From positions 1 through 35,949 of the forward strand of contig CANITF010000033.1 in the NCBI GenBank assembly GCA_947470515.1: a stretch of 35,949 bases of DNA, read 5' to 3'. Numbering within the stretch: the first letter of the stretch is position 1; the number at the start of each line of letters is the position of its first letter. The position numbers were made by a program, and so were the translations under genes. This document shows, in pieces, positions 1 to 35,949 of this stretch. This DNA is from Flavobacteriales bacterium (GTDB lineage Bacteria; Bacteroidota; Bacteroidia; Flavobacteriales_D; Crocinitomicaceae). The notes beneath the pieces are model-generated. The model was not told the DNA's origin. It did not search any database and saw only the letters and a program-made list of their open reading frames with translations.

Positions 1-429
1 ATTTCTCTTCTATTTTTTAGTGTGATTTCATGTTCAGAAGAAAAAAAATGCACAGATTGCCCTGAATGCGGTGTCAATTTGAACGTTAAAGAAGTCACAA
101 TTGAAGAAGCTGTTTCGAATGCAAAAAGCACCGTTAATCAAAGTGTGGATTCGAATGAATTGAATGTTTCAATTGCTAAAATTGAAGAAAAATACGGCGA
201 ACAATGGGATTTTTGTGATTGTGTTGTAAAGGGCGATTCGATCAATAAAGCTTTTTCAAAGCCAAACTTGCCTGACAAAGAATTTGATCGTTTATCAGCA
301 CGTTTTGATGAAATTGATCAAAAATGTCAAGCATTTAGAATTCAAGATGCCAGCAGAACTCCAGAGCAACGTGAGCAACATGAGAGAAAAGTTCGCAAAT
401 GTTTAAGAGATGCTGGAATAAAAAACTAA
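1..429 (+). CDS. Cys-rich lipoprotein, 5' end outside the window
   Basis: The frame is open to the left edge. Its first visible residues read ISLLFFSVISC, which is the hydrophobic end of a signal peptide followed by a lipobox (VISC). The gene therefore starts before base 1, and the GTG at 22 is not a true start. The mature part begins with a C-x2-C-x2-C cluster (CTDCPEC). It then has a predicted helical stretch and a CDC motif followed by 34 residues, Cys, 24 residues and Cys. The next gene has almost the same CDC-X34-C spacing, so the two look like tandem paralogues. The product is probably anchored in the inner leaflet of the outer membrane or in the periplasm. The function is unknown. The paired cysteines could form disulfides or bind a metal, but the sequence alone does not decide this. 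Confidence 0.75.
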   Translation: MSLLFFSVISCSEEKKCTDCPECGVNLNVKEVTIEEAVSNAKSTVNQSVDSNELNVSIAKIEEKYGEQWDFCDCVVKGDSINKAFSKPNLPDKEFDRLSARFDEIDQKCQAFRIQDASRTPEQREQHERKVRKCLRDAGIKN

Positions 430-454
430 TAGGCCATATTGTATTCTGCTTTAT

Positions 455-486
455 ATTGCTAACAATCAAATAATGAAATAACTTTG
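455..486 (+). promoter_or_regulatory. Bacteroidota-type promoter for the 546-848 lipoprotein gene
   Basis: ATTG (455-458) and TAACTTTG (479-486) are separated by 20 bases. This matches the known Bacteroidota housekeeping promoter (-33 TTTG, 19-21 bases, -7 TAnnTTTG). It predicts a leader of about 50 bases before the ATG at 546. Confidence 0.55.
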
Positions 487-545
487 TTACTTTTTATTTA
501 GTTAGCATTATTTTATTTATTTTTAATCGAATTTAAAAAACTATT

Positions 546-848
546 ATGAAGAAAATTATTTTATCTGCAACAATGTTGACTGTATTGGTTCTTGCATCTT
601 GTGGAAAGAGTGCTGTTTGTGATTGCGCTGAAACAGGTTTAGCAATGATGAAGGATGCGCAAGAAGCAAAAATGGATCCGGCTAAAATGACTGCTATCCA
701 AGAAAAATATAAAGGTGACATTGAAAAATGTGAAAAATTGGACGAAGGTAAAACTGACGCTGAAAAGAAAGCTATGGAAGCTGAATTGAAAGAATGTGAT
801 TCATTCAAAGAAATGGAAAAAATGTCTAAAGAAATGATGGGTCAATAA
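546..848 (+). CDS. small four-cysteine lipoprotein
   Basis: This 100-residue protein has a clear lipoprotein signal: a KK start, a hydrophobic core and the lipobox LASC. The mature part is short, highly charged (Lys/Glu) and probably helical. It carries a CDC motif, then exactly 34 residues, Cys, 21 residues and Cys. The preceding truncated lipoprotein shares this pattern, which suggests a tandem duplication followed by divergence. I do not recognise a named family. A promoter match lies upstream and a strong intrinsic terminator follows, so the gene is probably a monocistronic, well-expressed transcription unit. Possible roles are a structural periplasmic helix hairpin or a metal/redox protein, but this is inference. 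Confidence 0.8.
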   Translation: MKKIILSATMLTVLVLASCGKSAVCDCAETGLAMMKDAQEAKMDPAKMTAIQEKYKGDIEKCEKLDEGKTDAEKKAMEAELKECDSFKEMEKMSKEMMGQ

Positions 849-868
849 TCAATCATTTTTTACATTAT

Positions 869-901
869 AAAATAGGTGTCCTTTGGATGCCTATTTTTTT
901 T
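869..901 (+). terminator. intrinsic terminator
   Basis: A 12-bp stem (869-880 with 886-897, including two G-T wobbles) closes a five-base loop. It is followed by a T-run to 901. It lies 20 bases after the lipoprotein stop codon and ends that transcript. Confidence 0.8.
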
Positions 902-914
902 GCTTAAATTGTAG

Positions 915-922
915 TACTTTCG
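915..922 (+). promoter_or_regulatory. possible -7 box for the 927 gene
   Basis: TACTTTCG resembles the Bacteroidota -7 element TAnnTTTG with one mismatch. It sits only five bases before the ATG at 927, so the transcript would be almost leaderless. No convincing -33 element is visible. Confidence 0.25.
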
Positions 923-926
923 CAAC

Positions 927-1241
927 ATGTTATTCAAAAAATGGCTTGTTTATTCTTTGCTCTTGAGCTTTTTTGTGGTTTTAACTCCTCGCGAATTATG
1001 GCATGATTGCGGACAAGTTCATGAACACAAGTCATTTAAGGATACGCATTTTGATCAAAAAGACTGTTTTGCGTGTGATTTTAGTCTAGGAGTAATTAGT
1101 CACCATTCTTTTCATTTTTTCCATTTTAAGAAACAGTACTTTACAAAATTTGATTTAACACTTGCTTCTTTATATTTTAAAAAGAAATTCGAACAATTTT
1201 CTCATCGGGGTCCACCGAACGTTTCATTTTTTACTGTTTAA
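927..1241 (+). CDS. small His/Cys-rich secreted or membrane-anchored protein
   Basis: This 104-residue protein begins with a hydrophobic segment (about residues 6-20) that can act as a signal peptide or anchor. The next 35 residues are crowded with potential metal ligands: HDCG, HEH, THF, then DCFACDF, followed by HH and a His in HFFHF. This resembles the small proteins with a C-x2-C-D motif that I know from directly upstream of TonB-dependent receptors in Bacteroidota, and here a receptor gene follows after 62 bases. I infer a metal-linked accessory (sensing, chaperoning or delivery) for that receptor. No named family is assigned. The C-terminal third is basic and aromatic. Confidence 0.65.
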   Translation: MLFKKWLVYSLLLSFFVVLTPRELWHDCGQVHEHKSFKDTHFDQKDCFACDFSLGVISHHSFHFFHFKKQYFTKFDLTLASLYFKKKFEQFSHRGPPNVSFFTV

Positions 1242-1249
1242 TTGCTTTG

Positions 1250-1270
1250 CAGAACATATTTCTTGTTCTG
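1250..1270. promoter_or_regulatory. palindrome before the TonB receptor gene, possible operator
   Basis: CAGAACA (1250-1256) and TGTTCTG (1264-1270) form a perfect 7-bp inverted repeat with a 7-base spacer. The sequence just before it, TTGCTTTG (1242-1249), is one mismatch from the -7 consensus. A dimeric repressor, for example a metal regulator, bound here would cover the predicted transcription start. A short attenuating hairpin is an alternative. Confidence 0.3.
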
Positions 1271-1303
1271 TAATCCCATTTATTTATTTTTAAATTAGTT
1301 AAA

Positions 1304-3718
1304 ATGAAAATTTCAATCATTAACACACTTCTTGTGTGTCTTTTATTTGCGTATAATGGTATTTCCCAGAACTCAATAGTTGGAAATATAAAAGAAAAAG
1401 AATCCAATGTTAACCTTTCAGGAGTTTCAATTTACCTCAATGAGTTAAAAATTGGAACGACAACAAATGTCGACGGTAATTTTAGATTCGAAAAAGTGCC
1501 GGGTGGTATTTACTTGTTTGAAATTAGTTATTTTGGATACAAAAAAAGGGTAGAACGCATCGCTATTTCAGGTGATACGATTATTAATTTTACATTGTCT
1601 GAAGCAGTTTCAGAATTAAACGAAATTGTAGTTACGGCCGTTACACGTTCAACAGAACTAAAGATGAGTCCAATTATAATCAAGCCAATTGATGTCAGTC
1701 TTTTAAATGAAAATAGTTCAACCAATCTTATTGATGCGCTAAAAAATATACCCGGGGTCAATCAAATCACAACGGGTGCAGGGATTTCCAAACCAACTAT
1801 TCGCGGATTAGGTTACAATCGTGTCATCTCACTTTATAATGGTATTCGCCAAGAAGGTCAACAATGGGGAGATGAACATGGAATTGAAATTGACGAATAT
1901 TCAATTGATAGAATCGAAATTGTAAAAGGACCGGGAAGTTTGATGTATGGTTCGGACGGTATTGCTGGAGTTTTAAATTTCATTACACCAAAGGCTCCGA
2001 ATGATAGAGAAATAAAAACACAATTAGTCTCAAATTTTCAAAGTAATAATCAGTTAATAGGAAATTCTTTGTCTACTGCAGGTAATAAAAATGGATTCCA
2101 ATGGCTTGGGAGATTCAGTAATAAATATGCAGGAAATTATCAAAACAAGTATGATGGAAAAGTATATAATTCTGGCTTTCAAGAGTTGAATGGCAACCTG
2201 TTTTTAGGTGTAAATAAAAAATGGGGATATTCTCACCTCAATCTAAGTTCATTTAATACGACATTAAACATGGTTGAAGGTGAGCGTGATAGTTTAGGGA
2301 ATTTTTTATTTATTCGAGACAATGGTACTGATGGTGAAGAGGTTTCTGCCACATCTCAGGATTTAAAAGGGTATAAGGTTGGATTTCCTCATCAGCAAGT
2401 TGGCCATATTAGAGTGCTTTCGAATAACTATTTCATCTTGAAAAAAGGCACACTGAATTTCGATTTGGGATATCAAAACAATAAAAGGAAGGAGTTTGGA
2501 GATGTATTGAATCCAGCGGACAAAGCATTGTTTTTTGATATGTCCACATATAACTATAATTTCAGATATAATTTAATGGAATTAAAAGGCTGGGAATCAT
2601 CATTTGGACTTAACGGAATGGTTCAAAATAGCTTGAATAAAGGATTGGAATTTCTTGTGCCCGAATATACCTTAATTGATAATGGTGTATTTGCATTTAC
2701 CCAAAAAACATTTAAGAAAAAAATAACATTGGCAGGTGGACTTAGATTCGATTTACGAAATCTGAATTCAAAATCTCTCGTTTTAGATACACTTGGTGAA
2801 GCAGTTAATTATATAGACAGTTCAACTTTTTTGAAATTCAAAGATATAAATAACACGTATTATGGCTTTTCAGGAAGTATAGGTGTTTCTTATCAATTAA
2901 GTCAAAGTTCTACTATTAAATTTAATCTTTCACGAGGATTTAGGGCACCAAACATTGCTGAAATTTCTTCAAATGGAAAACATGAAGGAACTTTGAGATT
3001 TGAATATGGATCAATTAATCTTAAATCGGAAGTAAGTCATCAATTGGATGTAGCTTATTTTTTGAATAAAGACCACATCACATTTGAGTTTACGCCATTT
3101 GTCAACCTTATTTCAAATTACATTTATTCTGAAAAACTTTCAAGTGCAACTGGAGGAGATTCAATTGTTGATTTATTGGATCCAGTTCCGGCATATCAAT
3201 TTACGCAAGGAAATGCAACATTGGTCGGAGGAGAAATATACTTGGATTTTCATCCGCATCCATTAGATTGGTTGCATGTCGAAAATTCTTTTTCTTTTGT
3301 TCAAGCAACTCAAAACAACCAAACAGATAGTACTAAATATTTACCATTTATTCCAGCTCCCAAATACAGGGGAGAATTAAAAGCTCAGTTTAATAAAGTG
3401 GGAAAAAATTTAACAAATGTATACATGAAAGTTGCATTTGATTATTTTTTCAAACAAGAGCAGTATTTCAGAGCATATGCTACGGAAACAGCAACACCTT
3501 CATATACATTATTAAGTGCTGGAATTGGAACTACGGTTCGAGTATTTCAAAAACCGAATTTCATGAAAATTTATTTGAGTGCTGAGAACTTAACAAATGT
3601 TGCTTATCAAAGTCATTTGAGCAGATTGAAATACGCGCCTCAAAACCCGTTAACTGGCAGAAATGGTGTTTACAATATGGGTAGAAATATCAGTTTGAAA
3701 GTAATATTTAACTTCTGA
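1304..3718 (+). CDS. TonB-dependent outer-membrane receptor
   Basis: This 804-residue protein has a signal peptide ending near ISQ (about residue 22). A CarboxypepD_reg-like beta domain follows at about 23-100 (GNIKEKESNVNLSGVSIYL). Next is a TonB plug at about 105-230, with a TonB-box-like EIVVTA segment, NIPGVNQITTGAG, the conserved KPTIRGLGYNRV and VKGPGSLMYGSDGIAGVLN. The rest is a 22-stranded-type barrel that ends in Phe (KVIFNF), as expected for outer-membrane insertion. Such receptors use ExbBD-TonB energy to import a ligand that is too large or too scarce for porins. The ligand cannot be read from the sequence. The His/Cys-rich upstream gene and the palindrome make a metal or metal complex the best guess. 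No SusD partner follows, so a glycan-type Sus system is unlikely. Confidence 0.92.
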   Translation: MKISIINTLLVCLLFAYNGISQNSIVGNIKEKESNVNLSGVSIYLNELKIGTTTNVDGNFRFEKVPGGIYLFEISYFGYKKRVERIAISGDTIINFTLSEAVSELNEIVVTAVTRSTELKMSPIIIKPIDVSLLNENSSTNLIDALKNIPGVNQITTGAGISKPTIRGLGYNRVISLYNGIRQEGQQWGDEHGIEIDEYSIDRIEIVKGPGSLMYGSDGIAGVLNFITPKAPNDREIKTQLVSNFQSNNQLIGNSLSTAGNKNGFQWLGRFSNKYAGNYQNKYDGKVYNSGFQELNGNLFLGVNKKWGYSHLNLSSFNTTLNMVEGERDSLGNFLFIRDNGTDGEEVSATSQDLKGYKVGFPHQQVGHIRVLSNNYFILKKGTLNFDLGYQNNKRKEFGDVLNPADKALFFDMSTYNYNFRYNLMELKGWESSFGLNGMVQNSLNKGLEFLVPEYTLIDNGVFAFTQKTFKKKITLAGGLRFDLRNLNSKSLVLDTLGEAVNYIDSSTFLKFKDINNTYYGFSGSIGVSYQLSQSSTIKFNLSRGFRAPNIAEISSNGKHEGTLRFEYGSINLKSEVSHQLDVAYFLNKDHITFEFTPFVNLISNYIYSEKLSSATGGDSIVDLLDPVPAYQFTQGNATLVGGEIYLDFHPHPLDWLHVENSFSFVQATQNNQTDSTKYLPFIPAPKYRGELKAQFNKVGKNLTNVYMKVAFDYFFKQEQYFRAYATETATPSYTLLSAGIGTTVRVFQKPNFMKIYLSAENLTNVAYQSHLSRLKYAPQNPLTGRNGVYNMGRNISLKVIFNF

Positions 3719-3767
3719 GATGTTCTTAATGTGAAAAATATATTAAAATAGAATTTTTTTATGCTGT

Positions 3768-3813
3768 CTTATGTAATTTAAATATGAATTTGTTCATATT
3801 TAAATTACATAAG
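3768..3813. repeat. perfect long palindrome (21-bp arms, 4-base loop)
   Basis: The arms 3768-3788 and 3793-3813 are exact reverse complements, with loop TTTG (3789-3792). The stem is AT-rich and lacks the downstream T-run of a normal terminator on either strand. It sits 50 bases after the receptor stop and 75 bases before the next start. It could end transcription without a U-tract, stabilise a 3' end, or be a remnant of a small mobile hairpin. Confidence 0.85.
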
Positions 3814-3888
3814 AATTATCCAAAGATAAAATCAACCTAATATTCAACTTATAACTTGTCGTGACCTTTGTCGCAAAAGTTATATATT

Positions 3889-6800
3889 ATGAAAAGAAAT
3901 TTTATTACTCTAATTATCTGTGGATTAACTCTTTCAGGTTTTAGTCAATCTAACATTACAAAGTGGGATTTTAACTCATTAATCAATGATGCGTTAACCT
4001 CCACTGGCGTTACTACTCCAAGTTTTGGAACCGGTTCACTGAGCACGGTAGGAGGAACAACATCTACATTTGCAACTGGTAACATAAATGACTTAAATCT
4101 TTCGGATAATTCTGGTTTTAATACATCAGGATTTCCAGCACAGAGTACAAATGCGAAAACAGCAGGAATCCAAATCAATGCATCAACTGTAGGTTTCAAC
4201 GAAGTTGTTTTAGAATTTTATCAACGTTTAAGTAATACAGCTGCAAATACATGGGTATTGCAATACACACTTGATAATACAGGTGTATCGACAGGTGGGA
4301 GCGTTGTTTGGACAGACGCAACGACCTACACATTTACACCTGCAGCAACTGGAACTGGAGATACTTGGTATTTGCGAACATTTGATTTTTCAGCAGTGAC
4401 CGGACTAGATAATAATGTAAATGCCGGATTTAGAGTAGTTTCAAATTTCGACCCAATTACAGGTTTATACCAATCAGCTCGTTCTACAAGTGTTTATGGA
4501 ACGACAGGAACTTCTCGTTTTGATTTGATTACCTTAAAGGAAGCTGGAGGTACTGCTTCAATAGCAACTGCGAGTAATTATCAAATTGTTACGGAATCTG
4601 CAGGAACAATAAATATACCTGTAACATTTGCCAATGCAAATAATGCTGTAGCTAAAGTTGTTTTCGAAGTATCTGGATATTCAAGTGGTGCGTTAAGCTC
4701 AGATTTTAATTGGACAATCAATGATACGTTAACAATTGCAGCAGGTTTTAATGGTATAGTAAACTTTCCAATAACAATTACTGATGATGTACTTGCTGAA
4801 AAGGCAGAAACTATTATTTTGAAAATAAAATCAGGTGCTAACTCATTGGTTTCAACTACAAGTTATTTTCAAATTATATATATAAAAGATAATGATTATC
4901 AAGCTCCCGTAGGGACAAATGAGTTAAACATGTCTTTATTAACAAGCTTTTCAAATGGTCCTACAGGAACAAATTCTGCTGAAATTGTTGTTTATGATTC
5001 AAGCAATTATAGACTTTATATAGCAAACAGTATCGGAGCGAAATTAGACATTATTAATTTTTCAAACCCATCAAACCCGACATTGATTAATAGCATTAGT
5101 GTTTTACCGTACGGTAATATTAATTCAGTTACGGCTCATAATGGAGTAGTAGCAATGGCGATAGAAAATTCAAATCCACAGCTTAATGGTTCTATCGTTT
5201 TTGTTGATCAAAATGGTGTTTTCTTAAGTCAAGTTGCTGCAGGTGCAATGCCTGATATGATTACTTTTAACAAAGATTTTACTAAAGTATTGACTGCTAA
5301 TGAGGGAGAGGGAAGCACAACTTTAGATCCAGAAGGTTCGGTTACGATTGTTGATTTAACACCTGGATATGCAGCATTGACAAATGCGAATGCGACAACA
5401 ATCCCATTAACACAATTTAATGGACAAGAAGTTGCTCTAAGAGCGCAAGGAATTCGAATTTTTTCTACAAGTGCATCAGTTGCTCAAGATTTAGAACCAG
5501 AATATATTGCAATTTCAGATGATAATACAAAGGCTTTTGTAAGTCTTCAGGAAAACAATGCGATGTTGGTTATTAATCTATTGACTTCTCAAATAATAGA
5601 AATAAGAGCGTTAGGATATTCAAACTATTCTTCAGGTAATGCTATGGATGCATCAGATCAAACTGGTCAAATTTTAATTACATCTTTACCTGTTAAAGGA
5701 GCATACATGCCTGATGCGATTGCATATTCAACAATCAATGGCCAAGGTTATTTGTTTTCAGCTAATGAAGGGGATTCAAGAGAAGTCGGTGCTGTAATAG
5801 ATGCAAATAGAATTTCGACGATGAATTTGGACTTAACAGCTTTTCCTGATCAATTGATTTTGAAAAATAGCCGTTTTGCAGGTAGATTAAACGGTTTGAA
5901 ATATTCAGGTGATACTGATAATGATGGCGATATAGATGAAATTCATGTAATGGGTGGACGATCATTTAGTATTTGGAACGCTGCTACAGGTTCGTTGGTC
6001 TTCGATTCAAAAGATTTAATTGAGCAAATTATTGCTGCACATCCTATTTATAGTGCGATTTTCAATGCTTCAAATTCAATCGGAGCGCCATCTTTAAAAA
6101 ATAGAAGTGATGACAAAGGTCCAGAACCCGAAGGAATTACAGTTGCAGAAGTTAATGGCAATAATTATTTATTTGTTGCACTTGAAAGAGTTGGTGGAGC
6201 AATGATTTTTAATATTAATGATCCTAATAATCCAGTATATGTTGGTTATAAAAACAATCGTTCAACTACTATTAGTGGCCCAGATTTAGGTTCAGAAGGT
6301 ATGATTTATATTTCTGCTGATGCTTCTCCTAACGGAAATGCTTTGCTTATTTTAGCGAACGAAGTTAGTAGTACGCTTTCAATTTATCAATTGAATACAT
6401 GTTCGGAAGTTGCAGGTGCAGAGATTACTCCTAGCGCAACGGCTATATGTCAAGGTCAAAATACAACTTTGACAATACCAGGAGCTGCAGGAAGCACAGT
6501 TCAATGGTATTTAAATAACCAAATAATTCCAGGTGCAATTGGTAACAGTTTCTCAGCTTCTCAAAATGGAGAATATGAAGTATTTGTTCAAAGTAGCCTT
6601 TATCAATGTAACGATACATCAACAGCAGTTCAACTAGTTGTTAATGCTTTACCTGTCGTTACAGCAACTATTTCTAATAATACTATCTGTACTGGTGAAT
6701 CTGTCACTGCTGTTGGTGGAGGTGCATTATCATATATATGGAACAATGGTGTTTCGAATAATGTAGCTTTTAGTCCTTCTTCTTCTGCACTATATACCGT

Positions 6801-8184
6801 AACAGGAACGGATGCAAATGGTTGTCAAAATACAGGATCAGTTAATTTAACGGTTAATGCTTTGCCAGTCGTATTAGCGAATGTCACAAATAATGTGATT
6901 TGTGCTGGTGAAAGTGTTGTTTTCACTGGTTCAGGAGCGCAATCTTATACATGGGATAACAGTGTTGTTGATAATACTGCGATCAATCCATCAAGTTCTG
7001 CAAATTTCACTGTAGTTGGAACAGACGCAAATGGCTGTGAAAATACAAGTTCAATTAACTTAACGGTTAATGCTTTGCCAATCGTTTTAGCGAATGTCAC
7101 AAATAATGTGATTTGTGCTGGGGAAAGTGTTGTTTTCACTGGTTCAGGAGCACAATCGTATACATGGGATAACAGTGTTGTTGATAATACTGCGATCAAT
7201 CCATCAAGTTCTGCAAATTTCACTGTAGTTGGAACAGACGCAAATGGTTGTGAAAATACAAGTTCAGTTAATTTAACGGTAAATGCTTTGCCTATCGTAT
7301 TAGCGAATGTTACAGATAATGAGATCTGTATTGGAGAAAGTGTTGTTTTCACTGGTTCAGGAGCGCAATCGTATACATGGGATAATATTGTTGTTGATAA
7401 TACTGCTATCAATCCATCAAGTTCTGCAAATTTCACTGTAGTTGGAATAGATGCAAATGGTTGTGAAAATACAAGTTCAGTTAACTTAACTGTTAATGCT
7501 TTGCCAATCGTATTAGCGAATGTCACAAATAATGTGATTTGTGCTGGAGAAAGTGTTGTTTTCAGTGGTTCAGGAGCACAATCTTATACATGGGATAATA
7601 GTGTTGTTGATAATACTGCTATCAATCCATCAAGTTCCGCAAATTTCACTGTAGTTGGAACAGATGCAAATGGTTGTGAAAATACAAGTTCAGTTAATTT
7701 AACTGTAAATCAAATACCTGCATTTGCATTAGGAGATGATACGACGGTTTGCGAAAACAATTTGCCAATAGATTTAATTGCTCAAGCAGGATTTGTAAGT
7801 TATAATTGGAATACTGGAGCAATAACAGCTACTATATCTGTAAATCAAGCAGGAACATATTCTGTTACAATTACAGATGTAAATGGATGTTCGAATATGG
7901 ATGAAATTGCTGTTGTGACTGACCCTTGTCTTGGTTTAAATGAATTAACATCCAACCTTAATATTTATCCTAATCCAACAACAGGATTTATCAATATTGA
8001 TTTTGGAAGAAATATTTCAAATGGTTTAATTCAATTGTTTGATTCAAAAGGAAGTTTGGTTCTTTCATCAATAGCAGATGGGACTTCATATAACTTTAAT
8101 TTAACTACTTTTTCAAATGGAGTTTATTATATCCGTTTGGTTGATCAAGATCAAGTTCAACAAATCAAAGTAATTAAAGAATAA
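3889..8184 (+). CDS. secreted choice-of-anchor I family protein with repeats and T9SS sorting domain
   Basis: This 1431-residue protein starts at ATG 3889, because MKRNFITLIICGL followed by SGFSQ is a good signal peptide; a TTG 21 bases upstream would spoil it. The order is: an N-terminal beta region (20-220), a Calx-beta-like domain (about 225-340, with VTESAGTINIPV and DDVLAEKAETI), and a beta-propeller-like choice-of-anchor I domain (about 350-840). Signatures of the last are VLTANEGEGS, DPEGSVTIVDL, EPEYIAISDD, YMPDAIAYS, SANEGDSREVG and PEPEGITV. Five 71-residue Ig/PKD-like units follow at 924-1278, then a diverged sixth, and a T9SS type A sorting domain from about residue 1355 (NIYPNPTTGFINI). 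It is exported by Sec, moved across the outer membrane by T9SS and attached to the surface or released. Its enzymatic activity, if any, is unknown. Confidence 0.9.
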   Translation: MKRNFITLIICGLTLSGFSQSNITKWDFNSLINDALTSTGVTTPSFGTGSLSTVGGTTSTFATGNINDLNLSDNSGFNTSGFPAQSTNAKTAGIQINASTVGFNEVVLEFYQRLSNTAANTWVLQYTLDNTGVSTGGSVVWTDATTYTFTPAATGTGDTWYLRTFDFSAVTGLDNNVNAGFRVVSNFDPITGLYQSARSTSVYGTTGTSRFDLITLKEAGGTASIATASNYQIVTESAGTINIPVTFANANNAVAKVVFEVSGYSSGALSSDFNWTINDTLTIAAGFNGIVNFPITITDDVLAEKAETIILKIKSGANSLVSTTSYFQIIYIKDNDYQAPVGTNELNMSLLTSFSNGPTGTNSAEIVVYDSSNYRLYIANSIGAKLDIINFSNPSNPTLINSISVLPYGNINSVTAHNGVVAMAIENSNPQLNGSIVFVDQNGVFLSQVAAGAMPDMITFNKDFTKVLTANEGEGSTTLDPEGSVTIVDLTPGYAALTNANATTIPLTQFNGQEVALRAQGIRIFSTSASVAQDLEPEYIAISDDNTKAFVSLQENNAMLVINLLTSQIIEIRALGYSNYSSGNAMDASDQTGQILITSLPVKGAYMPDAIAYSTINGQGYLFSANEGDSREVGAVIDANRISTMNLDLTAFPDQLILKNSRFAGRLNGLKYSGDTDNDGDIDEIHVMGGRSFSIWNAATGSLVFDSKDLIEQIIAAHPIYSAIFNASNSIGAPSLKNRSDDKGPEPEGITVAEVNGNNYLFVALERVGGAMIFNINDPNNPVYVGYKNNRSTTISGPDLGSEGMIYISADASPNGNALLILANEVSSTLSIYQLNTCSEVAGAEITPSATAICQGQNTTLTIPGAAGSTVQWYLNNQIIPGAIGNSFSASQNGEYEVFVQSSLYQCNDTSTAVQLVVNALPVVTATISNNTICTGESVTAVGGGALSYIWNNGVSNNVAFSPSSSALYTVTGTDANGCQNTGSVNLTVNALPVVLANVTNNVICAGESVVFTGSGAQSYTWDNSVVDNTAINPSSSANFTVVGTDANGCENTSSINLTVNALPIVLANVTNNVICAGESVVFTGSGAQSYTWDNSVVDNTAINPSSSANFTVVGTDANGCENTSSVNLTVNALPIVLANVTDNEICIGESVVFTGSGAQSYTWDNIVVDNTAINPSSSANFTVVGIDANGCENTSSVNLTVNALPIVLANVTNNVICAGESVVFSGSGAQSYTWDNSVVDNTAINPSSSANFTVVGTDANGCENTSSVNLTVNQIPAFALGDDTTVCENNLPIDLIAQAGFVSYNWNTGAITATISVNQAGTYSVTITDVNGCSNMDEIAVVTDPCLGLNELTSNLNIYPNPTTGFINIDFGRNISNGLIQLFDSKGSLVLSSIADGTSYNFNLTTFSNGVYYIRLVDQDQVQQIKVIKE
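6658..7722 (+). repeat. five 213-bp in-frame tandem repeats
   Basis: Units begin at 6658, 6871, 7084, 7297 and 7510, with an exact period of 213 bases (71 codons). The first unit is diverged. The last four are nearly identical at the DNA level, with only scattered, mostly synonymous differences. Each unit encodes an Ig/PKD-like module with a conserved CAGES-type start, SYTWDN and DANGCENTSS. The copies look recently amplified or homogenised. Confidence 0.95.
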
Positions 8185-8211
8185 GAATCCTAGAAAATTA
8201 TTTTAAAGCAC

Positions 8212-8252
8212 AACAAAAAAGGCTTCCATCATTGATGGAAGCCTTTTTTGTT
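8212..8252. terminator. bidirectional intrinsic terminator
   Basis: A 19-bp perfect stem (8212-8230 with 8234-8252) surrounds the loop ATT. An A-run on the left and a T-run on the right let it work on both strands. It separates the converging choice-of-anchor gene and the GAPDH gene. Confidence 0.92.
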
Positions 8253-8264
8253 TATTCAGAATTA

Positions 8265-9716
8265 TTAATAGTAAATCGCTCTTTGAACTTTCGTCACATG
8301 TTTTGCTAAACGAATAACTTGTTTTGTGTACCCGAATTCATTATCGTACCATGCATATAAAACAACATTTTTACCATCTATTGAAACGATAGTGGCATGT
8401 GAATCAAATACTGAACAGCATGTATTTCCAATAATATCGCTTGATACTAATTCTGGATCATACGAATAGAAGATTTGGTTTACCAACTCGCCATTCAAAG
8501 CAGCATCTTTGATCAAAGCATTAACTTCTTCAATAGAAGTATGTGCATTCAATTCAAGACTTAAAATTGCTAATGAACCATTTGGTGTTGGCACACGAAC
8601 AGCGTTAGCCGTTAATTTGTCTTTCAATTCTGGTATAACTTTCGTTACTGCATTTCCAGCTCCCGTAGAAGTTATAACCATATTTACTGCAGCTGCACGA
8701 CCTCTTCTTGGTTTTTTGTGCATGTTATCCAATAAATTTTGGTCATTTGTATAGGCATGAACTGTTTCAATGTGACCTTTTACAACGCCATATGTGTCAT
8801 TTATGACCTTTAAAATTGGTGAGATAGCATTTGTTGTACAAGAGGCAGCTGAGAAAATATTTTCTGATTCTACATCCAAGTCGTTTTGATTGATTCCGTA
8901 AACTACATTTGGAATTTCTTTTCCAGGAGCCGTTAATAATACTTTAGAAACTCCTTTTGCTTGTAAATGTCTTGATAAAGCTGTTCTATCTGTGAAGACT
9001 CCAGTGTTATCAATGACCAACGCATTTTTCAATCCATATTGCGTGTAATCAATATCTTCAGGATTATTTCCATCAATCATTTTTACAATTTGACCGTTGA
9101 TAATCAATGATTTATTTTCTAAGTCCTCAATTACAGATCCTTTAAAAGCGCCATGAACGGAATCATTTCTTAACAAAGACGCTCGTTTAATAATATCTGC
9201 ATCTGAAGAACCACGTGTTACAATTGCTCTTAATCTTAATTGTTGACCTTTACCTGCTTGTTTGATCAACTCGCGCGCAGCTAAACGGCCAATTCTACCA
9301 AAACCAAATAAAACAACATCTCTAGGTTCAAAAGAATTACTTGCCGTTTTACCGAAATTTGCAAGTTTTTCATCTAAAAATTCTGCTTTTGAACTATAAT
9401 TATTTTGTTCAGCTAACCACTCACTCGATAATTTTCCAATATCTAATTTAGAAGGAGCAAGGTCCATGTGCAATATCTGTTCAGCCAATTCTGAAGAAGT
9501 AAACACATCAATCGGTTTATTAACTACTTTTCTTGCATATTCATGAAGGTTTAAAATTTCGGAGATTGTTACATCTGTCAAGTTATTACGGAAAAGTACC
9601 AATTCAATACCTTTGTCATAAAGTAGTTCACCAACTTTACTTGATAGTTTAACAGCAGCACGTTCTCTTTCAACATGCGATTTTAATTCTTTTTCGTAAC
9701 CTAATGCAGCCTCCAT
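8265..9716 (-). CDS. gap: glyceraldehyde-3-phosphate dehydrogenase, long form
   Basis: The enzyme interconverts glyceraldehyde-3-phosphate and 1,3-bisphosphoglycerate with NAD(P) in glycolysis or gluconeogenesis. The protein has 483 residues against about 335 for the usual enzyme. Residues 1-132 are an extra helical domain, and the Rossmann motif GFGRIGRLAAREL starts near 138. The catalytic Cys293 is in SAASCTTNAISP. The HAYTNDQ segment, the KPRRGRAAAVNM substrate loop and the C-terminal YDNEFGY are all present, so the catalytic core is intact. Long forms like this are known in Bacteroidota. I cannot tell NAD from NADP preference. It is transcribed alone, and its 3' end uses the shared terminator at 8212-8252. 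Confidence 0.93.
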   Translation of the reverse strand: MEAALGYEKELKSHVERERAAVKLSSKVGELLYDKGIELVLFRNNLTDVTISEILNLHEYARKVVNKPIDVFTSSELAEQILHMDLAPSKLDIGKLSSEWLAEQNNYSSKAEFLDEKLANFGKTASNSFEPRDVVLFGFGRIGRLAARELIKQAGKGQQLRLRAIVTRGSSDADIIKRASLLRNDSVHGAFKGSVIEDLENKSLIINGQIVKMIDGNNPEDIDYTQYGLKNALVIDNTGVFTDRTALSRHLQAKGVSKVLLTAPGKEIPNVVYGINQNDLDVESENIFSAASCTTNAISPILKVINDTYGVVKGHIETVHAYTNDQNLLDNMHKKPRRGRAAAVNMVITSTGAGNAVTKVIPELKDKLTANAVRVPTPNGSLAILSLELNAHTSIEEVNALIKDAALNGELVNQIFYSYDPELVSSDIIGNTCCSVFDSHATIVSIDGKNVVLYAWYDNEFGYTKQVIRLAKHVTKVQRAIYY

Positions 9717-9765
9717 TTGTTTGATTTAAAGAGTGTTAATTAATAGTGATATAAACGGTATTTAG

Positions 9766-9800
9766 CAAAAAAGGCTCCCCACGTTAAGTAGAAAGCCTTT
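9766..9800 (-). terminator. intrinsic terminator of the sigma factor gene
   Basis: On the minus strand, AAAGGCT and AGCCTTT pair (9794-9800 with 9770-9776). The inner bases extend the stem through G-U wobbles to a five-base loop, and a U-run follows. The wobbles pair only in the minus-strand RNA, which fixes the direction. Confidence 0.7.
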
Positions 9801-9807
9801 ATATTTT

Positions 9808-10674
9808 TTATCCCAAATATGCTTTGAGCAACTTATTTCTAGATGTATGTCGCAATCTGCGAATCGCTTTTTCTTTTATTTGTCGAACACGCTCACGAGT
9901 CAAATTGAATTTAGATCCAATCTCTTCAAGTGTCAATCCATGATTCATTCCAATTCCAAAGAACAAACGAATAATTTCACGTTCCTTATCTGTTAACGTA
10001 CTCAATGAACGTTCGATTTCTTTTTGTAATGACTCAGCCATTAAAGCATGATCTGCTTTTGGTGAATCTGCATTTGCCATAACATCCATTAATGTTCCGC
10101 CATCCTCAGAAGTTGATAGGGGAGCATCCATTGATACGTGACGACCAGAAACATTTAAACTTTCCTTGATTTTATCTTCAGGAACTTCTAGTGCCTCAGC
10201 CAATTCTTCAGCTGATGGTGGACGTTCGAATTCTTGTTCTAATCTTGAAAACGCTTTGTTGATTTTATTTAATGAACCAACTTGGTTTAATGGAAGACGA
10301 ACAATACGCGCTTGTTCAGCTAATGCTTGTAAAATGGATTGACGAATCCACCATACGGCGTATGAAATGAATTTAAATCCACGTGTCTCATCAAATTTTT
10401 GTGCTGCTTTAATCAATCCTAAATTACCTTCATTAATTAAATCTGGTAAAGTTAATCCTTGATTCTGATATTGTTTTGCAACAGATACAACGAAACGTAA
10501 ATTCGCTCTTGTCAATTTCTCTAAGGCTTGTTGATCACCTTGCTTAATTTTCCTAGCTAATTCTACCTCTTGCTCTGCTGTTATTAACTCTTCTTTACCA
10601 ATGTCTTGTAAGTATTTATCAAGTGATTGACTCTCGCGATTGGTAATCGACTTCGTAATTTTTAGCTGTCTCAT
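9808..10674 (-). CDS. rpoD: primary RNA polymerase sigma factor (RpoD/SigA)
   Basis: This 288-residue sigma-70 factor directs RNA polymerase to housekeeping promoters. It lacks region 1.1, as Bacteroidota primary sigmas do. Region 1.2 is near residues 18-47 ([15 protein letters not shown]). Region 2 spans about 55-120, with [18 protein letters not shown] and the -10 recognition and melting segment [11 protein letters not shown]. Region 3 starts at RIVRLPLNQ. Region 4 ends the protein, with [14 protein letters not shown] and the helix-turn-helix [19 protein letters not shown] near-consensus promoter lies upstream and a terminator downstream, so the gene appears to be a single unit. An AGGAG-like sequence lies 12 bases before the ATG. 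Confidence 0.96.
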
Positions 10675-10721
10675 TCTGTTATGACTCCTCTTTTTTCAAT
10701 TAGTAATGGGGAAAATGGATG

Positions 10722-10754
10722 CAAAGGTACAACCAAAATATATAGATTTCCAAA
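10722..10754 (-). promoter_or_regulatory. Bacteroidota-type promoter for rpoD
   Basis: On the minus strand, TTTG (10754-10751) and TACCTTTG (10729-10722) are separated by 21 bases. They match the -33/-7 consensus. The predicted leader is about 40 bases and contains a purine-rich AGAGGAG sequence. Confidence 0.65.
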
Positions 10755-10812
10755 AAAATCTTTACAATTTTTTAACATACCCTCTTGTCAATAATCGTGC
10801 CTTTTTACTGAT

Positions 10813-12285
10813 TTACAACCCAAAGCCGTAATAATTCTTCTTACCACTAGCGCTTAGTACTTCTAGCAAAATCCCCTTATTGGCACCATTTAATTTTGAT
10901 GTTAATTTTTCTACTGTATCAACCTGTTCATTATTTACTTTTGTTATGATCATTCCCGGCTGAATTCCAATTGATTTTAATTTTCCAGCAGTTAATGTCT
11001 CAATCTTGACACCGTAGGTAATATTGAGTTCTTTCTTTTCTTTACTGTTTAATTCTATAAATGTTGCTCCCAGCGCATAATTTTTGGCAATTTCTTCCTT
11101 GGAAATTAACGATGTCTCGCCGTCTTGGTTACGTAAAACAAGCTCCTTTATTTCTTCGCTTCCACTTTTGGTTCTAATAGTTAATGAAACTTTGTCTCCA
11201 GGTCGACGTTTTCCAATTTCTTCTTGCAACTCAGCAACAGAATTTACTTCTCTCGTTCCAATTTTAAGAATTACATCGCCCGCTTTTACTCCTGCTTTTT
11301 CCGCACTTCCACCATCTGTAACTTCCGAAATGAAAACACCTTTAATACTTGACAATGAATTCTTTTCTTTGATTTCTTGGTTGATATCAGCAATTTGAAC
11401 ACCAAGAAAACCTCTTTGAACAATTCCATAATCAATTAAATCACGCATTACTTTTTGAACTAGATTCACTGGTATTGCAAATGAATAACCTGAATAACTG
11501 CCCGTTTGTGAAGCAATTGCAGTATTAATTCCAACCAATTCACCTTTGGTATTTACCAATGCTCCGCCGCTATTACCAGGATTCACCGCAGCATCCGTTT
11601 GAATAAATGATTCTATTGGAACAACATTTTGCTGCGTTCGATCTGACAATAAATTAATATTTCGAGCTTTCGCAGATACGATTCCAGCGGTAACTGTAGA
11701 AGTTAGGTTGAATGGATTTCCAACAGCTAATACCCATTCTCCAATTCTTAAATTATCACTGTTTCCGATAGGAATAGGTTGAAATCCTGTTCCTTCGATT
11801 TTTAAAACAGCAATATCAGTTGAAGGATCAGCACCAACCAATTTGGCTGTATATTTCGTATTGTCATTTAAGATAACCTCTATTTCACTTGCATCTTCAA
11901 TTACGTGATTGTTGGTTACGATATATCCTTCGGATGAAATAATTACACCTGAACCGGACCCAGCACCATATTGTTTGTATTCTTGTCCGCCGGCACCTGG
12001 ACCATAAAAGAATTCCTGAAAAGGATCTCGTTGAAAGGATGTTTTTACAACTTTCGTTGTTACGTGAACGACTGAGTTTATTGAGCTTTCAGATGCTGCA
12101 ATAAAATCTGGTCCAATAGGATTTGTTCCATCAAAATTTACAGCTCGCGCATTGTACAACCTATTTCCATCAATTACCTCGTCGGATAAACTGGAATACG
12201 ATGTAGCGTTAAACATTAAAAAAGCGCCGAGTGGGAGCATTCCTCCAATAAGACCCAATCCAAAAAGTTTAAAGTTATTTTTCAT
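10813..12285 (-). CDS. HtrA/DegQ-family periplasmic serine protease
   Basis: This 490-residue protein has an N-terminal hydrophobic segment (residues 6-26), either a signal peptide or an inner-membrane anchor. The trypsin-like domain covers about 65-275. Its triad is visible: His127 in VTNNHVI, Asp157 in STDIAVLKI and Ser239 in NPGNSGGAL. Two PDZ domains follow at about 285-385 (GFLGVQI, AGVKAGDVILKIG) and 395-490 (IGIQPGMIITKVN). The family degrades or refolds misfolded envelope proteins. The second PDZ is shorter than the first. The gene is divergent from dapF, with a 131-bp shared upstream region. I saw no sigma-E-like or heat-shock site there. Confidence 0.94.
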   Translation of the reverse strand: MKNNFKLFGLGLIGGMLPLGAFLMFNATSYSSLSDEVIDGNRLYNARAVNFDGTNPIGPDFIAASESSINSVVHVTTKVVKTSFQRDPFQEFFYGPGAGGQEYKQYGAGSGSGVIISSEGYIVTNNHVIEDASEIEVILNDNTKYTAKLVGADPSTDIAVLKIEGTGFQPIPIGNSDNLRIGEWVLAVGNPFNLTSTVTAGIVSAKARNINLLSDRTQQNVVPIESFIQTDAAVNPGNSGGALVNTKGELVGINTAIASQTGSYSGYSFAIPVNLVQKVMRDLIDYGIVQRGFLGVQIADINQEIKEKNSLSSIKGVFISEVTDGGSAEKAGVKAGDVILKIGTREVNSVAELQEEIGKRRPGDKVSLTIRTKSGSEEIKELVLRNQDGETSLISKEEIAKNYALGATFIELNSKEKKELNITYGVKIETLTAGKLKSIGIQPGMIITKVNNEQVDTVEKLTSKLNGANKGILLEVLSASGKKNYYGFGL

Positions 12286-12391
12286 GATATTTTAAATTTG
12301 ACTGCAATAATAACGACATGAACCATTGTTTTGTTACGCTGTGGCTGTTAAAGAATGTTAAGCAAAATTCAATTTATTAGAACGAATAAAC

Positions 12392-12399
12392 TAACTTTG
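12392..12399 (+). promoter_or_regulatory. -7 promoter element for the dapF operon
   Basis: TAACTTTG is an exact match to TAnnTTTG and lies 17 bases before the dapF ATG. No clear TTTG sits 19-21 bases upstream, so the -33 element is weak or absent. Confidence 0.4.
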
Positions 12400-12416
12400 T
12401 TTTAAACATTATTTTG

Positions 12417-13199
12417 ATGCTCATTCACTTTCAAAAATATCAAGGAACTGGGAACGATTTTGTTATGTTGGACAATTTAAATGGTCAATATAATGACTTG
12501 TCGATTGCTCAAATTGTTCAGATATGTGATCGTCGTTTTGGTATTGGTGCTGATGGGTTGATTAAAATAAATAGGCACGATTCACTCGATTTCGAGATTG
12601 ATTATTACAATTCAGATGGTTCTAAAAGTTTTTGTGGAAATGGTGCAAGATGTTCTGTTGCTTTTGCTAAAACCATAGGAATTGATGTACTTAACACGCG
12701 TTTTTCAGCAATTGATGGCGAACATTCAGCTCAAATGAATAATGAAACTATCACTTTAGATATGTTGCCTGTAAATTTTGTTAATCAGGTAGATAAGTCA
12801 TTTGTTATAAATACAGGTTCGCCGCATTATATTCGATTTGTTGAGAATTTAGGAAATGAGAATATTGTTTCTGAAGGAAGGCAAATTCGCTATTCAGAAC
12901 CTTACAAAAAGGAAGGGATTAACGTTAATTTGGTTGAATTAACGGATGCTAATTCTATCAAAATTGCAACGTATGAAAGAGGTGTTGAAGACGAAACGTT
13001 ATCATGTGGAACAGGTGCAACTGCTTGCGCATTGATTGTAGGATTTTCTGAAAATAGGATGGGTAAAAATGAAATCGCAGTTCAAGTTAAAGGTGGATAT
13101 CTAAAAGTTGATTTTGACTATCTTGGGAATGGTTCATTCACGAATATCAAATTAATTGGGCCTTCAGAGTTTGTTTTTAAAGGAGAAATAAATGTCTGA
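12417..13199 (+). CDS. dapF: diaminopimelate epimerase
   Basis: It converts LL-diaminopimelate to the meso form, the precursor of lysine and of the peptidoglycan cross-link residue, in the cytoplasm. The 260-residue protein has the two-fold epimerase layout. Catalytic Cys73 lies in SFCGNGARC and Cys197 in LSCGTGATAC, and the N-terminal QGTGNDF substrate loop is present. The ATG at 12417 is chosen over the TTG at 12414, directly before it. It is the first gene of a six-gene run; the next gene overlaps its stop by 8 bases. Confidence 0.96.
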   Translation: MLIHFQKYQGTGNDFVMLDNLNGQYNDLSIAQIVQICDRRFGIGADGLIKINRHDSLDFEIDYYNSDGSKSFCGNGARCSVAFAKTIGIDVLNTRFSAIDGEHSAQMNNETITLDMLPVNFVNQVDKSFVINTGSPHYIRFVENLGNENIVSEGRQIRYSEPYKKEGINVNLVELTDANSIKIATYERGVEDETLSCGTGATACALIVGFSENRMGKNEIAVQVKGGYLKVDFDYLGNGSFTNIKLIGPSEFVFKGEINV

Positions 13200-13722
13200 T
13201 TTCAACTTTGGAATTATTTCAAATTTAAAAGAATCTTCAGTTTTCAATAAAGGCTATTTTCTTTGGATTTGGCATGCAGATAAAATACCTCCACATATTG
13301 GTTGTTCAATAAATGGGTATTATTATAGCCTCAAAGTAAATGGCAAAGATGAAGGTATTCTGACTTCCAAAGTAGTTTCAGTGATTGAGAATAAAAAAAT
13401 ACCGAGTGTATTTGTTCAACTTAAAAAGGATTTTAGTCCCAGCGAGATTCGGTCAATTTTCTCAAACTATCAACAAGCTGAATCAACAAAAAACACCTGT
13501 TTAACACCAATAACTGAGCTATTTCAGTGTTCTGACTCAATTTTTCAGCTCAGTGAATTGTTGAAATATTTAAAAGAGAGAGGTGAAATTGAAACTTTTT
13601 TTGGATTAAATTTGACCGAAGATTATAGAAATCTACCTAATTATTCCCGAGATGACATTACAAGTCGTTTGCTTAAATTAGAAAATGTTAAAAGCGAAAA
13701 ACATACACCTTCGATCGGTTGA
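13192..13722 (+). CDS. conserved-looking protein of unknown function in the dapF operon
   Basis: This 176-residue protein has no signal peptide or membrane segment, so it is probably cytoplasmic. The start overlaps dapF (ATGTCTGA) and has AGGAG eight bases upstream, consistent with translational coupling. Visible features are an aromatic N-terminal region (GYFLWIWHADKIPPHIGCSING), a central SVFVQLKKDFSPSEI segment and a polar C-terminal third with a helical SELLKYLKERGE stretch. I do not recognise a family. Its position between dapF and an acetyltransferase, upstream of mltG, suggests a link to cell-wall precursors or envelope work, but this is only guilt by association. The end overlaps the next gene by 38 bases. 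Confidence 0.75.
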   Translation: MSDFNFGIISNLKESSVFNKGYFLWIWHADKIPPHIGCSINGYYYSLKVNGKDEGILTSKVVSVIENKKIPSVFVQLKKDFSPSEIRSIFSNYQQAESTKNTCLTPITELFQCSDSIFQLSELLKYLKERGEIETFFGLNLTEDYRNLPNYSRDDITSRLLKLENVKSEKHTPSIG

Positions 13723-14206
13723 ACCGTCGGACGCAACAAAATTATTGTTGTGGGAAAATAATCCAGCTCATTGGAAGGTGACGGATACGGAAGTTCCATT
13801 TTCAATGCATGGTATTTTGCAATTAATTGAGCAACAGCAACACATTCGGTCTTCAGGACAATTGCGCTTAATGATTTGTTTAAATAATTCTGATGAAGCC
13901 GTTGGAGCGATAGATTTATATGATGTTGATTTTCGAAATGGAAATGCAGCTGTAGGAATCTTAATAGGAGAAGGTCACCACAAACAAAAAGGCTATGCCC
14001 GCGAAAGTTTAGAATTGATGATTACGTATGCATCCGAGTTTCTAGCGATGCACAATTTATATTGCTCTATTCAATCTACAAATCCGGAAAGTGTTCGCTT
14101 ATTCGAATCATGTGGATTTGAGAAAATAGGAGTCAGGAAAGAATGGTTTTTAATAAAAGGTCAACGCGTTGACGAAATTATGTTTCAATTATGTCTAGAA
14201 AAGTAG
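13685..14206 (+). CDS. GNAT-family N-acetyltransferase
   Basis: This 173-residue protein resembles the RimJ/RimL-type (Acetyltransf_3) branch of the GNAT fold. It transfers an acetyl group from acetyl-CoA to an amine. The start LRSVEPSDATKLLLWENNP is typical of the branch. The acetyl-CoA loop is at HKQKGYARESL (Q/R-x-x-G-x-G/A form), and the C-terminal NPESVRLFESCGFEKIGVRKEW is the classic last beta-alpha unit. The substrate cannot be predicted; it could be a ribosomal protein N-terminus, an amino sugar or a small amine. The gene overlaps both neighbours, by 38 bases upstream and 16 downstream, so it belongs to the dapF-mltG operon. Confidence 0.9.
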   Translation: MLKAKNIHLRSVEPSDATKLLLWENNPAHWKVTDTEVPFSMHGILQLIEQQQHIRSSGQLRLMICLNNSDEAVGAIDLYDVDFRNGNAAVGILIGEGHHKQKGYARESLELMITYASEFLAMHNLYCSIQSTNPESVRLFESCGFEKIGVRKEWFLIKGQRVDEIMFQLCLEK

Positions 14207-15255
14207 TAATTATCATTGCTGTAGTAGCTGTTGTTGGTGGAATCATATTATTCCCAAAGATATCCTTGTATTTGAGTAGTAGAGCGGAAACTACCAATTC
14301 CTCAAATGTTGAGTTTTTCATTAGTGCACAACTTGATGCGAATGATTTAGCCCAAGAATTACAAAGAAAAGGGATTATAGATGATATCGATGCATTCGTG
14401 AAGGTTGCTGAATATAAAGGGTTGAACAAAGACAATATTGCCCTTGGTAAATATGTAATCGAAGCGAACTCGCAATATCGTACAATTTTGAACGGATTCA
14501 AATTAAATGAGGCTGGAAACGGAAACGGTGAAGTGGAAGTGAATGTAACGTTTAACAATTGCCGCGATATTTACCAACTAGCTAGTAAAGTGTGCGCTAA
14601 TGTCATGATAGACAGTACGAAACTTGTTTCATATCTGAATGACGCAGAAACATTAAAAAAATATGGATTCTCTCAAGAACAATTGCCAGCACTCTTTTTA
14701 CCGAATACATACAAAATGTATTACGATACAGATGAAAAAGTATTCGTTGAGCGCATGGCAAAGGAATTCAAGAATTTTTGGACCCCAGAACGAATTGTTA
14801 AATTGAAAAAAGTTGGACTTAATTCGCCGTCAGAAGCCGTGACTTTGGCAAGTATTGTTTATTCTGAACAAGCAAGAAATACTGCTGAATGGCCTATAAT
14901 TGCTGGTTTATATTTGAATAGAATCAAACAAGGTATAAAATTACAATCTGATCCAACGTTCAAATTTTGTTGGGGAGATAAATTGGATGGCGTTCAACGC
15001 TTATTGAACGTTCACAAAGAAATTGATTGTTCCTACAATACATACAAAATTAGTGGTTTGCCTCCAGGTCCAATTTGTATTCCACCGTCAGAAGTGGTTG
15101 ATGCGGTTTTGAATCGAGATAATAACAATTATATTTTTATGATGGCGAAACCTGATTATTCAGGATTACATGATTTTGCTGTTGAATATTCAATTCACCA
15201 ACGTTATGCTTCGATTTATCAAGCTTGGTTGGCAAAAGAACTCTTAAACCAATAG
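14191..15255 (+). CDS. mltG: endolytic murein transglycosylase MltG (YceG-like)
   Basis: It cuts nascent glycan strands at the inner membrane and so sets peptidoglycan strand length. The 354-residue protein has one N-terminal transmembrane helix (about 4-27). A LysM-like small domain follows (about 38-100), then the YceG catalytic domain. The catalytic Glu226 sits in TLASIVYSEQAR. The hallmark segments KLQSDPT and YNTYKISGLPPGPICIP are present. Length and order match the family. The start overlaps the acetyltransferase by 16 bases, and the next gene begins two bases after the stop. Confidence 0.95.
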   Translation: MSRKVVIIIAVVAVVGGIILFPKISLYLSSRAETTNSSNVEFFISAQLDANDLAQELQRKGIIDDIDAFVKVAEYKGLNKDNIALGKYVIEANSQYRTILNGFKLNEAGNGNGEVEVNVTFNNCRDIYQLASKVCANVMIDSTKLVSYLNDAETLKKYGFSQEQLPALFLPNTYKMYYDTDEKVFVERMAKEFKNFWTPERIVKLKKVGLNSPSEAVTLASIVYSEQARNTAEWPIIAGLYLNRIKQGIKLQSDPTFKFCWGDKLDGVQRLLNVHKEIDCSYNTYKISGLPPGPICIPPSEVVDAVLNRDNNNYIFMMAKPDYSGLHDFAVEYSIHQRYASIYQAWLAKELLNQ

Positions 15256-15257
15256 AA

Positions 15258-16256
15258 ATGTCAGATCAAAAAAGAAGAAATTTCTTAAAACTTGGACTAA
15301 TCGGTGCTGCAATCGGATTGGTGAAACCATTTAAAGCGGGTGAATTAGTTGCTCAATCTTTCGAAGCAAAAATTGATGGTCCGATTGTTATTTCAACGTG
15401 GAATCATGGATTAGCAGCCAATGCAGCTGCATGGGAAGTGTTGAGAGTTGGTGGAAATGCGATTGATGCTGTTGAAAAAGGTGTTCGCGTAACCGAATCT
15501 GATTTGACAAATAGAAGTGTTGGAATCGGAGGAATGCCTGATAGAGATGGACATGTAACGTTAGATGCATGTATTATGGATCATGAATCGCGATGTGGTT
15601 CTGTTGCTTTTTTGGAAGGAATAGGTCATCCAATATCTGTTGCGCGTGCTATTATGGACAAAACACAACACGTTATGTTGGTTGGAGCAGGAGCCAAGAA
15701 ATTTGCTTTGGAACATGGGTTTGACACCATCAAAACACCGATACCAGAAGTCAAAGCGGAATACAAAAAATGGAAAAAAGAAAATGAAGATCTTTTCAAA
15801 AAGCCTGAAATAAACCATGAAAACCATGATACGATTGGTTTAATCGCAATGGATAAGAAAGGAAATTTGAGCGGTGCTTGTACCACAAGTGGATGGGCGT
15901 ATAAAATGCATGGTCGAGTAGGTGATTCACCAATTATTGGGGCAGGACTTTTCGTTGATAATGAAATCGGTGCAGCTTGTGCTACTGGTTTAGGCGAAGC
16001 GATAATTCGTATTGCTGGAAGTCATACAGTTGTAGAATTAATGCGTCATGGTTATTCTCCAATGGATGCTTGTCGATTAGCTGTAGAACGAATTATTTCA
16101 AAGCACAAGGATTTGACAAACTTACAAGCTGGTTTTATTGCAATCGATAAAAATGGCGTTGTCGGTTCTTATTCTGTCTACAATGGATTCAATTACGCAT
16201 TAAAAACGGACACAGAAGAAAAGATGGTAGATGCACCATTTAATCGTAATTGGTAG
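15258..16256 (+). CDS. N4-(beta-N-acetylglucosaminyl)-L-asparaginase (glycosylasparaginase)
   Basis: This Ntn hydrolase cleaves the GlcNAc-Asn bond left when N-glycoproteins are degraded. The start is ATG 15258, because KRRNFLKLGLIGAAIGL is a twin-arginine signal and an upstream TTG would only add residues. The 332-residue precursor should cleave itself before Thr192 (NHDTIG) to expose the nucleophile. GWAYKMHGRVGDSPIIGAG and ACATGLGEAIIR are family signatures and bind substrate. A homologous enzyme is known from Elizabethkingia. The Tat signal predicts periplasmic export in a folded state. The beta-mannosidase gene follows after ten bases, giving a coherent N-glycan-breakdown pair. Confidence 0.93.
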   Translation: MSDQKRRNFLKLGLIGAAIGLVKPFKAGELVAQSFEAKIDGPIVISTWNHGLAANAAAWEVLRVGGNAIDAVEKGVRVTESDLTNRSVGIGGMPDRDGHVTLDACIMDHESRCGSVAFLEGIGHPISVARAIMDKTQHVMLVGAGAKKFALEHGFDTIKTPIPEVKAEYKKWKKENEDLFKKPEINHENHDTIGLIAMDKKGNLSGACTTSGWAYKMHGRVGDSPIIGAGLFVDNEIGAACATGLGEAIIRIAGSHTVVELMRHGYSPMDACRLAVERIISKHKDLTNLQAGFIAIDKNGVVGSYSVYNGFNYALKTDTEEKMVDAPFNRNW

Positions 16257-16266
16257 AATAAATTCA

Positions 16267-18789
16267 ATGATAAAAATCCTTTTCATACTCTTTTTCATCT
16301 CTACAACTGTTGTTGCACAAAAACAGGTGGTTTTGGAATGGGGTTCTATCAATCCTAAAACGTTGAAGGGAATTGATTATGGAACACATGGTTCAATTCA
16401 AGAGAAACTGATTGAAAACGGAGAATTGCCTGATCCTTTTTATGGAATGAATGAAAATGAATTCGGGTGGATAGAAAACAATACATGGTGTCTAAATTCA
16501 AGTTTTGATTTATTGTCTTATGATCTTGAACATGATTTTATAGAATTGGAATTTCCTGGAATTGATACGTATGCAGAAATCTTTTTGAATGATTCGTTGA
16601 TTGGTTTTGCAGAAAATGCTTTTCGACCATACCGTTACAATATTAAAAACAAGGTGAAGTTGGGTACCAACGAACTACAAGTGATTTTTTATCCACCTGT
16701 TTTATATCACAAAGAAAAATACGCGGCTGCAGCGTATCATTTACCGGCACCTAATGATGTAAACGAAATTAAAATTGCGCCATATACGCGTAAACCACAA
16801 TATCAATTTGGTTGGGATTGGTCGTTGCGCATGAATACCATAGGATTTTTGAAGCCAGTTGTGCTTCATGTTTATAATTCGGCTAGAACAATCGGAAAGA
16901 ATATCGTTACCCAAGCTATTACCGATGAATCAGCAACACTCTTTTTTGAATTGCTATTTTCTAATCCTACAAAAGGCAATTTAACATGGAAAAGCAAGAT
17001 TTTTGGTGATGTTAGAATTGGAGAAGGTACAACAAAAGTTATCCGAGAAGAGGAAGTGATAAATCCTCAACTTTGGTGGCCGATAGGTCAAGGAAATCAA
17101 TCTATGTATGAAGATCTTTGGCAACTTTTTGATGAACAAAACAAATTAATTGAAGAACAAACAGTCATTTATGGAATTCGACAAACAGAATTGGTGATGG
17201 AAACCGACATGTGGGGAACCAGCTATGTCATAAAAGTCAATGGTCGACCAATATTTTGTAAAGGTGGAGATTACATTCCGCAAGATATTTTTCCAGCTCG
17301 CGTTCATGATGAAGATTTGGTTGCAATGGTAAAATCCTTTGCAGCAAGTAATTTCAACATGGTGCGTGTTTGGGGTGGAGGTTATTATCCGGATGATGCT
17401 TTTTACGACGCATGTGATAAATACGGAATTATGGTTTGGCAAGATTTCATGTTTGCATGTGCGATGTATCCAGGTGATCCTGAGTTCTTGACAAATGTGC
17501 AAGAAGAAGTAGAATACCAAATCCCTAGAATCGCCTCACATCCGAGTTTAACGATCTTCAATGGTAATAATGAAGTTGATGTCGCTTGGAAGAATTGGGG
17601 GTTTAAAACAACCTTCAAATTGGATCACAAAGCATCAAAGGAAATTGAAGAATCGTATGTGAAATTGTTTCAGAAATTGCTTCCAACAAGTGTTTCACGA
17701 TTAACCAATTCGCCCTACATTCATACTTCACCTTTGAGTAATTGGGGAAAAGATGAATATTACAACCATGGAACGCAGCATTATTGGGGTGTTTGGCATG
17801 GAAAAGACCCAATGAGTGATTTTGCAAAAAAGATTGGTCGGTTCAATGCAGAATACGGTTTTCAAAGTTTCCCTGAATATGCAACGCTTTCCACTTTCTC
17901 TGAAAAGGTAGATTGGGATTTGAAATCGGATGTCATGAAGCACCATCAGAAAAGTTATGTTGGAAATGGAATGATTTTGAAACATGCTGAAATCTTGTAT
18001 GGTTCGCCAGAAAATTTCGAAGAATTCGTTTATTTCTCCCAATTGACGCAAGCAACAGCTGTGAGCATGGCAGTAACAGGACACCGATTGGATGCGCCTC
18101 GTTGTATGGGAACTTTGTACTGGCAAGTGAATGATTGTTGGCCAGCGCCGTCTTGGTCGAGTATCGATTATTACGGAAATTGGAAAGCATTGCAATACCG
18201 CGTAAAAGACGATTATGAAGGAATTGCGGTTCTTGGAAAGGCTCTTGACAAAGGAAAAATGGATTATTACTTGGTTTCAGATAAAGTTGATACGTTTCAA
18301 TGTGAACTGAAGTACACCGTTTTTGATTTAGAAGGAAATGCGCTTTTCCAAAATGCGGATACAATTTTGGTTCAAGGAAATCAATCTATTAAAATTTGTG
18401 ATGCCTGTTTGAAGGACAATTTAGCCAATGAAAACTATGTTGTCAAATTTGAATGGAAGAATGCTCGAGGAGATTACAAAACAAGAACTTTTTCTCAAAT
18501 CAACACGAAATATGCAAAAGCGGATTCTTCTGGAATCTCAATTAAAGTAAAAGAAATACGAAAGGCCGCCCCTCGACATACTTCGGCAAGCTCAGAAGAG
18601 TCAGCTCGGGGAGCGGCTGTAATTGTTGTGAAAACTGAAAAATATCTGAGAAATTTCTGGCTTTATTCAAATGTGTTAGGAGTTAAATTCAATAAGAATT
18701 TCGTTGATTTACTTCCTGGAACGCATGAATTTGAAATAGAATTTGAAACAGTTCCTAAGGTGAGTGATTTTGGATTTAAGTGGATGTGA
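16267..18789 (+). CDS. beta-mannosidase (glycoside hydrolase family 2), with an in-frame palindromic insert
   Basis: It removes beta-linked mannose, for example from the Man-beta-1,4-GlcNAc core of N-glycans. The start is ATG 16267, since MIKILFILFFISTTVVAQ is a signal peptide; the open frame continues 12 codons further upstream. The 840-residue protein has an N-terminal sugar-binding beta-sandwich (about 20-200), an Ig-like domain (about 205-305, with WWPIGQG) and a TIM barrel (about 310-690). The acid/base Glu436 lies in NGNNEVD and the nucleophile Glu529 in NAEYGFQSFPE. Residues 767-784 (AAPRHTSASSEESARGAA) are encoded by a GC-rich palindrome unlike the rest of the gene. They lie in the C-terminal beta domain, probably in a loop. 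Confidence 0.93.
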   Translation: MIKILFILFFISTTVVAQKQVVLEWGSINPKTLKGIDYGTHGSIQEKLIENGELPDPFYGMNENEFGWIENNTWCLNSSFDLLSYDLEHDFIELEFPGIDTYAEIFLNDSLIGFAENAFRPYRYNIKNKVKLGTNELQVIFYPPVLYHKEKYAAAAYHLPAPNDVNEIKIAPYTRKPQYQFGWDWSLRMNTIGFLKPVVLHVYNSARTIGKNIVTQAITDESATLFFELLFSNPTKGNLTWKSKIFGDVRIGEGTTKVIREEEVINPQLWWPIGQGNQSMYEDLWQLFDEQNKLIEEQTVIYGIRQTELVMETDMWGTSYVIKVNGRPIFCKGGDYIPQDIFPARVHDEDLVAMVKSFAASNFNMVRVWGGGYYPDDAFYDACDKYGIMVWQDFMFACAMYPGDPEFLTNVQEEVEYQIPRIASHPSLTIFNGNNEVDVAWKNWGFKTTFKLDHKASKEIEESYVKLFQKLLPTSVSRLTNSPYIHTSPLSNWGKDEYYNHGTQHYWGVWHGKDPMSDFAKKIGRFNAEYGFQSFPEYATLSTFSEKVDWDLKSDVMKHHQKSYVGNGMILKHAEILYGSPENFEEFVYFSQLTQATAVSMAVTGHRLDAPRCMGTLYWQVNDCWPAPSWSSIDYYGNWKALQYRVKDDYEGIAVLGKALDKGKMDYYLVSDKVDTFQCELKYTVFDLEGNALFQNADTILVQGNQSIKICDACLKDNLANENYVVKFEWKNARGDYKTRTFSQINTKYAKADSSGISIKVKEIRKAAPRHTSASSEESARGAAVIVVKTEKYLRNFWLYSNVLGVKFNKNFVDLLPGTHEFEIEFETVPKVSDFGFKWM
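18564..18618. repeat. GC-rich REP-like palindrome inside the beta-mannosidase gene
   Basis: About 54 bases of GC-rich sequence sit in an AT-rich gene and fold on themselves. GCCGCCCC (18565-18572) pairs with GGGAGCGGC (18609-18617, one bulge), GAC (18575-18577) with GTC (18600-18602), and CTTC (18581-18584) with GAAG (18595-18598). The central CTTCGGCAAGCTCAG resembles REP-like repeats that I know from Bacteroidota intergenic DNA. The length is a multiple of three, so the frame is kept. Confidence 0.75.
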
Positions 18790-18816
18790 TATTATTTCCT
18801 TTCACATTAATCATAG

Positions 18817-19641
18817 TTATTCTTTTAAATTTTGTCGTTCCGCCCATTCAGTCCAAGAACCATCATAAACAGCTTTTTTGTTGTGTAAAACCATTTCTGC
18901 AGCTAACATTACAATGCATGCAGTTATGCCAGATCCACAACTAAAGACCAAAGGACGATTTTCGTTTTGCAACACCTCAAACACTGCATTCAACGCTGCA
19001 ATTGGTTTGAATTTACCATTTTCAAGCACTGATTCAAACGGAATATTAATGGAATTTTCAATATGTCCGCTTTTCAACCCTTTTCTTGGGTCTGGTTCAG
19101 TATCATTAAAACGACCTGCAGAACGTGCGTCGATAAGTAAACTATTCTCCTTTTTGATATTTGAAAGCACAAAAGAATAATCAACCACTAAATCAGGTTG
19201 AAAATTCGCTTCAAAATTTCCAGATTCAATTGTAACATTTGACTTTTGTTCAGTTTCAAATCCTTGTTCAATCCAATCGGGTAAACCACCATCTAAAATA
19301 GCAACTGCTTCGTGTCCCATTGCTTTAAACATCCACCAAACTCTCGGACTTGTATAAATTCCAAGGTTATCGTAAATAACAATAATACTGGAGTTCTTGA
19401 TTCCAAGTTTTCTGGCTTCCTTTTCAAAATCTTCTTGACTTGGTAGCGTATTTGGAAATTCACTATTAGCATCACTAAAGGTATTTTTCAAATCAAAATG
19501 TCGCGCGCCTTTAATTTTTACATTTTCAAATTCGGATTTTTTTCCAGCTTGATTAGTTATTTGACTTGCATCAAGGATAATCAAATCAGGGTTGTTTAAA
19601 TTTTCTTGGAGCCAAAGGGAAGAGACGATTGAAGGAAGCAT
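18817..19641 (-). CDS. two-domain rhodanese-type sulfurtransferase (3-mercaptopyruvate sulfurtransferase-like)
   Basis: It moves a sulfane sulfur from 3-mercaptopyruvate or thiosulfate to an acceptor such as cyanide or thioredoxin. The 274-residue protein has an N-terminal inactive rhodanese domain (about 1-135, with SPRVWWMFKAMGH and ILDGGLPDWI) and a catalytic domain (about 155-270). The latter has LLIDARSAGRF and the active loop CGSGITAC with Cys235. The CGSG-I/V-T loop is typical of mercaptopyruvate rather than thiosulfate enzymes. There is no signal peptide. It is the last gene of a minus-strand run, 13 bases after the PepSY-type gene. Confidence 0.93.
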   Translation of the reverse strand: MLPSIVSSLWLQENLNNPDLIILDASQITNQAGKKSEFENVKIKGARHFDLKNTFSDANSEFPNTLPSQEDFEKEARKLGIKNSSIIVIYDNLGIYTSPRVWWMFKAMGHEAVAILDGGLPDWIEQGFETEQKSNVTIESGNFEANFQPDLVVDYSFVLSNIKKENSLLIDARSAGRFNDTEPDPRKGLKSGHIENSINIPFESVLENGKFKPIAALNAVFEVLQNENRPLVFSCGSGITACIVMLAAEMVLHNKKAVYDGSWTEWAERQNLKE

Positions 19642-19654
19642 TAACTAAAATTAT

Positions 19655-20158
19655 TTAAACAAACAATAAAACCAATGTCAAAACAACACCTCCCAAAGCA
19701 AACAAAATTCCTTTCTTGAAAATTGTTGTTTTTGGCAAATACATCCAAAAAGCAGAAATCACGAAAAAGAGAAGTGAACAGCCAAAAAAGATATTCAAAT
19801 AATAAAGTGGATCATCTGTCGATGCTTTGTGTAAATGCGTCAACTTATTTAAAACGTATGGCAAATCTTTCTCTGTGTAATTCGCAACACCCGTTTTCTT
19901 ATTATATGTTCCGTTTTTATAAGAGACAATATCACCTTCTTCTTTCGTGACTTTGAAATCTCTATACCGAAGTTCTTTGCCTAATGCTTCATTCGATAGC
20001 TGTGGCGCAAACTTTTCTTCAAATTGTTGATCTGTTTTTAAAAAATCAGTATCACGGAAAATAAGAACGATACCACTTAAAGCATAAACTGCCATAATTC
20101 CAGACAAGAAATAACCTAAATATCGGTGAAGAATACGCATTGAAAGTTTGTTTTTCAT
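19655..20158 (-). CDS. PepSY-associated membrane protein
   Basis: This 167-residue protein has a transmembrane helix at about 12-34, with the PepSY_TM hallmark ILHRYLGYFLSGIMAVYALSG. A periplasmic loop of about 80 residues follows, then two more helices (about 121-140 and 147-167). Proteins of this group sit in the inner membrane and are often near iron or redox genes. The loop is a short PepSY-like module (DFKVTKEEGDIVSYKNGTYN). Full-length PepSY reductases have four helices, so this is a mini version rather than an obvious truncation. It lies in a minus-strand operon. Confidence 0.8.
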   Translation of the reverse strand: MKNKLSMRILHRYLGYFLSGIMAVYALSGIVLIFRDTDFLKTDQQFEEKFAPQLSNEALGKELRYRDFKVTKEEGDIVSYKNGTYNKKTGVANYTEKDLPYVLNKLTHLHKASTDDPLYYLNIFFGCSLLFFVISAFWMYLPKTTIFKKGILFALGGVVLTLVLLFV

Positions 20159-20176
20159 TTGTGTTTTTTAATGAGG

Positions 20177-20512
20177 TTAAAGTTCTTTTATTTTTATGAA
20201 ATTTTTACTCGGATCAACGTAATAAAAACCCAAAGGTGAAGAGGAGGTTTTTGAATAGGGTTTAATTTCCTCCAAAGTTAATTCTTCTTTTTTGATTGTA
20301 ATAAAAGCCTAATTATCCATGATTCGATAAATGAAATGATGTACAATAGAATCTGAACCTTGGTACAAAAGCATTCCTTCCCACGTTGAATAAGCATTGT
20401 TTTTGGTAATGAATTCTAAAGTTTCAGCAACGGTCCAATCGGTTTTTCGAACAGATTGAGAAAAGCAATTTTGGAATATGAATAAGAGTGAAAGGAGGAA
20501 AAATACTTTCAT
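20177..20512 (-). pseudogene. small secreted protein gene interrupted by an in-frame amber codon
   Basis: The first 67 codons encode a signal peptide (MKVFFLLSLLFIFQNCFSQ) and a start of mature protein with DWTVAETLEFITKNNAYSTWEG. Codon 68 is TAG (minus strand, 20311-20309). The same frame then stays open for 43 more sense codons (AFITIKKEELTLEEIKPYSK, ending FIKIKEL) and stops at TAA 20179-20177. That end is only 18 bases before the next gene, which is normal operon spacing. The simplest reading is a 111-residue gene with a recent nonsense mutation. A sequence error is the alternative. The function is unknown. Confidence 0.65.
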
Positions 20513-20521
20513 TTAAAAAGA

Positions 20522-21139
20522 TTAATTATTTATGTGGTAATCATAAATCAATTTTACATTGCCATCAAATTCTGTTTCCTCTTTTATTAATCCGATATCT
20601 TTTGTGTAATACCTTCTGTAAATCCATGGGGTATTTGGGAAGCCTTGAGGACAATATTCTTCTACAACAATTGTTGGATAATAAGAATTTCCAAAAATAG
20701 TTATTGTAGTATCTCTAGCTGTAATTTTCCTGTAATAAGTAGTGCCTGACCCTTGAGCTATGTACCAACTTGAACCAACAGGTGAAGATTCATCTAATAT
20801 TTTTCTCATTGGTATAGCATAAGAAGCCCCAGTGCTTTCATGCTCGTTGTACCCCCAAATATAAATTCCATTATATTTTGGAGCATAAGCAGTGTCGGTA
20901 TCACCCCAAGCTGTTAAATAATAATCTAATTCATACGTTGGATTTGTTATGTCAATCGTAGAATCACCATTTGAATCAACGTATTTCCAATAAGAACCAG
21001 GGTAAACAGGTAAATAGGTTAGAGGGTAAAGTGTGTCGAATGTTTTTGGTACAAGAACCGGAGGAACTTTATCCTTTTTACATGAAAAAAACAAAGAACA
21101 AGAGCCAATGACTGTACCAATAAACAGTAAATATTTCAT
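20522..21139 (-). CDS. lipoprotein of unknown function
   Basis: This 205-residue protein has a lipoprotein signal (MKYLLFIGTVIGSC with lipobox LFFSC, followed by KKDK). The mature part is rich in Tyr, Thr and Asp and looks all-beta, with YPGSYWKYVDSNGDSTID near the start. That segment resembles a motif seen in several Bacteroidota surface lipoproteins. I do not recognise a named family. It is the first gene of a minus-strand run and is followed after nine bases by the amber-interrupted gene. Confidence 0.8.
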   Translation of the reverse strand: MKYLLFIGTVIGSCSLFFSCKKDKVPPVLVPKTFDTLYPLTYLPVYPGSYWKYVDSNGDSTIDITNPTYELDYYLTAWGDTDTAYAPKYNGIYIWGYNEHESTGASYAIPMRKILDESSPVGSSWYIAQGSGTTYYRKITARDTTITIFGNSYYPTIVVEEYCPQGFPNTPWIYRRYYTKDIGLIKEETEFDGNVKLIYDYHINN

Positions 21140-21223
21140 ATAGGAAAGTTAAGCATTAAACGCTAATACTTGAACGTTTGTAAATTAAAAACGTTGAAAT
21201 GAATTTTTGATTTAGGCAATATC

Positions 21224-21973
21224 TTACCCTTTTTCCTTTTTTCGAATGTAAAGAATGTAACTGATAACCGAAATAATCGCAAAACAAACGAGTCCATAAA
21301 CATGTAAATTGAAATCCCTTTTAATTGGTAAAACTTGCATTGCGCAATAGCTATAAGGACTTAAGAAAATATACTCCCAAGAATTGCCAATCATGGAGCC
21401 TATTAATCCAACGAGTCCAATTCCAACGGGAACCAAAAAGTTTTTGAACATCAAACTGATCAAATATTGTATTGCTAAAATCGGCATGCACGCAATGAAT
21501 AGCTTCACATTTCCTTTGAGGAAGGCCATGATTGGAATCATTTCTTTCGGAAGTGCGCCATCCACGATTAAGCACGGAATTAATCCTGATAATATCAATC
21601 CGATATTGAAAAACAAAAAGAACTTTACCGTCATTAAAAAGATCACCGAATATTTGGATAAAAAGATAGTCGGGTAGGACTGAGGACTAGCATGCAACTG
21701 TTTCCAGGTGTTGTTTTTAAATTCCATCTGTGTGATTAAACTACTTGCCAGAATTACGCCCATAGGCAAAAGAAAGATGGCCATATTGTGCCATAATTCA
21801 TTGAAATGTGTTTCCCAAATGTGATTTGGATATTTATTGATACTCGTTTGATTTTTTAAAAAAGCAATCAAATAAATGAACGGAATAAAGAAACCGCCAA
21901 TGATGCAAAGCCAAGATGCTGCGCTTCTTTTCGTTTTAAGCCATTCACTTTGTAAGCTGTGTATGAAATTCAT
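21224..21973 (-). CDS. ABC-2 type exporter permease
   Basis: This 249-residue membrane protein has six predicted helices: about 20-38, 60-80, 105-130, 155-175, 180-200 and 222-243. The opening NFIHSLQSEWLKTKRSAASWL is typical of bacitracin/lantibiotic-type permeases. It would form the membrane channel with the ATPase encoded three bases upstream. Substrates of this class include peptide antibiotics and lipids, but the substrate here is unknown. Confidence 0.88.
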   Translation of the reverse strand: MNFIHSLQSEWLKTKRSAASWLCIIGGFFIPFIYLIAFLKNQTSINKYPNHIWETHFNELWHNMAIFLLPMGVILASSLITQMEFKNNTWKQLHASPQSYPTIFLSKYSVIFLMTVKFFLFFNIGLILSGLIPCLIVDGALPKEMIPIMAFLKGNVKLFIACMPILAIQYLISLMFKNFLVPVGIGLVGLIGSMIGNSWEYIFLSPYSYCAMQVLPIKRDFNLHVYGLVCFAIISVISYILYIRKKEKG

Positions 21974-21976
21974 CGT

Positions 21977-22876
21977 TTAATTTTTTGTAAGGTCAATAAA
22001 AATAGATTCTAAGTCATTTTTGGCAATTGAAATTTCGTACACTTCAATGTTATGATTGACCAATTCCGCATTGATTTTTGAAATAATAGCTTTATCCGTT
22101 GTAGCCAGTGAAACTTGTCCATTTAACGTGATTGGTGACAGATTATGTTTGTTCATCAATTCTGTTGTTCCTTCTAAATTATTGGTATCAAATACAACAT
22201 AAGAGGATTGTTTTAAATGCAATTCGTCCAATGTTCCTTGGAATAAAATAGAGCCTTTGTTAATGATTCCAATATGCGTCACCAATTTCTCTATTTCCAT
22301 TAGAAGGTGACTTGAAATTACAATTGTCACTTTTTCTTCTTGGTTGATTTTTATCAACAATTGCCTCATTTCAATGATTCCACTCGGATCAAGTCCGTTG
22401 GTTGGTTCATCTAAAATCAGTAGAGAAGGTTTGTGCAACAATGCAACTGCAATACTCAATCGTTGCTTCATTCCTAAAGAGAATTTCCCTGCTTTTTTCT
22501 TTCCGGTATTTTCTAAACCAACAATTTGCAATACTTCGTTGATTCTTTCTTTTGGACATTGAAAGACCTTTTGCCAAATCAATAAATTCTCACTTGCCGT
22601 TAAATGTGCATATAAAGAAGGTGCTTCAATCAACGAACCAATATTCTTAAGGATTTCAATTCTATTTTCGTTAAATGGTTTTCCAAAAACGGAAATTGTT
22701 CCTTGTTGTTTCTTGAGTAATCCAAGAATCAATTTCAAAGTTGTTGTTTTACCAGCACCATTTGGACCTAAAAACCCATAAATAGATCCTTCTGGAACCT
22801 GAATGGCAATGTCATTGAGCACAATTTCCTTTTCAGAAAAACGGTGAGTGAGGTTGTTTGTTTCTATGATATTCAT
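21977..22876 (-). CDS. ABC exporter ATP-binding protein (BcrA-like)
   Basis: This 299-residue ATPase powers the permease encoded just downstream. Walker A is GPNGAGKTT (about residues 38-46). The Q-loop region, the signature FSLGMKQRL, Walker B LLILDEPTNGLDP and the switch His in ISSHLL are all present. A C-terminal domain of about 80 residues (from about 220) is typical of BcrA/CcmA-type exporters. The pair probably exports a hydrophobic compound or gives self-protection against a peptide antibiotic. No regulator gene is adjacent. Confidence 0.93.
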   Translation of the reverse strand: MNIIETNNLTHRFSEKEIVLNDIAIQVPEGSIYGFLGPNGAGKTTTLKLILGLLKKQQGTISVFGKPFNENRIEILKNIGSLIEAPSLYAHLTASENLLIWQKVFQCPKERINEVLQIVGLENTGKKKAGKFSLGMKQRLSIAVALLHKPSLLILDEPTNGLDPSGIIEMRQLLIKINQEEKVTIVISSHLLMEIEKLVTHIGIINKGSILFQGTLDELHLKQSSYVVFDTNNLEGTTELMNKHNLSPITLNGQVSLATTDKAIISKINAELVNHNIEVYEISIAKNDLESIFIDLTKN

Positions 22877-22950
22877 GAAAAGTGGTTAGTGAATTAATTT
22901 AAGTTGAAGCCAAGAATATAAGGCAGTTGATTATACAACAAAATCAAGAA

Positions 22951-23760
22951 TTATTCTCCTTTAAACGCTTCTGTTGCCTTTCTAACTGAACCATGTTTTG
23001 AAAGTAAATGCTCTGCTTCTTGAAAAGTAACAGAAATTTCTTCCATGATCATTTTTATTCCACGGTCAACGAGTTTGTTGTTGCTTAACTGCATGTCAAC
23101 CATCTTATTTCCTTTCACACGACCTAATTTTATCATTAAGGAAGTTGAAATCATGTTTAGAACGAGTTTTTGAGCAGTTCCAGATTTCATTCGTGTACTG
23201 CCAGTCACGAATTCTGGACCAACTTCTGGAGTGATTGGAAATTCAACTTGCTGAGAAAGTGGACTACCAGGATTGCAAGAGATCCCTGCTGTTAACACAC
23301 CAATTGTTTTCGCTTCATCTATTGCTCCAAGAACGTATGGAGTTGAACCTGAAGCAGCAATTCCAACTAATGTGTCATTTGAATTGATTGAATATTCTTG
23401 CAAATCTTTCCAGCCTTGTTCGGTATCATCTTCAGCAAATTCTACTGCTTTTCGGATTGCTTTGTCGCCTCCTGCAATGATTCCAACAACGATTCCTTGT
23501 TCTACGCCAAAAGTTGGGGGACACTCACTTGCGTCAACAACGCCTAATCGACCACTTGTGCCAGCCCCAATGTAAAAAAGACGTCCACCAGTTTTCATAC
23601 GCAAATAACAAGCGTCAATAAATGCTTGAATTGAAGGAAGTTCATTCTCTATCGCTAAAGGAACAGTTTTGTCTTCATTGTTCATGTTACTCAACAAATC
23701 AATGGTAGACATCGATTCTAAATTGTTGAAATTGGAAGCAGATTCAGTCGTTTTTTTCAT
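22951..23760 (-). CDS. murQ: N-acetylmuramic acid 6-phosphate etherase
   Basis: It cleaves the lactyl ether of MurNAc-6-phosphate to give GlcNAc-6-phosphate and D-lactate, part of peptidoglycan recycling in the cytoplasm. The 269-residue protein has the SIS sugar-phosphate fold. Signatures are FYIGAGTSGRLGVVDASECPP (first SIS loop), GIAASGSTPYVLGA and GPEFVTGSTRMKSGTAQK, which carries catalytic-site residues. It is slightly shorter than the 298-residue E. coli enzyme, mainly at the ends. No MurNAc transporter or kinase is nearby. Confidence 0.95.
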   Translation of the reverse strand: MKKTTESASNFNNLESMSTIDLLSNMNNEDKTVPLAIENELPSIQAFIDACYLRMKTGGRLFYIGAGTSGRLGVVDASECPPTFGVEQGIVVGIIAGGDKAIRKAVEFAEDDTEQGWKDLQEYSINSNDTLVGIAASGSTPYVLGAIDEAKTIGVLTAGISCNPGSPLSQQVEFPITPEVGPEFVTGSTRMKSGTAQKLVLNMISTSLMIKLGRVKGNKMVDMQLSNNKLVDRGIKMIMEEISVTFQEAEHLLSKHGSVRKATEAFKGE

Positions 23761-23812
23761 GGTTAAAAGTCTCAGTTCTAATATCTCTCAGCGCAGCGTT
23801 CTCAGTTCTTAA

Positions 23813-24307
23813 TTACACCAAATAAGCTCTAGAATTCTCGTCGTCCAAATCCACATCAACACGTTCTTTTAAAGTTGTCGAAAGACTCAAACCTACGAAA
23901 TCTGCTTTAATCGGGTAACGTCTGTGGGTTCTATCTACTAATGCGACCGTTTTTATTGATTTCGTCGCTCGTTCTAAAAATTTCATTAATGCATATTGCA
24001 TTGTTTTACCAGAATTGAGAACGTCATCAACTAATATAATGTATGCGTTTTTCAACAGTTTCTCGTCGATTGATAGGGTAATTGGTTCGCTCCAAGGCTC
24101 GTCTTTGTTTACTGTAATTTCAAAAACATGAATCTCTTGATCAGAATTTGAAGCCATAATTGCTTTCAATTGCTTGGCTAATTTTAATCCATTTCCACAA
24201 ATCCCACCAATATAAATAACAGGCTCTTCGAAACAATTCTCGAGAACTTGATGTCCTAAACGGGTGATTTTTTGTTCAATTTCTTTGTGATTAAGGATGT
24301 TGTTCAT
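23813..24307 (-). CDS. PyrR-like phosphoribosyltransferase
   Basis: This 164-residue protein has the type I PRTase fold. The PRPP loop is VDDVLNSGKTM (about 93-103), preceded by the hydrophobic strand of that motif. The C-terminal segment ALVDRTHRRYPIKADFVGLSLST matches the PyrR/UPRTase-like branch. It probably handles uracil or another base with PRPP, and PyrR-type RNA regulation is possible. carB, a pyrimidine and arginine gene, lies next to it in the opposite direction. The exact base is not determined. Confidence 0.85.
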   Translation of the reverse strand: MNNILNHKEIEQKITRLGHQVLENCFEEPVIYIGGICGNGLKLAKQLKAIMASNSDQEIHVFEITVNKDEPWSEPITLSIDEKLLKNAYIILVDDVLNSGKTMQYALMKFLERATKSIKTVALVDRTHRRYPIKADFVGLSLSTTLKERVDVDLDDENSRAYLV

Positions 24308-24325
24308 GTTTGAAAATGTTTAAAC

Positions 24326-24333
24326 AAATATAG
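24326..24333 (-). promoter_or_regulatory. -7 promoter element for the phosphoribosyltransferase gene
   Basis: On the minus strand this reads TATATTTG, an exact TAnnTTTG match, 18 bases before the ATG. No good -33 element is seen at the usual distance. Confidence 0.35.
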
Positions 24334-24701
24334 TTATACCATTTTATCTTTGAAATTTCCAAGTTATTAATTTAGTATAAAGTGTTCACAGATAGTTTGA
24401 ACTAGTAAAGGTAATGGTTGTTATTGTCTGAAAAGAACCTGTTAAACTGAACGATATCAGTATTTCTGTGCAATATTTAGATGTTCAAGTTGCCTAAAGC
24501 TTAATTAAATCTAGTTTTTGCTTTTCTGTATATTACATTCTTTTTAAAAAAAAGGTTCGACATATTGCGAATCTTAGATTCAAGTAATAAATGCAACTTG
24601 GAATTCAATTAAGTTTTTTATGAAAGTTATAGTTCTTTATTTAAAATCAAGGATTTTGGATCATTTAAAAGTAAATATTAAAATTTTGAAATGATTTTTC
24701 A

Positions 24702-24847
24702 GCCACAGATGCACAGATTATTTTTTGTGGTAATAGTCATTCGTTTGCTTTAATTTAATTAAAATTCACCAAATTTTTGCGTTCTGGTTAAACAGCTTTT
24801 TTCAATATATTTTGTTTGTGAAATTAAATAATCTGTGCATCTGTGGC
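24702..24847. mobile_element. 146-bp MITE-like element with 22-bp terminal inverted repeats
   Basis: The gene-free region 24308-25092 contains this element. GCCACAGATGCACAGATTAT plus TT (24702-24723) is exactly repeated in inverse at 24826-24847. The interior is about 102 bases, AT-rich and non-coding. The heptamer AATGATT occurs on both sides (24690-24696 and 24848-24854), but with unequal offset, so a target duplication is only possible. I saw no other structure in the rest of the 785-bp gap apart from the carB promoter. Confidence 0.7.
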
Positions 24848-25037
24848 AATGATTAAGTTTTGTATCAGCTCTGACTCTTTCATTTTACCAAACGAAACAT
24901 TGAATCTTAAGTCCTGAGTGGCTTCTTTTCAACATTTCTTCAAAACCAAATATTTCTCTTTAATAAATCGGAATAGTTATTAACGAATATTGTTAAAAAC
25001 ATCATTGAACCGATTTAAAAACGTTCGGACTTTTGAT

Positions 25038-25045
25038 TAAATTTG
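25038..25045 (+). promoter_or_regulatory. -7 promoter element for carB
   Basis: TAAATTTG is an exact TAnnTTTG match 47 bases before the carB ATG. No clear -33 TTTG lies 19-21 bases upstream. Confidence 0.35.
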
Positions 25046-25092
25046 CTCTCAGTTTATTGTTTACGTTAAATTGAATCTCAAAAGAGCATAAA

Positions 25093-27909
25093 ATGCCAAA
25101 AAACACCTCTATTAAGTCAGTATTAATCATCGGAAGCGGCCCTATTGTAATTGGTCAAGCCTGTGAATTTGATTATGCTGGTTCTCAAGCAGCAAAGTCA
25201 TTACGTGAAGAAGGAATTGAAGTAACAATCATTAATTCAAATCCAGCAACTATTATGACGGACACAGTAGTCGCAGATAATATCTATTTGCAGCCGCTTG
25301 AGTCAGAAAGTATCATTGAAATTTTGAAAAAACACAAGATTGATGCTGTTCTACCTACAATGGGTGGACAAACAGCTTTGAATTTGTGCATCAAATGCGA
25401 TGAAATGGGAATTTGGGAAGAATATGGTGTGGATATTATTGGTGTTGATATCGCTGCTATTGAAATCACCGAAAATAGAGAAGCATTTAGAGAATTGATG
25501 CTAAAAATTGGGGTGGGAATGGCGCCTCAAAAGACAGCAAAATCCTTTTTAGAAGGAAAAGAAATTGCACAAGAATTTGGTTTCCCGTTGTGTATTCGTC
25601 CTTCCTATACCCTTGGTGGATCCGGAGCAGCAATTTTACATGAACCAAAAGAATTTGATAATTTACTTGAACGTGGCTTGCATCTTTCACCTATTCACGA
25701 GGTAATGATAGACAAAGCATTATTAGGGTGGAAAGAATATGAATTGGAATTGTTGCGTGATGCAAATGATAATGTTGTAATCATTTGTTCAATTGAGAAT
25801 TTTGATCCAATGGGAATACATACTGGAGATTCAATTACTGTTGCTCCAGCGATGACTTTATCTGACACTACTTTTCAACGAATGCGCGACATGGCTATCT
25901 TAATGATGCGCTCTATTGGTAATTTTGCCGGAGGTTGTAATGTTCAGTTTGCAATTTCTCCAGATGAAACAGAAGAGATTATCGCAATTGAAATAAATCC
26001 AAGAGTTTCAAGATCCTCAGCTTTGGCATCAAAAGCAACGGGTTATCCAATTGCCAAAATCGCTGCTAAACTTGCCATTGGATATCACTTAACAGAATTA
26101 AACAATCAAATCACAAAAACTACTTCAGCTTTATTTGAACCGACGTTGGATTATGTGATTGTCAAAATACCACGTTGGAACTTTAATAAATTTCCAGGGA
26201 CAGATCGTAAACTTGGACTTCAAATGAAGTCAGTTGGTGAAGTTATGGGTATCGGACGTTCTTTTCAAGAAGCATTGCAAAAAGCGTGTCAATCATTAGA
26301 GATTAATAGAAATGGTTTAGGGGCTGACGGACGTGAGTTAACAAATCAGGATGAAATATTGCACAGTTTAGAATTCGCAAGTTGGAATCGTTTGTTTCAT
26401 ATTTACGATGCGATTAAATTGGGGATTCCATTCAAGAAAATTGTTGAGAAAACAAAAATTGATATTTGGTTCCTGAAACAAATTGAAGACTTAATAAAGT
26501 TAGAAAGAAGAATTGAAAAATTCCATTTGGAGAATATTCCAAAAGAATTAATGTTTGAAGCGAAACAAAAAGGATATGCCGACCGACAAGTTGCACATCT
26601 TTTACGCTGCTTAGAATCTGAGGTTTATACCAAAAGGATAGAACAAGGTATAAATCGTGTTTATAAATTGGTTGACACGTGTGCAGGAGAATTCGCTGCA
26701 CAAACACCCTATTATTATTCAACTTTCGAATTTGAAAATGAAAGTATTAAGTCAGACAAAAAGAAAGTAATTGTTCTAGGTTCTGGTCCAAATCGTATAG
26801 GTCAGGGAATTGAGTTTGATTATAGTTGCGTTCACGGTGTTTTGGCAGCGAAAGAATGCGGTTACGAAACAATCATGATCAATTGTAATCCTGAAACTGT
26901 TTCAACAGATTTTGATACTGCAGATAAATTGTACTTTGAACCTGTATTCTGGGAACATGTTTATGATATTATCAAACACGAAAATCCAGTTGGTGTTATC
27001 GTTCAATTGGGCGGACAAACAGCACTTAAAATGGCTGAAAAATTAGAACGATACGGAATTAAAATACTTGGAACTAGCTTTGAAGCATTGGATTTAGCTG
27101 AAGACAGAGGTCGTTTTTCGAAAGTATTAGAAGAAAACAATATTCCTTTTCCAAAATATGGAATTGTAGAAAGTGCAGAACAAGCATTGGAACTTTCAGA
27201 TGAATTAGGATTTCCACTTTTAGTTCGTCCTTCGTATGTTTTGGGTGGACAGAAAATGAAAATTGTAATCAATAAAGAGGAATTGGAGCACCATGTTGTT
27301 GATATTATCAATGAAATGGGGAACAACCAAATTTTATTAGATCACTTTATTGGTGGTGCAATTGAAGCTGAAGCAGATGCAATTTGTGACGGTGAAAATG
27401 TACACATCATAGGAATCATGCAACACATAGAACCAGCGGGAATTCACTCAGGAGATTCATACGCTGTATTGCCTCCGTACAATTTAGGAGATTTTGTAAT
27501 GCAGCAAATAGAAGATATCACAGTTAAAATTGCTTTGGCATTGCGAACAGTTGGATTAATGAACATTCAATTTGCTATTAAAGATGACAAAGTTTATGTG
27601 ATTGAAGCTAATCCACGAGCATCTAGAACTGTGCCTTTCATTGCAAAAGCGTACAATGAGCCCTACGTGAATTATGCTACGAAAATAATGTTGGGCGAGA
27701 AGAAGCTTTCAGATTTCAATTTCAATCCACGTAAAGAAGGTTATGCGATTAAAATCCCAGTTTTTTCTTACGAGAAATTCCCAGATGTGAAAAAAGAACT
27801 TGGTCCAGAAATGAAATCTACTGGCGAAGCAATTCGTTTTATCAAGAATTTGAAGGATCCATTCTTTACAAAGATATACTCAGAACGAAACATGCATTTA
27901 TCTAAATAG
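25093..27909 (+). CDS. carB: carbamoyl-phosphate synthase large subunit, without the C-terminal regulatory domain
   Basis: It makes carbamoyl phosphate from bicarbonate, ammonia (supplied by CarA) and two ATP, for pyrimidines and arginine. The protein has 938 residues. The first synthetase half covers about 1-400 (GSGPIVIGQACEFDYAGSQA), an oligomerisation region about 400-550, and the second half about 553-938 (GSGPNRIGQGIEFDYSCVH, RPSYVLGGQKM). It stops where the E. coli enzyme (1073 residues) begins its MGS-like allosteric domain, so regulation by UMP or ornithine through that domain is not expected. The frame is intact and the ending looks natural. carA is not in the window. Confidence 0.95.
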   Translation: MPKNTSIKSVLIIGSGPIVIGQACEFDYAGSQAAKSLREEGIEVTIINSNPATIMTDTVVADNIYLQPLESESIIEILKKHKIDAVLPTMGGQTALNLCIKCDEMGIWEEYGVDIIGVDIAAIEITENREAFRELMLKIGVGMAPQKTAKSFLEGKEIAQEFGFPLCIRPSYTLGGSGAAILHEPKEFDNLLERGLHLSPIHEVMIDKALLGWKEYELELLRDANDNVVIICSIENFDPMGIHTGDSITVAPAMTLSDTTFQRMRDMAILMMRSIGNFAGGCNVQFAISPDETEEIIAIEINPRVSRSSALASKATGYPIAKIAAKLAIGYHLTELNNQITKTTSALFEPTLDYVIVKIPRWNFNKFPGTDRKLGLQMKSVGEVMGIGRSFQEALQKACQSLEINRNGLGADGRELTNQDEILHSLEFASWNRLFHIYDAIKLGIPFKKIVEKTKIDIWFLKQIEDLIKLERRIEKFHLENIPKELMFEAKQKGYADRQVAHLLRCLESEVYTKRIEQGINRVYKLVDTCAGEFAAQTPYYYSTFEFENESIKSDKKKVIVLGSGPNRIGQGIEFDYSCVHGVLAAKECGYETIMINCNPETVSTDFDTADKLYFEPVFWEHVYDIIKHENPVGVIVQLGGQTALKMAEKLERYGIKILGTSFEALDLAEDRGRFSKVLEENNIPFPKYGIVESAEQALELSDELGFPLLVRPSYVLGGQKMKIVINKEELEHHVVDIINEMGNNQILLDHFIGGAIEAEADAICDGENVHIIGIMQHIEPAGIHSGDSYAVLPPYNLGDFVMQQIEDITVKIALALRTVGLMNIQFAIKDDKVYVIEANPRASRTVPFIAKAYNEPYVNYATKIMLGEKKLSDFNFNPRKEGYAIKIPVFSYEKFPDVKKELGPEMKSTGEAIRFIKNLKDPFFTKIYSERNMHLSK

Positions 27910-28184
27910 TGATTGTAACGGCGAGCATATCAGGGATTTTTAGAACTGTTCTAATTGTAATCGGTGCAATTGTTTTACTGCGATTTCTCGGTCAATTGAT
28001 GATTGCAAAAAGAAACATGGAAGCGGAACGTATTCTCAATAAAAATCAACGAGAAGGTGAAGCGGAACGCCAACGCAAAATGAAAAGTTTTGGAAAGACA
28101 ACTATTCTCGGCAAACCAACTACGCAAAAAGAAAGTAAAAGTCATCCGGATATAATGGATGTTGATTACGAAGAAATAAAATGA
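27909..28184 (+). CDS. small membrane protein, DUF4834-like
   Basis: The GTG start shares its first G with the last base of the carB stop (TAGTG), a typical coupling overlap. The 91-residue protein has one transmembrane segment (about 8-28, with RTVLIVIGAIVLLRFLGQL), then a charged, helical cytoplasmic tail (MEAERILNKNQREGEAERQ). The end is DVDYEEIK. This plan matches the small DUF4834 proteins of Bacteroidota, whose function is unknown. An ATG further in would lose the membrane segment, so the GTG is preferred. Confidence 0.7.
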   Translation: MIVTASISGIFRTVLIVIGAIVLLRFLGQLMIAKRNMEAERILNKNQREGEAERQRKMKSFGKTTILGKPTTQKESKSHPDIMDVDYEEIK

Positions 28185-28306
28185 AGATTGAAGAGATGCA
28201 GCAACTGTATCTTTTTTTTATTTCTGCAATTGTAGAAAGGACTTTGCTCTTTTTTAGATACAAATTTCTTTAAAAACACAAAATTTTCTTGGAATCAACT
28301 CAACTT

Positions 28307-28329
28307 TTTTCTTAACTTATATAAGAAAA
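28307..28329 (+). promoter_or_regulatory. hairpin directly before the transposase start codon
   Basis: TTTTCTTA (28307-28314) and TAAGAAAA (28322-28329) pair around a 7-base loop, ending two bases before the ATG. In IS200 elements, a hairpin over the start region limits transposase translation. This one could act the same way or mark the left end of the element. Confidence 0.4.
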
Positions 28330-28331
28330 GC

Positions 28332-28799
28332 ATGGCTGATTCATATACAAAGCTTTATATTCAACTAGTTTTCACTGTAAAACGAAGAGAATGTTTAATT
28401 CACGCAGATTGGGAAAATGAACTTTATAAATACATTACAGGCATCATTAAGTTGAAGGATCAATCGCTCATTGCGATAAATGGAATGCCAGATCATACGC
28501 ATATGTTTATTCGAATAAAACCGACTTGTGCACTTTCTGATTTGGTGAGAGAAGTAAAAAAAGCTTCTACAAATTTTATTAATGAGAATAAATTTACAAA
28601 ACAAACTTTTAGTTGGCAAAATGGATTTGGTGCTTTTTCATACAATGAACGTCAAGTTGAGATGATTACGAATTATATCAAAGGGCAAAAAGCGCATCAC
28701 GCAAAGAAAAAATTTAAAGATGAATATATTGGATTGTTAAAGGAATTTAAGATTGATTATAAGGAAGAATATTTATTTGATTGGATCGAAGTGGAATAA
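28332..28799 (+). CDS. Y1 (IS200-like / REP-associated) transposase
   Basis: This 155-residue single-strand DNA transposase is of the HUH Y1 class. The metal-binding HUH pair is His55/His57 in PDHTHMFIRI. The nucleophile is Tyr115 in MITNYIKGQKAHH, with Gln119 four residues later, as in active Y1 enzymes. All key residues are present and the frame is intact, so the enzyme may be active. No tnpB/IscB partner is present. It stands alone, with a start-site hairpin upstream and four small hairpins just downstream. That setting fits an IS200-type element or a domesticated REP-associated transposase (RAYT). Confidence 0.92.
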   Translation: MADSYTKLYIQLVFTVKRRECLIHADWENELYKYITGIIKLKDQSLIAINGMPDHTHMFIRIKPTCALSDLVREVKKASTNFINENKFTKQTFSWQNGFGAFSYNERQVEMITNYIKGQKAHHAKKKFKDEYIGLLKEFKIDYKEEYLFDWIEVE

Positions 28800-28803
28800 T
28801 GTT

Positions 28804-28972
28804 TGACTTTTCTGAAGTCATTTTGCGGTTGTTGGATTTTTTGGGGGGGGTATTTGACTTCTCTGAAGTCATTTTACGATTATTAGATTTATTTGCTGGT
28901 TGTTGACTTCAGAGAAGTCATACAATCCACCAAAAAATTATTTGAATACACTATCGACCCCAGAGGGGTCGA
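28804..28972. repeat. cluster of four mini-hairpins after the transposase gene
   Basis: Hairpins lie at 28804-28820, 28855-28871, 28904-28920 and 28954-28972. Each has a 7- or 8-bp stem and a three-base loop. The first two (loop TCT) lie in a 51-bp direct repeat whose flanks also match. The third has the same stem with loop AGA. The fourth keeps the outer GAC/GTC and loop AGA but changes the inner stem from TTC/GAA to CCC/GGG. A run of six T and eight G lies between the first and second. Confidence 0.8.
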
Positions 28973-28980
28973 ACATTTCC

Positions 28981-29493
28981 TTATTTTATCACAAAAGCTT
29001 CAATATTTAAGACAGCAATTGTTGGATTCGTATTCGCCGTAACGGTGATTGTTTTATGTTGCTCTTTTAATTGATCAACTTTCGGGTGAAAAACAACTTC
29101 AATTTTATCTGATTTTCCGGGCATGATTGGTTTTTCAGGTTTTTTAGCGGTTGTACATCCACAACTAACATCCACTTTTTCAATGATCAACGGGTTTTTA
29201 CCAGTGTTCGTTACAATAAAAGACGCGTTATTATCCGTGTCTTCTTTTATTTTTCCAAAATTGGTTGTCATTTTATCAAAAGACATTGTTGTGGAAGATG
29301 CAGCAGCTTCTTTGGCTAAATCCTGTTCTTCCTTTTCAATTTCTTGCAAAGAAGCTTTTAAATCCTCTTCACTTCCTTCACTAGCAGCGATTGCAGATGA
29401 TACTTCTCCAGAACCAGATTTCACTGAATTTGTTTCGTTTCCACAACTTGAAATGATGAATAAACAGATTCCAAGAATAAATTGATTTTTCAT
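28981..29493 (-). CDS. DUF1573 domain lipoprotein
   Basis: This 170-residue protein starts at ATG 29493, where MKNQFILGICLFIISSC gives a lipoprotein signal with lipobox ISSC; an ATG six codons earlier would put charged residues before it. A low-complexity Ser/Glu/Ala linker (about 20-70) leads to the DUF1573 beta-sandwich (about 72-170). Its hallmark is KVDVSCGCTTAKKPEKPI. The domain is Ig-like and common in Bacteroidota envelope proteins, but its role is unknown. It lies just after the S41 protease gene on the same strand and has its own promoter-like sequence. Confidence 0.88.
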   Translation of the reverse strand: MKNQFILGICLFIISSCGNETNSVKSGSGEVSSAIAASEGSEEDLKASLQEIEKEEQDLAKEAAASSTTMSFDKMTTNFGKIKEDTDNNASFIVTNTGKNPLIIEKVDVSCGCTTAKKPEKPIMPGKSDKIEVVFHPKVDQLKEQHKTITVTANTNPTIAVLNIEAFVIK

Positions 29494-29513
29494 AGGTGTT
29501 CTTTTTAACAAGA

Positions 29514-29543
29514 CAAAATTATTATTTTTTCGATTAATTCAAA
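29514..29543 (-). promoter_or_regulatory. promoter for the DUF1573 gene, overlapping the S41 gene end
   Basis: On the minus strand, TTTG (29543-29540) and TAATTTTG (29521-29514) are separated by 18 bases. This is close to the -33/-7 consensus. The -33 part lies inside the last codons of the protease gene. Confidence 0.45.
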
Positions 29544-31126
29544 TTTGCTTTTTCATATTCTTTATTCTCCAATGCTTTAACAGCTCGTTGAATAATTTCA
29601 TTTGAATCATTATAAACTTGATAGAATTCATTGTATCCCCAAATATCTTGCGCTAAAACAGCTTTTAATCGAAGTTTTATTAATTCTTCACTTGTTTTAT
29701 ATTCTTCAGCATTGAAGAGCAATTCTTTATCTTCTTTTGCAACGTATTCAAAAAAGGCATCCATGAATTTTTTATCCATTGAGAAGCCGTTTAAATAACT
29801 TTCAAAAGTAGGGTAGGTGAGCATTAATTTGTCTCTTTGTTTGTCAACGTAATCAAGAGAATAACTGTTTAAATGTCCACCTTGAACTAAATCTCTATAA
29901 TAATCTGTAACTCCTGATGTATCAATTGGTACAAATAAGTCTGGCATGATTCCGCCACCACCATAAACTGTTCTTTTAGTGATCATAGTTTGGAATTTCA
30001 AAGAATCTGGGAGTTTAATGGAATCAACATTATTGAATTCACCATTTAAATAACGTTGTGTAAGATCTTTTTTATACGCTTCTAAATCGTCATACGGTTT
30101 TTGAATCCATCTCCCTGTTGGCGTGTAATAACGTGCAATTGTTAAACGCATTTGTGAGCCATCAGTCAAATCAATTGGACGTTGAACCAATCCTTTTCCA
30201 TAACTTCTTCTACCGATAATCATTCCACGGTCCCAATCTTGAATAGCTCCTGAAACAATTTCACTCGCGGAAGCAGAATACTCATCTGTCAAAACGATTA
30301 ATTTTCCGTCTTCCCACAATCCTTTTTTACCAGCTTTTAAGTTGTTTCTTGGTTGCGCTCTTCCCTCAGAATAAACAATTAATTTATCACCTGAAAGAAA
30401 TTCATCCGCTACTTTTTGAGCTGCATCTAGCAATCCACCACCATTTCCTTGTAAATCAAAAATGAGGTTTTTCATTCCAAGAGCCTTCAAATCAATTAAA
30501 CTCTTTTGGATTTCATCCACCGTACTTCTTGAAAAACTATTCAATTTGATATAACCCGTTTCAGGTGTTACCATATAATGCGCATCAACAGAATTGATTG
30601 GAATATTATCTCTTGTTATAACGAAATCAAGTGGTTTCTTTGCTTTCTTGCGCATGATTTCAATTTTCACTTTCGTTCCAAGTTCGCCTAAAAGTCGCTC
30701 TTTGACTTGACCATTTTTCAAACCAATACCTGCAATGTTTTCATTTTCAATTTTTGTGATTTTATCACCGGGCATGATTCCTAATTTTTCTGATGGACCA
30801 CCAGGAATCGTTGCTACAACCATTAACGTATCTTTTAATATTTGAAATCGAATACCAATTCCAACAAAACTTCCATTGATTGATGAATTTGCTTCAGCGA
30901 CCTCTTCTTTGGTGATATACGTTGAATGTGGATCAAGCTTTTCCAACATGGCAATAATTGCAGCATCCGTCAATTGGTCGTTATTGACGGTGTCAACATA
31001 CATTCTAGTGATATACGTTAAAACTTCATCGAATTTTTGAGTTGTTCCAACTTTATTTGGGTCAATTTGAGAATTACTGTTGAAAGTGATTAGCACTGCT
31101 GTTAGTAGGAAGAGAATCTTTGTCAT
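29534..31126 (-). CDS. S41-family carboxy-terminal processing protease
   Basis: This 530-residue periplasmic serine protease trims or degrades proteins from their C-termini. A signal peptide ends near NSNSQ (residue 20). A helical N-terminal region follows, then a PDZ domain (about 85-165, with SFVGIGIRF and GIMPGDKITKIEN) and the S41 catalytic core (about 190-345). By comparison with E. coli Tsp, the catalytic residues are Ser286 in EYSASASEIV, Asp297 in IQDW and Lys311 in SYGKGLVQ. The C-terminal 150 residues are helical, and the length is usual for the Bacteroidota CtpA-like group. Confidence 0.94.
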   Translation of the reverse strand: MTKILFLLTAVLITFNSNSQIDPNKVGTTQKFDEVLTYITRMYVDTVNNDQLTDAAIIAMLEKLDPHSTYITKEEVAEANSSINGSFVGIGIRFQILKDTLMVVATIPGGPSEKLGIMPGDKITKIENENIAGIGLKNGQVKERLLGELGTKVKIEIMRKKAKKPLDFVITRDNIPINSVDAHYMVTPETGYIKLNSFSRSTVDEIQKSLIDLKALGMKNLIFDLQGNGGGLLDAAQKVADEFLSGDKLIVYSEGRAQPRNNLKAGKKGLWEDGKLIVLTDEYSASASEIVSGAIQDWDRGMIIGRRSYGKGLVQRPIDLTDGSQMRLTIARYYTPTGRWIQKPYDDLEAYKKDLTQRYLNGEFNNVDSIKLPDSLKFQTMITKRTVYGGGGIMPDLFVPIDTSGVTDYYRDLVQGGHLNSYSLDYVDKQRDKLMLTYPTFESYLNGFSMDKKFMDAFFEYVAKEDKELLFNAEEYKTSEELIKLRLKAVLAQDIWGYNEFYQVYNDSNEIIQRAVKALENKEYEKANLN

Positions 31127-31318
31127 AGTTGTATTTTTAAACTTTATAAATATAAGTCAAATAACGTTGAAATGTTAAAATAGTAACTGTTTGACATCAA
31201 AAAAAATGTTAATTAGCTACTAGATTCAATAAACAATTGCATGTTGAATGATAATTAGGTATGCTGTCCTATTGTCAATATATTATTAGTTACTTAGATT
31301 TTTTAATACAATGAATAG

Positions 31319-32218
31319 ATGAAGGGGCTGATATTGTTTGTTTTTGTTGCTTTCTGTGTCTCGCTAGGAAGCGCTCAAATACGTGAATTTGATAAATTGG
31401 AAGTTTTATATGCGCAGAATCATTATAAAATGGTTTATCGCAAAGCAAATACGTTATTAGACATTCCTGATTACGATTTTTCACAGATTCCAAAATTCTA
31501 TAAAGCAATAAGTTTATTTCAGCTTTGTCAAAATGATCGATGGTTGATAAGACATCCTAATGCTTTGGAAGATGCAGCCAAGATGTTTAATGAAATCAAG
31601 ACATCAAGCGATGGTAAAAAAGTTTTTGATGCCCATATTTATGAGATTTCCTTTTTAAAACACGATTTAATTTCTTGGGCGGAAGATTTAAAAAGAAGAG
31701 GGCAGAAGGTTGAATTTGAACGACTTCAAAAGGTTACTAGTAGTTTGTTTGATGAAATTCCAGATATTGATTTTCAAGGAGAAATTGCTGAAAAAGACAT
31801 TGTAGATTCAGATGGTTCTGAAAAAGACATGTATTCCAAAGAAAGAGATAAAATTATCGATTATGCTAAAAAGCAATTAGGAGTTCCATATGTTTGGGCT
31901 GGGAATGACCCAAGTGGATTTGATTGCAGTGGATTTACAGGGTATGTCATGAAAGAGTTTGGCAAAGAAATTCCGCGAAGAGCTGTGGACCAATTTGAAA
32001 CATCAAGAAAATTAAAGGAGAAAAATGTTCAGAAAGGTGATTTAGTATTTTTTGATAATGGTTCAGGTATTTCGCATGTAGGAATGATTGTTTCTGATAA
32101 AGGGAAACCACTTGTTATGATTCATGCAAGCTCCTCAAAGGGAATAATTGTGACAGAAATTGAGCAATCCGATTATTGGTTGACCCGTTTATCTGGCTTT
32201 GGAACCTATGTTTACTGA
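31319..32218 (+). CDS. NlpC/P60 cell-wall hydrolase
   Basis: This 299-residue protein has a signal peptide ending at GSAQ (about residue 20). The N-terminal half (about 21-160) is helical, with no recognised domain and a tetratricopeptide-like look (YAQNHYKMVYRKANTLL). The NlpC/P60 domain covers about 172-299. Its triad is Cys203 in FDCSGFTGYV, His253 in SHVGMIV and His269 in MIHASSS. Such enzymes cut peptidoglycan stem peptides, often gamma-D-Glu-DAP bonds. The last seven bases overlap the convergent membrane-protein gene. Confidence 0.92.
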   Translation: MKGLILFVFVAFCVSLGSAQIREFDKLEVLYAQNHYKMVYRKANTLLDIPDYDFSQIPKFYKAISLFQLCQNDRWLIRHPNALEDAAKMFNEIKTSSDGKKVFDAHIYEISFLKHDLISWAEDLKRRGQKVEFERLQKVTSSLFDEIPDIDFQGEIAEKDIVDSDGSEKDMYSKERDKIIDYAKKQLGVPYVWAGNDPSGFDCSGFTGYVMKEFGKEIPRRAVDQFETSRKLKEKNVQKGDLVFFDNGSGISHVGMIVSDKGKPLVMIHASSSKGIIVTEIEQSDYWLTRLSGFGTYVY

Positions 32219-32727
32219 TGTTTACGCTTAAGTTTTAATCCAAATAAAACGAGCATCAGAATTGAACTTAATAGAAAGGAATAGATAATTATTGAATGAA
32301 AAAGTTCATTTGATAATTTGAAAAATAGCATTGACTCAATCAATAAAGTTGAGACAATTGTGGACCAATATGTTGCATTTGCAATTTTCCCTTTGAATGA
32401 TTTTATTCTTAATAAGAATCCAATTAACAGCTGCAGAAAAATAAGTGCAAAAGAATAATTCCATGTGCTTTTTAATAAATCCAAATAAAAATAATCAGCA
32501 AAAAGAACGATTAGATTAATTAGGTTAATGCAGGAAAATAAACTATATATTTTGGTGTGATGTGTTCTTATTCCATATAAAGCAAAGTAGGATACAATGC
32601 ATAAAAAGGAATAAAACACAAGTAAGATGGAGGGATAAATCTCACCTTTAAAAACGACCAAAAAGGCACTATAACAAAACAGAATAACTGCTGTGAATAA
32701 TATACCGAGATTTAATTTTTGAAGCAT
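32212..32727 (-). CDS. small polytopic membrane protein of unknown function
   Basis: This 171-residue protein is almost entirely hydrophobic. Five or more transmembrane helices are visible, at about 7-27, 32-50, 60-80, 88-106, 118-136 and 146-163, and a Lys/Arg-rich end (GLKLKRKHQ) follows. No family motif is recognised. Its start is 37 bases from an AT-rich gap (32728-33021, 294 bp) in which I see no gene or clear repeat. Confidence 0.7.
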   Translation of the reverse strand: MLQKLNLGILFTAVILFCYSAFLVVFKGEIYPSILLVFYSFLCIVSYFALYGIRTHHTKIYSLFSCINLINLIVLFADYFYLDLLKSTWNYSFALIFLQLLIGFLLRIKSFKGKIANATYWSTIVSTLLIESMLFFKLSNELFHSIIIYSFLLSSILMLVLFGLKLKRKHQ

Positions 32728-33021
32728 TTATAAAGCTTATGAATAGGTAAATTTAAGTATAACTTTTCAAAAAAGAATTATTGCTATTTCTTGTAAAATT
32801 CAAATTCATTTGAGTATTTCAATTTTAGAGTTTCAATGTTTAAAATAGAAATTTTTTAAACCATTTATCTAGTTATTAAATTCCCTAATTGAGATTTTAT
32901 TCTTTACAGTGGGAATAAGTCGAATTCAAGAATAATATAAGTAGCTATTATTCAAGCCATTGTATTTTAGGCATGAAATTTATATTAATTTAATGTTACC
33001 ATTATAATAACTATTACTACT

Positions 33022-33483
33022 ATGAAAACAATTAATGTTTCAAATGCCAAATGGCAAAAAATCTCTTGTGGATTAAAAATCAAAAAATCACTAATTATCT
33101 TTTTTCTCCTACTTTTTTCGGGACACGTATTTTCTCAAACAACTGCAGAGGAAAAAAAACCATTGTCACCGATGAAAGCTCAGTCAAATTCTGAGAAGAC
33201 AAAAATGGAAATTCAAAAGAATATAACTTATTCTGAAGATGTTCATCAAATTGCAAATAAAATTATGGTTTTGACAAAAGTATTTAACGATGCTATTGGC
33301 ACAAAAGAGAAACAACCTTATTCAACACGTTTATTGAATAATTCCAAAAGCTATCCTTTTTCAACATTTGAACAAATTGAAAAATACTCACTTTTGGGCT
33401 GGATTAATTCAAATCAAAGTCAAGCAGAACAAGTAATACTGAGCTTGCAATTATTCATTGAAGAAACAACCACAAACAATTAA
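33022..33483 (+). CDS. small secreted protein of unknown function
   Basis: This 153-residue protein has an internal-type signal: about 22 polar or basic residues, then a hydrophobic core (SLIIFFLLLFSGHVFSQ) ending near residue 39. The mature part is polar and probably helical (EDVHQIANKIMVLTKVF). It ends with an acidic helix and Thr/Asn tail. No family is recognised. Only four bases separate its stop from the next ATG, so it should be co-expressed with the large surface protein. It may be a chaperone, anchor or partner of that protein, but this is inference. Confidence 0.72.
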   Translation: MKTINVSNAKWQKISCGLKIKKSLIIFFLLLFSGHVFSQTTAEEKKPLSPMKAQSNSEKTKMEIQKNITYSEDVHQIANKIMVLTKVFNDAIGTKEKQPYSTRLLNNSKSYPFSTFEQIEKYSLLGWINSNQSQAEQVILSLQLFIEETTTNN

Positions 33484-33487
33484 TCTC

Positions 33488-35949
33488 ATGAAAAAAAATA
33501 TACTTTTCTATTTTACAAAAAACTATTTGCTATACTTAGTTTTGTTTGTTTTTTCTTTAGGAACTTCTGTTGATAGTTACGGACAATATTGCGGTGCAGC
33601 TACTTCAAACGTTGCAATAACCCCAACAGGAACAGCTCAGCTTTCAGCTACATATACTTCAGGTCGTAGAGCCTTTAATTTTGTCGCTACAGCTGGGTGT
33701 ATATATAATTTTCAAACATGTGGTTATTCTACAGCAGATACATACTTGCGATTATATTCTACAGGAACAGGAGGGGCAGTTTTGGCATTTAGTGATGACG
33801 ACTGTGGGACTCAATCTACTATCACGTGGACATGTCCAGCAAATGGAACATATTCTGTCTTAATGACTCTTTATCCATGTGCTGCATTTAATATTTTTTC
33901 TCCAACAAGGTTGAGTTATACAAGAATTTCATGCCCCTCACCTTGTGCTTTTAATACTGTCTCTTTCTCAGTAACTTCTGGTACATGGCCAGGAGAAGTC
34001 TCTTGGAATTTAGTTAACAGTGGAGGAACAACTGTTGCAACAGGTGGTGCGCCTGCAGCACAAAGTTTGTGTTTACCAACTGGTTGCTATACATTAAACA
34101 TGTTTGACTCGTTTGGTGATGGTTGGAATGGTGCGACTTATACTGCTGTTTTGGGTGGCACAACAATTTCTACTGGAACTTTAGCTGCAGGAACTTCGGG
34201 TTCAGTTCAGTTTGGTGTGAATACTTCATGCACTCCGCCGTCTGCTCCAGCAAACGATTTAGTTTGTAATGCTACCACAATTGCATGTGGTTCAACAACA
34301 GCAGGGACTACGGTTAATGCAACAAACACTGGAACTTATGAAGGCGTCTCTTTTTGCGGAACAAATCAAAGTAGTTCAGGAGTTTGGTATAAATTCATTG
34401 GTACAGGTCAAGATATTACCGCTTCATTATGCGCAACTGCATGGGATAGTAAAATTCAAATATATTCAGGAGCAACATGTACCGCTTTAACTTGTATGGG
34501 GGGTAATGATGATTTTGGTCCTACATGTGCTTCTTTATCAGCTTCTTACTCATGGACTTCAATAGTAGGAACTACTTATTGGATTAACGTTTCAGGTTAT
34601 TCTACAACAAGTGCGTTTAGTTTGGCATTATCATGCGCATCGCCACCAACAGCAGATTTAACATCTGTTTCAGCAAGCACATCAACTATTTGTAATGGAC
34701 AAAACGCAACTTTAACAGCGAATGGTGCTGTTGGAACAGTATATTGGTTTACAGGTGGATGTGCAACGAGTGGTCAAATTGCAACAGGAAATACGTTAGT
34801 TGTTTCTCCAGTTGTTACAACTACCTATTACGCACGAAATTTTAACGGTGGTACATGGAGTGTTAACTGTGCGAGCGTTACAATAGTTGTTAATCCAAAT
34901 CCGGTTGTAAATGCTGGTGCAGATCAAACACAATGCCCTGGAAATATTAATTTATCTGGAACGGTAGCGCCAATGACAACGACTGTTTTTTCTGAAAATT
35001 TTGGAGGAGCAATCAATTGGACTACAAATGATGTCAATAGATGGGTAGTTAGTAATACTGCAAATGCTGGAGGTGCTCTGCCTGAAGCTATGTTCCAATA
35101 TTTAACGGGAGGTGCTGGTACTTTTATTGATGCAAGTATTTTTTCTCAAGCAATAAATGCTACTGGAGTAACTGGTTTAACCTTAGCTTTTAATCATAAT
35201 GTTGATTGGTTTGTTGGAACGTTTGCTTTAAGTGCTGAAGTTTCTTTGGATAATGTAACGTGGACTCCTGTTTGGACATTGAATCCAACAAATAATGTTC
35301 CTATTACAACAGTAAATGGAGTGAATTTAAGTTCAATGGATAATCAAGTATTTTATTTGCGCTATAGATATAATGGTGACATATGGAATATTGATTATTG
35401 GTATATAGATAATATTTCAATTATTGGAAATGCGACACCTGCATCGAGTTGGACTTCTTTACCGAGTGGTTTTACATCAACTTCCTTAACGCCATCTTTT
35501 ACGGTGCCTTCAACAACAACATTTACGCTTTCTTCGACAGTAAATGGTTGTACTGCATCCGACGCTGTGTTCATAACAATTCAAGATCTTGTTAACCCAA
35601 CAATTGCTTCCCCGGCAAACGTGACCGTTGTTGCAGATGCAGGTTTATGCACTGCTTCTGGAGTTGCATTGGGAACACCAACTACTGCGGATAATTGCTC
35701 CGTTGCAGGAACAACTAATAATGGGCCAGCTACTTATCCTTTAGGAAATACGACTGTAACTTGGACTGTAACAGATGGAAGTGGAAACACATCAACTTCA
35801 ACGCAGACAGTCACAGTAACAGATGATCAAAACCCAACAATTGCTTCCCCAGCAGACGTGAGTGTTGTTGCAGATGCTGGTTCATGCACTGCTTCTGGAG
35901 TCGCATTAGGAACACCGACAACTGCGGATAATTGTTCTGTTGCAGGAAC
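33488..35949 (+). CDS. giant secreted adhesin-like protein with HYR repeats, cut by the right edge
   Basis: The ATG at 33488 opens a frame of at least 820 codons that runs off the window. After a basic start there is a hydrophobic core (YLLYLVLFVFSLG-like), then SVDSYGQ, a plausible signal cleavage site. The mature part is Thr/Ser/Gly/Asn-rich with many cysteines. It has a CUB-like or pre-peptidase-like beta module (about 35-140), a second module with DSFGDGWNGATY, and a third with VWYKFIGTGQD. A PKD-like region with YWFTGGC follows, then a MAM/jelly-roll-like domain with FSENFGGAINW and DNISIIG. At least two HYR units (from about residue 703) end the visible part. It is probably exported by T9SS, whose sorting domain would lie beyond the window. 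A role in adhesion or gliding is inferred. Confidence 0.85.
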   Translation, partial: MKKNILFYFTKNYLLYLVLFVFSLGTSVDSYGQYCGAATSNVAITPTGTAQLSATYTSGRRAFNFVATAGCIYNFQTCGYSTADTYLRLYSTGTGGAVLAFSDDDCGTQSTITWTCPANGTYSVLMTLYPCAAFNIFSPTRLSYTRISCPSPCAFNTVSFSVTSGTWPGEVSWNLVNSGGTTVATGGAPAAQSLCLPTGCYTLNMFDSFGDGWNGATYTAVLGGTTISTGTLAAGTSGSVQFGVNTSCTPPSAPANDLVCNATTIACGSTTAGTTVNATNTGTYEGVSFCGTNQSSSGVWYKFIGTGQDITASLCATAWDSKIQIYSGATCTALTCMGGNDDFGPTCASLSASYSWTSIVGTTYWINVSGYSTTSAFSLALSCASPPTADLTSVSASTSTICNGQNATLTANGAVGTVYWFTGGCATSGQIATGNTLVVSPVVTTTYYARNFNGGTWSVNCASVTIVVNPNPVVNAGADQTQCPGNINLSGTVAPMTTTVFSENFGGAINWTTNDVNRWVVSNTANAGGALPEAMFQYLTGGAGTFIDASIFSQAINATGVTGLTLAFNHNVDWFVGTFALSAEVSLDNVTWTPVWTLNPTNNVPITTVNGVNLSSMDNQVFYLRYRYNGDIWNIDYWYIDNISIIGNATPASSWTSLPSGFTSTSLTPSFTVPSTTTFTLSSTVNGCTASDAVFITIQDLVNPTIASPANVTVVADAGLCTASGVALGTPTTADNCSVAGTTNNGPATYPLGNTTVTWTVTDGSGNTSTSTQTVTVTDDQNPTIASPADVSVVADAGSCTASGVALGTPTTADNCSVAG
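35594..35949 (+). repeat. tandem HYR repeats of 237 bp, second copy truncated by the edge
   Basis: Copies begin at 35594 and 35831 with a 237-base (79-codon) period. The 119 bases visible in the second copy differ from the first at only about a dozen positions. Each encodes an HYR module (NPTIASPA, ADAG-CTASGVALGTPT, TADNCSV). More copies are expected beyond the window. Confidence 0.9.

Follow-up and report, generated by a model that had tools for sequence, protein, structure and literature searches.

Tagged mini-hairpins arrayed beside a Y1 transposase gene: a candidate REP-like system of TnpA subclass 1.2 in Flavobacteriales

The window, by which we mean the whole 35,949-nucleotide stretch of DNA analysed here from a Flavobacteriales bacterium, carries a Y1 (HuH) transposase gene, tnpA, and a DUF1573 gene convergent to it. 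The gap between the two is filled by four small hairpins, the first beginning 4 nt past the tnpA stop codon and the fourth ending 9 nt short of the DUF1573 stop codon. Positions are as follows, with hairpins delimited from the sequence in a 17-nt frame.

28190..28216, + strand: terminator-like hairpin belonging to the small ORF upstream; adjoins the segment in the next line on its left
28217..28980, no strand assigned: segment of tnpA plus array, approximate extent, absent from seven congeners
28332..28799, + strand: Y1 (HuH) transposase gene tnpA, 155 aa (PF01797, E 1.1e-26)
28804..28820, + strand: hairpin 1, TGACTTT-TCT-GAAGTCA, innermost pair T.G; core 28805-28819, GACTTT-TCT-GAAGTC; 5′ tag TGTT at 28800-28803
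28855..28871, + strand: hairpin 2, TGACTTC-TCT-GAAGTCA; core 28856-28870, GACTTC-TCT-GAAGTC; 5′ tag TATT at 28851-28854
28904..28920, − strand: hairpin 3, opposite in sense to 1 and 2; core 28905-28919, GACTTC-AGA-GAAGTC; 5′ tag TGTA, complement of 28921-28924
28955..28971, − strand: hairpin 4, CGACCCC-TCT-GGGGTCG in its own sense; core 28956-28970, GACCCC-AGA-GGGGTC; 5′ tag TGTT, complement of 28972-28975

An earlier note on this DNA had described four hairpins with GAC/GTC outer pairs and AGA or TCT loops at this place, and all four are present. Its details need some correction. The inner pairs TTC/GAA, claimed for three copies, are perfect in two, as the innermost pair of hairpin 1 is T.G. 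Hairpins 2 and 3 differ from hairpin 4 by two compensating pair changes (T-A to C-G), so that compensation holds for two of the three inner pairs, while the third (C-G) is unchanged. The opposite loop sense ascribed to hairpin 3 is found there and likewise in hairpin 4. With TCT loops in hairpins 1 and 2 and AGA loops in 3 and 4, the array thus runs forward, forward, reverse, reverse, at spacings of 51, 49, and 51 bp. The four hairpins are not a chance product; first-order shuffles of the window (n = 300) contained zero such hairpins in any replicate. In single-stranded DNA folding, hairpins 2 and 3 can also form one long joint hairpin (region z −8.5). Tandem Repeats Finder (28780-29000, score 30) reported no array, and an Rfam scan of six loci returned nothing relevant, its two sub-threshold matches in L163 lying away from the hairpins. 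A T run and a stretch of 5-8 G (28843-28850 in the window) stand after each forward unit but the last in all three orthologs of the locus, ahead of the next hairpin.

The tnpA protein passes the cut-off of the NCBIfam model transpos_IS200 (NF033573; 72.2 bits, cut-off 55) and fails that of REP_Tyr_transpos (34.4 bits, cut-off 80). Its signature is DHTH, WQ, and YIKGQKAHH. The tyrosine motif fits the Y---Q--HH of TnpA subclass 1.2, and the class 2 TnpA-REP signature Y---NP is absent from the protein. In the portions of Quentin et al (2018; PMC6006769) on which we draw, subclass 1.2 is defined by Y---Q--HH, DH[IV]H, WQ, and a length of about 148 aa, is low-copy and found chiefly in Cyanobacteria and Bacteroidetes, and is generally devoid of IS200-type end structures. 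The WQ motif and the 155 aa of the window enzyme fit this definition, while its HuH motif, DHTH in 3/3 orthologs, departs from it. Table 1 of that study lists the REP status of subclass 1.2 as “no”. According to the same portions, its REP search addressed GTAG- or GTGG-tagged REPs with basal stems of at least seven pairs, and tagged hairpins like those of the window would consequently be missed. The closest solved structures by sequence are the IS200-type transposases 2f4f and 2xm3, both weak matches (E 9e-4). Values of dN/dS are 0.16 (window-G005), 0.11 (window-G007), and 0.12 (G005-G007), indicating purifying selection and thus a maintained protein. Within a sample confined to the window's phylum, relatives of this protein at E ≤ 1e-25 occur in 118 of 395 genomes (about 30%).

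In its own genome, the hairpin family is confined to this locus. The GACNNNWSWNNNGTC pattern matches 19 places in the 2.99 Mb, and the GACTTC/GACCCC-type stem occurs in the four window copies only: none of the 15 other places has the window stem, and the pairing at five of six positions seen at C9:48280 and C28:32581 is chance-like. The GACYYCNNNGRRGTC pattern, outside which hairpin 1 falls, has three matches, all in the window, which is the number expected from hairpins 2-4. Both searches covered three-base loops, and GTCCC was the sole other stem searched genome-wide; within the limits of these patterns, four copies at one locus make the GACTTC/GACCCC hairpins a local array. Within that same scope, a genome-wide REP family of such hairpins is ruled out by the count of four copies at a single place. 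The earlier note had proposed a REP/BIME-like family beside the Y1 gene and had itself named few copies in the genome as the outcome that would speak against it, which is the outcome obtained. The proposal holds in so far as oriented, REP/BIME-like hairpins do lie beside a Y1 gene, and related loci show this association again, with different stems but a conserved 5′ tag.

This recurrence was followed in two samples of loci. The order set comprises 102 tnpA relatives, namely the window, that of G007 (L031), and 100 further stretches; truncated, broken, or weak matches were left out (e.g., G037:C150, G149:C16, G007:C55, G042:C1, and short ones). The motif Y---[QE]--HH is found in 100 of the 102 proteins. 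Perfect hairpins, defined by a stem of at least 6, a loop of 3-5, and at least 3 G/C, reach 4.0 per kb in tnpA-adjacent gaps (243 in 60,467 bp), while 256 further gaps from these loci, used as controls, have a density of 0.57 per kb (31 in 54,063 bp). Taken together, the two gaps adjoining a tnpA gene are longer than a single control gap, and this count misses any hairpin that overlaps a short predicted ORF. Arrays, i.e., at least two hairpins of the same stem, accompany 29/102 genes versus 1/256 control gaps, the latter being shorter. With coding ignored, hairpins are more frequent near the gene than far from it at 77 loci, less frequent at 19, and equal at 6.

The held-out set, drawn from outside the order sample, consists of 99 loci: the 29 best matches, 60 more taken among the matches listed, roughly by rank and with some skipped, and 10 earlier ones (L033-L042) at which a previous scan had shown few or no arrays. 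Hairpins here amount to 2.6 per kb within 400 bp of tnpA (205 in 78,890 bp) versus 0.69 per kb beyond 700 bp (166 in 242,200 bp), a far zone that includes coding sequence, and arrays are found at 24/99 loci. Per-base density is higher near the gene at 51 loci and higher far from it at 39; the excess thus stems from a minority of loci, those with arrays. By the strict array rule, there is no array at 73/102 order loci and 75/99 held-out loci. Where arrays exist, neighbouring hairpins are 48-54 bp apart in 91/204 cases, and in some relatives (e.g., L064, L078, L079, and L124) the arrays flank tnpA on both sides. Loci with arrays group together on the tnpA tree (100 of the 102 rows), where the array label requires 11 changes versus 25.3 when shuffled; one clade has arrays in 11/11 members and the window's clade, which is weakly supported, in 11/14. 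The array rule used on the tree is that of the tag analysis and also yields 29 loci, not necessarily those of the gap comparison. As loci and units are related, Fisher and Wilcoxon tests overstate their independence.

Within the same subclass, the large YILNQEEHH group (L076, L110, L120, L155, and neighbours) displays no arrays by this rule near the gene, and either uses imperfect structures or none. Other hairpin types lie near the genes of other Y1 groups (L135, L136, L099, L142, L088, and L148), several of them with long stems and TTAA, TAAA, TTTA, TTCA, or TGAA loops.

Because the hairpins were found via pairing, the pairing itself is no evidence. Read in the TCT-loop sense, the window tags are TGTT, TATT, TGTA, and TGTT (TRTT/TRTA), all lacking the TAYAAA part seen in relatives. 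Across the 29 different stems of the order set, with units oriented by their pyrimidine loops, 83% have T at position −2 (0.67 bit), −3 is a purine (0.42 bit), and −4 and −1 are mostly T, while the 3′ side stays at or below 0.09 bit and 500 shuffles at or below 0.24 bit. The full T[AG]T[TG] (TRTK) precedes 48/135 units and 15/29 stems, and is found mirrored at 5 units. The held-out consensus is longer, approximately TCTAYAAAYRTK (T-C/T-T-A-Y-A-A-A-Y-R-T-K), with up to 0.79 bit per position compared to at most 0.16 bit on the 3′ side and 0.31 bit in shuffles. RT at −3,−2 is present in 63/105 held-out units (15/24 loci) versus 19 mirrored under the KNY loop rule, which was derived later with the order set plus G008/G024 before being applied to the held-out units, and in 66/114 versus 24 mirrored under the pyrimidine rule. 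KNY-ambiguous units were dropped (10/119 held-out, 8/135 discovery).

A test that does not depend on pairing starts from the tag. Matches to TAYAAANRTD, a motif derived from the held-out logo, precede a 17-mer having 5/6 or more outer pairs in 57/183 cases near tnpA (22 loci, of which 18 held-out and 4 from the order set) versus 6/198 far from it (5 loci), and shuffled 17-mers after the motif pair in less than 1%. Stems are lineage-specific, whereas the tag at the 5′ foot is conserved and the 3′ side is not. Recognition by shape, as the earlier note had suggested, is hence plausible but incomplete as a description, since the sequence at the 5′ foot is conserved as well.

In several genomes, hairpins of this kind are dispersed. 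The second Y1 gene of the window's own genome (G000:C8:1-853; L163, L002), 49% identical to tnpA, is flanked by GTCCC and GCAAATGG hairpins. GTCCC hairpins number 16 in this genome, 25 in G005, 10 in G007, and 7 in G023, and at most one in the other 22 of 26 genus genomes, with 0-2 matches for the reversed control pattern. The paralogous Y1 gene is present in exactly those four genus genomes, its G007 match being partial and adjoining GTCCC hairpins. As the four are close kin, this co-occurrence may be one event. Several GTCCC copies in the window's genome are doublets about 51 bp apart.

Outside the genus, GACYYCNNNGRRGTC matches amount to 63 in G188 and 31 in G173, and the listed places belong to two stems, GACTCC and GACCCC. 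In both genomes, one Y1 gene lies amid GACTCC hairpins, which also make up arrays at other places, and a further Y1 gene of G188 has GACCCC next to it. At L124 (G188) and L118 (G173), tnpA sits in the middle of an array of GGACTCC/CGACTCC hairpins. GACYYC hairpins also number 66 in G008, 45 in G024, 14 in G011, and 8 in G016, where the sole Y1 gene of each has other flanks; 15 stretches inspected in G008 and G024 contain mostly RTT-tagged GACCCC doublets. G004 (9 GACYYC hairpins) and G277 (12) have no Y1 match. In the 299-genome order sample, 20 genomes have at least 9 GACYYC matches, and only in G051, G173, and G188 does a Y1 gene have this kind of stem in its flanks. Fifteen of the 20 lack a Y1 match in the tnpA search, and PF01797 likewise finds no Y1 gene in 14 of these 15 (G277 and 13 of the 14 others). 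The 13 Y1-free genomes of one family (G084, G099, G113, G116, G121, G130, G144, G227, G254, G266, G268, G276, and G291) have GACYYC counts of 9-14 versus 0-8 for the reversed control; these counts are pattern matches, either tagged repeats or scattered. Equal abundance in relatives devoid of the transposase was the other finding that the earlier note had set against its own proposal, and for the GACYYC class the 15/20 rich genomes lacking a Y1 match go part of the way toward it. In such genomes, the enzyme could have been lost once the hairpins had spread, the draft could have gaps, other enzymes could have acted, or TnpA could play no part in spreading.

Comparison within the genus suggests that array and gene form one segment. 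Orthologs of tnpA occupy the same place in G005 and G007, in the latter split over two contigs with overlapping ends. Units in the TCT sense number two in the window, three in G007, and four in G005, with similar spacers, and all three arrays end in one reversed GACTTC hairpin followed by one GACCCC hairpin. The system may still be active, as the earlier note had thought possible, with tnpA under purifying selection and unit number differing between species, but recombination by itself could also produce such differences. The DUF1573 gene is present in 23/26 genus genomes and adjoins tnpA in 3/23. In 7/23, the small ORF after carB directly adjoins the DUF1573 gene with no tnpA and no such hairpin in the gap, and in the remaining 13/23 the small ORF and carB are not on the stretch examined. 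At the empty site of G002, the corresponding gap contains a terminator-like hairpin, as judged by eye. The seven uninterrupted sites suggest that gene and array probably entered together, before the three species split; loss of both from the other genus members is a possible alternative. As the flanks have diverged, the ends given for the segment are approximate.

Synonymous divergence of tnpA is 0.10-0.17 compared to 0.22-0.32 for the last 750 nt of carB, about half in each pair, which hints at later exchange of tnpA, a short gene. Against the small ORF, tnpA has less than half the synonymous divergence in the three species (28332-28796 for tnpA, versus 27157-28181 for the end of carB and the small ORF). 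In genus members without a window-type tnpA (L169, L170, L176, and L177), other hairpins lie right behind the DUF1573 gene, either GACCCC-GAT doublets or GATCCC/TTCCC repeats, as if the gap 3′ of this gene were a favoured site.

Taken together, the oriented and tagged hairpins, the gene association in two samples, the local differences in copy number, purifying selection on tnpA, the empty site, and the match of the paralog with the GTCCC hairpins favour the reading that we consider reasonably probable: a REPtron-like unit made up of a single-domain HuH/Y1 enzyme of subclass 1.2 and an array of its candidate hairpin substrates. The putative substrate would be a 17-nt palindrome with a 6-7 bp stem and a 3-5 nt loop, preceded directly at its 5′ foot by a short tag, TRTT/TRTA in the window and TCTAYAAAYRTK in many relatives. 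Such a hairpin would fold when its strand becomes single-stranded, e.g., during replication, and TnpA may then read hairpin and tag, the latter acting like the guide tetranucleotide by analogy to IS200/IS605, TnpA-REP, and IS608. The presumed catalytic tyrosine in YIKGQKAHH would cut and rejoin the strand, whereby hairpin units may be duplicated, inverted, or moved. If shape and tag matter most, this would account for stems that vary by lineage. Binding, cleavage, and mobility by TnpA are thus proposed by analogy; TnpA-REP, as described in the part of PMC8266576 consulted, cleaves tagged single-stranded hairpins.

Alternatively, recombination or a different enzyme might have spread a repeat family and changed its copy number; the hairpins would then have no functional link with the transposase, and Y1 genes would just tend to lie in repeat-rich gaps. 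Recombination alone can alter tandem copy number, as would suffice for the two, three, and four TCT-sense units with similar spacers in three close species, and genomes rich in hairpins yet free of any Y1 gene do occur. Slippage, however, does not produce inverted units, the association with the Y1 group recurs with different stems in two samples, differing stems share a common tag, and in the genus the GTCCC family occurs only with its Y1 gene. We regard this explanation as unlikely.

Plain terminators or processing hairpins between convergent genes, with the Y1 gene incidental, would account for an array on which tnpA and the DUF1573 gene converge, and the hairpin in the G002 gap is of this plain type. 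Terminator scoring marks hairpin 4 as terminator-like on the + strand (a G+C-rich stem followed by a T run), but hairpins 1 and 3 do not qualify and hairpin 2 does so only within a longer stem, of which the G run forms part. A pure terminator reading thus suits hairpin 4 alone. It leaves unexplained the lineage-specific stems in a 17-nt frame, the 48-54 bp spacing, the oriented tag, and the arrays on both sides of the gene in relatives, and we judge it rather improbable.

That the locus is a degenerate IS200-type insertion sequence with surviving subterminal hairpins is very unlikely: the protein does exceed the IS200 cut-off and gene and array apparently came to the site as one, but tnpA is intact and evolves under purifying selection, the two Y1 genes of the genome share 49% identity and there is no near-identical tnpA copy, no perfect hairpin is found in the 400 bp upstream of tnpA, the hairpins are arrayed rather than placed one per end, and no TnpB is among the four neighbouring proteins scanned.

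The REPtron-like unit remains our preferred reading of the window, and the wider pattern across relatives is more interesting than the window itself. We would give roughly even chances to a broader proposal, in which relatives of this subclass 1.2 protein would supply the enzymes for a hitherto unrecognised counterpart of REP systems: 17-nt lineage-specific hairpins would be recognized via a conserved 5′ box (TCTAYAAAYRTK, shortened to TRTT/TRTA in the lineage of the window), arrays with a period of about 51 bp would expand next to the gene, and certain lineages would have the hairpins spread through the genome, where they may outlive their enzyme. We found no paper in the open-licence literature that connects hairpins of this type with subclass 1.2. 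Should they be the substrate, an entire HuH subclass would gain a testable function and REP-like elements another type of tag. The window locus would be a handy small model, with one gene, four candidate substrates, an array length that varies in three close species, and an empty site.

Among known systems, IS200/IS605 (subclass 1.1) has a related transposase and a guide sequence 5′ of a subterminal hairpin, but occurs in several near-identical copies with a hairpin per end, whereas there is no multicopy element here and the array is 3′ only. TnpA class 3, in the portions of PMC6006769 considered, resembles the present case in that structures next to a Y1 gene carry a 5′ tag other than GTAG and reach many copies in some genomes; its CnGA tag, its tyrosine motif YV[VI][AENY]EQ, and its occurrence in other phyla are unlike the window enzyme. 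Subclass 1.2 as described in those portions agrees in signature, length, low copy number, and apparently in its presence in Bacteroidetes, yet the REP status given there is contrasted by tagged hairpin arrays at about a quarter of the loci studied here.

The REPtron (TnpA-REP/RAYT with REP/BIME) likewise places a Y1 HuH enzyme beside short, oriented palindromes that carry a tag at their 5′ foot and form clusters with both orientations, with the same hairpins dispersed in some genomes. It differs in its Y---NP signature (Y---Q--HH in the window enzyme), in its GT[AG]G tag (TRTT or TCTAYAAAYRTK here, with stems of 6-7 bp), in having inverted REPs on either side of the gene (3′ only in the window), and in its many dispersed copies, compared to four at one locus for the window family and 16 for the GTCCC family of the paralog. 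As Y---NP, the GT[AG]G tag, the two-sided flanks, and the high copy number are all missing, we do not call the system a REPtron. REPs and, at the guide position, IS200-type ends are also marked by a tag at the 5′ foot, although of other sequence, and the system in the window probably works like a REP system.
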